Origin: Betaproteobacteria bacterium
Lineage (GTDB): Bacteria > Bdellovibrionota_B > Oligoflexia > Silvanigrellales > Silvanigrellaceae
NCBI GenBank assembly: GCA_016868315.1
Contig: VGHE01000001.1
Location: 124,001 to 188,000 of the forward strand
Length of the DNA stretch: 64,000 bases
Direction of reading: 5' to 3'
In this document: positions 1 through 64,000 of the stretch, piece after piece
Layout of the letters: every line of letters starts with the position of its first letter
Numbering within the stretch: position 1 is the first letter of the stretch
Notes under the pieces: model-generated
Databases searched by the model: none
What the model saw: only the letters and a program-made list of their open reading frames with translations
What the model was told of the DNA's origin: nothing
Made by a program: the position numbers and the translations under genes

Positions 1-192
1 GACGAGAAGAAGGTGGGAACCGTAAACAACGTTGGTTTTGAAGTCGACATCAACTATTCCTACAGAACCATGGATGGCATCAGACTGTCTGTGGATGGTG
101 GCCTGTGGGTTCCAGGTGGCGCTTGGGAAACCTCGGGTGTGAAGCCTGAGACGGTTTATGGAATCCGTGCCTCTGCCTCAACTTACTTCTGA
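1..192 (+). CDS. Outer-membrane beta-barrel-like protein, C-terminal fragment
   Basis: Only the last 63 codons are in the window; the frame is open at base 1 and stops with TGA at 190-192. The visible part has alternating polar and hydrophobic residues with many Gly, Tyr and Trp, and it ends in Tyr-Phe. A terminal aromatic residue is the usual signal for BAM-dependent insertion of outer-membrane barrels, so a barrel strand is the likeliest reading. Family and function cannot be given from this fragment. It converges on the M23 peptidase gene with 13 bases between the stops. Confidence 0.55.
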   Translation, partial: DEKKVGTVNNVGFEVDINYSYRTMDGIRLSVDGGLWVPGGAWETSGVKPETVYGIRASASTYF

Positions 193-205
193 GTCTTGAG
201 CCCCC

Positions 206-1324
206 TCAGAGGCCTCGAATGAAGTTGGATGGGTCGACTTTGCGTCCTCCCACTTCCACTTCATAGTGCAAGTGCGGTCCGGTGGTGCGCCCTGTTGCGC
301 CCACCAGGCCTATCAGGTCGCCCTTCGAGACGCGGGTACCCACCCGTACGAGAATTTTCTGGGCGTGTGCGTAGCGTGTGACCACGCCAAATCCATGCGC
401 AATCTCAACGTAGTTTCCATAGTCATCCGCTGCGCCCGCACGCACAACCGTGCCATTTGCGGCCGCACGAATAGGAGCTCCCATGGGAGCAGCGATGTCG
501 ACTCCATGGTGCATCTTTGATTCGCCTGTGAATGGGCTTAACCGCACGCCGTAGAAGGATGTGACGTAGCCCTGCACGGGAGCAATTGTTGGCGTCTGCG
601 AAAGACGAACTCGATAACCCTGGAGTTCGCGCAGCAGCGTGCTCAAACCTTGTAACTGCAACGAGCTTTTGTTTCGGATATCGGAGAGTGCTGCAAACAG
701 ATCTCGGAATTCAAGGTTGTCGACGTTGACGTTGCTGCCCACAGCTTGTGCTGGCAAATCAATTTTTTTATCACCATTTTGAGGGGAGTTTTTTTGTTCG
801 TCCAAGCTTGATTCAAATTTGAAGGGGTAACCTGAATCGGTCTCATTCCGGGTGGAGTCAGTCTTGGGCTTTGCCCGCGCCCGAAGGCTGAGTCCGAAGC
901 CGGCTACTTTTTTTTTTTCGCTTCGGGGGTCAAGGCTTGCAGCCTCTTGACGCACCTGATCAGAGATGTGGTCGACCTGCGCAAGGTTCGATTTTACTTC
1001 CTGCAGCTTCGCGACCAAGGCGGCAGCCTCAGAACGGATCGCTGTGTTCTCTGCTTTGAGTTTTTCGTACTCGCCTTGCAAGCTCGCCATCTTGACGAGA
1101 TTTGCGGAGAGAGCGCTGAGGAGGCCAAGCATCGCGCAAAAACCAGCCAACCCTGAGTAGAGAAACAGCTTTGGAACACGAATCCGCTTAGATGTTGCGC
1201 TTTCATTCGGGATATAGATGAAGGTGACGAAGGGAAGTTTTGAAAACCAGCCTTTTTGTCCCATGACCACCGTGGGTGGCTTGGAACTGTATGGGCTTCT
1301 GCTGTGAGCTGGCTTCCCTGACAC
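206..1324 (-). CDS. Membrane-anchored M23 (LytM-type) peptidase
   Basis: A 372-residue protein of the M23 metallopeptidase family, which cuts peptide cross-links in peptidoglycan or, in degenerate members, activates amidases. A short cytoplasmic N-terminus is followed by one membrane helix (about 53-76), a coiled coil (about 77-130), a linker and a C-terminal M23 domain (about 250-372). The zinc ligands appear intact: the HxGxD motif at 272-276 and HLH at 351-353. An active periplasmic endopeptidase is therefore more likely than an EnvC-like dead activator. The start is GTG, with GGAG seven bases upstream. The TM-coiled coil-M23 layout resembles division and elongation factors. It lies just downstream of the PP2C gene on the same strand. 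Confidence 0.9.
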   Translation of the reverse strand: MSGKPAHSRSPYSSKPPTVVMGQKGWFSKLPFVTFIYIPNESATSKRIRVPKLFLYSGLAGFCAMLGLLSALSANLVKMASLQGEYEKLKAENTAIRSEAAALVAKLQEVKSNLAQVDHISDQVRQEAASLDPRSEKKKVAGFGLSLRARAKPKTDSTRNETDSGYPFKFESSLDEQKNSPQNGDKKIDLPAQAVGSNVNVDNLEFRDLFAALSDIRNKSSLQLQGLSTLLRELQGYRVRLSQTPTIAPVQGYVTSFYGVRLSPFTGESKMHHGVDIAAPMGAPIRAAANGTVVRAGAADDYGNYVEIAHGFGVVTRYAHAQKILVRVGTRVSKGDLIGLVGATGRTTGPHLHYEVEVGGRKVDPSNFIRGL

Positions 1325-1436
1325 GAATCTTCTCCTCGTTTAACACTGAAGGGTTTCTCGGATGCCCAGAAAGTGAACTTGAATGTAATAAATCGCTATT
1401 CAGTCAAAATTAGGGCTATTTCCGTCTCCTTTTCTC

Positions 1437-2267
1437 TCAGGTGTCCAACGCGACCAACAAAATCGTGATGTTATCTTCGCCGCCACGCTCTTTTGCGAGC
1501 TCAATCATGTGTTCGGCGACCCACCCGAGGTCGTCTTCCAGGAGCAAATCTGCCATCTCCTTCTCGCTGACCTTGTTTGACAGGCCATCGCTGCAGAGAA
1601 GAAAGCGATCTCCTCGAAAAGGCTCGAAACTCAGTACATCGACCTCTTCATCCTCCTGATATCCCACGCATCGTGTGATCACGCTTTTCATTTGAGAGGC
1701 CATGGGTGATTCGGGATGCAGAACACCTGCTCGAATCTTTTCTTGGAAAAGGCTGTGATCGCTGGTCAGTTGATAAAATAGGCCTGCGCGCAGCAAGTAA
1801 CACCGACTGTCGCCGACGTGGGCAACACACGCCTTTGGGCTACCACTCTGACCGGGATGGGCTGGATTGCGCACGGGAAGCCACAGTGCAGTCGCTGTTG
1901 TGCCCATTCCGCGCAGGTTGGGGAGCTCAAGCGAGCGTGCATAAATATTGAGACACGCCGAGTTGACGGCTTGTTTGAGAATGATCTCTCTTGCCTGGGA
2001 ATCGGAGCTGCAAAGCTCTCGAAAGCGCGTATTGATTTCATTTTTGAGAGTTTCTACTGCGAGAGAGCTTGCAACTTCTCCGCCCGCGCGGCCACCCATG
2101 CCATCTGCAACAACGAACAATCCGAATTCAGGCTCTGCCAAAAAGGAGTCCTGGTTGTTCTCACGCACCATGCCGACATCGCTCAAAGCACTGTGGCGCA
2201 GATGTATTCCGTTCCAATCGTGGAGCGGGCGTTTAGCACTTTGGCCTGAATAAGCTCTTGAATTCAT
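1437..2267 (-). CDS. PP2C-family serine/threonine protein phosphatase
   Basis: A 276-residue soluble protein with the full set of PPM/PP2C motifs. These are SDxGxxRxxNQD near residue 30, VVADGMGG (metal-binding Asp), GDSR in the middle, LLCSDGL, and GGEDNIT near the C-terminus. The four acidic residues that hold the two Mn/Mg ions are present. The family removes phosphate from Ser/Thr and usually opposes Hanks-type kinases. No kinase gene is visible here, but three FHA (phosphothreonine-reader) proteins are encoded at 41-44.5 kb. The start ATG has GGGGAG four bases upstream. The M23 peptidase follows on the same strand after about 110 bases. Confidence 0.93.
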   Translation of the reverse strand: MNSRAYSGQSAKRPLHDWNGIHLRHSALSDVGMVRENNQDSFLAEPEFGLFVVADGMGGRAGGEVASSLAVETLKNEINTRFRELCSSDSQAREIILKQAVNSACLNIYARSLELPNLRGMGTTATALWLPVRNPAHPGQSGSPKACVAHVGDSRCYLLRAGLFYQLTSDHSLFQEKIRAGVLHPESPMASQMKSVITRCVGYQEDEEVDVLSFEPFRGDRFLLCSDGLSNKVSEKEMADLLLEDDLGWVAEHMIELAKERGGEDNITILLVALDT

Positions 2268-2431
2268 CCGGCTCCCCTGGCTTTCACTCTGCCCCTAGTT
2301 TCTCTCATTGCGCACAGAGGAGCCGGGAAGAAGGGAACCTCACGTCAAATTTGACAGCCGGCAAAAGATTTCATGCTTTTCAGCTGAGTCCGCGACGAAA
2401 CGGGAAGATGGAGGCGGAGAGATAAGTGAAG

Positions 2432-2508
2432 TGGCCTGGTCGGCAGGATTCGAACCTGCGACCATCGGATTAGAAATCCGATGCTCTATCCAGCTGAGCT
2501 ACGACCAG
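2432..2508 (-). tRNA. tRNA-Arg (anticodon TCT)
   Basis: Read on the minus strand the sequence folds into a standard cloverleaf. It has a 7-bp acceptor stem (CTGGTCG with CGACCAG), a GCTC/GAGC D stem, an anticodon stem CGGAT/ATCCG with loop TTTCTAA, and a T arm GCAGG-TTCGAAT-CCTGC. A discriminator G is followed by an encoded CCA. The anticodon TCT reads AGA/AGG arginine codons. It is divergent from pilB. Confidence 0.97.
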
Positions 2509-2516
2509 ACGCACAA

Positions 2517-2544
2517 GACTTATCACACCGCGGTGACGTTGCAA
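2517..2544 (-). promoter_or_regulatory. Possible sigma70-type promoter for tRNA-Arg
   Basis: On the minus strand TTGCAA (2539-2544) and TAAGTC (2517-2522) are 16 bases apart and end 8 bases before the tRNA. The -35 box is fair and the -10 box poor, so the position is the main support. Confidence 0.35.
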
Positions 2545-2564
2545 GTGAGAGGGATGCTCAGGAC

Positions 2565-4313
2565 ATGGCTGGTGCTCGCATCGTCGAAATCATCAAACGC
2601 TCGAATCTGGTAGGCCAAGCGGATTTTGCCAGAGCCGTTGAGTTTGCCGAACGCGACAATGTGCCATTGGCTCTGTTTCTGCTTCGAAACCGGCTCGTGG
2701 CCGAAGATGCTTTGATGAAGGCTCTCTCTGAGGGGCTTGGGGGAATGGAAGTCATTTCGCCCGACAAAATCGACATCGACCCCAATATCTTAGCCAGCGT
2801 GCCCCGCGAAATAGTCGTTCAGCACCGCATTATTCCCATCAACAAGGTCACCAACAATCTCATTCTTGCGGTTGGCGACCCAACGAATTTGTCTGCTTTC
2901 GACGCAATTTCTGCAAAGCTGGGGGTGAAGCTCAGGCTCAAGCTTGCCAGTGAGCTATCCATCCAGAACGCCATTGGCCGCTATTATGGCGCGGGAGAGG
3001 AAGCTGCAAAGATTGCTGCCCAGCAGAAGGCCATGCAACAGAAGGCGGCAGCTGCGCTGGTCAACATGACATCGGGCGGAGCGAATGACAGCGGCGAGAG
3101 CTACGTCATTAATTACGTCGAACGCCTCATGTTGATTGCAGCCCAGAAGCGAGCCAGTGACATTCACATTGAGCCCTTTGAAAGCAGCATTCGCATTCGG
3201 CTGCGTATCGATGGTTCCTTGATTGAGTATAAGCCTCATGCCCGCTACGAATTCAAAGATGCTTTGTTGTCCCGTGTGAAATTGATTTCTGGACTGGATA
3301 TTTTCGAGAAACGTCTGCCGCAGGACGGAAATGCTAAGCTCGATATTCCTGGCCTGGGTAAAATGGACTTTCGTGTCAGCAGTCTGCCCTCGGTTTGGGG
3401 TGAAAAGATCGTTTTGCGTCTGCTCGATAAAAGCAACCTTCAGCTCGACATGACTGAACTGGGTTTCGACGGCGATCAGCTGATTCAATTCAAAGATTCA
3501 ATTATGAAGCCCTTCGGGATGGTTATTGTCACGGGACCAACAGGCTCTGGTAAAACTACGACCTTGTATTCCGCGTTGAACGAGCTCAACCGCATCACAG
3601 ACAACGTCGTCACCGCAGAAGATCCAGTTGAATTCACTATTCCTGGAATTTGTCAGGTCAATGTTCGCCCGGATATTGATTTCACATTCTCCAAAGCGCT
3701 TAAGGCCTTTTTGCGACAAGATCCGGACATCATCATGGTGGGTGAGATTCGTGATCTCGAGACCGGCGAAATTGCGATGAAAGCTGCGCTCACTGGCCAC
3801 ATCGTTCTTTCCACTCTTCACACAAACAATGCGGCTGAAAGCATCGAACGTCTGCGCAATATGGGCATAGACAAGTTCACTATTGTTTCGGCACTGAACT
3901 GTGTGGTTGCCCAGCGCCTGGTGCGCAAAATCTGCAATGAATGCCGCGAGGTTGATCCTGTTTCTGCGGAGAAACAGATAGCTCTCGGACTTCCAGAAAA
4001 ATACGTGGGCAAGTTTAAAATCTACAAAGGCCTGGGCTGCGAAAACTGCAACCACACGGGTTACCGGGGGCGGGCTGCAATTTACGAAGTGCTCACCGTG
4101 AGTGAGCCGGTCAAACGCGCGATTGTAGAGAACATGACCGCAATTGAAATAAAGAGAATTGCCATGACAAGCGGAATGCAGACGCTACGGCAAAGTGCGT
4201 GGCGTAAGGTCTACAAAGGGGTAACATCAGTGGATGAGCTGATTGAGGCCAGTGGATCCGATGACGATGCAAAGTCTGCGGCGATGCGAATCGAGCAAAT
4301 GAGGAGTGCTTGA
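2565..4313 (+). CDS. pilB: Type IV pilus assembly ATPase PilB
   Basis: A 582-residue GspE/PilB-family hexameric ATPase that powers pilus extension from the cytoplasmic face of the inner membrane. The N-terminal MshEN-type domain spans roughly 1-150. The ATPase core has Walker A GPTGSGKTTT (about 323), the Asp box, Walker B with VGEIRD, and the His box. A four-cysteine zinc site, CNEC near 455 and CENC near 491, is typical of PilB and GspE. The reading frame is open back into the tRNA, so the ATG at 2565 was chosen because it gives the usual N-terminus; its Shine-Dalgarno is weak. pilT starts one base after the stop, and pilC follows. Confidence 0.95.
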   Translation: MAGARIVEIIKRSNLVGQADFARAVEFAERDNVPLALFLLRNRLVAEDALMKALSEGLGGMEVISPDKIDIDPNILASVPREIVVQHRIIPINKVTNNLILAVGDPTNLSAFDAISAKLGVKLRLKLASELSIQNAIGRYYGAGEEAAKIAAQQKAMQQKAAAALVNMTSGGANDSGESYVINYVERLMLIAAQKRASDIHIEPFESSIRIRLRIDGSLIEYKPHARYEFKDALLSRVKLISGLDIFEKRLPQDGNAKLDIPGLGKMDFRVSSLPSVWGEKIVLRLLDKSNLQLDMTELGFDGDQLIQFKDSIMKPFGMVIVTGPTGSGKTTTLYSALNELNRITDNVVTAEDPVEFTIPGICQVNVRPDIDFTFSKALKAFLRQDPDIIMVGEIRDLETGEIAMKAALTGHIVLSTLHTNNAAESIERLRNMGIDKFTIVSALNCVVAQRLVRKICNECREVDPVSAEKQIALGLPEKYVGKFKIYKGLGCENCNHTGYRGRAAIYEVLTVSEPVKRAIVENMTAIEIKRIAMTSGMQTLRQSAWRKVYKGVTSVDELIEASGSDDDAKSAAMRIEQMRSA

Positions 4314-4314
4314 T

Positions 4315-5403
4315 ATGGCGCTAAAAGTTTCGCTTCAACAGCTGCTTAAAACTCAATCCGACCAGAATGCATCGGATCTTCACATCAGTGTTGGAACTCC
4401 TCCACAATTGCGTATTCATGGTGAATTGTGCCCCATCAAGATCGATCCACTCACGGCTGCAGACACCGAGTCTTTGTGTTACTCGGTTTTGACTGAGGAA
4501 CAGCGCAGAGTTTTTGAGGAACATCGTGAGCTCGATCTGTCCTTCAGTGTTAAAGGGGTAGCCCGTTTTCGTGCCAATATTTTTCGCCAGAAAGCTGCTG
4601 TCGGCGGCGTATTTCGCCTTATTCCAAGCCAAATTAAAAGTTTTGAAGACTTAGCTTTGCCTGCAGTGGTTGGAAGTCTGTGCACGCTCTCGCGTGGGTT
4701 GGTGTTGGTCACCGGCGCAACGGGAAGTGGTAAATCGACGACCCTTGCCGCAATGATCGACAAAATCAACCGAGAACTTCCGGGGCATATTCTGACGTTG
4801 GAAGATCCCATTGAATTTTCGCATGAGCACAAACGATGTATTGTGAACCAGCGTGAGGTCGGCTCAGACACCGATTCCATTACGCGCGCACTCAAGAGCT
4901 CGCTGCGTCAGGATCCGGATGTGGTGCTCATCGGTGAGTTGCGCGATTTCGAAACTATTTCGGCAGCGCTGACGATCGCTGAAACAGGGCATCTTGTGTT
5001 TGCCACCCTCCATACCAATTCGGCCATTTCGACTATCAACCGAATCATTGATGTTTTTCCAGCCCACCAGCACAACCAGGTGCGCACCCAGCTGTCGACA
5101 AGTCTGCAAGCGGTGATGAGCCAGCAGCTCTTGCCACGGACGACCGGTGGACGTGCGTTGGCTCTGGAAATCCTGCTTCCAAATCCGGCCATCCGCAGCC
5201 AGATCCGTGAAGACAAAATTCACATGATTTACCAAAGTATGCAGATGGGATCTGAAAAAACAGGGATGCAAACACTGAACCAGTCTCTGGTTGCTCTCGT
5301 GCAAAAGCGTGCAATTTCTGTCGATACAGCGATGAACGCTGCCTATGATGCGGATGAACTGAAAGGGCTTCTACAGCGAGCAGGACTCGGAAAGGTTGGG
5401 TAA
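4315..5403 (+). CDS. pilT: Type IV pilus retraction ATPase PilT
   Basis: A 362-residue ATPase of the PilT family, which drives pilus retraction and hence twitching motility. Walker A GATGSGKST lies near residue 133, followed by LEDPIEF (Asp box), IGELRD (Walker B) and a His box. An AIRSQIRE-type motif near the C-terminus matches the conserved AIRNLIRE element of PilT. It lacks the PilB zinc cysteines. The start ATG at 4315 has GAGGAG nine bases upstream, inside the end of pilB, so the genes are probably translationally coupled. An upstream in-frame GTG at 4306 overlaps that ribosome site and is less likely. PilT and the related PilU are hard to separate by eye. Confidence 0.93.
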   Translation: MALKVSLQQLLKTQSDQNASDLHISVGTPPQLRIHGELCPIKIDPLTAADTESLCYSVLTEEQRRVFEEHRELDLSFSVKGVARFRANIFRQKAAVGGVFRLIPSQIKSFEDLALPAVVGSLCTLSRGLVLVTGATGSGKSTTLAAMIDKINRELPGHILTLEDPIEFSHEHKRCIVNQREVGSDTDSITRALKSSLRQDPDVVLIGELRDFETISAALTIAETGHLVFATLHTNSAISTINRIIDVFPAHQHNQVRTQLSTSLQAVMSQQLLPRTTGGRALALEILLPNPAIRSQIREDKIHMIYQSMQMGSEKTGMQTLNQSLVALVQKRAISVDTAMNAAYDADELKGLLQRAGLGKVG

Positions 5404-5430
5404 GATTCATGATCAGCCGCGAGGTGCGAC

Positions 5431-6663
5431 ATGACCATGTATGAATACTCTGGCCGAGATAGGTCAGGGCGCAGAGTCGATGGTCGTTTCGATGCGCGTA
5501 CCGAAGCTGAGGCGCGTCAGGTGCTGCGCTTAATGGGTGTTTCGGAAGCCAAAATCAACGGCGGCAGTGCGAAAACATCAACCGAAATCAAGTTGCCCGA
5601 ATTTATGCAGAAGTGGAATCAAAACAGAGGGGTCAAGGATTCAGACCTGGTCACTTTCACCAAACAACTTTCAGTGATGATTGATGCCGGTGTTTCTGTT
5701 GTGAAGGCATTGGAGTTGCTCGGTGCTCAGGCAAGCAATCCCACAATGCGTAACGCCATTGGATCTTTGCGTGGTAAAGTTGAGCGTGGTCTTGAGTTGT
5801 CAGATTCAATGCAGGCTATTCCGGCTATTTTTGATGAGCTTTACTGTTCGCTGGTTCGTGCTGGAACTGCATCTGGACAGCTGGATGTCATTCTTAAACG
5901 TCTGAGTCAGTACATTGAGAAAAATGCCAAGTTGAAGCGGCAGCTTTTCAGTGCGATGTTTTATCCATCGATCGTATTGACCATCGCGCTCGCTTTGACT
6001 GTCTTCATGTTGGTCGTTATCGTTCCCATGTTGGCGAGCACTTTTTTAGAAGGTGGCAAGGAGCTGCCAGGTCTCACTCAGGCGGTGATTTCTGTCAGTA
6101 ATTTATTGCGCGACAACTTTCTCTACTTGATCGGAGCTTTGGCTGGTTCGGTTTATTTTTTTAAAAAGTGGATTGCAACACCAACGGGTCGATATCAGTG
6201 GGACTCCTTTCTCTTGCGCATTCCACTCGTGGGAACCCTGGTGCTTAAAATCAGCATCGCCCGCTTTGCCAGCACGTGCTCTACACTCGTGGCATCCGGT
6301 GTGGGAATTACCGATGTCTTGCAGACCGCTCAGGGAGTTCTTGGTAACAAGCTTCTTGAGGAGAGTATTGGTCGCGTGCGAGAGGGAGTTATTCAGGGTA
6401 AAGGAATGGGTTTGCCCATGTCGCAAGAAAAGTTTTTTCCACCCATGGTGACCAGCATGGTGAGCATTGGCGAGGCCTCGGGCCGCTTGGATGCAATGCT
6501 GGAAAAAGTGTCTGAGTTTTATGAGGAAGAAGTTGATGTGGCTATGGCAGCCTTACTCAAGGCCATCGAGCCCGCAATGTTTGTGTTCATTGGTGGCGTG
6601 GTTGGCGTTATTTTGATCGCGATGTATCTGCCGGTGTTTGACCTGGCTTCGGTCGGCGGGTAA
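5431..6663 (+). CDS. pilC: Type IV pilus inner-membrane platform protein PilC
   Basis: A 410-residue GspF/PilC-family polytopic membrane protein that forms the platform linking the PilB/PilT motors to the pilus base. It has two repeats of the T2SSF cytoplasmic domain (about 70-195 and 270-395), each followed by hydrophobic helices (about 175-205, 220-245 and 380-405). The N-terminal MYEYSGRDRSGR motif is typical. It is third in the pilBTC operon, 27 bases after pilT. Its 3' end overlaps the convergent hrpB gene by 56 bases. A second ATG two codons downstream is an alternative start. Confidence 0.95.
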   Translation: MTMYEYSGRDRSGRRVDGRFDARTEAEARQVLRLMGVSEAKINGGSAKTSTEIKLPEFMQKWNQNRGVKDSDLVTFTKQLSVMIDAGVSVVKALELLGAQASNPTMRNAIGSLRGKVERGLELSDSMQAIPAIFDELYCSLVRAGTASGQLDVILKRLSQYIEKNAKLKRQLFSAMFYPSIVLTIALALTVFMLVVIVPMLASTFLEGGKELPGLTQAVISVSNLLRDNFLYLIGALAGSVYFFKKWIATPTGRYQWDSFLLRIPLVGTLVLKISIARFASTCSTLVASGVGITDVLQTAQGVLGNKLLEESIGRVREGVIQGKGMGLPMSQEKFFPPMVTSMVSIGEASGRLDAMLEKVSEFYEEEVDVAMAALLKAIEPAMFVFIGGVVGVILIAMYLPVFDLASVGG

Positions 6664-9226
6664 GCGGCTCTGCATTTTTGGGATCATCTGGCCAATAGTG
6701 TCGCGGATAACGCCTCGACATTTCTTTTTTGACATCCGGATAAGTGTTTTTCCAGAAATTGGCGAGATCGGTGGTCACCTGTACGGATTGCCCGTTGGGT
6801 GCCAAGAGGTGCACCGTAACCGGCAAACTGCCTTGAAGCAGTTTGGGTGTTTCCATGGTTCCAAAGAAATCTTGCATGCGTGATGAAAGCCAGGGGGGTT
6901 GTCCGGCGATATAATTGACTTCGACCTTGCGACCGGAATTAAGTGCAATTTTTACGGGAAGCTCGCGTTCGAGCAGGGTCTTGAGCTCCCAAGGGATAAA
7001 CGTATCGATGTAATCTTGCAAAGGCACAGCAGCAATTTCTGCGAATGATTTCTTACCTTCGCAGATGTGTACGAGAAAGAGTTCAAAATCATCTTCCAGC
7101 AGGCTCACTTCCAAAGTGTCGGGAAAGCGCTTTTTGAGGAGCGCAAGTCGATGCTGAAAAAAGTCGAGCGATCTGAGGTCGTGAAATGGACGCGGCCATT
7201 GCGTTTTGAGCTGCTTGAATAATTCCTGTTCGAGCTGAGATTGTTCGGCAGAAACCTGCCGCTCCTCCAGTACGAGTGCATCCAGGCAAACGCGTTCAAC
7301 ACTGCGTACCCGTTCCGACTGGTCATCCCACGCCACCACAACTTCGCTGCGCACCCGCTCTGGCAGGAGTTCCTTGAGGCGAACTGCACTTAAGCCAGCA
7401 GCAGCTGTGATTTCTGTGGTGAAGTGCGCCACACCTGATCGCCTCACCTGTTCCGCCTCGAGCGCGATGGCAAATGCTGAGTCCTGTACCGTGCTTGAGT
7501 TCGAAAGTTGAGCGAGTCCTCCGCGTGCAAATACGGCCTCTTGATTTGATTTTGCGTTGGCTTTGTTGCGGCGCAGAGAGACTATTCTATCAGGAAATCC
7601 TGCAAGCAGAATGCGCGCATACGGGCTGCATTCTTCGCTGTGATTTGAAGATAATTGAAGCGGCTCTTTTTTAATTTGTGCGAGTCGGATTAAGGATTCG
7701 CGGCTGCGTTCAATTTTCTTCATTTGGGAGCTATCCAAGAGGTCTCGTAGAGAGCCAGGCAGCCGCTGCGTTGGGGAATTATATGCCTCCACAATCAGAG
7801 CCTGATGGTGGAGATCGCAGTCGGTATGGACGCGTGCTTCAAACTGTCCTGACTTGAAGACCTGACCTTCATTGAGGATGCTCGCAAGTAAGCAAGCTTC
7901 TGCGAGTTGTCCTGTTTCCCTGCTTTCTTCCAGGATTCTGCCAAGCCTTGGGTGCAGCGGCCAGCGAGCCATGGCCTCACCGCGCGCTGTTGGTGCACCA
8001 TCCGTATCTACAGCACCGAGTTCTGAAAGAAGTTGCTTGGCAGCAGTAGCGTTGTCAGCATTCGGAGGGTCAAGCCATTCGAAGGAATCAAAACTCATTT
8101 TTTCGCCGTGTTTGAATATTCTTCGTGCAGCAACGCCAACCTCAAGCATAACTTGTGCAAGATCCATGCGCTGAATCTCGGGTCTCTCTTGGCCATTTCG
8201 TCCCTGAAAATCGGCACGTGTGTAAAGGCGTCGAGCAATGCCAGGGGCTGTGCGTCCGGCGCGACCAGAGCGTTGTGTGGCGCTCGCTTGGCTTATGGGT
8301 TTGACATCGAGCGAAGGAAGTCCACTCCAATGGGCGTGGCTGGCCATTTTTGCAAGACCTGAATCGACGACTCCCGTAACACCTGGAATGGTGAGGCTGG
8401 TTTCTGCAACGTTGGTTGAGAGAATGACCTTTCGCTTTGTATGGCTTTGAAAAACTTTTTTCTGCTCTGAGCTGGGCAGTTCTGCACGGAGCTCAAAGAT
8501 ATCGAATTCATTTTTCATTTTTGAGGTTGCCAGTGCCTGCGCTGTGCGGCGGATTTCTGCAGCACCCGTGAGAAAAACGAGGATGTCACCCGAGCAGCGA
8601 GAATCCGCTAAGAGCGACTCAACGGCAACAGTCACTCTCCACTCGAGTGGGCGATCGTCTTGTGCCCCATCGAAAACAATTTCAACCGGCCAGGTTGGAA
8701 CATCGGCTTTCAGAAGAGCGGCGTCGGGTATTTTTTCCTGCAGCTTTTCGGTATCCAGCGTAGCCGACATAATAATGAGTTTGAGATCAGGTCGAGTGGA
8801 TTTTTGCAGCGCTCTGACCATCACAAAAGCAATGTCAGAATGCATGTTCCTTTCATGAAATTCATCGAGAATGACATAGTCGACCCCGGAGAGTTCCGGG
8901 TCTGTGAGCAAGGTTCTCAAAAACAACCCTTCGGTCATGAAGACAGTTCTCGTTTTGGGAGTGATAAGCCGTTCGTGTCGAATTTGGAACCCAACGTCAT
9001 GCCCGCAAGGCTGACCGATTTCTTCAGAAATTCTCTCTGCCGACATGCGCGCGGCAAGGCGGCGAGGCTCAAGCACAAGAATTTTTGAGGATGAGCTGCG
9101 CATCAGAAACTGCGGTACCCGAGTTGTCTTTCCGCTTCCAGGAGGAGCCTGGAGGATTAGAGTTGTTCTCTGCTTTAGAGCTTCACAGATGTCGGTTTCG
9201 AGAGCGTCGATGGGAAGAGAAATCAT
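6608..9226 (-). CDS. hrpB: ATP-dependent helicase HrpB (DEAH/RHA family)
   Basis: An 872-residue superfamily-2 RNA helicase-like ATPase of the HrpB type. Walker A APPGSGKTT lies near residue 30, the DEFH form of motif II is followed by ERN, and motif III is SATLD. Later come SLTIPGVTGVVDSG and the QRSGRAGR motif VI, then the HA2-like region and an HrpB_C domain with the characteristic PRHYWPDDP element at the end. Length is normal for HrpB. Its cellular role is poorly defined in most bacteria. The ATG at 9226 is preferred over a TTG two codons earlier, but neither has a strong ribosome site. Confidence 0.92.
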   Translation of the reverse strand: MISLPIDALETDICEALKQRTTLILQAPPGSGKTTRVPQFLMRSSSSKILVLEPRRLAARMSAERISEEIGQPCGHDVGFQIRHERLITPKTRTVFMTEGLFLRTLLTDPELSGVDYVILDEFHERNMHSDIAFVMVRALQKSTRPDLKLIIMSATLDTEKLQEKIPDAALLKADVPTWPVEIVFDGAQDDRPLEWRVTVAVESLLADSRCSGDILVFLTGAAEIRRTAQALATSKMKNEFDIFELRAELPSSEQKKVFQSHTKRKVILSTNVAETSLTIPGVTGVVDSGLAKMASHAHWSGLPSLDVKPISQASATQRSGRAGRTAPGIARRLYTRADFQGRNGQERPEIQRMDLAQVMLEVGVAARRIFKHGEKMSFDSFEWLDPPNADNATAAKQLLSELGAVDTDGAPTARGEAMARWPLHPRLGRILEESRETGQLAEACLLASILNEGQVFKSGQFEARVHTDCDLHHQALIVEAYNSPTQRLPGSLRDLLDSSQMKKIERSRESLIRLAQIKKEPLQLSSNHSEECSPYARILLAGFPDRIVSLRRNKANAKSNQEAVFARGGLAQLSNSSTVQDSAFAIALEAEQVRRSGVAHFTTEITAAAGLSAVRLKELLPERVRSEVVVAWDDQSERVRSVERVCLDALVLEERQVSAEQSQLEQELFKQLKTQWPRPFHDLRSLDFFQHRLALLKKRFPDTLEVSLLEDDFELFLVHICEGKKSFAEIAAVPLQDYIDTFIPWELKTLLERELPVKIALNSGRKVEVNYIAGQPPWLSSRMQDFFGTMETPKLLQGSLPVTVHLLAPNGQSVQVTTDLANFWKNTYPDVKKEMSRRYPRHYWPDDPKNAEPLTRRPKPGQTPADTSRSK

Positions 9227-9265
9227 GCGCAACTCACAGCGGAGAAAATTCGTGGTGTGTGTGTT

Positions 9266-10048
9266 TCAGCTCAGCTTCAGTCGATGAAACAGGTTTAGGG
9301 CATTCAATGTGGTTTGCTCGGCAAGGGTTTCGAGAGAGACACCACGTACCTGCGCAATGCAGCGAGCAACTTCGCTTACCCAAGCTGGTTCGTTCTGCTT
9401 TCCGCGGTATGGGATAGGCGCCAAATAAGGACTGTCTGTTTCCACCAGGATACGGTCGCTCGGCACATGCCGAGCGACCTCTCGGAGTGCGTCGGAGTTC
9501 TTGAAAGTTACAATCCCAGAGAACGACAAATAGAAGCCCAAATCAAGAAAGGCATCACCTTCCTCGAGCGTTCCAGTGAAGCAATGAATCACCCCGCGCC
9601 CTCCGCGTTCCGCAAAACTTTTGAGGCGTGCATGGACATCGGCGAACGTGTCGCGCACATGCACCACCACCGGCAAACCACAGCGCAAAGCAATTTCGAG
9701 AAACTCTTCGAAGCAAATGATTTGCTGAGGCATGGGCACAAACTTGTGAAAGCCGTCGAGACCAATTTCTCCAATGGCCACGACATTCGGGTTGGTGTGC
9801 GCAATGTTTTCCATGCGTGCCACTAGCTCGGGTTTGAATTGGTCTGCGTCGTGTGGTTGGATGCCCACGGTCAGAGCCAAGTCAGGATGGTTTTCGAGTT
9901 GCTGCAATCCTGTATTGAGCGTTTGCTCATCGAAGGTGATGTTAATGATTTTTGCAACGCGGGCTTCACGCGCACGCAGGATCAATTCTTCAGCCTGCGG
10001 TGCAAGTTTGTCGCTGCAGAGATGACAATGGGTATCAATGAGTCTCAT
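9266..10048 (-). CDS. TatD-family metal-dependent DNase
   Basis: A 260-residue amidohydrolase-fold hydrolase of the TatD family, with 3'-5' exonuclease or repair-type activity reported for relatives. Metal ligands are visible: DTHCHL at residues 4-9, GEIGLD in the centre, VVVHVRD, HCFTG, and ETDSPYLAP near residue 200. The ATG at 10048 places DTHCHL directly at the N-terminus, as in the family. The in-frame extension upstream would lie within the glutaryl-CoA dehydrogenase gene. The start overlaps the end of that gene by four bases, indicating coupling. YcfH and TatD paralogues cannot be told apart here. Confidence 0.92.
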   Translation of the reverse strand: MRLIDTHCHLCSDKLAPQAEELILRAREARVAKIINITFDEQTLNTGLQQLENHPDLALTVGIQPHDADQFKPELVARMENIAHTNPNVVAIGEIGLDGFHKFVPMPQQIICFEEFLEIALRCGLPVVVHVRDTFADVHARLKSFAERGGRGVIHCFTGTLEEGDAFLDLGFYLSFSGIVTFKNSDALREVARHVPSDRILVETDSPYLAPIPYRGKQNEPAWVSEVARCIAQVRGVSLETLAEQTTLNALNLFHRLKLS

Positions 10049-11208
10049 GTGAAGGCCTGGATCCCTGTCAAGCTCTGCCCAACGATGAGCAGGTGAATAT
10101 CGTTCGTACCTTCGTAGGTGTAGACCGATTCGAGGTTGCAAGCATGGCGCATGCAGCGGTATTCGTCGCTGATACCATTTGCTCCCAGAATGTCGCGCGC
10201 CGTGCGAGCTGCTTCAAGTGCAAGTAAAACATTGTTCTGTTTGGCCATGCTGATTTGTGCAGGCTGAAGAGTGCCATCGGCTTTCAGCTGCGACAATCTT
10301 TGCGCCAACAAGTTTCCGGTTGTGATTTGCGTTGCCATGATGGCTAGCTTTCTTTGAATCAACTGAAAGGAAGCCAACGGTTTGTCGAACATAATACGGT
10401 TCTTTGAGTAATTCAGAGCCTCCATCAAGCAGTCTTCCGCAGCTCCCAACGCACCGAAGGCAATCCCGTAACGTGCCTGATTGAGGCACATCAGTGCATT
10501 CTTTACGCCAACAGTTTCGGGTAGAATATTTTCTGCGGGAATACGGCAATCCTGGAAGAACAGGGAGCCGGTGACGGATGCACGCAAACTGAGTTTGCCG
10601 TGGATAGCGCGCTGCTCAAATCCTTTGGTGCCTTTCTCAACCAGAAATCCTCGGATTCCTTGATCGGTCTTGGCCCACACGACCGCTACATCTGCCATCG
10701 ATGCATTGGTGATCCAGGTCTTTGAGCCATTGAGAATCCAGTCGGAACCATCCTTCTTGGCGTTCGTGCGCATTCCGGATGGGTTTGAACCAAAGTCTGG
10801 CTCCGTGAGGCCAAAGCATCCAATCGCTTTACCCTCACGCAAGAGGGGTAACCACTTTTGTTTTTGCGCTTCGCTACCGAACGCATGAATCGGATACATG
10901 ACCAGAGCGCCTTGCACACTGGCAAAGCTTCTCAGGCCACTATCACCCCGCTCAAGCTCTTTCATGATGAGGCCGTAGCTGAGGCTATCGAGACCGCTGC
11001 AGCCGTAGCCTTTCAACTGTGCCCCGAGCAAGCCCAGCTCACCGAGTTGAGGAATGATTTCTCGTGGGAAGGTTCCCTCTTCATAAGCGGTTCGGAGGTG
11101 CGGACGGAAGGTCTGGTCGACGAATTGGCGCACCATGTCTGCCACGAGTTTTTGCTCGGCGGAGAGAGTCGCCTCGAGATTCAGAAAGTCTGTTGCTTGT
11201 AAGTCCAT
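10045..11208 (-). CDS. gcdH: Glutaryl-CoA dehydrogenase (acyl-CoA dehydrogenase family)
   Basis: A 387-residue FAD-dependent acyl-CoA dehydrogenase. Domains in order are the N-terminal helical, middle beta (CFGLTEPDFGSNPSGM) and C-terminal helical domains. Segments RSFASVQGALVM near 90 and YEGTNDIH near 365 match glutaryl-CoA dehydrogenase closely, including the catalytic Glu at about 366 and the substrate-binding Arg. The enzyme oxidises and decarboxylates glutaryl-CoA to crotonyl-CoA in lysine and tryptophan breakdown. No other gene of that pathway is adjacent. The start ATG has GGGAGG seven bases upstream. It overlaps tatD by four bases. Confidence 0.9.
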   Translation of the reverse strand: MDLQATDFLNLEATLSAEQKLVADMVRQFVDQTFRPHLRTAYEEGTFPREIIPQLGELGLLGAQLKGYGCSGLDSLSYGLIMKELERGDSGLRSFASVQGALVMYPIHAFGSEAQKQKWLPLLREGKAIGCFGLTEPDFGSNPSGMRTNAKKDGSDWILNGSKTWITNASMADVAVVWAKTDQGIRGFLVEKGTKGFEQRAIHGKLSLRASVTGSLFFQDCRIPAENILPETVGVKNALMCLNQARYGIAFGALGAAEDCLMEALNYSKNRIMFDKPLASFQLIQRKLAIMATQITTGNLLAQRLSQLKADGTLQPAQISMAKQNNVLLALEAARTARDILGANGISDEYRCMRHACNLESVYTYEGTNDIHLLIVGQSLTGIQAFT

Positions 11209-11228
11209 GGTGTGGCCTCCCGTAGGTC

Positions 11229-12161
11229 TTAACCTCTACTAATGATCTCTTCGGCAAAACGCACGTCGAACAACGGGATGCGTGTTCGACCCAGGCTGCC
11301 CCCGAGGGTCGCAAGAAGGTGAAGCGAATGCTTAACCTCTTTTAAATCGCTGTATTTGCTTGATATTCCTCGAGCCAGGAGGAGCCAGGTCGAGGCTGTC
11401 ACCTCGCGCGGATACTCGTGTAGTTCGAAGGCTTTTTGCAGAACCTCATTTTGGGAGGTCATCAACTGATCGAGTCCCAAGACGGACTCATTTTTCCGCC
11501 AATGGGCAATTTTCTCCTGACTGCGCAACAGTGTGATGAAAAGCCCCTGGAGAGTCATTTTGAGATGTCCAACGTCTAGGTCGGCAGCCTCGTGCTCGAA
11601 ACGATATTTTGAGGAGTGTGCGAGGAAATCGAAAACACGTCCGAACGAAACAGGTTGATTGAGCATTGCGCATTGCGCAGCAAAAGTCGTTCCCACTTTT
11701 TTTGCCGTCGGATTGCCTACAACCGAACGCACATAGGTTGACGAGCAGTGAAGAAGTTCGGGAGGACAAAGCACAGCCCAGGTCTGGATGCGCGAATCAA
11801 TGGTTTTGTTGGAAAAGTAGAGGTTGAATTCGGACTCGAAGTCTGTTGTTGAACGTAGCCCGCGAACAAGATGGTGAATACCGTGGGTACCTGCATACTC
11901 GACGACAAGCCCGGGAGTTGTGGTGACAACTACGTTTTCACCGATGTGAAAGGGTGTCTCGAGTGTCCACCAGTTGGTGCAGGGGTCGATTGCAGAGGCA
12001 ATGATTCTTGCCCGGGTGAGGGGGTCAAGGGAGCCTTGCTTGCTCGGGTTGACCGCAACGAGCACATGAATTTCGCTGAAGACCTCGAGTGACGCTTTCA
12101 GAACGGCATCGTGTCCTGTGGACCAGGGGTCAAAGGAACCTGCATAGATGGCAGAGGTCAT
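11229..12161 (-). CDS. CoaD-like nucleotidyltransferase with extra C-terminal helical domain
   Basis: A 310-residue protein. Residues 1 to about 160 are a phosphopantetheine adenylyltransferase (CoaD) domain, with GSFDPWSTGH holding the nucleotide-binding S/T-x-GH motif, LVRGLRSTTDFESEF, and SSTYVR in the position of the ISSTxVR motif. CoaD makes dephospho-CoA from 4'-phosphopantetheine and ATP and is normally about 160 residues. The second half (about 165-310) is mostly helical, unusual for this family, and I do not recognise it. The protein may be the cell's CoaD with an added domain, or a paralogue with a changed substrate. It is 20 bases upstream of the dehydrogenase gene on the same strand. 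Confidence 0.8.
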   Translation of the reverse strand: MTSAIYAGSFDPWSTGHDAVLKASLEVFSEIHVLVAVNPSKQGSLDPLTRARIIASAIDPCTNWWTLETPFHIGENVVVTTTPGLVVEYAGTHGIHHLVRGLRSTTDFESEFNLYFSNKTIDSRIQTWAVLCPPELLHCSSTYVRSVVGNPTAKKVGTTFAAQCAMLNQPVSFGRVFDFLAHSSKYRFEHEAADLDVGHLKMTLQGLFITLLRSQEKIAHWRKNESVLGLDQLMTSQNEVLQKAFELHEYPREVTASTWLLLARGISSKYSDLKEVKHSLHLLATLGGSLGRTRIPLFDVRFAEEIISRG

Positions 12162-12323
12162 GAGTGAGTCGCCCTTCCTGTAAATAACGTAACGATGCTG
12201 TTTTTACCTTGAACACGTTCGAAATGTCATGCGACTGACCAGAGGTGCTTCTCTCACAGTCACTCGTCAGCCTATCCTATATTTATATGCCCCAAACGGG
12301 GCAGAACGGCGAGGAAGAGAGAG

Positions 12324-13643
12324 ATGGCCAAGATTTTGTTGCTCGATGACAGCCCAGTGATGCACAGGGTCGTTCGGCTGACTTTTGCCGATGACGCGGG
12401 CGTGGAGATCGCAGTGGCACGCACTCCACCCGAGGCTGAACTGGCCATTTCAACAAGTCAGCTCGACCTTGTTATTTCCTATGCACGTTTCCCTGGTTCG
12501 GTCGACCTGGCCTATTTTCAAGCCATCTCGAAGAAGATTTCTCGCATTTTGTTGCTCGCAGAGAGTGAGGAAAATCTCGATCATTTTGTTGCTGCCGGTT
12601 TTAACTCAGTCCTGCGCAAGCCGTTCCACAGCGACGAACTTCGTCTTGCGGTCGAAGGTCTTCTCGCAGGTGCCCCTGAATCACCAAAGAGCAGTGTGCT
12701 TGCCGGACGCACGGCACCCACGCCGCCGAGTTCCATGGCGCCACCGAGTGTTCCTCCCAGCGTTCCTCCTCGAATGTCTTCGGTACCAACAGCTGCTCCT
12801 GCATCAAAGCCACCACCCGCTCCACCCTCGTTTCCACCGATCACTCCCGTTCCTGCGGAGAACATGAATCCTCAGAGTTCATTTGCACCTCCTCAGTCGG
12901 AGACAGCCGGAACGCCCGAGGAGACTTTGCTGACAATGCTCAAACCGTCGGCTCCGGCCAAGAACAAACCTGAGTCTGCACCGGCTACAGTGCAGGTGGT
13001 TTCAATGCCTCCAACGGGTGGCGATGAGCCGCAGATCACCATGAACCTCAGTTTCTTTAAGAAACCACCAGCTCCTCCCACTGAAAGTAATTCTGGTCTG
13101 CGTGAGAAGGCATTTGCATCAGAGCCAGCCGCGTCGGTCACGTCGCAGGCTCCGATCTCGGAAGCGTCCGTGGTTCCGCCTGCGCCACGTGCGCCTGTTT
13201 TTGAAGTGCCTGTGGCACCAGCACCGCGTGTATCCGCGGGAGCAACTCACCAACAACCACGCAGCATTGAACCCGCTGCGTGGAATGGCGAGCAACTCGG
13301 TCTTGAAGATGTGATGGTCTCGACACGCGTTGGAAACAGTGCGCTGTCGCGGCAAGAGGTGGAAAGGATTGTTGAGGATTCTGTGGCTGCGGCAGTCTCG
13401 AACGCAGTCCGGCAGGCCTTGAGCGAAACCTTGCCCGACTTGCGCCAAGCACTTGTAAATGAGGTGAGTCAGCGCGCTGTGTCTCAGCTGAGTGCCGAAC
13501 TCCAATCGATCAAGGTTTCCCTGCGCGAAACTATGCTCGCCGAGGTTCGTGACGTGAGCGCTCAATGGCTGCGTCGAGAAACACCGACGCTTGCGAAAGA
13601 TGTTATTCGCGAAGAGATTCGAAAAGTGATTGAACAGATCTAG
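12324..13643 (+). CDS. Phosphorylation-dead receiver protein with Pro-rich linker and PopZ-like C-terminus
   Basis: A 439-residue soluble protein. Residues 1-115 are a CheY-like receiver with the acidic pair at 8-9 and the conserved Lys at 99. The phosphoacceptor position (DLVISY, residue 53) is Tyr instead of Asp, so normal phosphorylation is not expected. Residues about 120-330 are a disordered Pro/Ala/Ser linker. The last 100 residues are helical and end with WLRRETPTLAKDVIREEI, which resembles the WLxxxxPxLxxxxVxxEI signature of PopZ/DUF2497 proteins (my comparison, not searched). A polar or scaffolding role is possible. A ribosome site GAGGAAGAGAG precedes the ATG. It is convergent with the flagellin gene. 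Confidence 0.75.
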   Translation: MAKILLLDDSPVMHRVVRLTFADDAGVEIAVARTPPEAELAISTSQLDLVISYARFPGSVDLAYFQAISKKISRILLLAESEENLDHFVAAGFNSVLRKPFHSDELRLAVEGLLAGAPESPKSSVLAGRTAPTPPSSMAPPSVPPSVPPRMSSVPTAAPASKPPPAPPSFPPITPVPAENMNPQSSFAPPQSETAGTPEETLLTMLKPSAPAKNKPESAPATVQVVSMPPTGGDEPQITMNLSFFKKPPAPPTESNSGLREKAFASEPAASVTSQAPISEASVVPPAPRAPVFEVPVAPAPRVSAGATHQQPRSIEPAAWNGEQLGLEDVMVSTRVGNSALSRQEVERIVEDSVAAAVSNAVRQALSETLPDLRQALVNEVSQRAVSQLSAELQSIKVSLRETMLAEVRDVSAQWLRRETPTLAKDVIREEIRKVIEQI

Positions 13644-13656
13644 TTTTACTGGGAGC

Positions 13657-13681
13657 GCACTGACTAAGGCGCAGTGTTTTT
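13657..13681 (+). terminator. Weak intrinsic terminator after the receiver gene
   Basis: CACTG (13658-13662) pairs with CAGTG (13672-13676) across a 9-base loop and is followed by five T. The stem is short, so strength is doubtful, but the place between convergent genes fits. Confidence 0.4.
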
Positions 13682-14589
13682 CAATCGAGATTGCGAATCA
13701 GGGTCAAAACCAATTGCGCCGGAACGTTCGCGTGGGTCAGTAGACTGGTGCCTGCCTGAACCAGGATGTTGGCTTTGGTTAGGTTGGATATCTCAGTGGC
13801 ATAGTCGACATCGCGAATCCGACTTTGTGCCGCAGAGACGTTCTCGGTAGCAACATCAATTGCGCTCAGAGCTCGATTCATGCGCGAAGAAATTGCACCA
13901 AAGTCTGCTCGAAATCCTGATATTTTTTCAATCGCATCAACAAACGTCTCGCCGATTCCTGTGATTTCGGTTCCAAAGACACTCTCAATATCATCGAGTG
14001 AAATTCCGTCTGCACCAAGTAGGGTTCTCAATGATTGGATTCCGAGATTTTCAGCTGTGGCAATTATATCTCTGAAACCATTGAGAATTGCAACGCCGGT
14101 ATCACTTTCTGCTGGTTCGTTTTCACGTTGGCCAATTCGGAACTGCAGCATTTCTGGTCGTTCGGCATCACTGTTTGGATTTGAGAGTAAATGGACACCA
14201 TTGAATTGGGTGTTCTTGGCAATTCGGTCAATTTCATCGCGCAGTGACTCATATTCTACAAATATAAACTTTCTCTCTTTGTCGGAGAGAGTTGCACTGG
14301 ATGCCTGAGTAGCGAGCTCCTGCATGCGGTTTGTTATGTTTCCTACTTCATTGAGTGCAGCATCGGCAGTCTCAACCAGACTGATTGCATCGTTTGCAGA
14401 GCGCTTATGTGACGCAAATTCACGAAGTTTTACTGTCATTCTGTCAGACAGGGAGCGATCTGCAGGTTGTGGCTCTGAACGGGTGAACACGGATCCACTG
14501 GAGAGCTTCTCAAGGCTGTTGGCTGCTTCTTCAGTTGCCCGACGAAGGTTCCCTTCAACCGTTTGAGATCCAGTGATTCGCAAACCCAT
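13681..14589 (-). CDS. Flagellin (divergent, short form)
   Basis: A 302-residue flagellin consisting almost entirely of the conserved D0/D1 coiled-coil ends with a small middle region. The N-terminal MGLRI, SLEKLSSG, the NDAISLVETADAALNEV block and DRIAKNTQFNG are recognisable. So are the C-terminal SRIRDVDYATE and the ILVQAGTSLLTHAN region. The usual INSAKDDAAGLAIS segment is replaced by an unrelated sequence rich in Ser, Arg and Pro, and the C-terminus ends in RNLD. It may be a minor or specialised filament protein. No other flagellar structural gene is in the window. It lies 35 bases after the chemoreceptor gene. The ribosome site AGGGAGG partly lies inside a hairpin. Confidence 0.88.
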   Translation of the reverse strand: MGLRITGSQTVEGNLRRATEEAANSLEKLSSGSVFTRSEPQPADRSLSDRMTVKLREFASHKRSANDAISLVETADAALNEVGNITNRMQELATQASSATLSDKERKFIFVEYESLRDEIDRIAKNTQFNGVHLLSNPNSDAERPEMLQFRIGQRENEPAESDTGVAILNGFRDIIATAENLGIQSLRTLLGADGISLDDIESVFGTEITGIGETFVDAIEKISGFRADFGAISSRMNRALSAIDVATENVSAAQSRIRDVDYATEISNLTKANILVQAGTSLLTHANVPAQLVLTLIRNLD

Positions 14590-14600
14590 GGCGCTGGCCT

Positions 14601-14618
14601 CCCTGCAAATGCGCAGGG
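14601..14618 (-). promoter_or_regulatory. Hairpin overlapping the flagellin ribosome-binding site
   Basis: CCCTGC and GCAGGG form a perfect 6-bp stem with a 6-base loop. On the minus-strand transcript the 3' arm overlaps the first bases of the AGGGAGG ribosome site of the flagellin gene, so folding could limit translation. This is inferred from position only. Confidence 0.4.
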
Positions 14619-14624
14619 CTGGGT

Positions 14625-16106
14625 TTAGCTGGCCATGCGCGCTTCAACCGGGGTATCGACCAGGTTGAGAATCTCTTGAGCACATTGTTCTAATTGTTCT
14701 GCAATTTCAGTACTATGGCTATTTGTGGGGTGGTTTTGTTGCAGCAAATGAGTCGAAGTGTGCTGGGCCAGCGACAGAGCCATGTTGGACTCTGAGTTTG
14801 TCGCGAGTAGGGCAACGTTGAGGCCCAAAATGCTGTCGTACACACGAGCAGAGTTGCTCTCGAACTCTTGCTGCTGCACCAGCATCGCTTCGGAAGCGCT
14901 GATTTCTGATTGCAGCTGTTTCTCAATATTCTGCAGGCATAACAACATGCCGCGTGTTTGGGTTTCTTCCTGTGCGAAAACTTCGACAAAAAACTGTGCA
15001 GCTTCGCTGAGTCCGCGTGAGTTCTTGGCAATCAATCGTCCATGATTGAGCGTCGACTGACAGACATTGCGGCCTGTGCACAATTGGTCTTCAATTCCTA
15101 AAAATAGACGCGAAACGTGAGAAACGTGTTCACGAATGCGCAATATTTTTCTTTCCGTATCATCAGCGAATTCGGTTGTTGTGCGAAGATCTTCATAGCC
15201 AACGTCGAGAGCAGACTTGGCGATCTCGCTTTCCTGGTCGAGGGATTCAATCTTGTCGAACATGTCGCGGGTAGCTGCGGATGAGCGTTCTGCGAGCTTG
15301 CGAATGTCGTCAGCCACGACGGCAAACCCTTTACCTTGTTCCCCTGCGCGCGCAGCTTCAATGCTTGCATTCAGTGCAAGCAGATTGGTTTGTTCGGAGA
15401 TGTCATCAATGACGTCTACAATTGATACAATCGAGCTGACTTTGTCGCGGAGTTGTGAAATTTTGGTCCGAACCGACTCTATTGCAGAAAAACTTCCTGA
15501 GACCGAGCTTTTCAGCGAAGTGAGTGAGTCTCTTGCTTTCTGTGAATCGGAGTAAAGATTCCCTTGCAGATCCTGGGCGCGATTCACAAAAGTTGACCAC
15601 GAGTTAAGAAGCTCGCTGAGAGTGCGTGTTTCGTCTTCCAAATGGATAGCATCGTTCGAAAGGCTTTCCGCGAGGCGTAACAACGAGCGATTTTTTTCGC
15701 CTTGCTTGCTGGCTTTTTGGAGTGAATTAGAACAACGCATTTCGGCGTTTCGGACTTGCCCTTGGGTTTGGATAAGCGAGCTCATATGTGCACACAAGGA
15801 ATCGCCTAAGGACTTCTGTTGAGCCTCGGCGTTGGAAAGGGACTTCAGCGAATCTTGAGTCTTTCCGAGACCGTTTTCCAGTCCATCAGCCACGGCGCGC
15901 AGAGCGCTCGAGATATCCTCTACTGTTTGTTTTAGCGGCGACTGCAGCAGCGAGCGGCTTCGTGTGCTCTGTTCATTTTGGGCTGCAGCAAGACGCTGCA
16001 CTTGGTTGGCGATTTCGCGCAGAATCAAATCGACAGCAAGGGGTAGGCCTGTTTGGCTCTGTAAGCTGCTGGATGGATCTGGGATGATGTTTTGGTTCAC
16101 TTCCAC
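14625..16106 (-). CDS. Soluble methyl-accepting chemotaxis protein
   Basis: A 493-residue chemoreceptor without any membrane segment. The signalling hairpin tip is clear in the middle: [20 protein letters not shown], then [25 protein letters not shown] (about 235-280). Long coiled coils lie on both sides. This region docks CheA and CheW. The N-terminal 150 residues are also coiled coil, with no recognised sensor domain, so the stimulus is unknown and probably cytoplasmic. The GTG start has GGAGG six bases upstream. Position directly upstream of flagellin supports a motility role, although type IV pili controlled by a Frz/Che-like system remain possible. Confidence 0.92.
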
Positions 16107-16160
16107 GCTTGGCCTCCGTGACCGGAATTCCTGTGCTCACGCGGCTGATCGGAATCCTGA

Positions 16161-16186
16161 GCTGACACTGAAGTTTGAGTGTCAGC
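16161..16186. terminator. Perfect 9-bp inverted repeat, possible transcript-end hairpin
   Basis: GCTGACACT (16161-16169) and AGTGTCAGC (16178-16186) pair perfectly around an 8-base loop, overlapping the stop of the minus-strand MshEN gene. No T-run follows on either strand. It may be a processing or weak termination hairpin rather than a classical terminator. Confidence 0.35.
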
Positions 16187-17162
16187 CCATGCGACACTGG
16201 GCAATTTTTTTCACGAGACCACGAAACACCTGGGGCAAAGACTGCACGGCCTGAGGAGAATCAAGATCGATCTCCTGAGAGCTTCCCTTCCAGACAATGA
16301 GCAGGTGACCCGAAGGTTGAATTTGCAAGGTGAGCGAGAATTCAGCGAGGCGCTCATTGGCCATGGTCACTGCATCGGCACGGGTCTCCGCAAGTGCTAG
16401 CCGAAGACCCAAGACGTTGATGGCCGAAACAAGCTCGGGTTCAACCGCGATGGTCTCGAGACCTGGTGCTGGAGGTGCGACAGGCGCCGAGCTTGGTTTT
16501 GCTTCGACTAGAGCTGCTTCCGGAGCAATGACGGCCGAGCTGGGCGAATCTGGTGGGAGGGTTGCCTGTTTTCGAGGCTTCTTTTTAGATTCTACCTTCA
16601 GTCGCTTGAAGACCTCGTCGTCGAGCAATGGTTGCGAGTCATCGACAAAATGTGGCTGATTGATGCTCAGGTTGATGGAAACGCCTACCGCACCGCGCGA
16701 AGCTTCCAAAAGCCCAGAGAGCTTGAGTCGCCCGGGCTCCACGCCGTAAAGTCGGCACAGACCAGTAGAAAGCTGCTGCACGGTAGCGATCACAGGCACA
16801 ATCTTTTTCTCGATAAAAAACCGTAATTGATTGATGACCCCTTTATCGGTGGGATCTTCCATCAGTATGTAAATTTCGCCATTCTCTTCAGCAATGGGCA
16901 GTACGCAGTAGTGCAGTGCTACATCGGCAGGGATGAGGGGGCGCAGGGAGTCGTCGATCTCTTCAATGAGTTTGTCGGTGGCTGCGGCGAAACCGTAATA
17001 CCGCTGCAACAGTTCCTTGATTTCGCCGGGAGTGGCGACGTTCAGAGAACGCAGGACGCGCACCGGGTTTTCTCGCAATTGCCTTGAAGTTCGCCGCAGG
17101 GCAGCGAGCTCGGTGGACGACAGATGCCCATCCTGATACATCAATTGAAGTAAATCTTGCAT
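16182..17162 (-). CDS. Stand-alone GspE/PilB N-terminal (MshEN-like) domain protein
   Basis: A 326-residue soluble protein. Residues about 1-150 resemble the N-terminal domain of GspE/PilB ATPases: paired helices, LLQRYYGF, the strand LIPADVALHYCVLPIAEENG, then MEDPTDKGVINQLRFFI. No ATPase core follows. Instead come a basic Pro/Ala/Lys linker (about 205-250) and a C-terminal 75-residue domain I do not recognise. MshEN domains can bind c-di-GMP or contact pilus platform proteins, so a regulatory partner of the pilBTC products is conceivable. The ATG at 17162 was chosen because the upstream extension lies in the promoter region of the divergent tetR gene. It is 75 bases before the chemoreceptor gene, same strand. 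Confidence 0.7.
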   Translation of the reverse strand: MQDLLQLMYQDGHLSSTELAALRRTSRQLRENPVRVLRSLNVATPGEIKELLQRYYGFAAATDKLIEEIDDSLRPLIPADVALHYCVLPIAEENGEIYILMEDPTDKGVINQLRFFIEKKIVPVIATVQQLSTGLCRLYGVEPGRLKLSGLLEASRGAVGVSINLSINQPHFVDDSQPLLDDEVFKRLKVESKKKPRKQATLPPDSPSSAVIAPEAALVEAKPSSAPVAPPAPGLETIAVEPELVSAINVLGLRLALAETRADAVTMANERLAEFSLTLQIQPSGHLLIVWKGSSQEIDLDSPQAVQSLPQVFRGLVKKIAQCRMG

Positions 17163-17259
17163 GGTTGCCCCATCTTTGAGCCTCGGGCCGATTGCCCTTT
17201 CAGGATAACCGGATTGAGCCCGGTCAGGTTGGGCAAGACTTTGCGCTTGTACCGATGGA

Positions 17260-17292
17260 TTGACGTGCAACCTGAAAATCCTGTGGTAATAT
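17260..17292 (+). promoter_or_regulatory. Possible promoter of the tetR operon
   Basis: TTGACG (17260-17265) precedes an extended -10 element TGG-TAATAT (17284-17292). The spacing of 21 is too long for a normal -35, so the extended -10 may act alone. The start codon follows 40 bases later. Confidence 0.4.
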
Positions 17293-17332
17293 AGGGTTGG
17301 CAGTGTCTCCAAGGAGTGAAGGATCCGGAATT

Positions 17333-17926
17333 ATGAGTAAGGCAGATTTGGCGGCGGAGCGTAAATCGCAGATTATCAATGCGACCATCGATTGCATTGC
17401 CCGCTACGGTTACAATAACTTCTCGATGCAAGATGTCGCCCGTATCGCCGACGTCTCCAAAGGAATTATCCATTACTACTTCTTGAATAAAGAAGATCTG
17501 ATGATGGCAGTTCTTGACCGCGTCGCTGGTGACATTGAAGGCCTTCTCACTGGAATTACCGAACGAACCCAAGATCCTGTTGAGCAGCTGCGCCAGCTGA
17601 TTCGAGTCTGTTTCGATATCGTGCGCCAGAAACGCGAGTATTATTGCATCAACATGGACTTCTGGACTCAAATCAACCAGAAGGAAAAAGTCCGCCTGGC
17701 TGTTGCCAAGCACTACGGAAAATTCCGTGGTTCAACGGCGGCAATCGTCCAGACAGGTGTCGACACGGGTGTTTTTAAACCCATTGACGCCGATCACGCT
17801 GCAAGCGTTATCATTGCCATTGTCGATGGAATTTCTCTGCAGTGGCTCTTCGACGAAAGCTCGTTCCCATACGATGACCTTATCAAGACGAGCGAAGAGA
17901 TTGTGTTCCGATTCCTGTTGAAATGA
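17333..17926 (+). CDS. TetR-family transcriptional regulator
   Basis: A 197-residue regulator. The N-terminal helix-turn-helix is typical, with the motif FSMQDVARIADVSKGIIHYYF (about 33-53) closely matching TetR_N. The C-terminal two thirds are helical ligand-binding and dimerisation sequence, resembling the BetI/TetR_C_6 group by its general pattern. The ligand is unknown. The ATG at 17333 is preferred over a TTG at 17297 because the TTG would add a non-family extension. The stop overlaps the next gene's start (ATGA), so it is co-expressed with the TPR gene and may regulate its own operon. Confidence 0.92.
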   Translation: MSKADLAAERKSQIINATIDCIARYGYNNFSMQDVARIADVSKGIIHYYFLNKEDLMMAVLDRVAGDIEGLLTGITERTQDPVEQLRQLIRVCFDIVRQKREYYCINMDFWTQINQKEKVRLAVAKHYGKFRGSTAAIVQTGVDTGVFKPIDADHAASVIIAIVDGISLQWLFDESSFPYDDLIKTSEEIVFRFLLK

Positions 17927-19128
17927 ACTTATCGACAACAGACTACTCTGCGGAGCTTCCAGGGATGGATAGCGATTTGATTCACCAGGAGATGGATGAG
18001 GAATCCGCTCCCTCGCCCCAAAGTCAGGAGGAATACCTGTTCCTCGTGTCGATGGTTTCGTCGATCGCTGACTTTCCGCGTATGGATAATCGTGAACAGG
18101 ACCTGCTGATGCAGAGGCTTGAGGAGTATGAGTGTTTTTGCCAGCTCGACCAGCTGCTGCGCTGGCGAGCTGTGCGCCCGGAGCGCAATCACACTCAACA
18201 ACTCAGCGACTACCTTTGGGTCATGCGCGTGCAATATTTGGGTTTGGACTCATTCGATACGTTCGTCGATGTGGCCAAAACCTGCGTGCGGGTCTTGCAG
18301 ACCCCCTTTTCAGTCATTCGCCTTCGCATTCTCGATGAAATCCTGGGGCCAGAGAATTTTCGCTCTCACCTGCAGGTGCTGCGCGCGGTTGTCAGCGAGT
18401 TGCAGGATGTGGCGCAAAAAGTGTTGGCTCTCGAGCGCATCGCTCTCATCTGTGAAAAGAAGCTTTTTCTTGAGGGTGAGGTCGAGGGAATCTACGTTCA
18501 AATTCTTAAACTTGCTCCTCAGAACGAAAGAGCAAGAAAGTTCCGAAAGCTCCAGCACATTCACAATATGGAATGGGCTGATGCAGCGGAGCAACTTAAA
18601 GTTCTCGCGGAGCATGCGGAGAATCCGCAAGAACGTGCGCGTCACAAACACGAGCTGGCTCAGCTGTACCTGTATAATTTGAACCAGGCTGGTGCAGCGA
18701 TGGAGCTGCTGCGGCCAATGGCGCTTCAGTATCCTGAAACACGCCATACCTTGATTGAGGCTCTTGAGCGGCTTGAGATGCACGAAGAGCTGCTCTCAGC
18801 CTTGTTGTCTTTTGAAAGAACGGCGCGGGATGCCGAGGAGGCAGCGCAGTTCAAGTTCAAACGTGGAAATGGTCTTCTCAAATTGGGACGACCCGATGAG
18901 GCGGCTAAACTCTACCGTGAGGCCTTGCGCCTTCAACCTGGCTCACTGCTGATCCACGAGGCTCTGGTCTCGGCATTGCTTGAAACTGGAGCTACAGCTC
19001 AGTTGTGCGAACAACTCATGAGTCTCAACGAAGTGGTGCAGCTTGACTCCAGCAAAAAGACACTCACCGATCTTATTGACCGAACCCAAAAAATCGTCGA
19101 CCTTCAGGCTGCAACAAGTAAGTTTTGA
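17923..19128 (+). CDS. Tetratricopeptide-repeat protein
   Basis: A 401-residue soluble, strongly helical protein. The last half contains degenerate TPR units. The clearest are near residues 240-275 (HKHELAQLYLYNLNQAGAAM) and 305-340 (QFKFKRGNGLLKLGRPDEAA followed by a second helix ending LRLQPG). The first 200 residues are acidic, then helical, with no recognised domain. TPR proteins act as protein-binding scaffolds, and no partner is evident. It overlaps the regulator gene by four bases and is followed by an unknown gene after 18 bases, forming a three-gene operon. Confidence 0.75.
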   Translation: MNLSTTDYSAELPGMDSDLIHQEMDEESAPSPQSQEEYLFLVSMVSSIADFPRMDNREQDLLMQRLEEYECFCQLDQLLRWRAVRPERNHTQQLSDYLWVMRVQYLGLDSFDTFVDVAKTCVRVLQTPFSVIRLRILDEILGPENFRSHLQVLRAVVSELQDVAQKVLALERIALICEKKLFLEGEVEGIYVQILKLAPQNERARKFRKLQHIHNMEWADAAEQLKVLAEHAENPQERARHKHELAQLYLYNLNQAGAAMELLRPMALQYPETRHTLIEALERLEMHEELLSALLSFERTARDAEEAAQFKFKRGNGLLKLGRPDEAAKLYREALRLQPGSLLIHEALVSALLETGATAQLCEQLMSLNEVVQLDSSKKTLTDLIDRTQKIVDLQAATSKF

Positions 19129-19146
19129 AAGACAGGGTTGTCGAAC

Positions 19147-20493
19147 ATGAAAGCTACGTTGAGCAGCAGCATTCTCTCAGAGATTCATGGAAATAAATTG
19201 GCCTGGCACTGGCCGCAGTATCAGAGCACCTTGGGCAAGGAAGATTTGTGTGCCTACGACGCAGGTGGGATGGCCAAGCCTCCACTGTGGTGGAACACGC
19301 TGCCGCAAAAGCTCATGGGTAAGTATCAATCAGCTGCTTTTATCGAGTGGCGTTATTTTTCGATTCTATCACCAGATTTTCATGGCATCTGCGGCTTTTC
19401 TTTGTTCAACCCTGAACACCATCTGCCTCAGTTCGCTGAAGGTGGCCTCATTGCTATTGTCGCTGGGGCTCTCGATGGCGCAGCAGAGAAGCTGCAACAA
19501 GACACCCATCATCGTGCCGGCGAGGAGCTCGAGAAAATTCAGGAGTTCTGCTTCATGCACGTTTTTCCCATGGAAACAGTGATTTTCCATGGCGAGAACC
19601 GACAAAACGTCAGTGCGAGTCACGATGGCATCGAATTGAAAATCGATATGGTTGACCTTCAAACTGCCGACATCCAACTCGAGATGGAGGGGGGAGTCAG
19701 TGTCCGCTTACGCCATCAGGCTCTTCCGGGAAGTCCTGTTCTGCCGCCTGTTACTGCCACCGACTTCCGCACGGTTCCCGGCGCGCATTGGACAATCTTC
19801 AATCCGTCGCCTGTCGCACAGGTTTCCGGAACTGTGCTGGTTCGACCCGGACTCCTGCGCCAGAGCGAAGCTGCTCCAAGCGTTCACAATCCCAATTTTG
19901 TTTCTCCCCCGCTGGCGTCGCGCTTGGACAATGGATTTGTCAAAATCCAGATCACCGATGCACCGGGATACTACGAACACAGTTTTGGATTGAATCCCAT
20001 GCCTTTGCACGGTTGGGATTTTCTGTTCGTTCCCACTCCAGAGCAAAGGGCTGGGCTTGTTCTGCAAACCTACCGCGGCAGTGCCGACGCCTCTTACCTT
20101 GAGGTTATGTGGCAGCAGAGCAATGCAGAGTGGAAAGTACTTCATGTTCCGGTGTCGCAATGTAGTATCGACTGGAGCGAGACCAGTTGGCATCCGGCAT
20201 TGCGGGTGCATGTGCCGCGCAAACGAACTATCAAAGCGCAGCTCGATGGATATCAGATTGAGATACAAAACAAGATATTTGCTGAGATTCCTTTCATCCG
20301 AGCTCATTCTCCTGTGGTCAGACATTTCTTCATTGCAGAGGAAATCTCGGCCACGAGTTGGAAAGTTATCGATGCTCAAGGAAAGGTCTGTGTCGATGTG
20401 AAGGATGCGCTCTCGGGTGGTGAAACAGCTCGCGGGCGTTGGTACTACAGTCTGCAAGGACTCTTCGCTCTCAGTGCAGCGAAGCCGTTCTAA
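19147..20493 (+). CDS. Uncharacterised soluble protein, possibly lipocalin/CrtC-like beta fold
   Basis: A 448-residue protein with no signal peptide or membrane segment, rich in Trp, Tyr, His and predicted beta strands. Phrases such as FIEWRYFSILSPDFHGICGF, HWTIFNPSP and YYEHSFGLNPMPLHGWDFLF recall the double lipocalin-like fold of hydroxyneurosporene synthase (CrtC), AttH and tocopherol-cyclase relatives. That resemblance is only in pattern and I would not assign a function. The ATG at 19147 was used; an in-frame TTG lies three codons earlier. It is last in the tetR operon, and its 3' end overlaps the convergent glycosyltransferase gene by 23 bases. Confidence 0.6.
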   Translation: MKATLSSSILSEIHGNKLAWHWPQYQSTLGKEDLCAYDAGGMAKPPLWWNTLPQKLMGKYQSAAFIEWRYFSILSPDFHGICGFSLFNPEHHLPQFAEGGLIAIVAGALDGAAEKLQQDTHHRAGEELEKIQEFCFMHVFPMETVIFHGENRQNVSASHDGIELKIDMVDLQTADIQLEMEGGVSVRLRHQALPGSPVLPPVTATDFRTVPGAHWTIFNPSPVAQVSGTVLVRPGLLRQSEAAPSVHNPNFVSPPLASRLDNGFVKIQITDAPGYYEHSFGLNPMPLHGWDFLFVPTPEQRAGLVLQTYRGSADASYLEVMWQQSNAEWKVLHVPVSQCSIDWSETSWHPALRVHVPRKRTIKAQLDGYQIEIQNKIFAEIPFIRAHSPVVRHFFIAEEISATSWKVIDAQGKVCVDVKDALSGGETARGRWYYSLQGLFALSAAKPF

Positions 20494-21634
20494 GAGCCAC
20501 AGCAGCAGCAAAAACCTCGTCAACGCTCAGTTTTACGAGGCACTCGTGCGTTTCAATTTTGCAGCTATTTGATTCGCAGCGCACACAGCCGATGTTGCGC
20601 TGCACGGCGATGTGTTTGCTGGAATCGGGATGTGTCCAGGGAGCAGCTGTGGTTGGCCCATGGATTTGCAGGGTCGATGCCCCCCCCGCCATAGCCACAT
20701 GCGACAATCCGTTCGAATTGCCAATCCACATTTGAGAGCGTTTGGAGAGCTCTGCAGCTTCAGGCAAATTGAACAGGGGCGGCATGTGCGAGCGGCTTGG
20801 ACTCTGACCCGCCTCTATCAATCGAGTCTTGAGTTGTTCATGAATATTCTGCACAAATTCTAACTCTCCCGGGCCCCAAATCCAGACAATCTCGTATCCA
20901 AACTCAGTTACAATTTTAAGAGCCAGTTCAACATATGCGGCATTTGGCCAGCGCCGCAGAGGGCGGCGGTGGGTTGGGCTCAGAACAATAAACTTTGAGT
21001 CGGTCAGTTCAGCTTGGCGAAGCCAATGAATAACTTTATCAGAAAACTGGGGTAAGGCGGGGATCCAGGAATTCAGCCAGCGCTGCGGTGGGTTTTGGAT
21101 TTTCTCTGCAGGCAGAAGAGGTTCCAGAAGGTCAAGGCGTGCCCGCGCAGCATATTGCTCAAACCATTTTTCGCCCGAACACAGCCAAGTATAGGCCCAG
21201 TTTCTGTTCCAACGTGTCCTGATTCCACTCCGCAATCCAGCACCCGTAAACCAAGCCAATAAAGCCGTGCGTGGCGTGCAGATGCTGTCGACAACAGTGT
21301 CGAACTCTTCGCTGCGCATCATCCGAACAAATGCGATTTCTGCAAGAGCATGCTTTAGGGCGTCCCGCGCATACCCGAAGGGTGCGCGAAGAATTGATTT
21401 CCAATCCTTACTTTTCCAGAGCGGATGAAAATGAATTTTATCGAGCGCAGGATGACCTGTGAGGAGTTGGCGCCCCATGGGATGAGAGAGCCAAGCAATA
21501 TGCGCATTTGGAAATTGTTCGCGGAGTGCAAATGCCAACGATGAACCCAAAAGTATATCGCCGAGCTGGCGTGGCAGAATAATAAGTATCTTTTGTGGGT
21601 TTTTGCTGGGCACGGTTGGGCGCGGAAGATTCAT
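20471..21634 (-). CDS. Glycosyltransferase family 9 (heptosyltransferase-like)
   Basis: A 387-residue GT-B glycosyltransferase of the ADP-heptose:LPS heptosyltransferase family. The N-terminal ILIILPRQLGDILLGSSLA motif near residue 16 is characteristic. The C-terminal half has the nucleotide-sugar region, including MWIGNSNGLSHVAMAGGASTLQIHGPT, and a Cys-rich tail (CVRCESNSC). It acts on the cytoplasmic face of the inner membrane in lipopolysaccharide core assembly. It sits in a minus-strand run after an LpxL-like acyltransferase gene, with 11 bases between them, which supports an outer-membrane lipid role. Acceptor specificity cannot be told. Confidence 0.87.
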   Translation of the reverse strand: MNLPRPTVPSKNPQKILIILPRQLGDILLGSSLAFALREQFPNAHIAWLSHPMGRQLLTGHPALDKIHFHPLWKSKDWKSILRAPFGYARDALKHALAEIAFVRMMRSEEFDTVVDSICTPRTALLAWFTGAGLRSGIRTRWNRNWAYTWLCSGEKWFEQYAARARLDLLEPLLPAEKIQNPPQRWLNSWIPALPQFSDKVIHWLRQAELTDSKFIVLSPTHRRPLRRWPNAAYVELALKIVTEFGYEIVWIWGPGELEFVQNIHEQLKTRLIEAGQSPSRSHMPPLFNLPEAAELSKRSQMWIGNSNGLSHVAMAGGASTLQIHGPTTAAPWTHPDSSKHIAVQRNIGCVRCESNSCKIETHECLVKLSVDEVFAAAVALRTASLH

Positions 21635-21645
21635 CTCAAGTGCCT

Positions 21646-22560
21646 TCAGAAGGTTTGGCTAACCGAGGGCGCGGGGCGACGTGACCATTTTTTGTAGTCC
21701 CAGCACCACTGCCAAGGTGATTTCAGCACAACACTCTCGAGCCAGCGTGCATAAGAATTCAAAAGCGCATTGAGAGGATCTTGTGCATGGATTTCATTGC
21801 GCAGCCAGGAGCCCTCGAATGTGTAGTAGCCGGGCCAGAGACGGCGTGACGACAAACACACAAATTCAGCACCGCTGCGCAATGCAACCTCGAGGCCACC
21901 CTCCGGGAATGCTGCGGGTACTCCGAAGAAATCAACAAAGTAGCCTGCGTGCGCGGGTTTTTGATCGACCAGCAGAGCCAATGCGCGCCCTTGTTTGAGC
22001 GACTGCATCATGGCACGCACGAGATCTTTGCGATTGGTGAAAATCACTTCAATACAGCGGCGTTTGCGGTACCAGTTCAATATTTGAGTCGCCAATGCAA
22101 CTCGGCTCGGCTTCGCTAATGCGATGATCGGACGCGAGCTACTGATATGATTGTTTAGTGCAAGCGCGGCAGAGTCGGCACTGACTTCAATGTTACCAAA
22201 ATGTGCACTGAGAACGACAACGCCTTTTCGGTTGCCATGCGCATGCTGCGACGCATCACTCAGCTCGGTGTGGACGGATGGATTGTCTCGAATGACAAGA
22301 GCACCCAGTGGCCAAAAGAGAAAGTCCTCGAGAAGAATAAGAACATAATGGAAGAGCACGGCGCTCGTGCCAAGCAAGGTGCGCACCGCTCCTGTTCCTA
22401 TGCGCTGCCGCAGATTTGTACGGGCAACGCGCGCAGGGAAAAGTGGCGTGACGGCTAACAGTGTGGTGAAAATAAATAGTATTAAATACAGCGGCGAAAG
22501 CACAATATTCAGGAATAAATTCAGTGCCAGCTTTGAAAAATTTGCGCCCTGTATTGTCAA
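21646..22560 (-). CDS. Lipid A acyltransferase (LpxL/HtrB family)
   Basis: A 304-residue inner-membrane acyltransferase that adds secondary acyl chains to Kdo-lipid A. A single N-terminal hydrophobic anchor (about 12-42) is followed by the catalytic HX4E motif HFGNIE (about 118-123). Further conserved blocks are ALLVDQKP and FPEGGLEVALRSGAEFV. The length is normal for LpxL/LpxM. The start is TTG at 22560, with GAAGG eight bases upstream. LpxL and LpxM activity cannot be separated. The gene lies between lipA and the heptosyltransferase gene on the same strand. Confidence 0.87.
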   Translation of the reverse strand: MTIQGANFSKLALNLFLNIVLSPLYLILFIFTTLLAVTPLFPARVARTNLRQRIGTGAVRTLLGTSAVLFHYVLILLEDFLFWPLGALVIRDNPSVHTELSDASQHAHGNRKGVVVLSAHFGNIEVSADSAALALNNHISSSRPIIALAKPSRVALATQILNWYRKRRCIEVIFTNRKDLVRAMMQSLKQGRALALLVDQKPAHAGYFVDFFGVPAAFPEGGLEVALRSGAEFVCLSSRRLWPGYYTFEGSWLRNEIHAQDPLNALLNSYARWLESVVLKSPWQWCWDYKKWSRRPAPSVSQTF

Positions 22561-22584
22561 GGTTTCAGCCTTCAGCGAAAGGTT

Positions 22585-23586
22585 TTACCGCTTGTCCTGT
22601 CGCCCGACGCGCGCTCTTTCAGGAAACAGATGTGCCGCTTTGTAGCTGCTCCGTACCAGTGGGCCGGAGGCAACACCCTTGAACCCGAGTTCCTCTGCAA
22701 CGCGATTCCAGTGCTTGAATTCATCGGGATGCACAAAGCGCTTAATGCTCAGATGTTTATTGGATGGCTGAAGATACTGACCAATCGTGACAATCTCGAC
22801 TCCAGCAGCGCGCATGTCACGCAGACTCTGTTCGATTTCGGCCGCCTCTTCTCCGAGACCCAGCATCAACGCACTTTTAGTAAAGGTCTGCGGCCGCATC
22901 TTCTTGGCGTTCTCAAGAACCCGTAAGCTCTGGTCGTACTTTGCGCGAGCGTCTCGAACGCGAGGGCTCAAGCGACGCACGGTTTCAAGGTTGTGGGCGA
23001 AAACATCAACTCCCTGACCGGCAAACAACACTTCACGCAGTGGCTCTTCACGTCCCTGGAAGTCACCCGCAAGAATCTCGAGAATGAGGCCGGGATTTTC
23101 TGATTGAATTGCCGAGACAGTTTGCGCGATGTGGGCAGCACCACCATCGGGAAGGTCGTCGCGGTCGACCATGGTGATCACCGCGTAGTCTAGGTTCATT
23201 TTCTTGATATTAAGCGCGGTGTTCATGGGTTCGTTCGCATCCAGCAATCCTGCAGGATTTCCTGTTTTCACGGCGCAAAAACGGCAACCACGGGTGCATG
23301 TGTCACCGAGAATCATGAAGGTCGCTGTGCCGCTGTTCCAGCACTCAGAAATGTTTGGGCAGCGGGCCTCTTCGCAGACCGTAAAAAGTTTGCCTTCGCG
23401 CAGTGTGCGTTTGATTTCGTAGAGCCTCTCGCCCTGCACTTGTTCCGATTTCAGCCATTTGGGCTTCAAAGGTTTGCCGGTGCGCGGATTGATTTCAGGT
23501 GTCACGCTCAGCTCCAGCAGCTGTTCGGGGGTCAGTTTTTCGTCTGAGGATTTTTCCTCGATCTGCTGGTTGTTTTCTAGGCTCAT
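22585..23586 (-). CDS. lipA: Lipoyl synthase
   Basis: A 333-residue radical SAM enzyme that inserts two sulfurs into protein-bound octanoyl groups to make lipoate. Both iron-sulfur motifs are intact: the auxiliary-cluster CX4CX5C (CEEARCPNISEC, near 70) and the radical SAM CX3CX2C (CTRGCRFC, near 95). The C-terminal RSSY motif (VRSSYKA) that completes the auxiliary cluster is present. The second ATG was chosen because GGAG lies nine bases before it and directly abuts the first one. lipB is not nearby. It is divergent from the PhoU-like gene across 71 bases. Confidence 0.96.
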   Translation of the reverse strand: MSLENNQQIEEKSSDEKLTPEQLLELSVTPEINPRTGKPLKPKWLKSEQVQGERLYEIKRTLREGKLFTVCEEARCPNISECWNSGTATFMILGDTCTRGCRFCAVKTGNPAGLLDANEPMNTALNIKKMNLDYAVITMVDRDDLPDGGAAHIAQTVSAIQSENPGLILEILAGDFQGREEPLREVLFAGQGVDVFAHNLETVRRLSPRVRDARAKYDQSLRVLENAKKMRPQTFTKSALMLGLGEEAAEIEQSLRDMRAAGVEIVTIGQYLQPSNKHLSIKRFVHPDEFKHWNRVAEELGFKGVASGPLVRSSYKAAHLFPERARVGRQDKR

Positions 23587-23657
23587 GTTATGCATCTCCT
23601 GATCGCAAAAGCTGTTTAACAGCCCCTGTGTTCACCCGCAAGACAAGGTTGTACCGC

Positions 23658-24692
23658 ATGGCACGTATTCCGACGCTTGAGCAGCAACTATCTAATATGA
23701 AGAGACTTTTGCGCTTGATGTGCGACCGGGTACACGCAAGCTTGCTGGTCGTGGAACAGCATCTTCACATTCCCGATTCCGAAGCTCTGGTTAAGGTTGT
23801 GGCTCTCGACAGTGAAGTCGACCGCATGGAGACCGAGCTCGATGAAACGGTTCTTCAGATTTTTGCAACACAGCAGCCGCGAGCGCAGGAACTACGCTTG
23901 GTCTATGCGACCGCAAAGATTGCGCACCACATTGAGCGCATGGGCGATGCCGTGGAGAGCCTTGCACGGCAGCTCGCCGGGGCAGATCTCTCGGAGAGTC
24001 GAGAGCTTCTCATCGACATGATGTCCCATGTCAAAGACCTCTTTTCGCGTGCCTATGCAGCCATGTTCGAAGAGGATTTGAGCCGCATCCAGGAGATTTT
24101 CGAGCTCGATGATGCGGTCGACGAATGTCAGACTGCGGTCGTTGCGATTGCAAAAGATATTTTCCTTCTGGCACATCGTGATCCGCAGGCAGTTGAACGC
24201 GGGCTGAAACTCATCAGCATCGCATCGAAGCTCGAGAAGGTTGCGGATCTTTGTTGTAATTGGGCCGAGCAAACAGACTTTGCTGCGCATGGATTGGCTC
24301 GAAGAGTTTTGAAGAAGCGACGATTGCGCTTGGTTTTGCTCGATGAAAAAGGAGGTAGCCTTTCGGCACGTGGTGCATCCTGGCTGACTCAAGAACTCTC
24401 CGGCGCAGTCGATGTTACGGTGGCTACAAAACGCCTTAATGGCGAAGATGTTTTTGCATCATCGCATCCCTTTCCGGTTGTGCGATTCGACCAGGTATCG
24501 TGGTCGCGTTGTTTTTTGCTCGTGAATCTTGGGCGGGCGCTGGCACTTGAGGAGCGCGAGACCATTCCCAGTAAGACCATGGTGGTCGAGTGGGATTTCT
24601 CGGGAGAGCCTGATGGGGAGGCTGAGCTCAAGGTGAGGCAGCGTCTTTCCGGGCTGCTCAGCATTCTGGCGCGCTCGGATATCTCGATTTGA
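23658..24692 (+). CDS. PhoU-like protein fused to a degenerate ArsC/LMW-phosphatase-like domain
   Basis: A 344-residue protein. Residues 1 to about 215 are two PhoU helical repeats, with conserved patterns such as AKIAHHIERMGD and ASKLEKVADLCCNWAE that carry the acidic metal-binding residues. PhoU restrains phosphate uptake through the Pst/PhoR system. Residues about 225-344 resemble the low-molecular-weight phosphatase/ArsC fold: a first strand LRLVLLDE, then GGSLSARGASWL where CxGNxxRSxMAEG would be, and a terminal W-D-x-GEPDGEAELKVRQRL helix. The catalytic Cys is absent. No pst genes are adjacent. The ATG at 23658 starts the family match; the frame is open further upstream into the divergent lipA gene. 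Confidence 0.75.
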   Translation: MARIPTLEQQLSNMKRLLRLMCDRVHASLLVVEQHLHIPDSEALVKVVALDSEVDRMETELDETVLQIFATQQPRAQELRLVYATAKIAHHIERMGDAVESLARQLAGADLSESRELLIDMMSHVKDLFSRAYAAMFEEDLSRIQEIFELDDAVDECQTAVVAIAKDIFLLAHRDPQAVERGLKLISIASKLEKVADLCCNWAEQTDFAAHGLARRVLKKRRLRLVLLDEKGGSLSARGASWLTQELSGAVDVTVATKRLNGEDVFASSHPFPVVRFDQVSWSRCFLLVNLGRALALEERETIPSKTMVVEWDFSGEPDGEAELKVRQRLSGLLSILARSDISI

Positions 24693-24760
24693 AAACCTGC
24701 GGTATCGTTTTGGCTGGGCGTGTGGCTGAACCGCTCAAGCGACCTGGAGAAAGTTGTTCG

Positions 24761-25675
24761 ATGAATCTCAGAACTTTCCTACGAGGAAGAGCCGGTATGC
24801 ATTTCTTTGTGCGCGTACTGATTCCAGTCGGTCTCTTTGGCGCAAGCTCATATGCATGGGCAGAGACTCCCTTGAATGCGGATCTTTGGACCCCGCTGGG
24901 AGTGACCTCTGCGCTTCAGGGCGGGGGACGCGCGCATGTGTCTGATTTTTCTGCAGCGGACAACAATCCTGCAGGTATAGACCTGCAAAAGACCTTTTCC
25001 TACAACGGTGAGCTGGGGTGGACAGCCCAGAAGGCCAGACAGGCAGAGGGTGCAATTTGTGATTCAATGCTTTCCGAGGTGTCGGCTTGCGTTAAATATA
25101 GGCAAACATCAGCCATCACCGGTGCGAAAGACTGGCGTGCGACCCTGGGGCTTGCAGATTCTTTTGAACAGCTCGGCGGTGCGGTTCTCGGAGCTGCTGT
25201 CGATTATGTGAAGTTTGCCAAAGTTCGCGGCTTCGACGCAATTTCGGCACCCTCGCCGGGAGTAGGGCAGCGGGTTCGCGTCGGTGCGGTCTATCCGCTT
25301 GCAGGGGGGCTGTTCTTTGGGGCAAGCAGTGATGGGCTCTACGACTCCACCGGAACCCAAGCTCAACATGGCATTGGTTTGAGCTTGCAGGGTGGTAAAC
25401 ACTTTCTCTTCAGCGGCGATCTCAATTTTGTCTCTGATACACCGCGCGATGTCGTTTTCGGTGCGACCGTTTTTCCGCGTGATTTTCTTGACCTCGCAAT
25501 CAGTTACAGCTACGACCCGCGCCAATCGAAACACAAGACTGCTGGCGGCATTGTTGTGAAATCGCAGCAAGCTCGGCTACTGTACTCAGTGGCTCAAGCC
25601 GAAGGCAAAACCTATAAATGGGTGCAGCGGATTGGCATCGGAATTTTTACGACCGGTGATGCCGGAGCGAGGTAG
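24761..25675 (+). CDS. Exported protein, probable outer-membrane beta-barrel
   Basis: A 304-residue protein with an N-terminal signal peptide (Arg-rich start, hydrophobic core LIPVGLFGASS, probable cleavage after YAWA). The mature part is rich in Gly, alternating hydrophobic residues and Tyr/Phe (VGAVYPLAGGLFFGASSDGLY; YSYDPRQS), as in small barrels. The SADNNPAGI element near the N-terminus resembles FadL/PorV-type barrels (weak). Two starts are plausible: ATG 24761 with GGAG 11 bases upstream, and ATG 24797 with GAGG 10 bases upstream. The first gives a better basic n-region. The gene follows the PhoU-like gene and precedes a zinc-ribbon gene. Substrate or role unknown. Confidence 0.65.
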   Translation: MNLRTFLRGRAGMHFFVRVLIPVGLFGASSYAWAETPLNADLWTPLGVTSALQGGGRAHVSDFSAADNNPAGIDLQKTFSYNGELGWTAQKARQAEGAICDSMLSEVSACVKYRQTSAITGAKDWRATLGLADSFEQLGGAVLGAAVDYVKFAKVRGFDAISAPSPGVGQRVRVGAVYPLAGGLFFGASSDGLYDSTGTQAQHGIGLSLQGGKHFLFSGDLNFVSDTPRDVVFGATVFPRDFLDLAISYSYDPRQSKHKTAGGIVVKSQQARLLYSVAQAEGKTYKWVQRIGIGIFTTGDAGAR

Positions 25676-25681
25676 TTTTTC

Positions 25682-26329
25682 GTGAGTTTCTCTTTTCAAG
25701 GTAACTCGTTTCTAGCCGGTGCCAAGAAAAGCAATTCTGTAGTAGGTCGCGATGTGGTGTGTTTCTGTGGGCGCTGCAAGTTGAACCTCAGCCATACAGT
25801 CGTGACGGCAACTCCGAATGCACAGCCCAACCGGGTGATGTGCAACACATGCAAGTCGGAGCACGCGTTTCGTGGATCAAAATCAGCAAGTGAATTGAAA
25901 GGTCTTTCCAAGGGAGTCGACGCGATGACAGAACGTGATGAAGAAATTGATCTCGATTTGGATCAGGGTGGCAAAGTTTTGTTGGGTGACGCAGCAACGA
26001 AGAAGCGCGCTAAGGCAAAGCCCAAGGCGAAGAAAGCGAAGGATGAGTCCGAGAGCAAATCCAGCTCTAAAACATCCATCGCATTGCCTCTCAGCATGCT
26101 GAGTGCAAGCTCTGAAGATAAACAGCTCTTCAGCGATAAAAAAGCAGCTTTGAAGGCTTCCAAGCTCACGCCGAAAGATTACAGCATTAAAACCCATTTT
26201 AGCGTGGGCGATGTGGTGAACCACAAAACTTTCGGTCTGGGCTTCGTGATGGCCGATGGCGGTCTCAACAAGATCGAAATTTTGTTTGAAGTTGGTCGCA
26301 AGCTTCTCGTTACAGCTCCGAAGAGCTGA
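25682..26329 (+). CDS. Zinc-ribbon protein with basic linker and SH3/Tudor-like C-terminal domain
   Basis: A 215-residue cytoplasmic protein. A treble-clef-like zinc ribbon at the N-terminus has CFCGRC (about 28-33) and CNTC (about 54-57). Next comes an acidic patch, then a Lys/Ala-rich, Ser-rich flexible segment (about 100-125). The last 45 residues (FSVGDVVNHKTFGLGFVMA onwards) resemble the small barrel found at the end of UvrD/PcrA helicases and in CarD-type RNA-polymerase binders. This suggests a nucleic-acid or RNA-polymerase contact, which is inference. The start is GTG with GAGG 10 bases upstream. It overlaps the next, convergent gene by 20 bases. Confidence 0.65.
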   Translation: MSFSFQGNSFLAGAKKSNSVVGRDVVCFCGRCKLNLSHTVVTATPNAQPNRVMCNTCKSEHAFRGSKSASELKGLSKGVDAMTERDEEIDLDLDQGGKVLLGDAATKKRAKAKPKAKKAKDESESKSSSKTSIALPLSMLSASSEDKQLFSDKKAALKASKLTPKDYSIKTHFSVGDVVNHKTFGLGFVMADGGLNKIEILFEVGRKLLVTAPKS

Positions 26330-27032
26330 CAGCTTCCGATGGCGATGCTTCGCCCTTTGACTCCGACGACGCGCTTAGTTGTGGGTCTGAGTTTTTAGGG
26401 TGGTTGCTCGGATAGAAGTAGTCCATGACTCGCCAAATCGATGCCACTTCATCCTGTGACAATCCGAAACGCTTCGCGTTTCGGATTTCGTGCATATAAG
26501 CATCGCGCTCTGCTTTCCATGTGCCGTCATGTTCAAACAACTCAGCGGCCGTAGGTGCGACCGCGGGGAAGACCCGGCTCAACCGGCGGCGAGCTTCGAC
26601 CTGCCAACGGCTCAAGTGGTCGCGCGCAACCACTGCGAAAAATGACTGTTCAACGTGAACTTCGATTTCGTGTGCGAGAGTTGAACCGAGCACGGCCCAG
26701 CTTGAAAACGCTGCGGCACCCACGGTCACCTTCTTCTGGGGAAGAATCAGACCACCCGTCGTCAGACCGCGATCACCGAGGCTGGCGTCGTAGTAGGGGC
26801 CGTCCACCGTTGCCGGCGCTTCGATGGAGAAAAGGACTTTGGCGATTTCAACGGATTCTTGATCCTGGGCAGGGAAACCTGCAGGCGGAATGACTTCGAC
26901 CTCGCTCAGCGCTTGTTTGTAAGCTCGGAGTGCCGCATTTTCTTTCCATGCCTGGACTGCAACCCAAAGCCCTGCGGCGCCGAACAGAACGGCGACGGCA
27001 GTAGGCAGCTTGCGCAGGAGTTTCAAGAACAT
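26310..27032 (-). CDS. Membrane-anchored protease-like protein of unknown function
   Basis: A 240-residue protein with an N-terminal membrane helix or uncleaved signal (about 9-30, LPTAVAVLFGAAGLWVAV) and an extracytoplasmic domain. STLAHEIEVHVEQSF (about 135) looks like a zinc-metalloprotease helix, but the spacing is HExxxH instead of HExxH. A later ERDAYMHEI resembles the second Glu-containing helix of such enzymes. It could be a degenerate or variant gluzincin, and activity is uncertain. The C-terminus is low-complexity Ser/Glu. The ATG at 27032 has GGAG eight bases upstream; the longer frame upstream lacks one. No operon partner. Confidence 0.6.
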   Translation of the reverse strand: MFLKLLRKLPTAVAVLFGAAGLWVAVQAWKENAALRAYKQALSEVEVIPPAGFPAQDQESVEIAKVLFSIEAPATVDGPYYDASLGDRGLTTGGLILPQKKVTVGAAAFSSWAVLGSTLAHEIEVHVEQSFFAVVARDHLSRWQVEARRRLSRVFPAVAPTAAELFEHDGTWKAERDAYMHEIRNAKRFGLSQDEVASIWRVMDYFYPSNHPKNSDPQLSASSESKGEASPSEAVSSSEL

Positions 27033-27281
27033 GGGGTATTCTCCAAGGTTCGCGGGAAACTGACCCAAAGCCAGTCTTCGCTCTCTCCGCCTAGAAAGAA
27101 CCGTGCCATCTCGGTTTGCCCAACACATACTGTGATTTCAGCGGTTTTTCTAGTTTTTTTAACCCTCAGAAGGGTGCTTTTGCGTTGATTTCCTGAACAA
27201 GTGTTGAAACCTTGGTCAGCCGCTGCATTTAGACTTGTGTTTTTATGGAGCTCGGTGGAGATCAAGTCCTGTGGAGGAACG

Positions 27282-27968
27282 ATGGCTGAAATGATGAATC
27301 TCAGAAACGAGCGTGTGGTGCTCGCTGTGACGGGGGCAAGTGGCTCCATCTATGCGGAGTTGCTGCTGCGTCGGCTTCTTCAAGCGGGAGTGCGCACCTA
27401 TCTCGTGGCCACAGATACAGCCCGCAAAGTGATTGCAACGGAACTGGGTGAACAGTCGTTGCTCTCGGCTGTGCTGAAATCGGGTTTGCAGATGCGTCTT
27501 GAAAGCGACGAAGCTGTTCTTAAAACTGCCGGGCGATTTGAGTTGTCTTCCGTTGAACTTCAAGAGCTTCGCGTTTTTTCCAACGATGACTTTTATGCTC
27601 CGATTGCCAGTGGCTCGGAGGGCGCAACGCACATGGTGGTGACGCCGTGCAGCATGGGTACGCTTGCGCGCATCGCGCATGGGATGAGCACCTGCCTTAT
27701 TGAACGCTGCGCTGATGTCATGTTGAAGGAGCGTCGCTCACTCGTCATTTCGCCGCGCGAAACGCCCCTGAGTGCAATCCATTTGCAAAATATGTTGACC
27801 CTCGTGCAGGCAGGTGCAGCATTGGTTCCTGCGATGCCAGCTTTTTACAACCGACCTGAAACCGTCGAGCAGGTCGCACTGTTCGTTGTCGAGCGTTTGC
27901 TCGATCAGCTCCGTCTCGAAACCATTCGTGACTTCAAAACGGTGCGCTGGAATATTCGTCGTCTTTGA
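27282..27968 (+). CDS. ubiX: Flavin prenyltransferase UbiX
   Basis: A 228-residue enzyme of the UbiX/Pad1 family that joins a dimethylallyl group to FMN, making the prenylated cofactor of UbiD decarboxylases (ubiquinone pathway or aromatic acid metabolism). Family marks are VTGASGSIYAELLLRRL near the start, VVTPCSMGTLARIAHG in the centre, and RETPLSAIHLQNMLTL and PAFYNRP near the end. The ATG at 27282 has GGAGG four bases upstream. ubiD is not adjacent. It is convergent with the CNNM/CBS gene, with three bases between the stops. The 249-base region before it shows nothing beyond probable promoters. Confidence 0.93.
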   Translation: MAEMMNLRNERVVLAVTGASGSIYAELLLRRLLQAGVRTYLVATDTARKVIATELGEQSLLSAVLKSGLQMRLESDEAVLKTAGRFELSSVELQELRVFSNDDFYAPIASGSEGATHMVVTPCSMGTLARIAHGMSTCLIERCADVMLKERRSLVISPRETPLSAIHLQNMLTLVQAGAALVPAMPAFYNRPETVEQVALFVVERLLDQLRLETIRDFKTVRWNIRRL

Positions 27969-27971
27969 ACT

Positions 27972-29288
27972 TTAGATTGTTTCATTTTTGGTAATGAGCA
28001 CTTTGTCGACGCGATTGCCATCCATGTCGACGACTTCAAAGCGCATGCCGTCGCGATCAAACGTATCAGTCGGCTTAGGGATTTTTCCGAGTTCGCTCAG
28101 AATGAATCCGGCAAGCGTATGAAAATTGCCACTGTCCTGACCATGGAGATTTCTGAGGCCGAGTTTTTGACGCAGTTCTTCAACTGTGACTAGTCCATCA
28201 ACGAGCCATGAACCGTCTTTGCGCTGCACGATGCTGTTGGCTTTGTCATCGAGTGTGTCAGCAAAGTCGCCAACAATAGCCCTCAGAATATCCGTGAGTG
28301 TTACGACGCCCTGAATATTTCCATATTCGTCGACAACGAATGCGAAATGTGTTGCTGAATTTCGGAAGAGCTCCACGCTGCGAGATGCATCGGCATTTTC
28401 GGGTAGAAAAAGTGCTTGCTCGAGAGAAAGGGTAAGATCGAAGGGTTGCCCCATGAGATGTCGGCTCAGAATATCCTTGACGTGAATCACGCCTACGACG
28501 TTCTCGAGCGATCCTTTCACCACAGGGAAGTGCGAGTGGCGCGCATCCACAATCTTGCGGCGGTTGCGTTCTGCAGGCTCGTCGATGTCGAGCCAAACAA
28601 GCTCCGGGCGTGGGGTCATGAAGGAACTCACTCGCGCTTCACTGAAGTTGAGCACACCTTCGACCATGCGCTTTTCGGTTTCGTCGAAGGCACCTGCGTG
28701 GGCGCTCTGCTCGACAAGTGATTTGATTTCTTCCCCCAGAATCTCATTCGAGGGTTTGTAGTTCTTGATGCCGAGAAGGTTGCAAACAAGCTCCGTTGCA
28801 CTCGAGAGTGTCTTCACGAGGGGGGAAGTCATTTTTGACAAAAACAAAATCGGGCGCGCAACAACCCGAGCAACCTTTTCCGGTGCGTGGAGAGCAAATC
28901 TTTTGGGGATGAGTTCACCGAACACAACAGTCACGAATGTGATGGAGAGTACCACGGTGGCCGCGGCGAGGCTGCGTGCGAGGGTTTCGGAGAGGTCGAA
29001 GGACAGCAGTGCCGGAGTCAGCCGAGCCACCAAGGTGGCTCCGGAAAAGATACCCGAAACAAAGCCAATCAGTGTGATTCCTATTTGCACAGTGGAGAGC
29101 AACTCGGACGGGCGAAGAGAGAGTTGCAGTGCTGCAAGTGCACCCGCATCGCCGCCATCTGCGAGCTTCTGAAGATAGGACTTTTTGGCAGAGACAATCG
29201 CGATTTCGGACATGGCAAAAAGGCCATTCAGGGCAATCATTGCGGCCAGCAACGTGAGTTCGAGTCCAAGTAAACTTTCGGGGGGCAT
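27972..29288 (-). CDS. CNNM/CorC-type transporter-like protein with CBS domains
   Basis: A 438-residue membrane protein often called a HlyC/CorC-family hemolysin. The N-terminal CNNM/DUF21 domain (about 1-195) has four hydrophobic segments. It is followed by a pair of CBS domains (about 215-335, including SRHLMG and FVVDEYGNIQGVVTLTDIL) and a C-terminal CorC/HlyC domain (about 350-435). Relatives are linked to magnesium or cobalt export, and the hemolysin label is historical. The ATG has GGAG five bases upstream. The gene is divergent from tRNA-Leu. Confidence 0.92.
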   Translation of the reverse strand: MPPESLLGLELTLLAAMIALNGLFAMSEIAIVSAKKSYLQKLADGGDAGALAALQLSLRPSELLSTVQIGITLIGFVSGIFSGATLVARLTPALLSFDLSETLARSLAAATVVLSITFVTVVFGELIPKRFALHAPEKVARVVARPILFLSKMTSPLVKTLSSATELVCNLLGIKNYKPSNEILGEEIKSLVEQSAHAGAFDETEKRMVEGVLNFSEARVSSFMTPRPELVWLDIDEPAERNRRKIVDARHSHFPVVKGSLENVVGVIHVKDILSRHLMGQPFDLTLSLEQALFLPENADASRSVELFRNSATHFAFVVDEYGNIQGVVTLTDILRAIVGDFADTLDDKANSIVQRKDGSWLVDGLVTVEELRQKLGLRNLHGQDSGNFHTLAGFILSELGKIPKPTDTFDRDGMRFEVVDMDGNRVDKVLITKNETI

Positions 29289-29301
29289 TGTGTCTCCAAG
29301 C

Positions 29302-29330
29302 TTGACTTCCAGGGAGGGCTAGCATACCTA
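29302..29330 (+). promoter_or_regulatory. Probable promoter of tRNA-Leu
   Basis: TTGACT (29302-29307) is followed 17 bases later by TACCTA (29325-29330), and the tRNA begins 12 bases after that. The -35 match is good and the -10 weak. Confidence 0.45.
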
Positions 29331-29341
29331 CACCTCGCCGT

Positions 29342-29426
29342 GCGCAGATGGCGAAATTGGTAGACGCACTCGTTTCAGGTGCGAGCGCCGCAAGGCATGA
29401 GAGTTCGAGTCTCTCTCTGCGCACCA
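29342..29426 (+). tRNA. tRNA-Leu (anticodon CAG)
   Basis: An 85-base class II tRNA. The acceptor stem is GCGCAGA/TCTGCGC, followed by a TGGCGAAATTGGTAGACGC D arm and an anticodon loop TTCAGGT on a CTCGT/GCGAG stem. It has a variable arm with GCCGCAAGGC and a T arm with TTCGAGT. Discriminator A and CCA are encoded. The anticodon CAG reads CTG. Confidence 0.97.
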
Positions 29427-29658
29427 CCCTTCCTCCCCTTTCTGTATTTTTTGCTGAAAATTAAATCAAGCCCCTTGGTTGTCGAATGTCTGATGAGACA
29501 AAAAATTGTGTCGGGCGTCTAATGGCTAACTCATCGTTCTGATAGCGTTTACACGTGCTCCAAGAATATACTCTACTTGTCTCATTGCAGTGATTTTTTG
29601 CTTAACGTTAGCGCGAAAATGCAACTGGCGTTTGGCTGAGGTGAAACGGAGCGCTTGG

Positions 29659-30882
29659 ATGATATCGAATTCAAATTGCCTTTTTAAGAAGCGCATGCTT
29701 GTGCTGCTTTTGAGATTGTCGGTGAGCAGCTATCTGCTGGCTTGGGTTGGGATTGAACCTGGAATATTTCCCGCGTGCGCACTTGCTCAAAACACAGCTG
29801 AAGGAGGTTCACAACCTCCGCTGACGCCTGCTCCTAATGAGCAGAATCCTCCGCTGACGCCTGCTCCTAATGAGCAGAATCCTCCGCTGACGCCTACTCC
29901 TAATGAGCAGAATCCTCCGCTGACGCCTACTCCTAATGAGCAGAATCCTCCGCTGACCGCGCCGCAGCACATCGAGAGCGCTCCAGAAGAGGAAGGCGAT
30001 GAGTTGGGCTCAAAAGACCCAAAGGAAAAAATAACTAAACTGAGAATTCTAAGGCAAAAAAAGTGTCGGATTCTAATTGAAACAAGCGACGTCAAACTGA
30101 ATTTGTTGCGCGCAGGAACTGTGATTACGATTCATTTATCGTCCATCTCAATTCCTGTGCGGATTAGCAAAGCCAGCAGTGGCAAAATTCAAGCATCGCT
30201 GAGAAAAAGCAACTGCAATCTGCAGCTCGAAGGTCAGAGCGCAACATACAGCCTCGGAGCTCAACTCGAGTCTCAAGAACCGCGCATTCGCTCTTCTGTT
30301 TCCGAAAATCAACAGCGGAACTCTGGCGATGAGCTATCCCGGCACAGGACGTTCCGCAGGACGCCCAGCGGGCCGCAGTTCATTTTAGGTTTAGAAAACC
30401 AAACACTCGGTAAATCTGCCCAGAGTTTTGACTACTATTCTCTCGAACTTACCTATGAGTGGTTTGATTCACCTCAACGTGGGCTTCGTCGTTCGCGAGA
30501 GGGCGGAGCCTATGGCGTGGGACTGTCGCTGACGGGCTTCAAGAATGTTGAGACGTTAGCTGTAAATCGTTCCTCATTCGGATTCGACTTCATTTACGGA
30601 ACCATTCCCATGCGTGCAGGTTATCGGTGGGTTTGGGGACCGGTTGGGATGACAATCGCACCGACCTTTAATTTTGTGCTATTTTTGAAATTAGGAAGCA
30701 GTTTTTCATTTTTGCCAGGGCTCTTTGGGCACAGGTTCGGGATGGATTTACAGCTGGACTACGCCCTTGGCGACGAAGTTTTAATCGTTGGAAAAGGTAA
30801 CTACTACTTGTTCGGTCTCGGATCTGGTACGTCCGAGTTGAGCATATTCAGGACTCTATTTGGTCTTTGGTGGCTGCTTTGA
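29659..30882 (+). CDS. Exported protein with 11-residue Pro-rich repeats and a barrel-like C-terminus
   Basis: A 407-residue protein. An N-terminal signal peptide (about 1-45, hydrophobic core MLVLLLRLSVSSYLLAW, likely cut after ACALA) precedes four tandem PPLTPxPNEQN repeats. Next is a charged segment with cysteines, then a C-terminal half with alternating aromatic and hydrophobic residues (YSLELTYEWF; GYRWVWGPVG; YALGDEVLIVGKGNYYLFG) suggesting an outer-membrane barrel. The ATG at 29659 has GGAG seven bases upstream. The preceding 232 bases contain no gene; a TATACT element near 29566 may belong to a promoter. Not recognised as any named family. AT content looks slightly higher than in its neighbours. 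Confidence 0.6.
   Translation: MISNSNCLFKKRMLVLLLRLSVSSYLLAWVGIEPGIFPACALAQNTAEGGSQPPLTPAPNEQNPPLTPAPNEQNPPLTPTPNEQNPPLTPTPNEQNPPLTAPQHIESAPEEEGDELGSKDPKEKITKLRILRQKKCRILIETSDVKLNLLRAGTVITIHLSSISIPVRISKASSGKIQASLRKSNCNLQLEGQSATYSLGAQLESQEPRIRSSVSENQQRNSGDELSRHRTFRRTPSGPQFILGLENQTLGKSAQSFDYYSLELTYEWFDSPQRGLRRSREGGAYGVGLSLTGFKNVETLAVNRSSFGFDFIYGTIPMRAGYRWVWGPVGMTIAPTFNFVLFLKLGSSFSFLPGLFGHRFGMDLQLDYALGDEVLIVGKGNYYLFGLGSGTSELSIFRTLFGLWWLL
29815..29957 (+). repeat. 33-bp tandem repeat, four copies plus a partial
   Basis: Copies start at 29815, 29848, 29881 and 29914, with an 11-base partial from 29947. Copies 1 and 2 are identical and encode PPLTPAPNEQN. Copies 3 and 4 are identical to each other and differ by one G-to-A, giving PPLTPTPNEQN. 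The perfect sequence identity suggests recent duplication and likely copy-number variation between strains. Confidence 0.97.
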
Positions 30883-31039
30883 GCTCTTGTCCGAGAGCAT
30901 TCTCCAAAGCTGCCTCATATTATTTCACGACGGTGCCTGCAGTGTTGGCCAATTGACCATCTTCGAGCTGCAGCGCCCTTCTTTTTCAATCTATGATCAG
31001 GATGCGCGCCCTCCACACCTGTGCATGGAGACTTTCACC

Positions 31040-31987
31040 ATGATTCAATTGAAAAAGAGGATTTCGGCGATTTTTTTCTGCCTTTCGCTGACCCCCGTTG
31101 TGGCTCAGGCCGAGGTTGCCAACGGTGGCGCACGGGAAATCGTCGGCGGAGAAGTGGTGAGTGACCTGTCGAGCTTTGAATATAAGCACACGGTGCGTCT
31201 GCTTGTGAAAGGAGTACTCAATGGCGAAAAAGTACCCGATCAAATCAAAGGGCTGAAGATGAGCTGGCGCTGCTCGGGCGCGTTGCTGAGTAAAACAGTG
31301 GTGGTGTCGGCAGCCCACTGCTTCCCGCGCAGTATTGGTATCAGCGATCCCAACACGGGCGAAATGATCCGCGCCGACATGACAGAACTGAGCGCGGAAG
31401 TCTTCTTCAGGACAGACACACGTGCCGACAGGCCGTGGGGTGTTAAAAGCAAGAAGATCATTGTGCACGAGGGATTCCGCGATGATTGGTACTCGAGCGT
31501 TCAGAATGCTTGGAATCCAAGTGAATCTGTGCACGATCTCGCCGTTGTGAAGCTTGCAGAAGATGCTCCGGTTGAGAAAGAGGCAGTTGGTTTGATTGAA
31601 GAGAAAGAAGCACAGATGACTGCTGGAGAGGATCTCGTTCTTGCAGGGTACGGGCGTGACATTTCCGATGATCAGGTAGCTATCCCCCGCCTGCGCCGTG
31701 TTGTTGTTCCATGGCGCGAGACTTTGAGAAACGGTTCTGAATGGTACGTGGGCCAGGGCGATCTCGTGCGTGCTGGCCGGGTTGATAGACCGGCGGGAGG
31801 CTGTGTTGGCGATTCTGGTGGTCCTGTTTACGTGAAGCGTGGGCAGCGTGTCCGACTTGCAGGAGTGATTGTGCGCGGTCCCGATGAAGTGAATGGCGGT
31901 TGTCGAGCAGCGGTGACAATCGTTACGGCGTTACCGAGTTACAACAAATGGCTCACCGAGCGAATGAAAGAACTCGCACTGCCTTGA
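31040..31987 (+). CDS. Secreted trypsin-like serine protease
   Basis: A 315-residue S1-family protease with a signal peptide (about 1-25, KKRISAIFFCLSLTPVVAQA). The mature start region IVGGEVV resembles trypsinogen activation sites. The catalytic triad is visible: His in SAAHC, Asp in HDLAVVKL, and Ser in GCVGDSGGPVYV. Cysteines flank the His and Ser as in disulfide-bonded S1 proteases. The ATG at 31040 has GGAG nine bases upstream; an ATG five codons earlier overlaps that site. Probably an exported digestive enzyme or a processing protease. The substrate is unknown. It ends about 75 bases before a convergent small lipoprotein gene. Confidence 0.92.
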   Translation: MIQLKKRISAIFFCLSLTPVVAQAEVANGGAREIVGGEVVSDLSSFEYKHTVRLLVKGVLNGEKVPDQIKGLKMSWRCSGALLSKTVVVSAAHCFPRSIGISDPNTGEMIRADMTELSAEVFFRTDTRADRPWGVKSKKIIVHEGFRDDWYSSVQNAWNPSESVHDLAVVKLAEDAPVEKEAVGLIEEKEAQMTAGEDLVLAGYGRDISDDQVAIPRLRRVVVPWRETLRNGSEWYVGQGDLVRAGRVDRPAGGCVGDSGGPVYVKRGQRVRLAGVIVRGPDEVNGGCRAAVTIVTALPSYNKWLTERMKELALP

Positions 31988-32061
31988 GGTTTGTAGCCAA
32001 GCCTCTACTGTTCTCTTAGTACACACCTCTATGAATGGTCGCTTTTCGCATAACAGGGCGC

Positions 32062-32442
32062 TTAACGCACACCAGCAGCCTTCAGGCAGCTTTGAAGAGA
32101 TTCCGAGGGCGTCCATCCACACTGACCATTCGTCTGTTTTTCGCATCGAGCAGTCTTGTAGCAGGCATATTCTTCACGCCACTCGCAGGTTGAAACGACC
32201 GCGCCCAGGCTTGAGTCTGCGCAAACGTGACCGCTGCAACCACCGCTAATGCAGCCCTGGCCAGTGAGAGTTCCAGCACTGTCAGCATCGCTCCCTTTCG
32301 CTGACGTTCCCGAAACATCCGCCTGCTTCTCGCCGGAGCAGGCGCATGAGGCTACAGAAGTTAATGTAAGCATAATGAATAGTTGAATAAATCTGTTTCG
32401 ACTGCGGCCAATCACGGAAAACCTCACGGAGTTGGAGTCCAT
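32062..32442 (-). CDS. Small lipoprotein with eight-cysteine cluster domain
   Basis: A 126-residue lipoprotein. The signal peptide ends in a VASC lipobox (Cys 33), followed by a Ser/Ala/Asp-rich spacer and a compact Cys-rich domain of about 60 residues. The order includes CISGGCSGHVC, STCEW, YACYKTARC and NGQCGWT, with a final SLQSCL. I recall this pattern from small secreted proteins of delta-like bacteria, described as an eight-cysteine cluster. Its function is not known. The start ATG at 32442 gives a normal signal; the frame is open further upstream across the divergent sulfatase start. Confidence 0.75.
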   Translation of the reverse strand: MDSNSVRFSVIGRSRNRFIQLFIMLTLTSVASCACSGEKQADVSGTSAKGSDADSAGTLTGQGCISGGCSGHVCADSSLGAVVSTCEWREEYACYKTARCEKQTNGQCGWTPSESLQSCLKAAGVR

Positions 32443-32517
32443 CTCTGAGATTTGATAATACTTGACTCCTGTTCGGCTTTCAAAGCCACAAATTTTAGGA
32501 TCTGGTGAGGATGTCAG

Positions 32518-34443
32518 ATGTCGGTTCTGGTGCGTCGAATCCACCTCGGAGGTTATCTCCTCCGTGTTTTCGGTCTGTTGTGCGCATATGCGTTGACCAG
32601 GATCCTATTTTTTCAGTTCAATAAAAGCACCCTCGAAATTCACTCCAACTTTGAATTGCTCAGCGCCTTTTTGTTGGGTCTGCGTTTCGATGTTTGGGTG
32701 GTCTTTGCCTCTATGTTGCCGTTGTTTTTCCTGGAGGTCGCCGGCCTCAAGTCGAAATCTACGATGCTTCGGAGATTTAACAATGGCTATGCGTGGTTTG
32801 TGCTTTCTCTACATGCGGTTTTCCTGTTTTTTGAAATCTCCGATTGCGAGTATTTTCGCTTCACCGGTCGTCGAACTACGCTGGGCATTTTGAGTCTGTC
32901 GTCCGATGCTTTGCAGCAGAGCACGCAACTTCTGTTCAACTACTGGCATGTGCCTGCTCTAACGTTGGCGCTGGTCGCAGTGCTGGCAGTTTTGTGGGGC
33001 AAAACGAGACAGGCTGATTCGGTTGAATTTAAGCCGGTCAGCACAGCAAAAGTGGTGTTTATTACTCTAGCCGGAATTTGCATTGGAGTGCTTGGTTTAC
33101 GCGGTGGTCTGCAAACAAAACCAATCGCACCAGCGCATGCGATGCAGCTTGGCAACTCCAAACTGGCCGCACTTGCGCTGAGCACGTCGTTTCAGTTGAC
33201 CCACAGTTTTGAAAATCGGGAATTGAAAAAGCTCAACTTTTTTTCGAGTAGCGTAGACGCTCGCAAGATTCTCGAGTTGCCGCAAGGTGAATTTGCACCG
33301 ATGTCATTAAAAGGCTCAAATGTTGTTGTGTTGATTGTGGAGAGTCTGAGCCAGGAATATATGGGCTATCTCAATCCCACATCAAATTTCACTCCTTTCG
33401 TGAATGAGTTGGCAAAAAAGAGTCTTTATTTTAACCGCGCCTACGCCAACGGTCGGCAATCGATTGATGCACTGCCCTCGATGTTTGCGACTTTGCCTTC
33501 AGTGGTGGGTGAGCCTTTCATTACGTCGCAATACAGTTCGGTTCAGATTCCAGGACTGGGAAAAGTTTTGGCCGAAAACGGCTACGCAACGGCATTTTTT
33601 CATGGCGCGAAAAACGGCTCGATGCACATCGATTCGATGGCGCAGCTTTTTGGGTTTCAAAAATATTTCGGCAAGAGTCAGTATCCTGCAGGCGACAAAG
33701 ATTTCGATGGCAGCTGGGGAATCTACGACGAGCCATTCTTGCAATTCGCTCTGGAAAAAATAGACACTTTTGCGCAGCCTTTTGCACTGGGAGTGTTTAC
33801 CCTCTCGAGCCATAATCCCTATCGCATTCCAGATTATCTCAAAGCGCAGCTGCCCGAAGGACGTCATCCGTTTCATCGTAGTCTTGCATACGCAGATTAT
33901 GCACTTCGAAAGTTTTTTGAGGAGGCAGAAAAGAAGCCTTGGTACAAAAACACGCTTTTCGTCATTACAGGCGATCACACCTCTGAACCGGAATCAGAAC
34001 TTTTCAAGCAAGAGCAGAGTATTTATCGCGTGCCTCTGATGTTTTTTGATCCTTCAGGGCGTATCGCTCCTGCTCTCTCACAGCGACTGGTTCAGCATGC
34101 CGATATTTTTCCGACTCTCGTTGATCTCCTCGACTTGCAGGTCTCGTCAACAGCTCAGGCACCGTTGCCTTTTGGGCAGAATGTATTTTTGCCAGAGCAG
34201 TATGCGCGTGCGGCAAATCGTGCGGGAGATTGGTTTTGGTATCAGGAAGGTCATTTTGTGGCGCGAACACCAGCTGATGGCAGCGGTGCTGCCGAAATAG
34301 TTGAAATTCAGAGTGACACACTCACTCCTGGTCAGAAGCTTTCGGCCGATGCTCCGCAGCATGACTTTTTGCTGCAGCGCGCCCGTGCGTATTTGCATCT
34401 GTATACCAACGGTCTTATCGAAAATAATCTTGTCGTGAAGTGA
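32518..34443 (+). CDS. LTA-synthase-like membrane sulfatase/phosphotransferase
   Basis: A 641-residue protein of the LtaS/alkaline-phosphatase superfamily. Five membrane helices fill the first 210 residues, followed by an extracytoplasmic sulfatase-fold domain. Metal-site and family motifs are VVVLIVESLSQEYMG (Glu ligand), NGRQSIDALPSMF (nucleophile region), SWGIYDEPFL and FVITGDHTSE (Asp-His ligands). In lipoteichoic acid synthase the nucleophile is Thr; here a Ser appears to take its place. In Gram-negatives such enzymes transfer phosphoglycerol or phosphoethanolamine to periplasmic glycans or lipids. GAGG lies seven bases before the ATG. Confidence 0.88.
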   Translation: MSVLVRRIHLGGYLLRVFGLLCAYALTRILFFQFNKSTLEIHSNFELLSAFLLGLRFDVWVVFASMLPLFFLEVAGLKSKSTMLRRFNNGYAWFVLSLHAVFLFFEISDCEYFRFTGRRTTLGILSLSSDALQQSTQLLFNYWHVPALTLALVAVLAVLWGKTRQADSVEFKPVSTAKVVFITLAGICIGVLGLRGGLQTKPIAPAHAMQLGNSKLAALALSTSFQLTHSFENRELKKLNFFSSSVDARKILELPQGEFAPMSLKGSNVVVLIVESLSQEYMGYLNPTSNFTPFVNELAKKSLYFNRAYANGRQSIDALPSMFATLPSVVGEPFITSQYSSVQIPGLGKVLAENGYATAFFHGAKNGSMHIDSMAQLFGFQKYFGKSQYPAGDKDFDGSWGIYDEPFLQFALEKIDTFAQPFALGVFTLSSHNPYRIPDYLKAQLPEGRHPFHRSLAYADYALRKFFEEAEKKPWYKNTLFVITGDHTSEPESELFKQEQSIYRVPLMFFDPSGRIAPALSQRLVQHADIFPTLVDLLDLQVSSTAQAPLPFGQNVFLPEQYARAANRAGDWFWYQEGHFVARTPADGSGAAEIVEIQSDTLTPGQKLSADAPQHDFLLQRARAYLHLYTNGLIENNLVVK

Positions 34444-34483
34444 TTTAGTTTTACGTTTGATTCGCAGGCAAGGGAGACTCGTT

Positions 34484-34506
34484 GCTTCAATTCTCTCCGT
34501 TGAAGC
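34484..34506. terminator. 7-bp hairpin between convergent genes
   Basis: GCTTCAA (34484-34490) and TTGAAGC (34500-34506) pair around a 9-base loop between the sulfatase stop and the next, convergent stop. It could end transcripts from both sides, but neither strand has a clear T-run. Confidence 0.35.
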
Positions 34507-35139
34507 TCACTGCACTCCCAGAACCACTGGACCGGTGCGTTCTGAGTCACTCGCCTCAAAAGCAACCCCCACGTTGCTGCCAGGAGTGATTCCCAGTGCA
34601 GACAATGCAGCCTGAGACAGTGCAATACCACCATCCGTTGTGATGGGGGGACCCCATTCAACAACTCTCACAACGACGGCACGCACAACTTTGCCAGGAG
34701 CAATGAGGATAAGTTTGCGGTTAGCAAAAAACTTAATCCCAAGTTCGGGCCGCTGGCCATAGTCCCAGCGCATCGCGCAATAATAGGGATCTTGGGTTCG
34801 GCTGAGATCCTCGACCGTCAGTGTCGTTAACGACAGCTCACCAGCTTTGGGCGGGTAGAGCGGAAAAGGTTGAGCGTTGGTAAAAATCCAATTGAGATTT
34901 TTGTATTGTCCTTTCACCCCAAATGTCTCGGGAATGCGGAAGCCAGACTTTTCGATGCCACCATTGTGTGCAGCGAGAACCTCGCTCGCATAAAGGCTTT
35001 GTGTGCCGTTGGCGACGCCCTCGGGACCGGTGAATTTGCATGCCGGTATGAAACCGATGAACGTTCCCACGAGAAGACCACACATCCAAAAACGGTGGTT
35101 CATTTTTCGGAAACGACGATAATATGTGGTTGGACTCAT
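34507..35139 (-). CDS. Exported protein with double-psi-barrel (RlpA/3D-like) C-terminal domain
   Basis: A 210-residue protein with a signal peptide (about 1-33, basic n-region YYRRFRK, hydrophobic CGLLVGTFIGFIPA). The Cys after IPA may be a lipobox, though Pro at -2 is unusual. The C-terminal 100 residues include YCAMRWDYG, VVVRVVEWGPP, and GIALSQAALSALGITPGSNVGV, which has the shape of the RlpA/3D double-psi barrel (strand-turn, then the SxxAxxxLGI motif). These domains bind or cut glycan strands. The ATG at 35139 has GGAGG nine bases upstream; later ATGs do not. Confidence 0.65.
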   Translation of the reverse strand: MSPTTYYRRFRKMNHRFWMCGLLVGTFIGFIPACKFTGPEGVANGTQSLYASEVLAAHNGGIEKSGFRIPETFGVKGQYKNLNWIFTNAQPFPLYPPKAGELSLTTLTVEDLSRTQDPYYCAMRWDYGQRPELGIKFFANRKLILIAPGKVVRAVVVRVVEWGPPITTDGGIALSQAALSALGITPGSNVGVAFEASDSERTGPVVLGVQ

Positions 35140-35304
35140 GGTCGCTGTCCTCCCGACGGGCATCACAACTCACCTGCGCGGAAGCAAGAACGCGGCCAGC
35201 TTGCGCTCAGAATGCTCTGTGGTTAAAATATCGGATTTATTAAGTTTTTTCTGAAAGCCAGGTATCGTGCAAGTCTGATGTGTGTTCAAAGATTGAACAG
35301 AGTG

Positions 35305-36657
35305 TCAGAAATGGGCAGGTTGACCTGTCGTTCCCAGAACACTCAACCAAAGCGGGCTATCGATATCAAAGTGTTTGCGGCCGCGCGTCACAATGCTCAG
35401 AGGCACATGTGTGAATTGTTCGTGTGAGTAACCAACCATCATGTTGGTTTTACCGGCCATGGCAGCATGCACCGCATTTTGACCCAGACTAGCACAAAAA
35501 ACGGAATCGTCGGCGGAGGTCGTTTGTGCCCGCAGCATGTAACTCGGGTCAATGTATTTTAGCGTGGTTTCAATGCCGCGGCGCTTGAATTCCGCAGGAA
35601 TAATTTCCTTCAGATGTCTGCCGATGTCTTTGAGCTTGATGTTGCCGCTAGCGTCCGTTTCTTTGCCAGCATCTGGAAAGAGATTTTGTCCTGCACCCTC
35701 TGCCACTGCGACAGTTGCGTAGCCTTTTTCAACCACACGGCGTGCAAGCACTGCGAGAAAGCCGTGCTCGCCTTCGAGCTTCAGTTCTACTTCTGGGATA
35801 AGGACAAAGTCGATATCATTGACTGCGGCCGCAGCGTTAGCAGTTAGAGCACCTGATTGACGCCCCATGATTTTAACAAGCCCAATACCGTTGACCGCAC
35901 CGCGTGCTTCTGCCTGACCACAGCGTATGGCTTCCACGGCTTTGCCCACAGCAGTTTCAAATCCGAAGCTCTTTGAAACCCAGAGGATGTCATTGTCGAT
36001 AGTCTTGGGGATACCAATGACCGCAATGGGGAGATTGCGGCGGGCAATTTCCTTCGCAATCGCGTTTGCTCCAGCCAGCGTGCCATCTCCTCCAATGGTG
36101 AAGAGGATATTTACGTCACGCAGTACGAGAGCATCTACGATGCCAGATGGGTTAGAGTGCCCGCGTGCACTGCCAAGAAATGAGCCGGCCTCAAAGTCAA
36201 TATTCTGAACAGAGCGTGTGTCCAGGCGGCGCCAGGGGAATTTGAAGCGCTTTGAATCAGCATCGTGTGCAAATCCATAATAGCCGTAGGGAACTCCGAA
36301 AATATTTCGAACCTGGTAGCGATCATGGAGCATGGTCACCATGCTCTGCACCACATTGTTTAGGCCTGGCGCCAGTCCACCGCAGGTAACGATAGCAACG
36401 CGCGTGTTCGCCGGATCCCAAAAGATTTTCTCGCGTGGCCCCGCGAGTTCGAGTGAGGGCGGTTCGGTGCCTTCCTCTGAGCGCTGAGCCAGGTGCTTGA
36501 TTGAGTTACGCAGCGTGATGTCGACAAGAATGCGGTCGAGGCTGTCGTCCAAAAACTGATGCGCAGAAAACGACGCCTCCAAAGGGGAGGGACGCGTAGC
36601 GGCGCCGTAGCGCGTGGTGAGTGACTCGACGTTGAAATCGGCGCGTGAATTTTCCAT
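35305..36657 (-). CDS. 6-phosphofructokinase, plant/trypanosome-like group
   Basis: A 450-residue phosphofructokinase with an N-terminal extension of about 85 residues. The core has VTCGGLAPGLNNVV, TIGGDGTLAGANAI and the catalytic GIPKTIDNDI, then KIMGRQSGALTANAA. The Gly in GGDGT points to ATP rather than pyrophosphate as donor, while Lys in PKTIDND is typical of the long plant- and trypanosomatid-type ATP enzymes. It catalyses the committed step of glycolysis. The ATG at 36657 has GGAG nine bases upstream; a TTG ten codons earlier overlaps that site. It follows rph by 26 bases on the same strand. Confidence 0.9.
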   Translation of the reverse strand: MENSRADFNVESLTTRYGAATRPSPLEASFSAHQFLDDSLDRILVDITLRNSIKHLAQRSEEGTEPPSLELAGPREKIFWDPANTRVAIVTCGGLAPGLNNVVQSMVTMLHDRYQVRNIFGVPYGYYGFAHDADSKRFKFPWRRLDTRSVQNIDFEAGSFLGSARGHSNPSGIVDALVLRDVNILFTIGGDGTLAGANAIAKEIARRNLPIAVIGIPKTIDNDILWVSKSFGFETAVGKAVEAIRCGQAEARGAVNGIGLVKIMGRQSGALTANAAAAVNDIDFVLIPEVELKLEGEHGFLAVLARRVVEKGYATVAVAEGAGQNLFPDAGKETDASGNIKLKDIGRHLKEIIPAEFKRRGIETTLKYIDPSYMLRAQTTSADDSVFCASLGQNAVHAAMAGKTNMMVGYSHEQFTHVPLSIVTRGRKHFDIDSPLWLSVLGTTGQPAHF

Positions 36658-36683
36658 CCCAATTGGCTCCGGGGCGATTCGGT

Positions 36684-37400
36684 TCAAACCGACGCTACAT
36701 TCTGTTCCTCGAAAATGTCCACAAGTGCAGCTTGAGCCATGTCGAGAAGGCCATTGAGCTGAGCCCTCGAGAAAGCCTGCTTTTCTGCAGTTCCCTGCAC
36801 TTCGAGGAGCATTCCAGAGCTTGTTTGAACCACGTTCATATCGACGTCAGCCTTTTGATCTTCGATGTAGTCGAGATCCACAAGCAGTGTTCCCTCGACA
36901 ATTCCGACGGAAACGGCGGCCACTGCCTCACGAATCGGGTTAGTTTTGATTTTGTTGGTTTTGAGGAGCTTCTCTACGGCCAAACGCAGGGCGACGTAGC
37001 CACCCGTGATGGCGGCAGTGCGGGTGCCACCGTCGGCCTGGAGGACATCGCAGTCGATGGTAATGGTGCGTTCGCCCAGCTGTTTGAGGTCAACGACAGC
37101 GCGCAAACTGCGGCCAATGAGACGCTGGATTTCTTGGGTTCTGCCAGAGACATTTTGGCGTTCGCGGCGTGTACGGTCGCCGGTTGAACCTGGAAGCATC
37201 GAGTATTCTGCTGTGAGCCATCCCTGGCCACGAGTGCCGCGCATCCAGTTGGGAACCGATTCCTCGACCGATGCTGTACACATGACCCGCGTTTCACCGT
37301 ATTCAACCAGCACCGAGCCGAGCGGAGCCACCGTGAAGTTCGGGGTGATTTTGATGGGACGGGTTTGCGCCGTAGTGCGGCCATGGGATCGCGACAGCAT
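36684..37400 (-). CDS. rph: Ribonuclease PH
   Basis: A 238-residue phosphorolytic exoribonuclease that trims tRNA 3' ends. Family motifs are [11 protein letters not shown] at the N-terminus, [38 protein letters not shown] (phosphate and RNA-binding Arg), and [20 protein letters not shown] in the centre. Length and termini are standard. The ATG has GAGG seven bases upstream. It is the first gene of a pair with phosphofructokinase; the grouping has no obvious functional reason. Confidence 0.97.
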
Positions 37401-37505
37401 AAGTGAACCTCTTAGGAAAATGCTTTGAAGGGGGTGTCTTAGCTTGCTCGCGCACGAGAGACAAGCTTACTCACTCAGTCAGACCCGTACAAAGCAACGA
37501 GAGGT

Positions 37506-38048
37506 TCACTGCAGAAGGACTGCCGAGGCACGGAAATCCTTTGGAAGAGCCCGCTCAGGCAAGATGTGGACGCTCGGGTGCGAGTTGTCACGCACCCAGT
37601 CATCCACACCAGAGCCATGTTCGTGGCCAATGAAGCGCACAAGTCGGCGAGCAAGCCAGTGGACACCGGTGTCATCCCACTCAAGTTCCGCGAGGCTGAG
37701 CCCACGCACTGTGCTCGTAGCCAGTTTCTTTCCGCGCCTGAAGAAACTGACCTGCGGCTGTTCCATGGCACCGCACGCAAAGACGCATTCATAGCGTGAA
37801 CCCGTTGTTCTGCAGGTCACGAGGTAACCCGAGGGAGTTCGCGAGAACAGCAGCCAAAGTCCTGAGATAAAAACACTCGACCAGGCATGCGCGCCGTACA
37901 TGCTTTGAAATGAGGCGTTCGAAATATACGCCACCAGATGGCTCGGCCGTCCGAGCTTGTCATAGGCTGTTTTGAGTTCTGTTTCGGCAAGTCGTTCAGA
38001 GCCAAGCTCTTGAGTCCAGGGGACGAGCGAAAGATCCGCGAGTCGCAT
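37506..38048 (-). CDS. Hypothetical protein with one hydrophobic segment
   Basis: A 180-residue protein I do not recognise. A hydrophobic stretch near residues 63-80 (AWSSVFISGLWLLFSR) may be a buried strand-helix or a weak membrane segment. There is no signal peptide. Cysteines at TCRTTGSRYECVFAC are close together and could bind metal. The frame is well supported by AAGGAG seven bases before the ATG at 38048. It lies alone between rph and ilvE on the minus strand, with about 105-130 bases on each side. Confidence 0.6.
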   Translation of the reverse strand: MRLADLSLVPWTQELGSERLAETELKTAYDKLGRPSHLVAYISNASFQSMYGAHAWSSVFISGLWLLFSRTPSGYLVTCRTTGSRYECVFACGAMEQPQVSFFRRGKKLATSTVRGLSLAELEWDDTGVHWLARRLVRFIGHEHGSGVDDWVRDNSHPSVHILPERALPKDFRASAVLLQ

Positions 38049-38177
38049 AGAAGCACTCCTTGACTGGTACCCTCTTAAAAGCACCACATCCGTCGCTTAA
38101 CACCGACACTTCTTCACTGTCCCGGTGCCGCCTGGCAGACATTTGACGATCAAATTCTTGACCGTATTTTTGATTAT

Positions 38178-39278
38178 TTATTGTGCAGAAACTTGAAGGC
38201 GCCAGCCGTGCGGATCTGCTCCACGCCCGAACTGAAGATCGATGAGCGATTTTTTCAGATGCATGCTGACTTTACCAATTTGAGCTCCATTAACTTCGTG
38301 CCTCTGGCTGCCGTCGACGAGCTCAATAACAGGTGAAATAACTGCGGCTGTTCCACATCCGAAAATTTCTGTGAGTTTTCCGCTTTGGATATCGTTGAGT
38401 ACATCGGAAATGTTGAGTCTGCACTCTTCAACTGTGTACCTGAGGTCACGCGCTAGCTGGATAATGGAGCTGCGGGTCACGCCTGGAAGAATGCTGCCGG
38501 TGAGAGCTGGAGTGCGGATAACGTTGTCGTAAACAAACATGATGTTCATTGCACCAACCTCCTCGACGAATGTGCGGTTGATGCCATCAAGCCATAAAAC
38601 CTGCTCGGAGCCTGCAGCTCGCGCTCGTTGCAGTGCGGGTAGCGCGGCGGCGTAGTTGCCCCCACACTTTGCTTCTCCGCATCCACCAGGCACGGCTCGA
38701 ACGTGCTCGCGTTCGATGTACACGGATATGCCGGTCTCGCGCGAGTAGTAGTTCTTAGCTGGGCTTACGATAATGAAAAAGCGGTAAGACAACGACGCAC
38801 GATAGGAGACGCCCGTATCGAGGCCGATGAGAGTGGGACGGATGTAAAGTGAGGCCGGGCTTGGAAGAATCCAGTCTTGTTCGACCGCAACAATTTCCTG
38901 CACACAGCGCAAAAATAGATCCTCTGGCACGGGCTGCATGCCGAGCCGCAAGGCTGAATTCACAAAGCGGCGCGCATTCTGCTCGGGGCGAAACAAAAAG
39001 ATCTCGTCACTTGCACTTTTTCGATACGCCTTCAGGCCTTCAAAAACCTCTTGGCCGTAGTGGAATACAACGGCGTCGGGAGTCACCTCAAACGGGGAAT
39101 AGGGAACGATTTCCGGTGTCTGCCAGCCGCCCTTTTGGGGGTTGTAGTCACAGATCAGCATGTGATCTGTTTGAGTGCGGCCAAAGGGAATCTCATCCTG
39201 AAGCTGGGGAGGAGTTTTTCGCTTGTGCTTGGGCAACAGATTTTTGAGGATTCTGAATTGTCCGTTGCTCTGTGGCAT
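38178..39278 (-). CDS. ilvE: Branched-chain amino acid aminotransferase
   Basis: A 366-residue PLP-dependent class IV aminotransferase that interconverts Leu, Ile and Val with their 2-oxo acids. The length and the AKCGGNYAAAL motif, whose Lys binds PLP, mark the longer type II (eukaryote-like) group. Other matches are HYGQEVFEGLKAY near 80, SLYIRPTLIG, and WLDGINRTFVEEVGAMNIMF. FGCGTAAVISPV near the end binds the cofactor phosphate. The ATG at 39278 has GGAGG seven to eight bases upstream, better than the GTG seven codons earlier. No other ilv or leu gene is adjacent. Confidence 0.95.
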   Translation of the reverse strand: MPQSNGQFRILKNLLPKHKRKTPPQLQDEIPFGRTQTDHMLICDYNPQKGGWQTPEIVPYSPFEVTPDAVVFHYGQEVFEGLKAYRKSASDEIFLFRPEQNARRFVNSALRLGMQPVPEDLFLRCVQEIVAVEQDWILPSPASLYIRPTLIGLDTGVSYRASLSYRFFIIVSPAKNYYSRETGISVYIEREHVRAVPGGCGEAKCGGNYAAALPALQRARAAGSEQVLWLDGINRTFVEEVGAMNIMFVYDNVIRTPALTGSILPGVTRSSIIQLARDLRYTVEECRLNISDVLNDIQSGKLTEIFGCGTAAVISPVIELVDGSQRHEVNGAQIGKVSMHLKKSLIDLQFGRGADPHGWRLQVSAQ

Positions 39279-39396
39279 GCCTCTGCCTCCTCGAAACACT
39301 GTGACCCTTTGTTCCCGGAGAAGTCGCTTATAACGGCTTTCCGAAGCACGCCAGAGAATATGCCTAGAAAATCAGGACGCAAGCCCCCCATTGGGC

Positions 39397-39426
39397 TTGA
39401 CAACCGATCCGCCGGTTTCATATACG
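39397..39426 (+). promoter_or_regulatory. Promoter of tRNA-Gln
   Basis: A perfect TTGACA (39397-39402) and TATACG (39421-39426) are separated by 18 bases and end 10 bases before the tRNA. This is the clearest sigma70-type promoter in the window. Confidence 0.8.
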
Positions 39427-39436
39427 CTAGGGGTGT

Positions 39437-39511
39437 TGGGGCATCGACAAGTGGTAAGTCAACGGATTTTGATTCCGTCATTCCTAGGTTCGAATCCTAG
39501 TGCCCCAGCCA
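39437..39511 (+). tRNA. tRNA-Gln (anticodon TTG)
   Basis: The acceptor stem is TGGGGCA/TGCCCCA, the anticodon stem ACGGA/TCCGT with loop TTTTGAT, and the T arm CTAGG-TTCGAAT-CCTAG. A discriminator G and encoded CCA complete it. The weak first pair (T-A) is typical of bacterial tRNA-Gln. Confidence 0.97.
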
Positions 39512-39532
39512 CTTCTTTTTAAAACGAAGAAC

Positions 39533-39558
39533 AAAGCCGCCTTTTTAAGGCGGCTTTT
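39533..39558 (+). terminator. Intrinsic terminator of tRNA-Gln
   Basis: AAAGCCGCC (39533-39541) and GGCGGCTTT (39549-39557) form a 9-bp stem with a 7-base loop, ending in a T-run, directly after the tRNA. Confidence 0.92.
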
Positions 39559-39642
39559 CTGTTTCCAACACATTTGCGCCGATTATGACCCCGCTACGGG
39601 GAAACCCTCCCGGGGCGCAGCAAAGGTCGCCCTGTGTACAGT

Positions 39643-40197
39643 TCAGAGCACAGCTGACCCGAACACTGAGCTCAGCTCATCTCTCAGTTTTAGGATCTGT
39701 AGAACTTCGACGTCCATATCTACAGGTAGGTTACTGAGGACTTCCATGGGCGACAACTGGTTGTCTTGAACCAGTGATAAAATGATAGCCGAGCGCACCG
39801 CTTGAACCGATGTCTCTTTGCTCTTGTGAGGATGAACTGCCTCCCCGAGGCGAGTGAGCAGTGCAATACCAATCGACGAGTTTAAAATTTTATCCATCTG
39901 AATAAGGTCGAGCTCATAGCTTTTACTGAGCTGTCCGCGCAGCTTTTCGAGTGGAACTTTACCAGTGCGGAGTAGGCCAGCCACCTCACCGTTGGGATCT
40001 CCAGTCTGAACGAAAGAATTCACCTGCGCGACCGTGACCGAACGAGCCAATGGACCCACAATAAACGTGATCCGCTTTGAGTTGTCTTGTGCTCCAGCTG
40101 AGGAAGCTGCGGTTGTGGAGGCGTCGGGTTGTGATTTCACGCACCCTGAGAGCAGCAAAACTGAGAAGGCCATCGACATCAAAACAGACTTCACCAT
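39643..40197 (-). CDS. DUF1400-type lipoprotein
   Basis: A 184-residue lipoprotein: the signal peptide ends at LLLSGC (Cys 19), then a Ser/Ala-rich spacer. Residues about 42-172 match the pattern of DUF1400, which I know mainly from cyanobacterial proteins where it precedes an alpha/beta hydrolase. Visible features are a first strand ITFIVGPLARSVTV, a middle helix LDKILNSS-like segment, GEAVHP, and a helix with AVRSAIILS followed by NQLSPMEVLSNLP. There is no hydrolase domain here. GGAGG lies six bases before the ATG. Function unknown. A second lipoprotein gene lies 58 bases upstream. Confidence 0.72.
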   Translation of the reverse strand: MVKSVLMSMAFSVLLLSGCVKSQPDASTTAASSAGAQDNSKRITFIVGPLARSVTVAQVNSFVQTGDPNGEVAGLLRTGKVPLEKLRGQLSKSYELDLIQMDKILNSSIGIALLTRLGEAVHPHKSKETSVQAVRSAIILSLVQDNQLSPMEVLSNLPVDMDVEVLQILKLRDELSSVFGSAVL

Positions 40198-40255
40198 GGG
40201 TCACCTCCGCAAACGGCGAGCAATACAGACACTGAACTGAGGCAAGTCAGGAAAA

Positions 40256-40798
40256 TCAATCCAGACAAGTCACTTTTGGATACTTAATAGTGTCACACTT
40301 AAGATTTTTGTCTTTAACGAGAGTCTTAAGATTTGGTAATCCAGCCAGCAGTTCATTGAGTTGATCTTGAGTAAATTTGTTTCCCGGAATTGAAAGTGTC
40401 ACGATCCTCTTGAAGGCAAGGATTGGAGCTATTTCGGTGAGACCTTCTTCACCGAGCGTCGCAATCTGGAGATTTCTTTCGCCCCAGCGGGCTGCTGCAA
40501 CGGGATCACCCTTTGGACCTCCATAATCTGAAATCGTAACCAAAAGAGCATCGACCGTTCTCGCTTCTTCCGCGGAGATTTTGTCTTTGGTCAGCCATTG
40601 GGTTGCGCTCAAAGGTGCGCGCACCGGAGGACGACCGATCTGCTGGGGAGAGCCACTTGGGGTTGCCTTGGCGTCGATCTGTGTGGCGCTGGTGTTCGAC
40701 TGTTGTGGGCTCTTACAAGCGCCCAAGAACACTGTCGAAACAACTGCCAAAGCGAGTGCTCGTGAAAATACAAAGCGCGAAGGCTCGATTGGATTCAT
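40256..40798 (-). CDS. Lipoprotein with short leucine-rich-repeat-like region
   Basis: A 180-residue lipoprotein with a signal peptide ending in FLGAC (Cys 28). A Ser/Thr/Pro-rich linker follows. The C-terminal 80 residues hold two to three LRR-like units, the clearest being IVTLSIPGNKFTQDQLNELL and LPNLKTLVKDKN, closed by two Cys (KCDTIKYPKVTC) that may form a disulfide. LRR modules bind proteins, and the partner is unknown. GAGGAG is about seven bases from the ATG. It is upstream of the DUF1400 lipoprotein gene on the same strand, so the two may be co-transcribed. Confidence 0.7.
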   Translation of the reverse strand: MNPIEPSRFVFSRALALAVVSTVFLGACKSPQQSNTSATQIDAKATPSGSPQQIGRPPVRAPLSATQWLTKDKISAEEARTVDALLVTISDYGGPKGDPVAAARWGERNLQIATLGEEGLTEIAPILAFKRIVTLSIPGNKFTQDQLNELLAGLPNLKTLVKDKNLKCDTIKYPKVTCLD

Positions 40799-40974
40799 TG
40801 TGAGACTCCTCTAAAAACGACCTACCGTTATCGGAATGACAGCCAGTTTTCTTTAGTTTTTGCTTTTTCATTAGAAGTTATGACGCCTTGACGCTCAAGC
40901 CTCTGAGCCCATCGGGAAGTGCGCTATTCTTCACTGCATGATCTTCGCACGCTGCTGCGCCATGGAGTGTGGAT

Positions 40975-41757
40975 ATGGACAAGCAACATCAGTGTCCCTT
41001 TGTCAGCAAGCAGTCCTGGCGCAAAGGGCTCGTATCAGGACACCCGAGTGTTCATGTTTTGAGTCCCGGTCAGAATCCGGGAATGAGCGCATCGAATCAG
41101 TCCACGGGTTGGTTGCTTGGACTGGGCGGTGCTCATTTTGGGGAAGATCTCAGGCTTACGGAAGGTGAAACATTCATTGGCTCTGGCTGGGATTCAGACC
41201 TTGTGTTGACGACACCCGAGGTGAGTCGGCGTCATGCCAAATTCACGTCTGCCGCCGGAGTCACCCTCCTAGAAGACAACGGAAGTGCCACGGGTGTGTT
41301 TGTTAACGGTGAGAAGATTCTTGAGCCGCGCATGCTCGCACATGCAGATTTGATTCGCTTTGGCGTCGGTGAATTTCTCTATTTTTCTGCCGAACCGAAC
41401 CTGCAATCACAAGCAAATATTGAGCGATATATTGCCGTAGCGAATAAAAACTCACTCGCAACAGTCGGCTGGCTTCACTGCCTGACTGGCGAGTATTCTG
41501 GGATGGATTTTCGCTTGGTGAAAGGATTGAATCGATGCGGTTCTCTCCCTGGGGTTGAGGTTACCTTGCCAGATGCAAATTTGAACTCGACTCATATGAC
41601 CATTGAATGCAGTCCCGACAGGTTTTACCTGCGCCCCGGGTTTGCGAGTTTACAAGTCAAACGCAATGGCGTGCTCGTCGATCATCCCGGAAATCTGCGC
41701 GACTCAGATGTGTTCAAGATTGGGTCATTAGAATTGCGCCTGAGGGTCATCCGGTGA
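40975..41757 (+). CDS. Cytosolic protein with two FHA domains
   Basis: A 260-residue protein without signal or membrane segments. The first FHA domain (about 65-135) has the phosphothreonine-pocket marks GSGWDSDL, SRRH and GVFVNG. The second (about 165-255) is degenerate, retaining LNSTH where SxxH is expected and RNG for NG. FHA domains bind phosphothreonine. The ATG at 40975 has GGAG seven bases upstream; a GTG two codons before it is less likely. Its stop overlaps the start of the next gene. It is first of three overlapping FHA genes, which together look like one signalling unit. The 176-base gap upstream shows no clear promoter. Confidence 0.85.
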   Translation: MDKQHQCPFVSKQSWRKGLVSGHPSVHVLSPGQNPGMSASNQSTGWLLGLGGAHFGEDLRLTEGETFIGSGWDSDLVLTTPEVSRRHAKFTSAAGVTLLEDNGSATGVFVNGEKILEPRMLAHADLIRFGVGEFLYFSAEPNLQSQANIERYIAVANKNSLATVGWLHCLTGEYSGMDFRLVKGLNRCGSLPGVEVTLPDANLNSTHMTIECSPDRFYLRPGFASLQVKRNGVLVDHPGNLRDSDVFKIGSLELRLRVIR

Positions 41758-43283
41758 AGAAAAAATTTTTAACCTGCTTTTTGGCTTGTCTGGGAGCTTC
41801 AGTCATTGCTCCAAACGCATGGACACAGGACGTGTTGCCCACACCAAGTTCAACCCAAGCGCAAGAACTGCGTCGCAACATCTCCATCAGAGCCTATGAG
41901 ATTTTTCAGCAGCGTAAATTGCGTGTTCATCTCAGTGTCGATGAGTCGGATTCAGGTGGCCATTATTTTCTCAATACGCTTGATGCAAAATCATTTCGCC
42001 TCAAGAGTGATGACCCCAATGAGCTCCCGGTTGAACCCAGTTCGCTGAGTACATTTTCAACCCGTTCACCGACTTTGCCTCGAGAAACTGCTCTCGTATT
42101 TGAGGCGAATCAAGCGATTCCCAGCACTCAATCAGATGCAATTCGTTCTGCGGTTGCGGGATTTCTCGATCGGTTTCGTTCGGATGTGTTGACCGTACGT
42201 GCATCGGTGGGCGAGAAAGATGTCCGGCTCGCATTTATTGCGCCGGGTCAGTCGGAAAATCCACGTGCGATACAGCGTTCCATCTTGGAGTCGAAATCAC
42301 TTGTGGGTAAGGCCGGAATAGCAGCGGGCGTGTGCGCTGCGCTCGGGGAAATGCGTTCAAGCCCATCAGATAAGAGCGTTATACAAAAGACTCTCATTTT
42401 TATTTCACGTCCTGCACTCGAGAGCGATAAAAATTGGTCGGATTTAAAATCCTGCTTGTCAAAAAGTGAGGACTCCAACATTCGTTTCTTCTGGGTGCGT
42501 ATCCACGATCAGAATCCTGGCTTCGGAAAAATCGACGAAGAAATTCAGACAAAAATTGAGAAAAGTGGCGGATTCGTGAGTCGAATCAATGCCACCACAG
42601 ATCCTCTCGTTGCATTGAAGAATCTGCGTTCCTATCTCGATGACGAATACGTGCTTGAATTCGATTTGAGTCAACATCGCCCCTTCTCAGACGTGCTCAA
42701 ATTCAGAGTCACTGCAAATTATCACGGTAATCTGATTCGCAGTGAAGAAAGGGAATTTGAGGGATTTATTGCTCTCCCACGTCCCGAAGAGATCAAACGC
42801 ATCGAAGAGATTCGCGACCTCGAACGGCGTAAGGAACGGCGCACTTATCTCTTTCTCGCAGGTGTTTTGGCGACATCAGCACTGGTCATTGTTCTGCTTT
42901 TGCGTCGCAACAATGCTGGATGTTCCAAATGTGGATTTCGCGTGGCCAAGAATTATCAGGATTGCCCCTTCCGAAATCAGAAGTGTTTTGGACGCTTGAG
43001 TGTCATCCAAGGATCTCTTCAGGGTGCCGAATATCCGTTGTTTGTGGGTGAGAACACACTAGGGACAGCCATGTCCAAAACCATCCGTCTGCGTGCCAAG
43101 GGATTGGCCAGTCACCATGCAAAAATCGTCCTGACTCAGCGTAAGGCTCTATTTTCTCCAGAGAAGGGTGCAGAGTCGAGAGTCAACGGAGTGATTGCCA
43201 CCGAGCCCCGCCTGATTTCCTCTGGTACCATTTTGAGAGTGGGTACTTTGGTCTGCAGAATTGACTTCAAAGAGGGAGCATGA
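41754..43283 (+). CDS. VWA-like - TM - zinc ribbon - FHA transmembrane protein
   Basis: A 509-residue protein starting with GTG at 41754, overlapping the previous stop. Order: signal peptide (KKKFLTCFLACLGASVIAPN), an extracytoplasmic domain of about 340 residues, a membrane helix (TYLFLAGVLATSALVIVLLL), a four-Cys zinc ribbon (CSKC, then CPFRNQKC) and a C-terminal FHA domain (LASHH, RVNG). The outer domain has VWA-like alternating strands and helices (ETALVFEANQAIP; KTLIFISRP; IRFFWVRIHD), but the DxSxS metal site is missing. The topology puts VWA outside and FHA inside. Its stop overlaps the FHA-transglycosylase gene (ATGA), indicating tight coupling. Confidence 0.8.
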   Translation: MKKKFLTCFLACLGASVIAPNAWTQDVLPTPSSTQAQELRRNISIRAYEIFQQRKLRVHLSVDESDSGGHYFLNTLDAKSFRLKSDDPNELPVEPSSLSTFSTRSPTLPRETALVFEANQAIPSTQSDAIRSAVAGFLDRFRSDVLTVRASVGEKDVRLAFIAPGQSENPRAIQRSILESKSLVGKAGIAAGVCAALGEMRSSPSDKSVIQKTLIFISRPALESDKNWSDLKSCLSKSEDSNIRFFWVRIHDQNPGFGKIDEEIQTKIEKSGGFVSRINATTDPLVALKNLRSYLDDEYVLEFDLSQHRPFSDVLKFRVTANYHGNLIRSEEREFEGFIALPRPEEIKRIEEIRDLERRKERRTYLFLAGVLATSALVIVLLLRRNNAGCSKCGFRVAKNYQDCPFRNQKCFGRLSVIQGSLQGAEYPLFVGENTLGTAMSKTIRLRAKGLASHHAKIVLTQRKALFSPEKGAESRVNGVIATEPRLISSGTILRVGTLVCRIDFKEGA

Positions 43284-44494
43284 AGAGTCGATTTGTCATT
43301 CGATTTGTCGCTGGCCCTCTGCATGACAAATCCTTTGAATTGGGCGAAGGGGATCAGCGGATCCTCGGCAAAGGGGATACGGCTCAGGTGCGCCTCGATG
43401 AGGATGCTTTAGTGAGCCGGAGCCACGCGCGCTTGTCTCTTGAAAAAGGGTCGCTCTGGATTGAAGACCTAGGCAGCCGCAACGGCACTTTTATCAATGG
43501 CAAAAAGATTGAGAAGAAGACCTTGCTTCGGCCGGGCGACAAAGTCACGCTCGGGCAACTCAGTTGCTTCCAATGCTCACCCTGGAACGCACTTGAACCT
43601 TCTCGCTTTGCGAGCGTGGTTCTGACGCGAGTCACCAATGTTGCTGCGCGTATGAAGAGACGCCCCAAGGCTTCTATTTGGCCGCAGTTTTTGATGCTTC
43701 AATTTATAGTTTGTGTGGTCGTAGCTGCGGCATGGTGGGGCGGAAAGCAGCTGCGGTTGGGAGCTGCAAAATCACCCGTAGCAGAGAGTAGCCGCGAGGT
43801 CTCTGATCAAAGAGTGATGGAGAATCCGGTTCAAACTCCCCTGCGTACTGCGGTGCCCACGCCTGATGTGCCTCGAAATTTCATTTGGGATGAGATCGTT
43901 ACCATCTCCAGACGCTTTGGTGATACTCCGCCGTCGGCTATGGATTCTCAATTTCAAAAGTCGGTCGAAAGCTGGATAGAGCGCTTCACTAAAGGTGACG
44001 CTCATAAACGCATGTTCGAGCGGAAGGAAAAGTACTGGTCGACTATACAAGGCGCCCTTTCGGGAGAAGGTTTACCCGTCGAACTCGGTTACCTCGTGTG
44101 GATTGAATCAGAGTTTAATTTGGCTGCCTTGAGTCCGGTTGGGGCGCTCGGGCTATGGCAATTCATGCCCGGAACGGCGCGGGATTTTGGACTTCAGGTT
44201 GATTCGGCGCGGAAGCTGGATGAGCGCACCGATCCCGAGAAAAGCTCTCGTGCAGCAGCGCAGTATTTGTCGATGTTGCTCAAGCAATTCGGCACTGACC
44301 GATATTTGCTTGCGGTGGCTTCATATAACGCAGGTCAGAATAAAATTCGGCGCAAGGCAATTGCCGCGCAAATTCGTAGAGCACCCAAACCAGATTTCTG
44401 GGCATTGCGCGACCAATTGCCGCAGGAGACGGTCGATTACGTTCCGAAATTCCTTGCGGCGGTTATCATTAATCGCAATCCGGAACGCTGGTGA
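43280..44494 (+). CDS. FHA - TM - lytic transglycosylase fusion
   Basis: A 404-residue protein. The N-terminal FHA domain (about 25-100) is complete: GKGDTAQVRL, SRSHARLSL, GSRNGTFINGKKI. A membrane helix (about 134-152, LMLQFIVCVVVAAAWW) then leads to a Pro-rich linker and a family-1 SLT/MltD-like domain (about 240-400). Catalytic Glu lies in WIESEF, followed by GALGLWQFMPGTARDFGL and AVASYNAGQNKI. The FHA would face the cytoplasm and the SLT domain the periplasm, where it cleaves glycan strands. This arrangement suggests that phosphothreonine binding inside controls or positions wall cutting outside (inference). The 3' end overlaps the convergent methyltransferase gene by 26 bases. Confidence 0.88.
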   Translation: MKSRFVIRFVAGPLHDKSFELGEGDQRILGKGDTAQVRLDEDALVSRSHARLSLEKGSLWIEDLGSRNGTFINGKKIEKKTLLRPGDKVTLGQLSCFQCSPWNALEPSRFASVVLTRVTNVAARMKRRPKASIWPQFLMLQFIVCVVVAAAWWGGKQLRLGAAKSPVAESSREVSDQRVMENPVQTPLRTAVPTPDVPRNFIWDEIVTISRRFGDTPPSAMDSQFQKSVESWIERFTKGDAHKRMFERKEKYWSTIQGALSGEGLPVELGYLVWIESEFNLAALSPVGALGLWQFMPGTARDFGLQVDSARKLDERTDPEKSSRAAAQYLSMLLKQFGTDRYLLAVASYNAGQNKIRRKAIAAQIRRAPKPDFWALRDQLPQETVDYVPKFLAAVIINRNPERW

Positions 44495-45455
44495 GCTCCA
44501 CAGAAAAACAATCATTCTTCCAAGCCTTGAACTCAGACTTGCGATGACGCTCCTGGAGCGTGATTTCATTCACGCCTGCCTCACGACACACAAGCACTTT
44601 TGCATGCCCTTTATAGAATCGGGGGCGTCCAATCATGCGGCCAGAGGCGTCACTCGAAAGGTCATCACTGCGATCAGATTTTCGCTCAAGAAGAAGAAAA
44701 CTGACCGGCAAACTGCGCAAATCAATTTTTAGCTCCCTTGAGAAGTGCATCCAATCAGAGTCCTGGAAGATTTCCGAGGGCGGTGCTGCGAAAAAGTGGC
44801 ACCAATTGCGAGTGTCTCCAATAAGTCCACAACTGCTTTGGTGCGGGCAGGGAGCCCGAACATGAAACTCGGCTTGGAGGCTCTCTCGTATAGAAATCAG
44901 CCTGTGCGAGCAGAAAGGGGTGCCTGGTTCGACCCACAGGATTGTGTGAGCGCGTTTGATTGTTCTCAGGAGAGTGGTGAGCTGCAAATCTGTGAGCTCT
45001 GTGAGCACATGACTCAGCAAAACCAAATCGTTGTCCTGAATATCGAGATTTTGTGGGGAAGCCTGCAGAATAGGTGTGTTCGGTAGAATTTTTTTGAGCT
45101 TTTCTGCGGTGAATTTCTGAGCATGAAGCGAGCGATCTGAGACAAGGCAAGCAGAAGGTGCTTTGAGCTTAAAAGCTTCAGCGAGCATCTCGGAGGCAAC
45201 GCCTGAGCCACATCCCCAATCAATCCAGCGGCCATCCAACTCAGGGGGGTGCCAGCCCTTGGCTTGGAGCGATTCGAGAACAGCCTGCCATTTCCAAGAA
45301 ATTCTGCGTGCAAAGGTTGCGTCGTAAAGTGCCAATAGCACGGGATCAGACCAGTAATCCGCCACACCGGTCTGTTCGGGCGCATTCAAAAAAAGCTGCC
45401 TCAGCCTTTCAAGATCTTTGACTTCGATGCGAGTTTTTGGAACACCCGCTTTCAT
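44469..45455 (-). CDS. Rsm22-family methyltransferase-like protein
   Basis: A 328-residue protein with a SAM-binding motif WIDWGCGSGVASEML (near 80) and a later VEPGTPFCSHRLISIRESL. The block APCPHQSSCGLIGDTRNWCHFF, with three Cys and a His, marks the Rsm22 family. That family comprises small-ribosomal-subunit-associated methyltransferase-like proteins best known from mitochondria, where an iron-sulfur or zinc site is proposed. The bacterial function is unproven. The ATG at 45455 has AGGAGG four bases upstream. It is divergent from another methyltransferase gene, with 50 bases between starts. Confidence 0.8.
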   Translation of the reverse strand: MKAGVPKTRIEVKDLERLRQLFLNAPEQTGVADYWSDPVLLALYDATFARRISWKWQAVLESLQAKGWHPPELDGRWIDWGCGSGVASEMLAEAFKLKAPSACLVSDRSLHAQKFTAEKLKKILPNTPILQASPQNLDIQDNDLVLLSHVLTELTDLQLTTLLRTIKRAHTILWVEPGTPFCSHRLISIRESLQAEFHVRAPCPHQSSCGLIGDTRNWCHFFAAPPSEIFQDSDWMHFSRELKIDLRSLPVSFLLLERKSDRSDDLSSDASGRMIGRPRFYKGHAKVLVCREAGVNEITLQERHRKSEFKAWKNDCFSVELTSVPDCD

Positions 45456-45505
45456 TGAGCCTCCTGAGCTCCCGTTTGTTGCCGGCATACGTTTGGGAAA
45501 TCACA

Positions 45506-46465
45506 ATGACACATCTTACATTTAGGCAAAAGGCCGAGAAGCATTGGACTCCAGAGCGAATCCGCAAACTGACTGGGGGTAAGAGTTATCTGATTGATCC
45601 TCTCTCAGGTGCTGAATTATTGCGGTCGTTGGGACTTCTCAATGCTGATGCCAGCATGCCCGCCGATGCCGTCCGGAAATACGCGCAAATCAACCATATG
45701 GTTGCTCTGATGCAGCCACCCTTGAGCCAATTGTCTGAGCGTTTTCCGGTGCTGAGAATACTGGATTGTGGCTGTGGTAATTCGTATCTGACTTTTCTGC
45801 TCGCTTGGTGCTTTAAAAATGTTTGGAAGAAAAAGGTCGTCCTCACGGGCATCGATACGCGCGCAGATGTTATTGCCAAGTCCACTGCGCGGGCGCACGA
45901 ATTGGGTTTGGAGGACTATTTATCTTTCGAACAGATCTCTGTTCAGGATTATCAGAAACGCCGTGATGAAATTGCCGATCCGGAAGCTCGTAAGGCATCA
46001 CGAAATCACGTTATTGTTGGCCTCCATGCCTGCGATACGGCCACAGACGACGCCCTGGCGCTGGCCTTTTCTGAAAAATCCGATGCCATTGCCGTGGCTC
46101 CCTGCTGTCAGGCAGAGTTGGCTAACCGATGGCGCAAGCTCTCTGCTGAGCACTTCAAAAATGCCTTTTCCGTTCTGATTCAGTCACCCGAGCTGCGACG
46201 TGACTCCTGCAGCACCTTTACAGATGCTCTTCGGGTTTTGCTGATGCGAGGGCAGGGATACGAGGTGACAACCACGGAGTTTGTCCCATCGGCGCATACA
46301 CCCAAAAATCGTTTGATTCTCGCTCAGCGGCGCGGCAATTATTTTGAGCCTGCGTTGCACGAATATCTTCAGATGCGCACCGCACTGGGTGCTGGGATTG
46401 GTCTCGAGGCTCGGCTTTCAGGCGAAGCCTCGGAGATCTTGCAAAGGTTATCTGCTCTCGAGTGA
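45506..46465 (+). CDS. SAM-dependent methyltransferase (Methyltransf_32-like)
   Basis: A 319-residue protein. Motif I is ILDCGCGNSYLTFLLA (about 88-103), and a GIDTRADVI acidic strand end follows. Then come VGLHACDTATDDAL and IAVAPCCQAEL, which match the HAC and PCC patterns of the Methyltransf_32/METTL25-like group. The substrate is unknown; some relatives modify rRNA or ribosomal protein. The ATG at 45506 has only a weak GGGA site. It is divergent from the Rsm22-like gene and ends one base before the convergent msr gene. Confidence 0.8.
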   Translation: MTHLTFRQKAEKHWTPERIRKLTGGKSYLIDPLSGAELLRSLGLLNADASMPADAVRKYAQINHMVALMQPPLSQLSERFPVLRILDCGCGNSYLTFLLAWCFKNVWKKKVVLTGIDTRADVIAKSTARAHELGLEDYLSFEQISVQDYQKRRDEIADPEARKASRNHVIVGLHACDTATDDALALAFSEKSDAIAVAPCCQAELANRWRKLSAEHFKNAFSVLIQSPELRRDSCSTFTDALRVLLMRGQGYEVTTTEFVPSAHTPKNRLILAQRRGNYFEPALHEYLQMRTALGAGIGLEARLSGEASEILQRLSALE

Positions 46466-46466
46466 A

Positions 46467-47324
46467 TCAGAATATTTTGCGATAGATATGGCAGTAGGGC
46501 GTTTTCGCCTGATGGAAATAATATTTCTGATGATAGTCTTCAGCACTCCAGAAGTGAGCGGTCGGACGTATTTGTGTTGCAACCTTATGACCTTTCTGGC
46601 GCAGGGTTGCGATGACCTTTTCGACTGTTGCGCGCTCTTCGTCGTTGACCACAAAAATCGCAGACAGATATTGAGGGCCAATGTCTGGGCCTTGACCATC
46701 GGTTTGGCTGAAATCATGTGTTTCAAAGAACAGCTGACACAATTTCTCGTAGCTGACCTGCGCGGGATTGTAGACGATCTCGCAGCACTCTAAGTGACCT
46801 GTGGTGCCCGCACACACGGCCTTATAAGATGGATTATCCAGGTGTCCGCCTGCAAACCCAACGCGTGTGGCGAGCACGCCCTGGCAGCGCGCAAAATGAT
46901 ATTCAGTGCCCCAGAAACACCCCGATGCAAAAAGAGCGACAGCTTTAGGTTGGCTCTCGGTTGGTTTAAAGGTCAGGCTGATGGAGTTCACACAGTGGCG
47001 AATATTTTTTGGAGTGAAACCTTCTCCGGCGAACACGTGACCTAGGTGACCAGAGCAGGTCGCACACACGATTTCTATGCGCCGTCCGTCGGGATCGGGA
47101 ATTCTTTTGACACGTCCGGGGATTTCATCATCGAAACTAGGCCATCCGCAGTGAGAGGGAAATTTGTCTTCGGAGCGGTAAAGGGCAGAATCACATCGTT
47201 TGCAGTGGTAGTGTCCGGGTGAGTCAGTGCTGCAATACTCTCCCGAAAAAGGTTTTTCTGTGCCTTTTTTCTCGATAACCCACTCTTCAAAAGTGGACAA
47301 CTCACGGAATTTTGAAGTGTTCAT
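46467..47324 (-). CDS. Methionine sulfoxide reductase MsrB-MsrA fusion
   Basis: A 285-residue bifunctional enzyme that reduces both stereoisomers of methionine sulfoxide. The N-terminal MsrB domain (about 1-125) has the zinc cysteines (CKRC and CATC) and the catalytic Cys in RHCVNS. The C-terminal MsrA domain (about 127-285) has catalytic Cys in GCFWGTE and the QYLSAIF motif. The B-A order is the reverse of several well-known fusions such as Neisseria PilB. There is no signal peptide, so it is cytosolic. The start codon overlaps the stop of the upstream cyclase gene (TAATG) and there is no separate ribosome site, so translation is probably coupled. Confidence 0.95.
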   Translation of the reverse strand: MNTSKFRELSTFEEWVIEKKGTEKPFSGEYCSTDSPGHYHCKRCDSALYRSEDKFPSHCGWPSFDDEIPGRVKRIPDPDGRRIEIVCATCSGHLGHVFAGEGFTPKNIRHCVNSISLTFKPTESQPKAVALFASGCFWGTEYHFARCQGVLATRVGFAGGHLDNPSYKAVCAGTTGHLECCEIVYNPAQVSYEKLCQLFFETHDFSQTDGQGPDIGPQYLSAIFVVNDEERATVEKVIATLRQKGHKVATQIRPTAHFWSAEDYHQKYYFHQAKTPYCHIYRKIF

Positions 47325-49822
47325 TAGGATGCTCGCTGCAGATCGTTTTTGTTTTCGCCGGGCACCTTGACCTCGTAAAGAGTAACCATAGCGCTCCGGC
47401 CTTTGACGCGCACGGAGTCGAGCATGTTGACGCTAAACTCCTTGCTTTCAGCAGAAGACATATGCTGCAAAGTATCCTCGCTGACAATGATCTTCGCTGC
47501 ATATTTTTTGGTGAGGCTCTCGAGGCGCGAGGCCAAGTTAACTGAGTCTGACATCACGGTGCTCGACAGGCGCTCGGCATATCCAACAATTCCTAAAACC
47601 ATGGGACCATAGTGAATTCCAGTTCCAACCGCGACTTCTTGGTTGATGAGGCCTAGCCACCGGTCGTTGAAAGTGCGGAGTGCAATTTGAATGTCAATCG
47701 CACAGCGCACGGCATGCACCGGGGATTCCGGAAACAAGGCCATAATGGCGTCGCCAATGTACTTGTCGATGAATCCGCCGTGATGCTTTATGACGGGTGC
47801 GATTTGGGTCAAGAAACTGTTGATGAACTCGAAGTTTTGCGAGGGAGTCATTCCCTCAGAGATTTGAGTGAAGTTGCGTATGTCGGTGAACATCACAGCC
47901 ATGCGCAATTCAATGTGGTCGCCGAGGTTGAAGTCAATCAGGCTCTTCGACTTCAGAAGACGCAGGAAGTCATGAGGCACGAAGCGCAAAGAAGCCTGAT
48001 GCATTTTTTCAAGGTCAGAAGCAGATTCTTGCTTTTCAAGATTTACGGCCAAGGCGCTGGCCATGGTCGACAAAATGTAATCTTCTTCCTCACTCAGGTT
48101 TTCCTGCTCGACTCCCTCAAAGCGCAACAATCCTTTATATGAGGTTGTTCCATGGAGTGGAATATAAAGAGTGTTGTGCGCAAGTGTGATGTGGCTTTGA
48201 ATCTGATTCGTATCCCAATGATTGCTCTCGATGTATTCGACGTTTGCATTGGTTGTTGAGGGCAGCGTTTCGCGGATTCCTTTGACGATGGCATCGACCG
48301 ACTCGATAGGTGTCACAGTGCGCTGCAGGCTGAGTATTCCGGAGAAGAGAGATTCAAGTCGTGCCTTCATGCTCTTGCCGTACTTCATTGTTGAAGTGGT
48401 GCGCACGCCCAAGAAGAATGCGATGAGGGCAGTTTGGCTTGGCAAAAAAAGCAGGTCTTCCCACTTAAGTGTCTTCATGGTTGGGTTGACGAGCTCTCTG
48501 AAATTAGACATGCCGAAAATGAGCAGTGGTAGTGCAGCAAAACCAATACGAACAAAGTAGCTTTGCGTTCCAAAATCATCGTGTGCTTGAGTAAAGCTTG
48601 AGTATTGAGTTGATGTGTTTCCTTCAAACCGACTTTGTCGTTTGAGAAAGCCTATCCCCATCAAAGCAAGGCCGAGAGTCGCAGCAATGGCATCACGGAA
48701 ATAGTGCGACTTTACGAGAAACGCCTGAGGCGATTGTTTTGAAATGGCAAAGGAGGCAAGAAAAATGATAGCCGCAAACGTGGAAACTAGAATTGAAGCC
48801 TGAATGCTCCAGGCAGTTCCCGAACTAACACTGTATGCATAACGCAGTAACAAAGTCAGAACCACTCCCTCAAGGAGCACACAAACGATGCTCAGCAGAG
48901 ATAAAGTAGCACCGGGAATGAGATGTGCCTGCTGAAGGCCAATCACGCAAAGTGCATAGAGAAACATGGCTACCGAATAATCAGCAAGAGTGTTGAGAAT
49001 CGTTTCGTTTTTGAAAACAAAGCGAAAAGCAATCACGAAGATCGGCATAAGAAGCGCAATCAGATTCCACAAAACCACAGAAGAATGGGTCAGATTGTCG
49101 AGAGACATAACTTCATGGAGATACTGATTCTCGACCAGCAGAAACGGCCAACGTGATGGTCCCATTTCGCCCGTTGGACCAATTGTTATGTAATAGTCTA
49201 GCCGCCCATCTTCGGGCATCTGTTTGACCTCTGAGGTCGATGTTTGGGTAAAGCAGGCGAGCTTGTCTGTAGCCACGCGTAGGTCAAAGTCTTCGCCACC
49301 GGGTGTTTTGGAGACGCATTCAAAGCTGCCCAACTGAACCCTGAGCGCCTGCAGCGAAGCTTCACCACCCAGCGCATCGGAGGTGCGCTGAGAGAGCCAG
49401 AGTTTCTCGTGTTCGGAGAGAATGTAGGAGAGGTGCAGATGGGTTGGTCGCTCACTCATTTGGTTCAGTTTTGTCTTGAGATCAGTACTCAAGGGCAAGC
49501 TGACTTTCAATTTGCGCTCAGTTTTCCCGGGTGCACTCTCAAGGCCGAGAGTCTTGCAGCGATTGAAATCAGAGTAATAGCTGGGACAGTTGTAGGCACG
49601 CAGAGTCCACTCGCGCAGGGGAACTGCCCTTTTTTGCGTAACTAAGGTGTTGAGGCGTTCGCCCGCATCAAAATAACGCGCAACCGTACCAAAGGTTCCG
49701 GCCAGGCATAACATTCCAATCAGCCACAAAATCCCCAGCACCCTGTTTTGAGAGCGTTTGGGTAGCTCTTCCTGAACTTCATAGTCAGGGTGCATCGATT
49801 GTGGGAGATCGCCCAGTTCCAT
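47324..49822 (-). CDS. Seven-TM class III adenylate/guanylate cyclase
   Basis: An 832-residue membrane cyclase. One membrane helix (about 28-48) is followed by an extracytoplasmic domain of about 200 residues, about seven membrane helices (255-480), a GAF-like region (about 490-630) and a catalytic domain (about 640-815). Both metal-binding Asp are present (FTDIRNF and IGDAIMALF), as are the SDSVNLASRLE residues for adenine and the transition state. The layout resembles the 7TMR-DISM sensor plus cyclase class. It probably makes cAMP in response to an external signal. A start at 49795 is possible. It is translationally linked to msrBA downstream. Confidence 0.88.
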   Translation of the reverse strand: MELGDLPQSMHPDYEVQEELPKRSQNRVLGILWLIGMLCLAGTFGTVARYFDAGERLNTLVTQKRAVPLREWTLRAYNCPSYYSDFNRCKTLGLESAPGKTERKLKVSLPLSTDLKTKLNQMSERPTHLHLSYILSEHEKLWLSQRTSDALGGEASLQALRVQLGSFECVSKTPGGEDFDLRVATDKLACFTQTSTSEVKQMPEDGRLDYYITIGPTGEMGPSRWPFLLVENQYLHEVMSLDNLTHSSVVLWNLIALLMPIFVIAFRFVFKNETILNTLADYSVAMFLYALCVIGLQQAHLIPGATLSLLSIVCVLLEGVVLTLLLRYAYSVSSGTAWSIQASILVSTFAAIIFLASFAISKQSPQAFLVKSHYFRDAIAATLGLALMGIGFLKRQSRFEGNTSTQYSSFTQAHDDFGTQSYFVRIGFAALPLLIFGMSNFRELVNPTMKTLKWEDLLFLPSQTALIAFFLGVRTTSTMKYGKSMKARLESLFSGILSLQRTVTPIESVDAIVKGIRETLPSTTNANVEYIESNHWDTNQIQSHITLAHNTLYIPLHGTTSYKGLLRFEGVEQENLSEEEDYILSTMASALAVNLEKQESASDLEKMHQASLRFVPHDFLRLLKSKSLIDFNLGDHIELRMAVMFTDIRNFTQISEGMTPSQNFEFINSFLTQIAPVIKHHGGFIDKYIGDAIMALFPESPVHAVRCAIDIQIALRTFNDRWLGLINQEVAVGTGIHYGPMVLGIVGYAERLSSTVMSDSVNLASRLESLTKKYAAKIIVSEDTLQHMSSAESKEFSVNMLDSVRVKGRSAMVTLYEVKVPGENKNDLQRAS

Positions 49823-49870
49823 CCTTGGAATGCCTCAGCGGTGTCGAGAAGAAACCTCTATCCGCTGGGC

Positions 49871-52606
49871 TTATCGACAGGCACCCGCACCTTTGGTCGG
49901 TACATCTTGCCCACCGGTGCTGGGAATGACAGCTAATCCGCCTGAGACGGGCACATCATTGACGGCACTCACCATGAAAGCCGGGAAAAGCCCGAACAGG
50001 CTAATGGTTGTGCCGCTGTCTCCAGGTCCCAGGGCGTACATTCCCGAATCTCCATCGAAGCCGTCGTTCGGATAGGCTCGGCCACCAAGTTGCTCTTTGT
50101 AGCGTTGAGGATACCAGCGGGGAATTGCGGTCAAAATATTTAAATGAGCAGAGAGGCTGGGAAGAGCATCTGCGAAGACTTTGGGCGTTGGCTTTTCCGC
50201 TGCCATCCCCTGACTCACTAGAGAGCTGAAGAATTGGGAGTCCGGATCAAAGAGCGCAAGTCTTCCCATGGGTGCAAACTCATTTGCAAATCGACCCTTA
50301 TAGTATTTGAGGAAATCACGGTGAACGAGGTTAATCTCGCAAAAGGAATGAATAGCAGCCCCTCGCACAAGCGACTGTTTGTAACAGTATGCAACTTCCA
50401 CATGACCCTCGGCCAAAAGATAGGCATTAATTTCGTGTTGATATGTTTTTTCCTCAAGAGTCTTACGCGGGAGAATGAACTGTTGCAGAGATACGCTGAT
50501 GGGTCGACCAGTTTCAATCAGCTCTTTGTTAGAGAGACTCAGCTGGTTTGCTGCCGGCAAACTGTCTGAGGCAATGAAACTGATTCGTGTATCTCGCAGA
50601 AACTGGTGTAAGCCTGGTACTGTGTTCCAATCGCTAAATAAGATTTGGCTAGGCGCATTGATGCAGCGGGTCATGAGGTAGCGTGCAGCAAAATTCCGGT
50701 AGTATCGGAACGCGTCTGAGCGCGTAAAGCCCGCATTAGTGAGTCCTTGGCCTTCTCTGCTTAGATTGTTGTAAACATGACTCACATCAACTTCACCGTC
50801 AGGGAGTGTGCCTTCGGGGCTTCGCTGAACCAAAGAACACTTGAGGTCAAGTTCTGTTCCCACCGAAGTCACTTTCAAACCACTGTAGAATCTGGTTGAC
50901 TCTGGGTATTTTGCATCGAGTTCGTCGAGGATTTTCTGAGTTCGATTGAAAACACTTCTTTCATTTTGAGACAACATCTCGTAGAGCTCACCCTTCGTGA
51001 CATCGCGCAATTGAGCAATGGGCAGAAAAAGGCTCATTTTGTGATTCTCTCGATGCTTTTCTAAATTCATGATGGTGGTAGACATCGCCAAGCGAATGCT
51101 TGCTAAAACATTGAGGTGAACTTTGGCGGCATAAATGCGGTATGCTTCGCCCGCAGGCGGACAAGCGCCAATCCTCGAATCGATTTCCAAAATCGCGCTT
51201 ACGTTTTTGTTGGTCATCAAGCCATCTTTACAGAATGAATTTTCTGGGTTGTGGTCGTGATGGTAATCGAACCCTTTGAGTATGCATTCTTTCTCTTTGA
51301 GCAGAGCATTCAGTGACTTTGATATTACCAAAGACGCGAAGGGGTTACTGAAAGTGCCTTTTGCTAAATTCGGAAATAGCCTTCGGGATGCATCTTCCAC
51401 ATTGGCGATGTGATTTGCCTTGAAACTGAACTGGGAAAGTCGTTTTGATGACTGGGCGGAAATTGGCGCTGTCACCATTAAGCCTGGATACTGCTCGAGC
51501 CAAGGGGTGCATGTCGGATTAAGTTTGAGAGTATTTTGCACGAATGTCGATTTCTCGGCGTCGGGAAGAAGAATTTCAGGAACGAAAGCTCCAATTTCCG
51601 TTGCTGAGTTCGAAAAAATTCCTCGCATTTTCGCTTGCAATGCATTCGCGTCAAAGGTTTGTTTAACGTGAATTTCTTCAGTAATTGCCTTCTGTTCAGC
51701 TGAGAGTGGTTGAGTGAACTTCACTGGAACGACAACGAAGTCGGTTTGTGAAATACAGGTTTTGTTACGTCCGCTGTTGAGAAGTGCGCGCCGATAAGAA
51801 TCTTTCATGTGCTCCGAATTCTCGAAGAAATCTTTGAAAGACGGAGCATCGGTGACTGCTCTCCGATCAGATATGCCGGCAGCGTCGATTCTCTGTAAGA
51901 GTTTTTCCTGCGCTCCACAAACATCTAAACCAAGCTCGTCAAGAATCACAGATGACTTGCTGAATTCACGACCAACCACACTGCGGTACGTGTCAGACGC
52001 CAAAGCATCAATTTTTTGAAATAAATGAGTGTATATCTCTTGATGACTAATCCTGTATTCGAACTCAACAGGTTTGCCGTTGCTGTCGAATACAATAAGC
52101 TTCTGCGGCGAGGTCAGCAGCGATTTGTAGAGATGATAACGGTTGAGTGGATTGCTGAGAATGGATTTGACTGGTTCCACGCCAATGCTTGGGTTGTTTT
52201 CCACCTGTGATTTAACACGAGGATCCCAAATTCGAAAAAAGCAGTGGTTCGAAGAATGTAACTCCATAGATTCTTTGTTATTTTCAATCGAAAAGCTGAT
52301 GTTGCTGAAGTCGAGTGGCTGTGAAAAACTGCCATCAGCATTCTTTGGAAGAACATTTAGTTTGTGTAAAAGCCTTGCATTGCAGCGTGATTCAATGGTT
52401 ATTTTGCTTGAGGTTGCTTTGAAAAGCAGTATCGCTGCGGAAGGATCACGTTCCTCCCAGGGTTTAAGCTGCGATTGGGTCTCGCTGCTGTTGGCCTGAT
52501 ACACCGCATTGGTCTTGGCACAGTTACGTTGGGTCGGCCGCGACGAACCGCAGGCAACCACAAATATCATGCTTCCCAGCAGCAGACTTGTTTTGCGAAA
52601 CAACAT
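49871..52606 (-). CDS. Very large lipoprotein of unknown function
   Basis: A 911-residue protein. A signal peptide with lipobox FVVAC (Cys 19) is followed by a long mixed helix-strand region with scattered cysteines and no repeated unit that I can see. Nothing in it matches a family I know. There are many paired Asn/Ser/Lys segments and a C-terminus GGQDVPTKGAGACR. The ATG at 52606 is chosen for the lipobox position; the frame is open 32 codons farther, into the YihY gene. The gene is 48 bases upstream of the cyclase and 58 bases downstream of the YihY-type gene, same strand. Confidence 0.65.
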   Translation of the reverse strand: MLFRKTSLLLGSMIFVVACGSSRPTQRNCAKTNAVYQANSSETQSQLKPWEERDPSAAILLFKATSSKITIESRCNARLLHKLNVLPKNADGSFSQPLDFSNISFSIENNKESMELHSSNHCFFRIWDPRVKSQVENNPSIGVEPVKSILSNPLNRYHLYKSLLTSPQKLIVFDSNGKPVEFEYRISHQEIYTHLFQKIDALASDTYRSVVGREFSKSSVILDELGLDVCGAQEKLLQRIDAAGISDRRAVTDAPSFKDFFENSEHMKDSYRRALLNSGRNKTCISQTDFVVVPVKFTQPLSAEQKAITEEIHVKQTFDANALQAKMRGIFSNSATEIGAFVPEILLPDAEKSTFVQNTLKLNPTCTPWLEQYPGLMVTAPISAQSSKRLSQFSFKANHIANVEDASRRLFPNLAKGTFSNPFASLVISKSLNALLKEKECILKGFDYHHDHNPENSFCKDGLMTNKNVSAILEIDSRIGACPPAGEAYRIYAAKVHLNVLASIRLAMSTTIMNLEKHRENHKMSLFLPIAQLRDVTKGELYEMLSQNERSVFNRTQKILDELDAKYPESTRFYSGLKVTSVGTELDLKCSLVQRSPEGTLPDGEVDVSHVYNNLSREGQGLTNAGFTRSDAFRYYRNFAARYLMTRCINAPSQILFSDWNTVPGLHQFLRDTRISFIASDSLPAANQLSLSNKELIETGRPISVSLQQFILPRKTLEEKTYQHEINAYLLAEGHVEVAYCYKQSLVRGAAIHSFCEINLVHRDFLKYYKGRFANEFAPMGRLALFDPDSQFFSSLVSQGMAAEKPTPKVFADALPSLSAHLNILTAIPRWYPQRYKEQLGGRAYPNDGFDGDSGMYALGPGDSGTTISLFGLFPAFMVSAVNDVPVSGGLAVIPSTGGQDVPTKGAGACR

Positions 52607-52664
52607 ACACCGCACCCCACGGCTCAACGTGAGGTCTATCGGAGCTCGGAGTCTCAACCTTGAC

Positions 52665-53969
52665 TCAGTGATCCCTGAGGCGGAGCAAAACCCTTTGCAC
52701 ATCGGCTACTAAGAGCCCCTGGGAGGCCATGGAATTCTCGACCTGCAACTCCTCCTTCGGGATATCCATTAAATCCGACAGAAGTTTTTCCGGTGAAGAG
52801 CTGCAGCTGAGGGCCTTCATGGTTGCACTGAAGCAGCTTTTTTCCTGGAATTTCATGGGCATGACGTATCCCTTGCGCACTAGGCGCTCGTGGTGAAGCT
52901 CGGTTTCCTCTGGGGAGAGATTCAAGAGAGCGCAAATGTCTGGCTCAGTGAGTGGGTTGTCCTGCCTCCGATAGCTTTCAATATGATATTCAAGCAATCG
53001 CACGCAGTTCAAGATGGTTTCTGAGGGAAGCATCCACGGTTGTTTCTTGCTCTCGGTACTCTTGCTCTCAAGAAACTTGTCAATCGATGCGCAAAGACAA
53101 GCGCCAAAAAGAATTCCGAGCCAGACCAACCGCACCCAAATCAAGAAAACGAGCACGAGTAGGGGAAGACTGCCGTAGATTTTCAAGTTCAGGCGATTGG
53201 AGAAGACGAACGATGCATATTGCACATTGATGGCAGCAAGGAGCTGGAAGATGAGGTGGGTGACGAGTGCACCCCAAAAAACCGCGGTAAGGCGAGGCTT
53301 CTTTTCCGGCAGAACCACAAACAAAGCACCAAAGCCGGCAATTTGCACAAGGTGTCCGACAATGAAACGCAGATAGTCGAGCAGTCCGAATTGCGACAAG
53401 ATGCCCATTGACGACTGAAGCGCTGTCATCAGCTGGGAAGATTTTGCTGTGCTGAGCACAATCACAAACGGAAATGCAGAGAGCATCACCCAGTAACTGC
53501 CAATGCGGCGGATCAGCGCTCGCTTGAATTTCGTCTCGAAGATGCGGTTGAAGCTGGTCTCGATGTTCATCATGAGCGCGATGACTGTTGCAAGCAAGGT
53601 GGCAAAGGATACGGCTCCCAGGGCACCTGTTTCGAGGTTGGCAACGAACTTATCCATCAGTGTGTGGAGTTCGCTCGTAACAGAATCCGGGAAGTTTTTT
53701 GCAAGAAAAGGTTTAAGTGTTTTGTCGATAAACAAAGATAGTCCGCCAAACCACTTGAAGATCGTGAAAGCGATGGTCAGCAATGGCACCAGCGACAAGA
53801 TGAAGGTGAACGATAGTGCCTGCGAATCGGCCAAAATATTGTTACGCGCAGCTCTCTCCAACGACTGATTCAGCATGCGCGGAACCACCCACCTGAGGTC
53901 ATCAAGATGAGTCTCGGCCAATTTTGTCCGCAGCATTCTGTGCCAATGTCGGGGATGAGCGATTGCCAT
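52665..53969 (-). CDS. YihY/BrkB-family inner-membrane protein
   Basis: A 434-residue membrane protein of the YihY (formerly called RNase BN) family. Five or six hydrophobic segments fall between about 55 and 300, and the family stretch SQALSFTFILSLVPLLTIAF is near 50. The extra C-terminus of about 130 residues has a winged-helix-like pattern (LTEPDICALLNLSPEETELHHERLVRKGYV) seen in a subset of the family. Reported roles range from envelope transport to unknown; RNase activity is no longer accepted. The ATG at 53969 has GGAAG upstream; a TTG six codons earlier is less likely. Confidence 0.85.
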   Translation of the reverse strand: MAIAHPRHWHRMLRTKLAETHLDDLRWVVPRMLNQSLERAARNNILADSQALSFTFILSLVPLLTIAFTIFKWFGGLSLFIDKTLKPFLAKNFPDSVTSELHTLMDKFVANLETGALGAVSFATLLATVIALMMNIETSFNRIFETKFKRALIRRIGSYWVMLSAFPFVIVLSTAKSSQLMTALQSSMGILSQFGLLDYLRFIVGHLVQIAGFGALFVVLPEKKPRLTAVFWGALVTHLIFQLLAAINVQYASFVFSNRLNLKIYGSLPLLVLVFLIWVRLVWLGILFGACLCASIDKFLESKSTESKKQPWMLPSETILNCVRLLEYHIESYRRQDNPLTEPDICALLNLSPEETELHHERLVRKGYVMPMKFQEKSCFSATMKALSCSSSPEKLLSDLMDIPKEELQVENSMASQGLLVADVQRVLLRLRDH

Positions 53970-54162
53970 TTTCAGCTTCCATTTCAATTCATCGAGAGGT
54001 TCTCTCTTTCTTTTTAACAGCTGGTTTTTTAAGCAGCTCGGAAAAAAAGTTCGGTAATACTCCCGAGCAGCACAGAAACGTCTAAAATGTCAGATGACTG
54101 ACGCCTTGGGAGGGGTCTTGTTTCGTTAGCATAGATCGATGGCTTTTGCCTCAGGAGGGGCT

Positions 54163-57100
54163 GTGTTCAAAGGTAAAATACGAGTTGTGCTGAAGTGGTT
54201 CGGGTGGAGTCTGGCGGGAGTCGTCGGGTTACTCGTGGCAGTTTTTTTTGCCATCAGAACCCCATTTGTACTGAGCAGACTCCTTCCTCCTGTTCAGAAA
54301 GTTCTCGAGCGCGATTTTAATTTGAAGACAAAAATTTCCCAGCTCGCAATCGACCCTTTTGCCCGAGTTTCACTCGGAGGTGTTGAGGCACAATGGGCAG
54401 ATCCGGAATTGGGTCAGGCAGAGGTCAAGGTTGAAAACCTGCTCATTCGTTTTTCATTTTGGGAAATTCTCAATCGACGCCTTCAGGTTTCACAGATAGA
54501 GGTCAACAACCCGCAAATCAAAGCTCAGCTGAAACTCAACGACACCCAAGAGGTCAAACCACCAGAAAATCCATTGGCGCTCTTGCGTAAGTTGGTAACC
54601 GAACCACCAGTGGCACTGAACGTCGACTCCGTGCGCATTAAGGGAATGAAACTCGACCTGTCGCTGAGGCAGGGCGCAAAAAATATTCAGTTTGCAGCAG
54701 AGCCCTTGTTTCTCGACACCGAACTGCATGTGGTTCCGAAAAAGATTGAGGCAGCGTTGAGTGTCTCACTGGGTTCATCTGAAATCGTTTCTCAGAGCAG
54801 GGGGACTATCCGCTTCAATGCAACAAATCTTGCACCAGTCGTACCTTCGTTGGCACTCGAGCTCCCGGTGTCGACTGGTTTTGCGACCCGAGTGGTTCTT
54901 TCTTTCGAAGAACCAAAAAGTCCATTCGTCGCGCTGGGTGATTTGAAGTTTGCTCTTGCGGGTGAAAAGATTCAGTTGAACAGCCGACTCGAGAAGGCAG
55001 GCCAGTTCAAACTTGAAGCAGGTAAAATTGACTTGAATGTTACGAAGCCTGAAGAGACGCGCCTGGCTCTCGCTCAGATTTTCGCCTTGGAGGCCGAGAG
55101 TGGAGAGGCTTTTGTCAAAAAAGTTCCCGAGTCAGTGTTTCATTCTCTCGCAGATTTGACGCTGTCGCTGCGCAATAAAGTGGAACTTGAGCGCATTAAA
55201 GTTAATGCTCGGTTGCCGTCTGAAGGTATCGATGCTGGCTTGAGTTTCAGTATGAGTGCGCCGGTAGATTTCTCACTGGGTGAAAAAAGCCTTGAGCTTA
55301 ACTCTACCGACAATCCGATCACTCTTTCAGTTTCGGATATTCGGCTTCAAGGAAAAGCATTTGCAGCGCTCAATCAGCAGATTAAATTGCAGCAGCTTGC
55401 AGGAACGCGTATTGAAACTCCACTTCGCCTCAGTCTAGCCGCCCCACAATATGCACGTTTGAAGAAGCCGCTTGAAGGTGTTCGTCTTGAAGAACTGTTC
55501 ATCGAGCCCAAACTTGTTCTTGGAGTTAACAACCCACAGTTTCTGAAGGCCCGAGTCGATGTTGCTCAACTCCCCAGTGGTGAGTTCAAGCTCAACACAG
55601 GAGCATCGGTGGTTTTGAAAGACTATCTCTTGAAACTGATACCGCAGCTGAAGCCTCTGCCAGAGAATGTGGGGTGGCTCGATCTCAATGCAGACGTCGC
55701 AATGAAAATCATGACCCCCTGGGTTGATTTGCAAAAGCTTGTCGATGCAGCTGGCAAAGAGCCTCGAAGCCTTGAAATTAAATATGCAATCGACTTGAAC
55801 CAGACCAGTCTTCCCCCCAAAGGTTCACCGACTGCACTTCAGCTGGCTGGAGGGATTCAGATACGAGGCGATGCGAAGGTTAATGCTCCTGTGGAGCTGA
55901 GGTCAGCGCAGGTCAACACACAAATCGATTGGAACAAACAGCCCCTGTTGAATAATAAAATGGCCATTGAGAATGCCGTTGGAAAACTTGGTGTGCGCGG
56001 AGAAACACATGTTCATGCTCTTCTCCGTTTGCGCAAGCTCACTCCCTTGGCTGATGCACTGGGTATGCTCGGTGGCACGAAAATTAATCTCAATTGGTCT
56101 GTTCAGCTTCCCCATGGTGCGAAGAGCATACTGGTTGCTCAGTTGCCACCACCACTGCTCCTCAATGCCGACGTGGGTGTGACTGCATCTGTTCAGCCTG
56201 TTGAAAGGCCGGCGAAGTCTTTGTTTGAAGATCATTTTCTGCTCTTGGATGGGCCAGTCACCGCTGGAGTCACTGCAACTTTGCGCAGGGGGCTGGCCAA
56301 GGTTTCAGTAAAATACGCACTGCCGCGTGTAGGCACAGCAAAGCTGGCCGTCGTCGACAAACTGAGCGGTCAGGTGAATCTCGAGGCACGCACGGATTTG
56401 AGCACAGGTGTGAACGCAACAGTCGAAGCTAATCTGCAAGAGCTGGCACCTGCAAAGTCGTTTGAGCTTCCTCAAGACGTCGCTCCTTATCTGAAGGTTA
56501 TAGCGGCTAAGCTGAAACTGAAAACCGACATTAAGAATCGGGTTGACCTCGAGAGAGTTGATGTGAGCGCTGGCTCTGGAAAGTTCATTGCTAGCCTGAA
56601 GGGCGGAACTGACCTCAAAGCCACCAACAGCCGCTTCGATGGTCAACTTATGGTGCGGCCTCCTGAGTTGTTTCGTTACGGAATTCGTGCACAAGATAGA
56701 GTTAATTTGGATGGTTTGATACGTGTGAACTGGGAACTCACTCAGAAGGAGCAGAAGTCGCTACGTTTGCGTGGCAACGTGAACCTCGACAATTTCTCTG
56801 CACAACACAAGCTCGGAGGCTTACGCCGGGTGTCGGGGCGCATTCCCTTCCAACAGGATCTTGAATTGCCCAATTTTAAGAGCCTGCGCTGGGCCTATTT
56901 AATTCGTGACAATCCGTTCAAGCGTGTCGATACATCGAAATTCGTTCCGCTGACCCTGGATGACTCGCTTCTGACTGTCGTTGAAGTGAATGCCATAGAG
57001 AGAAAGTTCGGCCCCTTACGTGCACGCGTCTCTTTGTTGCAGAACATGCTGACCATCGACAAATTGGATGCTGATATTTTCGAAGGAGTGCTGGCTGGCC

Positions 57101-57552
57101 AGGGATTTATTGATATCCAGCCGTCTCGATTTGTTGCCGGTCTGCAGGGACGGGTGACTAAACTCAATACTGCACTTCTTTCCAGCAAGCCTGAAAAAAT
57201 GGCTGCAGCACCTCTCAGCGCGCGGCTTGCTCTCATTCTTGATTTGTCAAAGGCACTGATTGAAGGGCGGGCGGATGTGACCGAAATTGGAAAGAATCAG
57301 CTTCTCGCGCTCATCGATGTCTTGGACCCTTCCGGTGCAGATTCCCTCTTGAATAAAGCGCGCCTCGCATTGTCGGTCGGATACCCGCGCTCTCTGGGCA
57401 TGCAGATGCAGCAGGGTCTCTTGGATCTGGATATCGGACTTGGCGGTGTGCTTGAGCAGCAGTTTAAAATCAGTAATCTTCCTCTCACTCCAATTGTTAA
57501 TGCGAAAACACAAGATTTGGTCAAAACGATTCGTGAGGTACCTATTCAATGA
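54163..57552 (+). CDS. Large AsmA/YdbH-like protein with periplasmic barrel domain
   Basis: A 1129-residue protein with one N-terminal membrane helix (about 12-34, WFGWSLAGVVGLLVAVFFAI) and a very long, strand-rich extracytoplasmic part. The start of the mature region (LLPPVQKVLERDFNLKTKISQLAIDPF) is typical of AsmA-like proteins, and the C-terminal 150 residues resemble the dicarboxylate-binding-like/YdbH end. Proteins of this group (YhdP, TamB, YdbH) are thought to bridge phospholipid flow between membranes. The start is GTG with AGGAGG four bases upstream; an ATG at 54139 has none. It overlaps a tiny lipoprotein gene (ATGA), as ydbH precedes ynbE in E. coli. Confidence 0.8.
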   Translation: MFKGKIRVVLKWFGWSLAGVVGLLVAVFFAIRTPFVLSRLLPPVQKVLERDFNLKTKISQLAIDPFARVSLGGVEAQWADPELGQAEVKVENLLIRFSFWEILNRRLQVSQIEVNNPQIKAQLKLNDTQEVKPPENPLALLRKLVTEPPVALNVDSVRIKGMKLDLSLRQGAKNIQFAAEPLFLDTELHVVPKKIEAALSVSLGSSEIVSQSRGTIRFNATNLAPVVPSLALELPVSTGFATRVVLSFEEPKSPFVALGDLKFALAGEKIQLNSRLEKAGQFKLEAGKIDLNVTKPEETRLALAQIFALEAESGEAFVKKVPESVFHSLADLTLSLRNKVELERIKVNARLPSEGIDAGLSFSMSAPVDFSLGEKSLELNSTDNPITLSVSDIRLQGKAFAALNQQIKLQQLAGTRIETPLRLSLAAPQYARLKKPLEGVRLEELFIEPKLVLGVNNPQFLKARVDVAQLPSGEFKLNTGASVVLKDYLLKLIPQLKPLPENVGWLDLNADVAMKIMTPWVDLQKLVDAAGKEPRSLEIKYAIDLNQTSLPPKGSPTALQLAGGIQIRGDAKVNAPVELRSAQVNTQIDWNKQPLLNNKMAIENAVGKLGVRGETHVHALLRLRKLTPLADALGMLGGTKINLNWSVQLPHGAKSILVAQLPPPLLLNADVGVTASVQPVERPAKSLFEDHFLLLDGPVTAGVTATLRRGLAKVSVKYALPRVGTAKLAVVDKLSGQVNLEARTDLSTGVNATVEANLQELAPAKSFELPQDVAPYLKVIAAKLKLKTDIKNRVDLERVDVSAGSGKFIASLKGGTDLKATNSRFDGQLMVRPPELFRYGIRAQDRVNLDGLIRVNWELTQKEQKSLRLRGNVNLDNFSAQHKLGGLRRVSGRIPFQQDLELPNFKSLRWAYLIRDNPFKRVDTSKFVPLTLDDSLLTVVEVNAIERKFGPLRARVSLLQNMLTIDKLDADIFEGVLAGQGFIDIQPSRFVAGLQGRVTKLNTALLSSKPEKMAAAPLSARLALILDLSKALIEGRADVTEIGKNQLLALIDVLDPSGADSLLNKARLALSVGYPRSLGMQMQQGLLDLDIGLGGVLEQQFKISNLPLTPIVNAKTQDLVKTIREVPIQ

Positions 57553-57809
57553 GAATTTCAATTCTGCTTCTTTCGTCTTTCGCACTGATGTCCGTAGCCT
57601 GTGTGCCGACATTGGTTGTTATCGATAGAACCACTCTCATTGAAGAAGAGAGCTCGGGTGATTGGCCAGACCTAGATAAAGCAGTCAATCAAAAGGCTGT
57701 CGACTTTCGTCCAAACGTTCTCCCTCCATCGGCAACTGACAAGCGCAAAGAGCGAGCCTATCAGGTGATCGATGGCGACTATTCCCTTTCTACGTCGAGC
57801 AAGCGATGA
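57549..57809 (+). CDS. Small lipoprotein, possible YnbE counterpart
   Basis: An 86-residue lipoprotein. The signal peptide ends at MSVAC (Cys 18), and the mature part has one predicted strand region (VPTLVVIDRTTLIEEE), then an acidic stretch and a charged tail. In E. coli the ydbH gene is followed by ynbE, a lipoprotein of about 60 residues whose strand pairs with the YdbH C-terminus. Size, lipobox and position agree here, but sequence likeness is too short to prove it. It overlaps both neighbours by four bases (ATGA), so it is the middle of a coupled unit. Confidence 0.7.
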   Translation: MRISILLLSSFALMSVACVPTLVVIDRTTLIEEESSGDWPDLDKAVNQKAVDFRPNVLPPSATDKRKERAYQVIDGDYSLSTSSKR

Positions 57810-60800
57810 GGTTGCTCCAGATGAACAATTTTGATTCGGCTTCCATGGGGCGCGCATGGGGTCAGCTCAGTGGTATTTCATTAGCATCGGTTGTGTTAGC
57901 GCTTGCAACTTCAGTCACGGCTTTTGCCGCCGCTGAAGTGCGCATGCCAAGGCTTGAGAATCTCGAGAAGCTCACCGTGGGTCCTGACAACCATTTTCAG
58001 GTTGCCATTAGCCCGTCGGAAGAAAGAATCTATTTCACTCGCAGTCGGAATCTTGCGACGCGCTTGTTCTGGCGCGGACTGAAAGGATTCCAGGCGCTGG
58101 GAGTGGTTGAACCCTTCGTGAAGGCGGAGTTCGACACCAAAGATCCCTCTATTAGCCCAGATGGTACACGTATCGCCTATACATCGTACGAATCGCAGGC
58201 GCGCGGCGATGTTTGCGTGCAGAATATTTCCGATGGCAAGGGTACGCCGCTTGCTTGTGCCGACGAGAGAGCAACCTCAGAGCAGCCTTTCTGGCTTGGT
58301 AATCAGAGAATTGCATTCATCCGGAGGCCAACAGGTTCGAATCTGGCTCAGTTGGTGAGTTTTGACCTCACCACACGGGAAAAGAAAGTTTTGTTCGAAG
58401 ATCAGATCTTGTCTGCGCATGCTGACTCGGCGTCGCGCTGGATTGTTTATTCCTCAGTACAGGCTCAGTCTAATTCCGAAAACAACATCGAGAGGGTTTT
58501 GAAAGTTTTCAGGCTCAGTGACCAAAAGTCCTGGTCACTGAAGGTTGGATTGCCTGGATTGCCTGGTTTTCCGCGCTTCGATGAAGCGGCACAATTTGTT
58601 TATTTTGCGCAGTTTTCCAATGACACCAATGCGGATTCACGAATCGACGGCAACGACAATGGGCTGGTCTACAGGATACCGGTTGCTCAGCTTGAGCAGA
58701 GCAATTCAACACTCTTGCCCGAGCAGCTCACCACAGCCGAGCAGAACTGCAACTTTCCGGCGCCTGGCAAAACTCACCTGTACATGACGTGTGCGTTTGA
58801 GGGTTCGCTCGATGTGTATCGTATCCCCAAAACAGGTCTGGTTCCGACCGAGTGGACAGAAAAGAACCTTTTGGATGCTTATAGAACGAGCCGCAGTGTC
58901 GCGGAGAGAACACTTATTATCAACACACTGCGCCACCGTTTTGAGACCTATCGGAACGTAGATTCGCTGGGCAAGATTCTAAGTCAGCACATTATTACGG
59001 GAGAATACCAAGCAGCGCTGTATTATCTTGATTTTGTTGAGGCTGCGGTTCCCGTTTCCGACAAAGAAGGTTACAGAGTTCTGCGCAATCTTCTTGAAGT
59101 TCTTCAGTACCGCGCGCGTGAACGACTTGACCAGATTTCACCCGAGTTTGTTCAGCTGCTGGCCGAGAAGCGAAGTGCATTTGAGAATGTTAAAGGTCGC
59201 TTCCAGCCCCTCGCGCAGCTTTCTTTGGGCTTTGTAGAGCTGTCGTTGCGCAGAAACAATGAGTCCAAAGCTCGCTTCAGTGCGGCAAAGCTACAGTCGC
59301 TGCAAAGCTCACTTGAACAATATGTTTACTTGAGTTTCGCAACGACACTGCTTGAGCAGAATCTGATTCCAGCACAGGCCTGGATTGATTCTGTTATCAA
59401 GGTTTCTGAGTTGCAGGTTGTTTCGGTGGAGACGAGTGCGTATTTGGGTGCTCAATTGCTCCGAAAGGTTGCTGAGATGCACAAGGAACCAGCTGAGCGC
59501 TTGAAGTTTTTGAGCCAGCTGCGCATTAAAATCAAGCCTGAGGGCGTTCTCAACGACCTGTTGCGCTCTCAGGAGGTTCTGCTCAACTTAGCTCTGGCGC
59601 AGAATGAGAAGGATGAGGATAAGTTCTTCGCGGAATTTAACAAGATTCTTGCAAAGGTTGGCGACAAGTATTTCCTGCGCAGGGTCGTTTCGATTCAGGG
59701 TGTTCTTACACTTGCTGAATTCAACAAGACCCGCGTGATGGCCTACATCGACTCGAACTGGCTGAGTGGTGCTAAGGTGGCAGACACCGAGTATATGCTT
59801 GCTCGCGAGCAATATGTCAGCGTCACACTCGATGAGGGTTATACTTTTTGGTCGCAGGGCAAAACCAAGCCTGCATCGCAGGTTTTTTACTCATCAGTGC
59901 GTCTCACAGACGATCAGGAATCGCACCTGGCCTTTGTCACAACACTGCTTCAGGAGGGCAACCGCAAGCTTCTAGATGAGCGCTATGCGAGTTTGCGGAG
60001 TGCTTCGTTCACATCCGCTAATGTGGATTTTGCCAAGGCGGTGATTGCACTTTTCGATGACATGGAACGCAAAGAAGGCACCGACACAAAGTTGCTTGAA
60101 GAGGCAGAGGGAATTCTGACCAATCTCAAAGATGACGGCTCACGCCCAGCAGGAAAGCATCTTCTGCTTGGATATATCGCTCACCAAAAAATGCTGCGCA
60201 AGATGAAGGGATTTACCTTCGATGAAGAGTTAAGCCAAACAGCGCATCACCAATACATGATCGCCCTAGATTTGGCGCGCCGTAGCAGTCGTATGAGCGG
60301 ACGAGTGCTGTTGGATTTGGGTATGCTTCACCTGCAGACGGGTAATCATGGCCTGGCCTCTGGCTTCTTTGCAGCACGGGAGAAGATTGGCTTTGAAGAT
60401 GACAACGCTCGCTTGTCTTTCCTGCATCATTTTTCCAAGGCGCTGTATCGAAACGGTGAGTTCCCGAGAGCTGCCGAGGTTTCCGGACAAGGCCTAGAAC
60501 TGGCTCGTAAGCTCAAGAAAGAGCCGGAATTGCTCAACGGGTGGCGCGAGCGCACAGCCTTCTATAACTCCCAAGCAGGCCGATTCAGCGATGCGGTTGC
60601 ACTCTATAAACAGCTGTTGGGCGGATTGGGTAATCGGGTCGATGAAAACACTCTGAAGGCACGCTTCATGGCGGGTTGGTCGATGTGGCATGCAGGCGAA
60701 CGCAAACGTGCATCCGAACATTTCGATGTGGTGCTCGGCATGGCTGATAAGCTCAAAACCCGCAGGGGGCAGGGCATCCCAGGTGATGTCATTGACTTTC

Positions 60801-61477
60801 ATCCTGACCGCTACAAGGCTCTTGCCTATGGTTTTCTCGTTCAGCTTGGAAACACTCCAGCAGCGCGCATACCCCTCCGTGCCGAGCGGATGAAGATTCT
60901 TGCCAGCTGGAAAAAACAGTTGAAGTCGTATGCTTTGAGTGAAGAAAACTGGGCGCGTTTCGCTTTTAAAGATTGTTCTGCTCAGGCAAGTGATTTGTGG
61001 CTTGCGAACGAACAGGCGGATACCCGCACTCAGCTTGAGAAGTGCTTGTCTCAGGTTGCGGAATACGCCGAAGATAACGATCAAAGTGCCGATGAAGTTG
61101 TGCTCGAGACTTTGCGCTCGACGTGGATGTTGGCAAGCCGTTTGGCTGAAAAGAACATCCTGCTCCCTGAGAGTGCTCAAGAGAAATACTTCAACCTGAG
61201 TCGTCGTGCGCTCTCGACTCTCGATACACTTGCGGCTGCGAGCCGTCCGATGGCCAACCGTTGGTTGCGCTTGCGGGCAGAAAATCTCGCAGCACGACAT
61301 GTTTTTCTGAAATCCAATCAGCGTGACTTTGTCTCGCGGGGGGATTTTGAGGCACAATTGGGTAAGTTGGCTGTTTCTGACCGCATCGAGCTGCTCAGTG
61401 CAGAGGAGCGGAGCGCTTTCATGCAGCAGCTCGAATTGGTGAAAACAAGAGTGGCGCAGTTGGCCAGGGGGAAATAA
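57806..61477 (+). CDS. Large exported protein with TolB-like propeller and TPR-like repeats
   Basis: A 1223-residue protein. A signal peptide covers about 15-48 (LASVVLALATSVTAFAAA). Residues about 60-350 show TolB/WD40-type propeller strands, e.g. FQVAISPSEERIYFTRS, DPSISPDGTRIAYTSY and RFDEAAQFVYFAQF, the SPDG turns being characteristic. Residues about 370-1220 are helical with many TPR-like pairs (QYRARERLDQISPEFVQLLA; FSHH/LYRNGEFPRAAEV region). The protein probably acts as a periplasmic scaffold for envelope machinery. It overlaps the small lipoprotein gene by four bases. A start at 57821 (ATG, with GAGG nine bases upstream) is equally possible. Confidence 0.7.
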   Translation: MRLLQMNNFDSASMGRAWGQLSGISLASVVLALATSVTAFAAAEVRMPRLENLEKLTVGPDNHFQVAISPSEERIYFTRSRNLATRLFWRGLKGFQALGVVEPFVKAEFDTKDPSISPDGTRIAYTSYESQARGDVCVQNISDGKGTPLACADERATSEQPFWLGNQRIAFIRRPTGSNLAQLVSFDLTTREKKVLFEDQILSAHADSASRWIVYSSVQAQSNSENNIERVLKVFRLSDQKSWSLKVGLPGLPGFPRFDEAAQFVYFAQFSNDTNADSRIDGNDNGLVYRIPVAQLEQSNSTLLPEQLTTAEQNCNFPAPGKTHLYMTCAFEGSLDVYRIPKTGLVPTEWTEKNLLDAYRTSRSVAERTLIINTLRHRFETYRNVDSLGKILSQHIITGEYQAALYYLDFVEAAVPVSDKEGYRVLRNLLEVLQYRARERLDQISPEFVQLLAEKRSAFENVKGRFQPLAQLSLGFVELSLRRNNESKARFSAAKLQSLQSSLEQYVYLSFATTLLEQNLIPAQAWIDSVIKVSELQVVSVETSAYLGAQLLRKVAEMHKEPAERLKFLSQLRIKIKPEGVLNDLLRSQEVLLNLALAQNEKDEDKFFAEFNKILAKVGDKYFLRRVVSIQGVLTLAEFNKTRVMAYIDSNWLSGAKVADTEYMLAREQYVSVTLDEGYTFWSQGKTKPASQVFYSSVRLTDDQESHLAFVTTLLQEGNRKLLDERYASLRSASFTSANVDFAKAVIALFDDMERKEGTDTKLLEEAEGILTNLKDDGSRPAGKHLLLGYIAHQKMLRKMKGFTFDEELSQTAHHQYMIALDLARRSSRMSGRVLLDLGMLHLQTGNHGLASGFFAAREKIGFEDDNARLSFLHHFSKALYRNGEFPRAAEVSGQGLELARKLKKEPELLNGWRERTAFYNSQAGRFSDAVALYKQLLGGLGNRVDENTLKARFMAGWSMWHAGERKRASEHFDVVLGMADKLKTRRGQGIPGDVIDFHPDRYKALAYGFLVQLGNTPAARIPLRAERMKILASWKKQLKSYALSEENWARFAFKDCSAQASDLWLANEQADTRTQLEKCLSQVAEYAEDNDQSADEVVLETLRSTWMLASRLAEKNILLPESAQEKYFNLSRRALSTLDTLAAASRPMANRWLRLRAENLAARHVFLKSNQRDFVSRGDFEAQLGKLAVSDRIELLSAEERSAFMQQLELVKTRVAQLARGK

Positions 61478-61481
61478 CAAG

Positions 61482-62018
61482 ATGTTTCGTCATTTAAAGT
61501 TCACCGCGCTGACTGCCGGATTGTTTGTGCCTGCTGCATTGGTTCTCGCTTTTGGCATTGTTTCTTGTGGCGATAAAAAGAGCGAGCCTGCACCGGCTCC
61601 TGATCTCACCAAGTTTTCCGGTATCTACTCGAGCTATTTGAAAAGCTGTGGCGAATGTCATGAGCCGGGCAATGTGGCCTACTCCCAAAAGGTCACCAAT
61701 CTCGACATGTCGACCGAAGAGGCTGCATTCACTTCATTGCTCCTTGCTGTGCAAGTGAAGAAACAGGACGGATTCGGATGCGCAGAGCGCAACTATGTGA
61801 AGGCAGGAAGCCCCAGCACATCGTACCTGTATGCCATCATGGATACGGCCACGCGTGAGGCCTTTGCCACAGGCAGCGATCAAAGCTGTACTCCGCTCTT
61901 GCATGTTGCTGAATTCGACGCCGCAGGAAATAATATCGGTGGCGCTGCAAATAAGCCCACGGCAGAGCAGAAAGAAGCTATTCGCTCTTGGATCGAAAGA
62001 GGCGCTCCCCGGAACTGA
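61482..62018 (+). CDS. Lipoprotein with CxxCH haem-binding-like motif
   Basis: A 178-residue lipoprotein. The signal peptide ends at IVSC (Cys 29). A single CGECH (56-60) matches the c-type haem motif, and the C-terminal EQKEAIRSWIERGAP resembles the last helix of cytochrome c-like domains in bacterial surface proteins. Additional Cys at FGCAERN and DQSCTP suggest a disulfide. No distal Met can be assigned. It could be a monohaem electron carrier, or the CxxCH may bind metal without haem. It starts five bases after the TolB/TPR gene and ends at a terminator, closing a four-gene operon. Confidence 0.75.
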   Translation: MFRHLKFTALTAGLFVPAALVLAFGIVSCGDKKSEPAPAPDLTKFSGIYSSYLKSCGECHEPGNVAYSQKVTNLDMSTEEAAFTSLLLAVQVKKQDGFGCAERNYVKAGSPSTSYLYAIMDTATREAFATGSDQSCTPLLHVAEFDAAGNNIGGAANKPTAEQKEAIRSWIERGAPRN

Positions 62019-62032
62019 GGAGCGCCCTTTTT
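62001..62032 (+). terminator. Intrinsic terminator of the AsmA-like operon
   Basis: GGCGCTCC (62001-62008) and GGAGCGCC (62019-62026) form an 8-bp stem with a 10-base loop containing the stop codon, followed by CTTTTT. It overlaps the last codons of the lipoprotein gene. Confidence 0.92.
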
Positions 62033-62068
62033 CGGGGATTGCGTTCGATTCAATAATCACCAGAAGTT

Positions 62069-62863
62069 TTAGTAGCGTTCAAGAAACTTGCTGAACTTTC
62101 CATACAGGTGGCTCGAAGAGCGTTTGGGTTGGCCGTAGGGGCTTCCGGGGAAGGACGCCCACTGGCCTGAAACACAGTACGCTGCGCGCGAGAAAGTTTC
62201 AAAGCCGTTGATGTTCACCACTAAATTGTAACAACCCACATCTTTAATCAGTTGCACGGCAGCTCTGTCTTGGCTGGTTGGTGAAAAGTCAGTGAGTCCG
62301 AGTTTTCTGCGCATTGCATCCCATGTCGTGGAGAGGAACTGGTAGCGTCCTGCAGCATCCGAGCACAATCCGTATGAGCACTGAATTTGCCGTGGGTGAC
62401 CTGAGTAGCTGTAAAAGACTTTGTGGGTGTACATGTAGTCATAGCGATCACCCGTTCCTTCGGCATAGGCAATGGTGTCGAGGAAAGCGCTGACGTTCAC
62501 TGTGAAGAGAATCTTCGCTGAGCTTTTGCTCACATGCTCGCGGAACACATAACCCTTGCTGAATCCGCAGCCAGGGAGCATTTCTTTTGTGTTCACAAGA
62601 AAATGAGCGCCTTCAATGGACGGGTCGCTCTGCAGCAAAACCTTCGCTCCTGCGGGGATTTCGCACTTCTCACTACCGTGGTCGAGTTTTGAAGAATCGT
62701 CGGTGGTCTTTTTCAAAAACGTACTCTTGCCACCAATGAGAACGTAAGAAGATTCATTTTCAGGAGTGGTTAGCGTGGTTGAGGACTCATCTTGAGCCTG
62801 TCCGCAAGCAGCAAGCAGAAGCGGGACAGTCGTAAGTGTTGTGAGCAACGACAGATGTTTCAT
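62069..62863 (-). CDS. Lipoprotein with lambda-endolysin-type (GH104) transglycosylase domain
   Basis: A 264-residue protein with lipobox LAAC (Cys 20), an SH3-like region (about 35-110, with two Cys) and a C-terminal domain closely resembling the phage lambda R transglycosylase. FLDTIAYAEGT holds the presumed catalytic Glu at 135, followed by FYSYSGHPR, AGRYQFLSTTWDAMRRKLGLTDFSP and SQDRAAVQLI. It would cleave peptidoglycan glycan strands from an outer-membrane anchor. No phage gene is nearby, so it appears domesticated. GGGGAGGG lies four bases before the ATG, and a small hairpin lies just upstream of that. Confidence 0.88.
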   Translation of the reverse strand: MKHLSLLTTLTTVPLLLAACGQAQDESSTTLTTPENESSYVLIGGKSTFLKKTTDDSSKLDHGSEKCEIPAGAKVLLQSDPSIEGAHFLVNTKEMLPGCGFSKGYVFREHVSKSSAKILFTVNVSAFLDTIAYAEGTGDRYDYMYTHKVFYSYSGHPRQIQCSYGLCSDAAGRYQFLSTTWDAMRRKLGLTDFSPTSQDRAAVQLIKDVGCYNLVVNINGFETFSRAAYCVSGQWASFPGSPYGQPKRSSSHLYGKFSKFLERY

Positions 62864-62876
62864 GGAGCCCTCCCCT

Positions 62877-62898
62877 GAGGCTGAGAAACAGAAGCCTC
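62877..62898 (-). promoter_or_regulatory. 5' leader hairpin before the endolysin-like gene
   Basis: GAGGCT and AGCCTC form a 6-bp stem with a 10-base loop that ends next to the ribosome site of the minus-strand lipoprotein gene. A role in translation is only a guess. Confidence 0.25.
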
Positions 62899-63002
62899 TG
62901 CAGGGTGGGAAGCAATAGGGATGCCAGGCTGAAATACCGGAGGGATTTGGAGTTTTTACTCACGCGGGGTGTCTAAAGAATGAACAGTGTTAGGGTTAGC
63001 CC

Positions 63003-64000
63003 TCAGATGCAGTCGATCGTGATTTTGGAATCTTGGCTAGGATCGTAGGTGAATTTCACCAATGGAAGATAAAGTTCAAAAGCACTTCCCAGAATGCCAG
63101 GCAGCGCCGAAGGGGCGGTGACTCTGATGAGTGGATAGTAGGTGGTCGGAACTGTGTCGCTCAATTTAATTGAGTTCTCATCCACACTGAATTTGTATTT
63201 TTCGCTGCTGTCTTTTGAGAGCCTTAAAAGTGGTGGTGTCGCAGAAATATCCTCACCGCTTGCAGTTTTGAGAGTCATCGTGAGCAAGAAATCTTTGATG
63301 TCTGCTTTGATGGAATCGAGCGACTCCTTTTTTAAGCCAAATTCCAATGTTTTTTTGTCCTGAGAGCACACCGGCTGAATCAAATTTGCGAGGGTCAAGA
63401 TGCTCTTGGGTTCAAGTTGGGTGACAAAGGTTTTTTGTGAACCCGTGCTGAGTTTGACGTTGGCGAAGATGAGTTGCCCCTTGAATACCTCGGTTGAATT
63501 CTCAGAAACAGAAAACTGACTCGTCCAAATTCCATCAGAAGCAATGAGATCACCACCGCTACCGTCGTCTTTCATTTTTTGGCTCAGGCTATTTTGATCA
63601 CGTGGCTCGGCATTTTCGAGGAAAGTTTTCACGGTTGCCAGTTCAACCGATTGAGCCAGACCTACGGGCAGCTTCAGCATGCAAGAGAAATTAAGTTTAT
63701 AAACCTCGGGGGAGTCCGTTGGTGCTTTGGGTGAGCGCAGATAGTTGCACTTGAAAAATCCGGTTTTGGGGATGCCGAAGGCCTGGTTGAATTGCCAACC
63801 TATGGCTGAGTCTGGGATTGCTCCTGCTTTGTAACTGAAAGCATCAAAGATGTTGGGAATGTCGTCGCCATCAAAATTAGTGTCAATAACATTCGGAGTT
63901 CCGTCTTCGTCAATGTCGGGATTGAAGACAATATTGGTGTTGAAATCTTTTTCATAGGGTTTGTTTACACCCATGACACCAATGTTTGTTTGAAACTCCA
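63003..64000 (-). CDS. Extracellular protein with calcium-binding type-3-like repeats (5' end missing)
   Basis: The frame stays open from the stop at 63003 to the window edge, past an internal ATG at 63974, so the true start is probably outside. The visible 332 residues begin with an Asp-rich segment: PDIDEDGTPNVIDTNFDGDD followed by IPNIFDAF. This matches thrombospondin type-3-like calcium repeats. The remainder is beta-rich with two or three Cys and no domain I can name, though the region from about residue 95 looks like Ig-like or cadherin-type strands. It is likely a large surface or secreted protein. The 139-base space after it holds only the divergent-side hairpin. Confidence 0.65.
   Translation of the reverse strand, partial: EFQTNIGVMGVNKPYEKDFNTNIVFNPDIDEDGTPNVIDTNFDGDDIPNIFDAFSYKAGAIPDSAIGWQFNQAFGIPKTGFFKCNYLRSPKAPTDSPEVYKLNFSCMLKLPVGLAQSVELATVKTFLENAEPRDQNSLSQKMKDDGSGGDLIASDGIWTSQFSVSENSTEVFKGQLIFANVKLSTGSQKTFVTQLEPKSILTLANLIQPVCSQDKKTLEFGLKKESLDSIKADIKDFLLTMTLKTASGEDISATPPLLRLSKDSSEKYKFSVDENSIKLSDTVPTTYYPLIRVTAPSALPGILGSAFELYLPLVKFTYDPSQDSKITIDCI

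Follow-up and report, generated by a model that had tools for sequence, protein, structure and literature searches.

A compact locus of three genes, located at positions 40975-44494 of the 64,000-nucleotide stretch of DNA analysed here (hereafter the window), encodes what we take, with moderate confidence, to be a phosphorylation-independent inner-membrane scaffold for positioning or gating an accessory lytic transglycosylase. It is an open question how bacteria control, from the cytoplasm, the enzymes that cut their peptidoglycan, and only a small number of bitopic hydrolases are known to carry a folded interaction domain on the cytoplasmic side. The components of the trio all belong to known kinds of domain, and their combination is found, among the genomes searched, in two families of a single phylum. 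The initial annotation did not recognise the trio as a described system, and neither the trio nor an FHA-TM-SLT protein is described in the titles and abstracts of the open-access papers searched.

The three genes are carried by the plus strand, and neighbours share four bases each, as first claimed. A GTGA (41754-41757) combines the stop of gene 1 with the start of gene 2, and an ATGA (43280-43283) does the same for genes 2 and 3; both were read in the sequence. A 4-base overlap between genes 1 and 2 recurs in the paralogous trio of the same genome and in the copies of the same genus, and the ATGA overlap is kept in the own-genome paralogue. The longest open reading frame of gene 1 opens at GTG 40969, and the start was set at ATG 40975 because the orthologue in another genome (G002) begins at the matching position, which gives a gene spanning 40975-41757. 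Gene 2 runs from GTG 41754 to 43283 and gene 3 from ATG 43280 to 44494. A minus-strand open reading frame for an Rsm22-like methyltransferase shares 26 bases (44469-44494) with the 3' end of gene 3, tail to tail.

Gene 3 encodes the enzyme. An N-terminal FHA domain (about 43292-43573; Pfam FHA, E 4e-17) is followed by a transmembrane (TM) helix formed by a single strong hydrophobic segment (residues 133-151, about 43676-43732) and by an SLT/MltD-like domain predicted to be periplasmic (Pfam match at 44072-44359; SLT, E 5e-25). The catalytic glutamate and the ES, G.WQ and YN motifs that characterise SLT-type enzymes are all present: E276, whose codon lies at 44105-44107, S277, G291, W293, Q294, Y349 and N350 are invariant in 11/11 gene 3 sequences. 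Judged by these residues, the lytic transglycosylase looks intact. MltD is the best NCBIfam model and the catalytic domain and motifs are those of MltD, but the score of 93.6 bits falls under the curated equivalog cut-off of 508, so that gene 3 was rejected as MltD proper. By profile, the closest solved structure to the enzyme part is 8rhe, a LysM-containing relative. Unlike MltD, the gene 3 protein begins with an FHA-TM part rather than an exported start, and it has no C-terminal LysM part, since it ends soon past the catalytic domain. A separate and longer MltD-like enzyme of 617 residues is encoded in the same genome, and gene 3 is therefore considered an accessory enzyme: by its predicted architecture it is an extra transglycosylase that has an FHA-TM anchor where the usual start would be and that lacks the C-terminal extension. 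The fusion was not seen elsewhere, the FHA profile having matched none of 21 other SLT loci.

Gene 2 encodes a protein that starts with a hydrophobic stretch interpreted as a signal peptide and continues with a von Willebrand factor A (VWA) domain predicted to be periplasmic (residues 100-299 of the AlphaFold model, about 42051-42650), a single strong hydrophobic segment forming a TM helix (residues 365-383, about 42846-42902), four cysteines with the spacing of a zinc ribbon (42921-42986) and a C-terminal FHA domain (about 42984-43274). The VWA-like label given by the initial annotation proved apt: Pfam gave no VWA match here, but the AlphaFold model (pLDDT 80) has the Rossmann-like fold of VWA domains and superposes on 4fx5 with Z 18.9 and an rmsd of 2.7 over 177 residues of this predicted model. 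Not every VWA domain retains the metal-binding MIDAS motif DxSxS. A complete motif is present in none of the 11 gene 2 sequences, and only part of it is retained by the lineage of the second copy. Within the VWA part, the cysteines C194 and C234 are invariant, a pair that fits a periplasmic disulphide. The zinc-ribbon-like Cys4 motif is present in the lineage of the window copy and partly in the second family (f4), and is gone from the second-copy lineage (compare L018:9254-10789 with window 41754-43283).

The 260-amino acid product of gene 1 is soluble and predicted to be cytoplasmic, its hydrophobicity giving no TM segment. Pfam reports two FHA/Yop-YscD_cpl stretches (about 41101-41388 and 41461-41748), and the AlphaFold model (pLDDT 80, pTM 0.79) shows two FHA folds with best Z values of 18.2 for the first domain and 16.6 for the second. 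The claim that all three proteins carry FHA domains was thus borne out by Pfam and by AlphaFold with VIA-align and Foldseek; for gene 2 the domain was recovered by Foldseek, its Pfam match being sub-threshold (E 4e-4). In both membrane proteins positive residues are on the FHA side of the single hydrophobic segment, so the FHA domains are predicted to be cytoplasmic and the VWA and SLT domains periplasmic, in agreement with the topology proposed at first.

This arrangement is inherited as a unit. A second complete trio was found in the window genome (G000:C9:86462-90047), and 11 complete loci with identical gene order throughout were identified in 8/58 searched genomes of the phylum, the class-level and phylum-level searches covering the same 58 genomes. 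Two copies are present in both other genomes of the window genus, and in family f4 five genomes have one complete trio each and a sixth has a fragment at a contig end. Full-length gene 2 is confined to genomes having gene 3 and occurs, among the 58, in exactly the eight genomes with a complete trio; in a sister genus of the same family it was found in 0/8 genomes. Full-length matches to gene 3 are restricted to two families among 191 genomes, and a wider search of contigs added only metagenome bins of the same genus and one weak SLT match. Separate trees of genes 1, 2 and 3 recover the same clades, namely the window copy and its orthologues in the genus, the second copy and the orthologues belonging to it, and two groups from f4, which indicates that the unit was duplicated or moved whole. 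The window genus thus holds two old copies of the trio, each maintained separately.

That the genes are unrelated but co-transcribed, sharing a common domain through local duplication and having no joint function, is in our judgement very improbable. FHA is a common mobile domain, and one of the 11 loci is split by two inserted genes, the ten others being contiguous. This insertion, a subtilase gene plus one lacking any Pfam match, placed between trio genes 2 and 3 (L058:7051-9554, on contig C160 of G002), implies that strict co-translation is not essential. Nonetheless, the whole unit persists in two families and, within one genus, in duplicate, the gene trees are concordant and co-occurrence is complete. 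Recurrence in 11 complete loci argues that the arrangement is not due to chance. The initial annotation had proposed a compact inside-to-outside unit, to be abandoned if homologues were scattered in relatives; all genomes found to have the genes keep them together.

No neighbours are conserved beyond the trio across genera. In the window genus the two copies differ in their flanks, with genes for the Rsm22-like methyltransferase and lipoprotein-like products beside copy 1 and glutamine synthetase-like and CheX-like genes beside copy 2; trio copies of one f4 genus (g20) are preceded by selenophosphate synthetase-like genes. Downstream of the trio in the window (46467-49822), a methionine sulfoxide reductase-like open reading frame adjoins a multi-TM one with a cyclase-like C-terminus, and the same pair is found near the G002 trio (L058).

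The initial annotation proposed that the FHA domains read phosphothreonine, and it is on this point that our results diverge from it. All 44 FHA domains encoded by the 11 trios were aligned with 22 further FHA domains, used as controls, from the eight trio-bearing genomes. The full Arg+Ser+Asn pocket is present in 0/44 trio domains vs 21/22 controls, and the arginine that follows a conserved glycine is present in 4/44, all in gene 2, vs 22/22, although the exact alignment columns are uncertain for the domains that diverge most (gene 2 and the second FHA of gene 1) and the contrast does not amount to 66 independent observations, because the trio domains go back to a small number of ancestors and most of the controls are top-scoring FHA matches. 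The least eroded domain is the FHA of gene 3 in the window lineage, in which SR.H and NGT are kept and only the arginine is changed, to lysine; it may retain weak phospho-binding, since serine and asparagine are kept and lysine stands in for arginine. In family f4 further pocket residues of this domain have been lost too. By sequence, the closest solved FHA domain to that of gene 3 is Chlamydia CT664 (3gqs), of SctD type, in which Gly-Ser likewise takes the place of Gly-Arg. The trio pocket pattern resembles, by analogy, that of PrgH of the type III secretion inner ring, whose FHA domain has a poorly conserved pocket, is judged an unlikely phosphothreonine binder, tolerates pocket mutations and is needed for assembly (PMC3635987). 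A different case is DgcB, an FHA-GGDEF protein of Bdellovibrio (6hc0), which shares the FHA fold with gene 1 (Z 17.2) but uses R61 in recognising its own phosphothreonine tail (PMC6733907), whereas the pocket arginine is absent from 40/44 trio domains. Phosphothreonine reading by the trio FHA domains is, on these residues, doubtful.

A cell-wall enzyme controlled by phosphothreonine, with an unlinked Hanks kinase writing the mark, the FHA domains reading it and a PP2C phosphatase erasing it, is accordingly an explanation that we consider unlikely. The genomes do contain possible writers, with 5-7 Pkinase matches per trio genome searched, the window carries a PP2C gene, and the FHA domain of gene 3 in the window copy retains the residues noted above. 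These points are opposed by the missing arginine and incomplete pockets, by the additional losses in f4 and by the genomic context: PF00069 matched nothing on the trio contigs of the eight genomes, including contigs of 555, 319, 125 and 109 kb, so that the expected linkage to a Hanks kinase did not materialise. The PP2C gene itself is real (1437-2267), but it is 39 kb from the trio. Since the FHA domains have lost residues that phosphate reading requires, a complex that positions the enzyme is likelier than a phosphorylation switch. In the segment 206-4313 of the window, the PP2C gene lies beside an M23 peptidase gene, both on the minus strand, and a gene for a type II secretion/pilus ATPase (2481-4313) is oriented away from the pair. 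Elsewhere in the window genome (L019:6263-9831, contig C3), a Hanks-type kinase gene is one gene away from a DgcB-like FHA-GGDEF gene with the GR and SR.H pocket residues; from its sequence, this protein is likely the kinase-linked FHA reader of the genome.

The closest parallels to the trio come from envelope machines. Like SctD/PrgH/YscD/CdsD, the inner-membrane ring proteins of type III secretion systems, the membrane proteins of the trio combine a cytoplasmic FHA domain without conserved phosphothreonine pocket, one TM helix and a periplasmic part, and for genes 1 and 2 no FHA-type Pfam model does better than Yop-YscD_cpl. Unlike SctD, their periplasmic parts are SLT or VWA domains and not ring-building domains, the NCBIfam SctD model scores only 34, 20 and 11 bits on the trio (cut-off 86), and injectisome genes were not found. 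GltG (PglI) of the Myxococcus gliding machinery is likewise bitopic, with a cytosolic FHA and a periplasmic domain (PMC3169522), but that domain is TonB_C rather than SLT, and the window genome has a separate GltG-like gene. This FHA-TonB_C gene lies downstream of two genes for TPR-type proteins (L021:3691-10032, at about 541 kb of contig C1), in an order resembling gltD-gltE-gltG of Myxococcus.

The trio could in principle belong to a larger trans-envelope machine for secretion or gliding, with gene 3 making an opening in the peptidoglycan for its assembly and with an inner-membrane base built from genes 1 and 2, an explanation to which we assign a low probability. The FHA-TM-periplasm topology is common to SctD and GltG, secretion systems often bring their own lytic transglycosylase (PMC1084347), and the GltG-like protein adjoins TPR-type proteins in the window genome. 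No machine genes were seen beside any trio copy read, however, and about 370 kb separate the trio from the GltG-like gene. Type VI secretion, with TagH/Fha as the FHA component, was rejected, with no match to the VipB sheath protein in eight genomes. An injectisome was rejected as well: each genome has one FHIPEP gene, which in the window genome lies in a flagellar cluster with the order fliP-fliR-flhB-flhA-flhF, and hence there is no sign of such a system. Anti-phage defence was also considered, and PADLOC gave no match.

We therefore return to the scaffold, which could operate as follows. A single TM tether, ending in an FHA domain on the cytoplasmic side, would hold the MltD-type catalytic part of the gene 3 protein in the periplasm, and the gene 2 protein would provide a second tether, with VWA in the periplasm and the Cys4 motif and FHA at the cytoplasmic end. 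Inside the cell, the soluble gene 1 protein would use its pair of FHA domains to bridge the tails of the two others or to cluster them, the FHA domains acting as protein-protein modules independent of phosphorylation, as proposed for the SctD/PrgH ring. The periplasmic VWA domain may recognise an envelope partner and so limit where or when peptidoglycan is cut, provided that the enzyme is active. A functional analogy, with no sequence relation and with a different hydrolase and scaffold, is offered by LmdC, a bitopic M23 endopeptidase recruited through its N-terminal cytoplasmic region by the cytoplasmic bactofilin scaffold BacA (PMC10945521). More tentatively, all four FHA domains of the three proteins could assemble, independently of phosphorylation, into a cytoplasmic platform coupling a periplasmic VWA sensor to the tethered transglycosylase, with two parallel copies per cell.

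With only three genes, apparently accessory and duplicated, the trio is amenable to single and double deletions. If the scaffold reading holds, the trio would provide an example, beyond secretion systems, of FHA domains having become structural glue.

Follow-up and report, generated by a model that had tools for sequence, protein, structure and literature searches.

The protein encoded by gene 3 at positions 43280-44494 (forward strand) of the window, the 64,000-nucleotide stretch of DNA analysed here, looks like part of a three-protein envelope complex, because it is always encoded together with two other FHA proteins. We consider it about an even call that this 404-residue protein, in which an FHA domain is joined through a membrane helix to a lytic transglycosylase, serves an FHA-scaffolded inner-membrane module as its periplasm-cutting subunit, in a complex whose FHA docking proceeds mostly without phosphothreonine. 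The operon is the main clue to function, and was absent from an earlier, sequence-only reading of gene 3. The trio is a real, conserved, and apparently undescribed combination of known parts: no description of an FHA–lytic transglycosylase fusion or of an FHA/VWA/transglycosylase trio was found in literature that was in part judged by title or the start of the abstract. Cytoplasmic steering of periplasmic glycan-cutting enzymes is a standing question, for which the trio offers a small and testable system, and the three-gene module is more interesting than the phosphothreonine binding originally proposed for gene 3.

Domain architecture and predicted topology of gene 3

The reading frame of gene 3 is uninterrupted over 404 codons, and Pfam recognizes an FHA domain at residues 29-92 (PF00498, E 3.6e-17) followed by an SLT domain at residues 265-360 (PF01464, E 5.1e-25). 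An AlphaFold model built from a 9-sequence alignment (mean pLDDT 78, enzyme domain confident) comprises an FHA beta-sandwich at residues 4-101, a long helix at 134-162, a disordered linker at 161-197, and the enzyme domain at 201-404. The FHA domain (43289-43582, forward strand) is predicted to be cytoplasmic, as the only hydrophobic segment of the protein (residues 133-151, 43676-43732, forward strand; KD 2.07) is preceded by the flank RMKRRPK with a charge of +5, indicating an N-in orientation. A single hydrophobic segment occurs at the equivalent place in all nine aligned gene 3 members, i.e. the window copy and eight relatives. Taken together, the domain, flank charge, structure-model, and family evidence supports a predicted topology of cytoplasmic FHA domain, membrane helix, and periplasmic transglycosylase, which upholds both the domain order and the membrane-spanning helix suggested by the sequence-only reading. 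Its presence at 11 complete loci within the class rules out a chance origin for this architecture.

The MltD-type lytic transglycosylase domain (43955-44491, forward strand) was assigned from Pfam, structural match, and motifs. Its catalytic Glu276 (44105-44107), already noted from the sequence, lies within a WIES motif that aligns with the ES motif of Pseudomonas aeruginosa MltD, and is accompanied by GLWQ, SYNAG, and DYVPK motifs; 9/9 members retain the catalytic Glu together with the motifs GxWQ, YN, and DYVPK/EYVPK. The modelled enzyme domain matches P. aeruginosa MltD (8rhe) with a Z of 18.9 over 180 residues at 2.8 A and 34% identity. By its fold, catalytic Glu, and GxWQ/YN/YVPK motifs, gene 3 is thus predicted to encode a family 1 SLT enzyme. 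The catalytic domain and the ES/GxWQ/YN/YVPK motifs are common to gene 3 and to MltD of Escherichia coli and P. aeruginosa. MltD is a lipoprotein with C-terminal LysM domains (LysM being named in the title of entry 8rhf), and has neither an FHA domain nor a membrane helix. For gene 3, no LysM domain was detected with Pfam, the protein ends about 14-19 residues past the last motif, and its score against the whole-protein NCBIfam model PRK10783 (93.6 bits) falls below the cut-off of 508 bits, so that we classify it as carrying an MltD-type catalytic domain rather than as an MltD orthologue.

The gene 3 family also differs from MltD in an expanded FIWDEI...RRFGDxPPSxMD segment. This segment, FIWDEIVTISRRFGDTPPSAMD, located directly 5' of the enzyme domain (43880-43945, forward strand; consensus FIWDEIVxISRRFGDxPPSAMD), shows the strongest conservation within the family: invariant positions make up 50% of residues 198-225, against 31% in the enzyme domain and 15% in the FHA domain. 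It may represent a putative partner-docking or gating element. The linker itself is variable among relatives. With synonymous sites saturated, divergence was assessed by dN alone, which is ~2.5 to 3.5 times higher in the membrane helix and linker than in the FHA and enzyme domains, where it is low.

A conserved trio of FHA proteins

Gene 1 (40969-41757, forward strand; GTG start, with an ATG at 40975 possible) encodes a soluble double-FHA protein of 262 residues, in which PF00498 is detected over two stretches (E 2.2e-21) and a hydrophobicity scan found no transmembrane segment. Its N-terminal tail carries a conserved [SC]xxQ[NS] motif ahead of the first FHA domain (41060-41080), possibly a docking peptide. 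Gene 2 (41754-43283, forward strand; GTG start) is predicted to encode a signal peptide, a periplasmic beta-sandwich and VWA-fold domain, a transmembrane helix, a Cys4 zinc ribbon, and a C-terminal FHA domain, a layout taken from a predicted model (pLDDT 80). Both junctions in the window are 4-nt overlaps, GTGA between genes 1 and 2 and ATGA between genes 2 and 3.

The VWA-fold domain of gene 2 (42075-42650, forward strand) matches 4fx5 with a Z of 18.9 over 177 residues at 2.6 A; this assignment rests on the model, since Pfam detects VWA in only 1/11 members. VWA is commonly a protein-binding fold, and the DxSxS MIDAS motif at its first strand is absent from every gene 2 member. The membrane helix (42846-42902, forward strand; KD 2.56, C-terminal flank +4) is oriented N-out/C-in by charge, so that the predicted topology of gene 2 is the mirror image of that of gene 3. 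On its cytoplasmic side, alignment revealed a CxxC...C...C zinc-ribbon-like motif (42921-42992, forward strand), lost in the operon B copies, and a degenerate FHA domain (42984-43268, forward strand) was identified from a Yop-YscD_cpl match (E 4e-4) and the model.

The gene order 1-2-3 is identical in 11 complete loci, in which the genes are mostly separated by 4-nt overlaps or gaps of <20 nt. At one locus (L043, 4936-7787), gene 2 is separated from gene 3 by three inserted ORFs, including one encoding a subtilase-family protease. Among the 58 genomes of the class, those with a full-length gene 2 are exactly the eight with a complete gene 3, while the extra gene 3 of a ninth genome is a contig-end fragment. 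A second complete, diverged trio is encoded in the same genome as the window (contig C9, 86462-90047; L009 4463-8048), with a gene 2 that lacks the zinc-ribbon cysteines. The trio is duplicated in both other species of this genus as well, and present in single copies in a second family (f4). Synteny around the trio is conserved on the chromosome within the genus of the window, and outside this genus the flanking genes vary while the trio persists. A mobile element or phage origin was rejected given this conserved chromosomal synteny, the lack of any relative in viral contigs, and the lack of any plasmid site covering at least 80% of the query.

A scan of ~85,000 species, based on motifs from the gene 3 enzyme's own clade and hence liable to miss independent FHA–SLT fusions elsewhere, identified ten loci encoding gene 3 relatives, in metagenome-assembled genomes labelled Silvanigrella, Oligoflexales, Pseudobacteriovorax, Bdellovibrio sp. 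ZAP7, or simply Proteobacteria. Within the reach of this own-clade motif scan, the trio was found only in Oligoflexia-like bacteria, a little-known freshwater group. Phylogenetic trees separate all gene 3 members from MltD-like enzymes as a single clade (support 92/97, long branches being flagged) that is composed of four deep lineages. Copies A and B from the genus of the window constitute two of these lineages, which suggests that a duplication or a transfer took place long ago. Elsewhere in the window, two large ORFs (54139-57552, 1137 aa, and 49871-52702, 943 aa) are without a Pfam match at E 0.001.

In the proposed FHA-scaffolded module, the membrane helix and N-terminal FHA domain of gene 3 would keep the enzyme at the inner membrane, with the transglycosylase domain facing the periplasm on a flexible linker, as computed from topology and structure predictions. 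FHA domains from across the trio would then dock mutually or to a common cytoplasmic partner, mostly without phosphothreonine, and this docking may cluster the enzyme beside the periplasmic VWA domain. Peptidoglycan would hence be opened only at the complex, either for local wall remodelling or for the passage of an envelope structure. Supporting this module are the constant gene order, the co-occurrence of genes 2 and 3, and the presence of invariant catalytic residues alongside degenerate FHA pockets. A more specific possibility, which we put forward tentatively, is that the trio constitutes an undescribed Oligoflexia envelope machine in which a platform of degenerate FHA domains couples a metal-independent VWA domain to a transglycosylase across the inner membrane; if true, wall cutting would be placed under cytoplasmic direction.

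Degenerate FHA pockets and phosphothreonine binding

Before a wall enzyme with an FHA domain is considered a phosphothreonine reader, the pocket of that domain should be checked. The fold itself is confirmed by a match of the gene 3 domain to Chlamydia CT664/CdsD (3gqs; Z 18.4, 98 residues, 1.2 A). The sequence-only reading had credited this domain with the full Gly-Arg/Ser-x-x-His/Asn-Gly pattern, of which Ser46, His49, and Asn68-Gly69 are indeed retained in the window copy, but the Gly-Arg pair is not: the residue after Gly30 is Lys31 (codon AAA, 43370-43372), yielding a K/S/N pocket. Among the nine aligned gene 3 members, Arg is never found at this position, which is occupied by Lys in three (the operon-A copies of the genus of the window) and by Ser in six. 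Four members retain Asn68, whereas the other five, which are the f4 members, do not, and three of these f4 members are without Ser46 as well. Gly30, His49, and Gly69, which are structural residues, do not vary. When comparing the gene 3 FHA domains with the first FHA domain of gene 1 and the FHA domain of gene 2 (excluding the gene 1 row of L049), none of the 30 aligned domains displayed the full Arg/Ser/Asn triad. This degeneracy is specific to the gene set rather than a trait of the organism, since the triad is intact in 3/4 FHA domains encoded by other, unrelated genes of the same genome. In gene 3, selection has preserved the enzyme along with the FHA fold, and not the phosphothreonine pocket.

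The principal alternative is that the FHA domain of gene 3 reads phosphothreonine made by Ser/Thr kinases, and thereby controls or localizes the periplasmic transglycosylase. This model stays a rival for the K/S/N window copy because the genome encodes several Ser/Thr kinases (at least five kinase domains above the Pfam cut-off), and phosphothreonine binding is possible for this copy, judging from the basic Lys31 along with Ser46 and Asn68. A precedent of another form is MltG of Enterococcus faecalis, the cytoplasmic part of which is phosphorylated by IreK, with Thr20 required and the effect on activity left unclear (PMC12369325); it shows that phosphorylating a membrane transglycosylase on its cytoplasmic side can have physiological consequences. 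MltG/YceG resembles gene 3 in its N-in topology, its single membrane helix, and the external position of its glycan-cleaving domain, but belongs to the YceG catalytic family, and its cytoplasmic part is predicted to be disordered and is a kinase substrate instead of an FHA domain. Given the absence of Arg from all nine gene 3 members, the losses of Asn and Ser across the family, and the fact that no kinase or phosphatase gene was recognized beside the trio, either in the window or at the other inspected loci, we regard phosphothreonine control as rather unlikely. The earlier proposal of phosphothreonine binding and glycan cleavage on one polypeptide thus holds for the topology, while its binding component, as written, was overstated.

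Docking mostly without phosphothreonine, within an FHA-scaffolded module, leads instead because of a precedent in the SctD family: the pocket residues of PrgH are poorly conserved and mutating them has no effect on secretion, yet assembly requires the FHA domain (PMC3635987). Matches to SctD/CdsD-type and other FHA folds were obtained for the FHA domains of every protein in the trio. Counting against the module are the K/S/N pocket of the window copy, which leaves phosphothreonine binding possible, and the fact that we infer the interaction within the trio and predict the enzyme activity from sequence.

Comparison with trans-envelope machines and other FHA proteins

Dedicated transglycosylases accompany large trans-envelope machines, and the trio could similarly be an accessory that opens the wall for a flagellum, pilus, gliding motor, or secretion system. 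The FHA–membrane helix–periplasm plan of gene 3 resembles that of the type III secretion protein SctD, and the FHIPEP export-gate family is detected in all nine operon-bearing genomes, genomes without FHIPEP being all without the operon. This link is weak, however, as 36 of the 47 genomes that lack the operon also encode FHIPEP. In addition, the sole FHIPEP gene in the genome sits among flagellar-like genes (FlhB-, FlhF-, and FlhG-like neighbours recognized by sequence reading), which indicates that there is no separate type III secretion gate, with the proviso that a second export-gate gene may have been missed in an assembly that is 94.8% complete. The type VI secretion gene VipB is absent from all operon-bearing genomes, and no machine genes were recognized beside any copy of the trio. 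We therefore consider an accessory role for such a machine improbable.

Membership in specific families of machine components was rejected along the same lines. For SctD (TIGR02500, cut-off 86), gene 1 reached 34.2 bits and gene 2 20.5 bits, with no match listed for gene 3, and for TagH of type VI secretion, membership was ruled out by the absence of VipB from all operon-bearing genomes. Members of the SctD family (YscD, PrgH, MxiG, and Chlamydia CdsD) share with gene 3 a degenerate cytoplasmic FHA domain, one membrane helix, and a periplasmic domain, and the gene 3 FHA domain also matches the SctD-type PF16697. Unlike gene 3, the periplasmic part of which is an enzyme, SctD proteins carry ring-building domains, and the genome is without a second export-gate gene. 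The mycobacterial proteins FhaA and FhaB/FipA are other cases of FHA domains linked to cell-wall control. These have no transglycosylase domain, and gene 3 falls far below the cut-off of NF049868, its best FHA equivalog model (62 vs 125 bits). Finally, a purely structural protein, in which the enzyme domain is a mere peptidoglycan anchor, would fit the lack of MltD's LysM tails and the short C-terminal end, but is hardly credible given the catalytic Glu and accompanying motifs retained in every aligned member.

The 3' end of gene 3 shares 26 nt (44469-44494) with a convergent Rsm22-like methyltransferase gene, an overlap that is equal in length in two relatives (L042 and L043).
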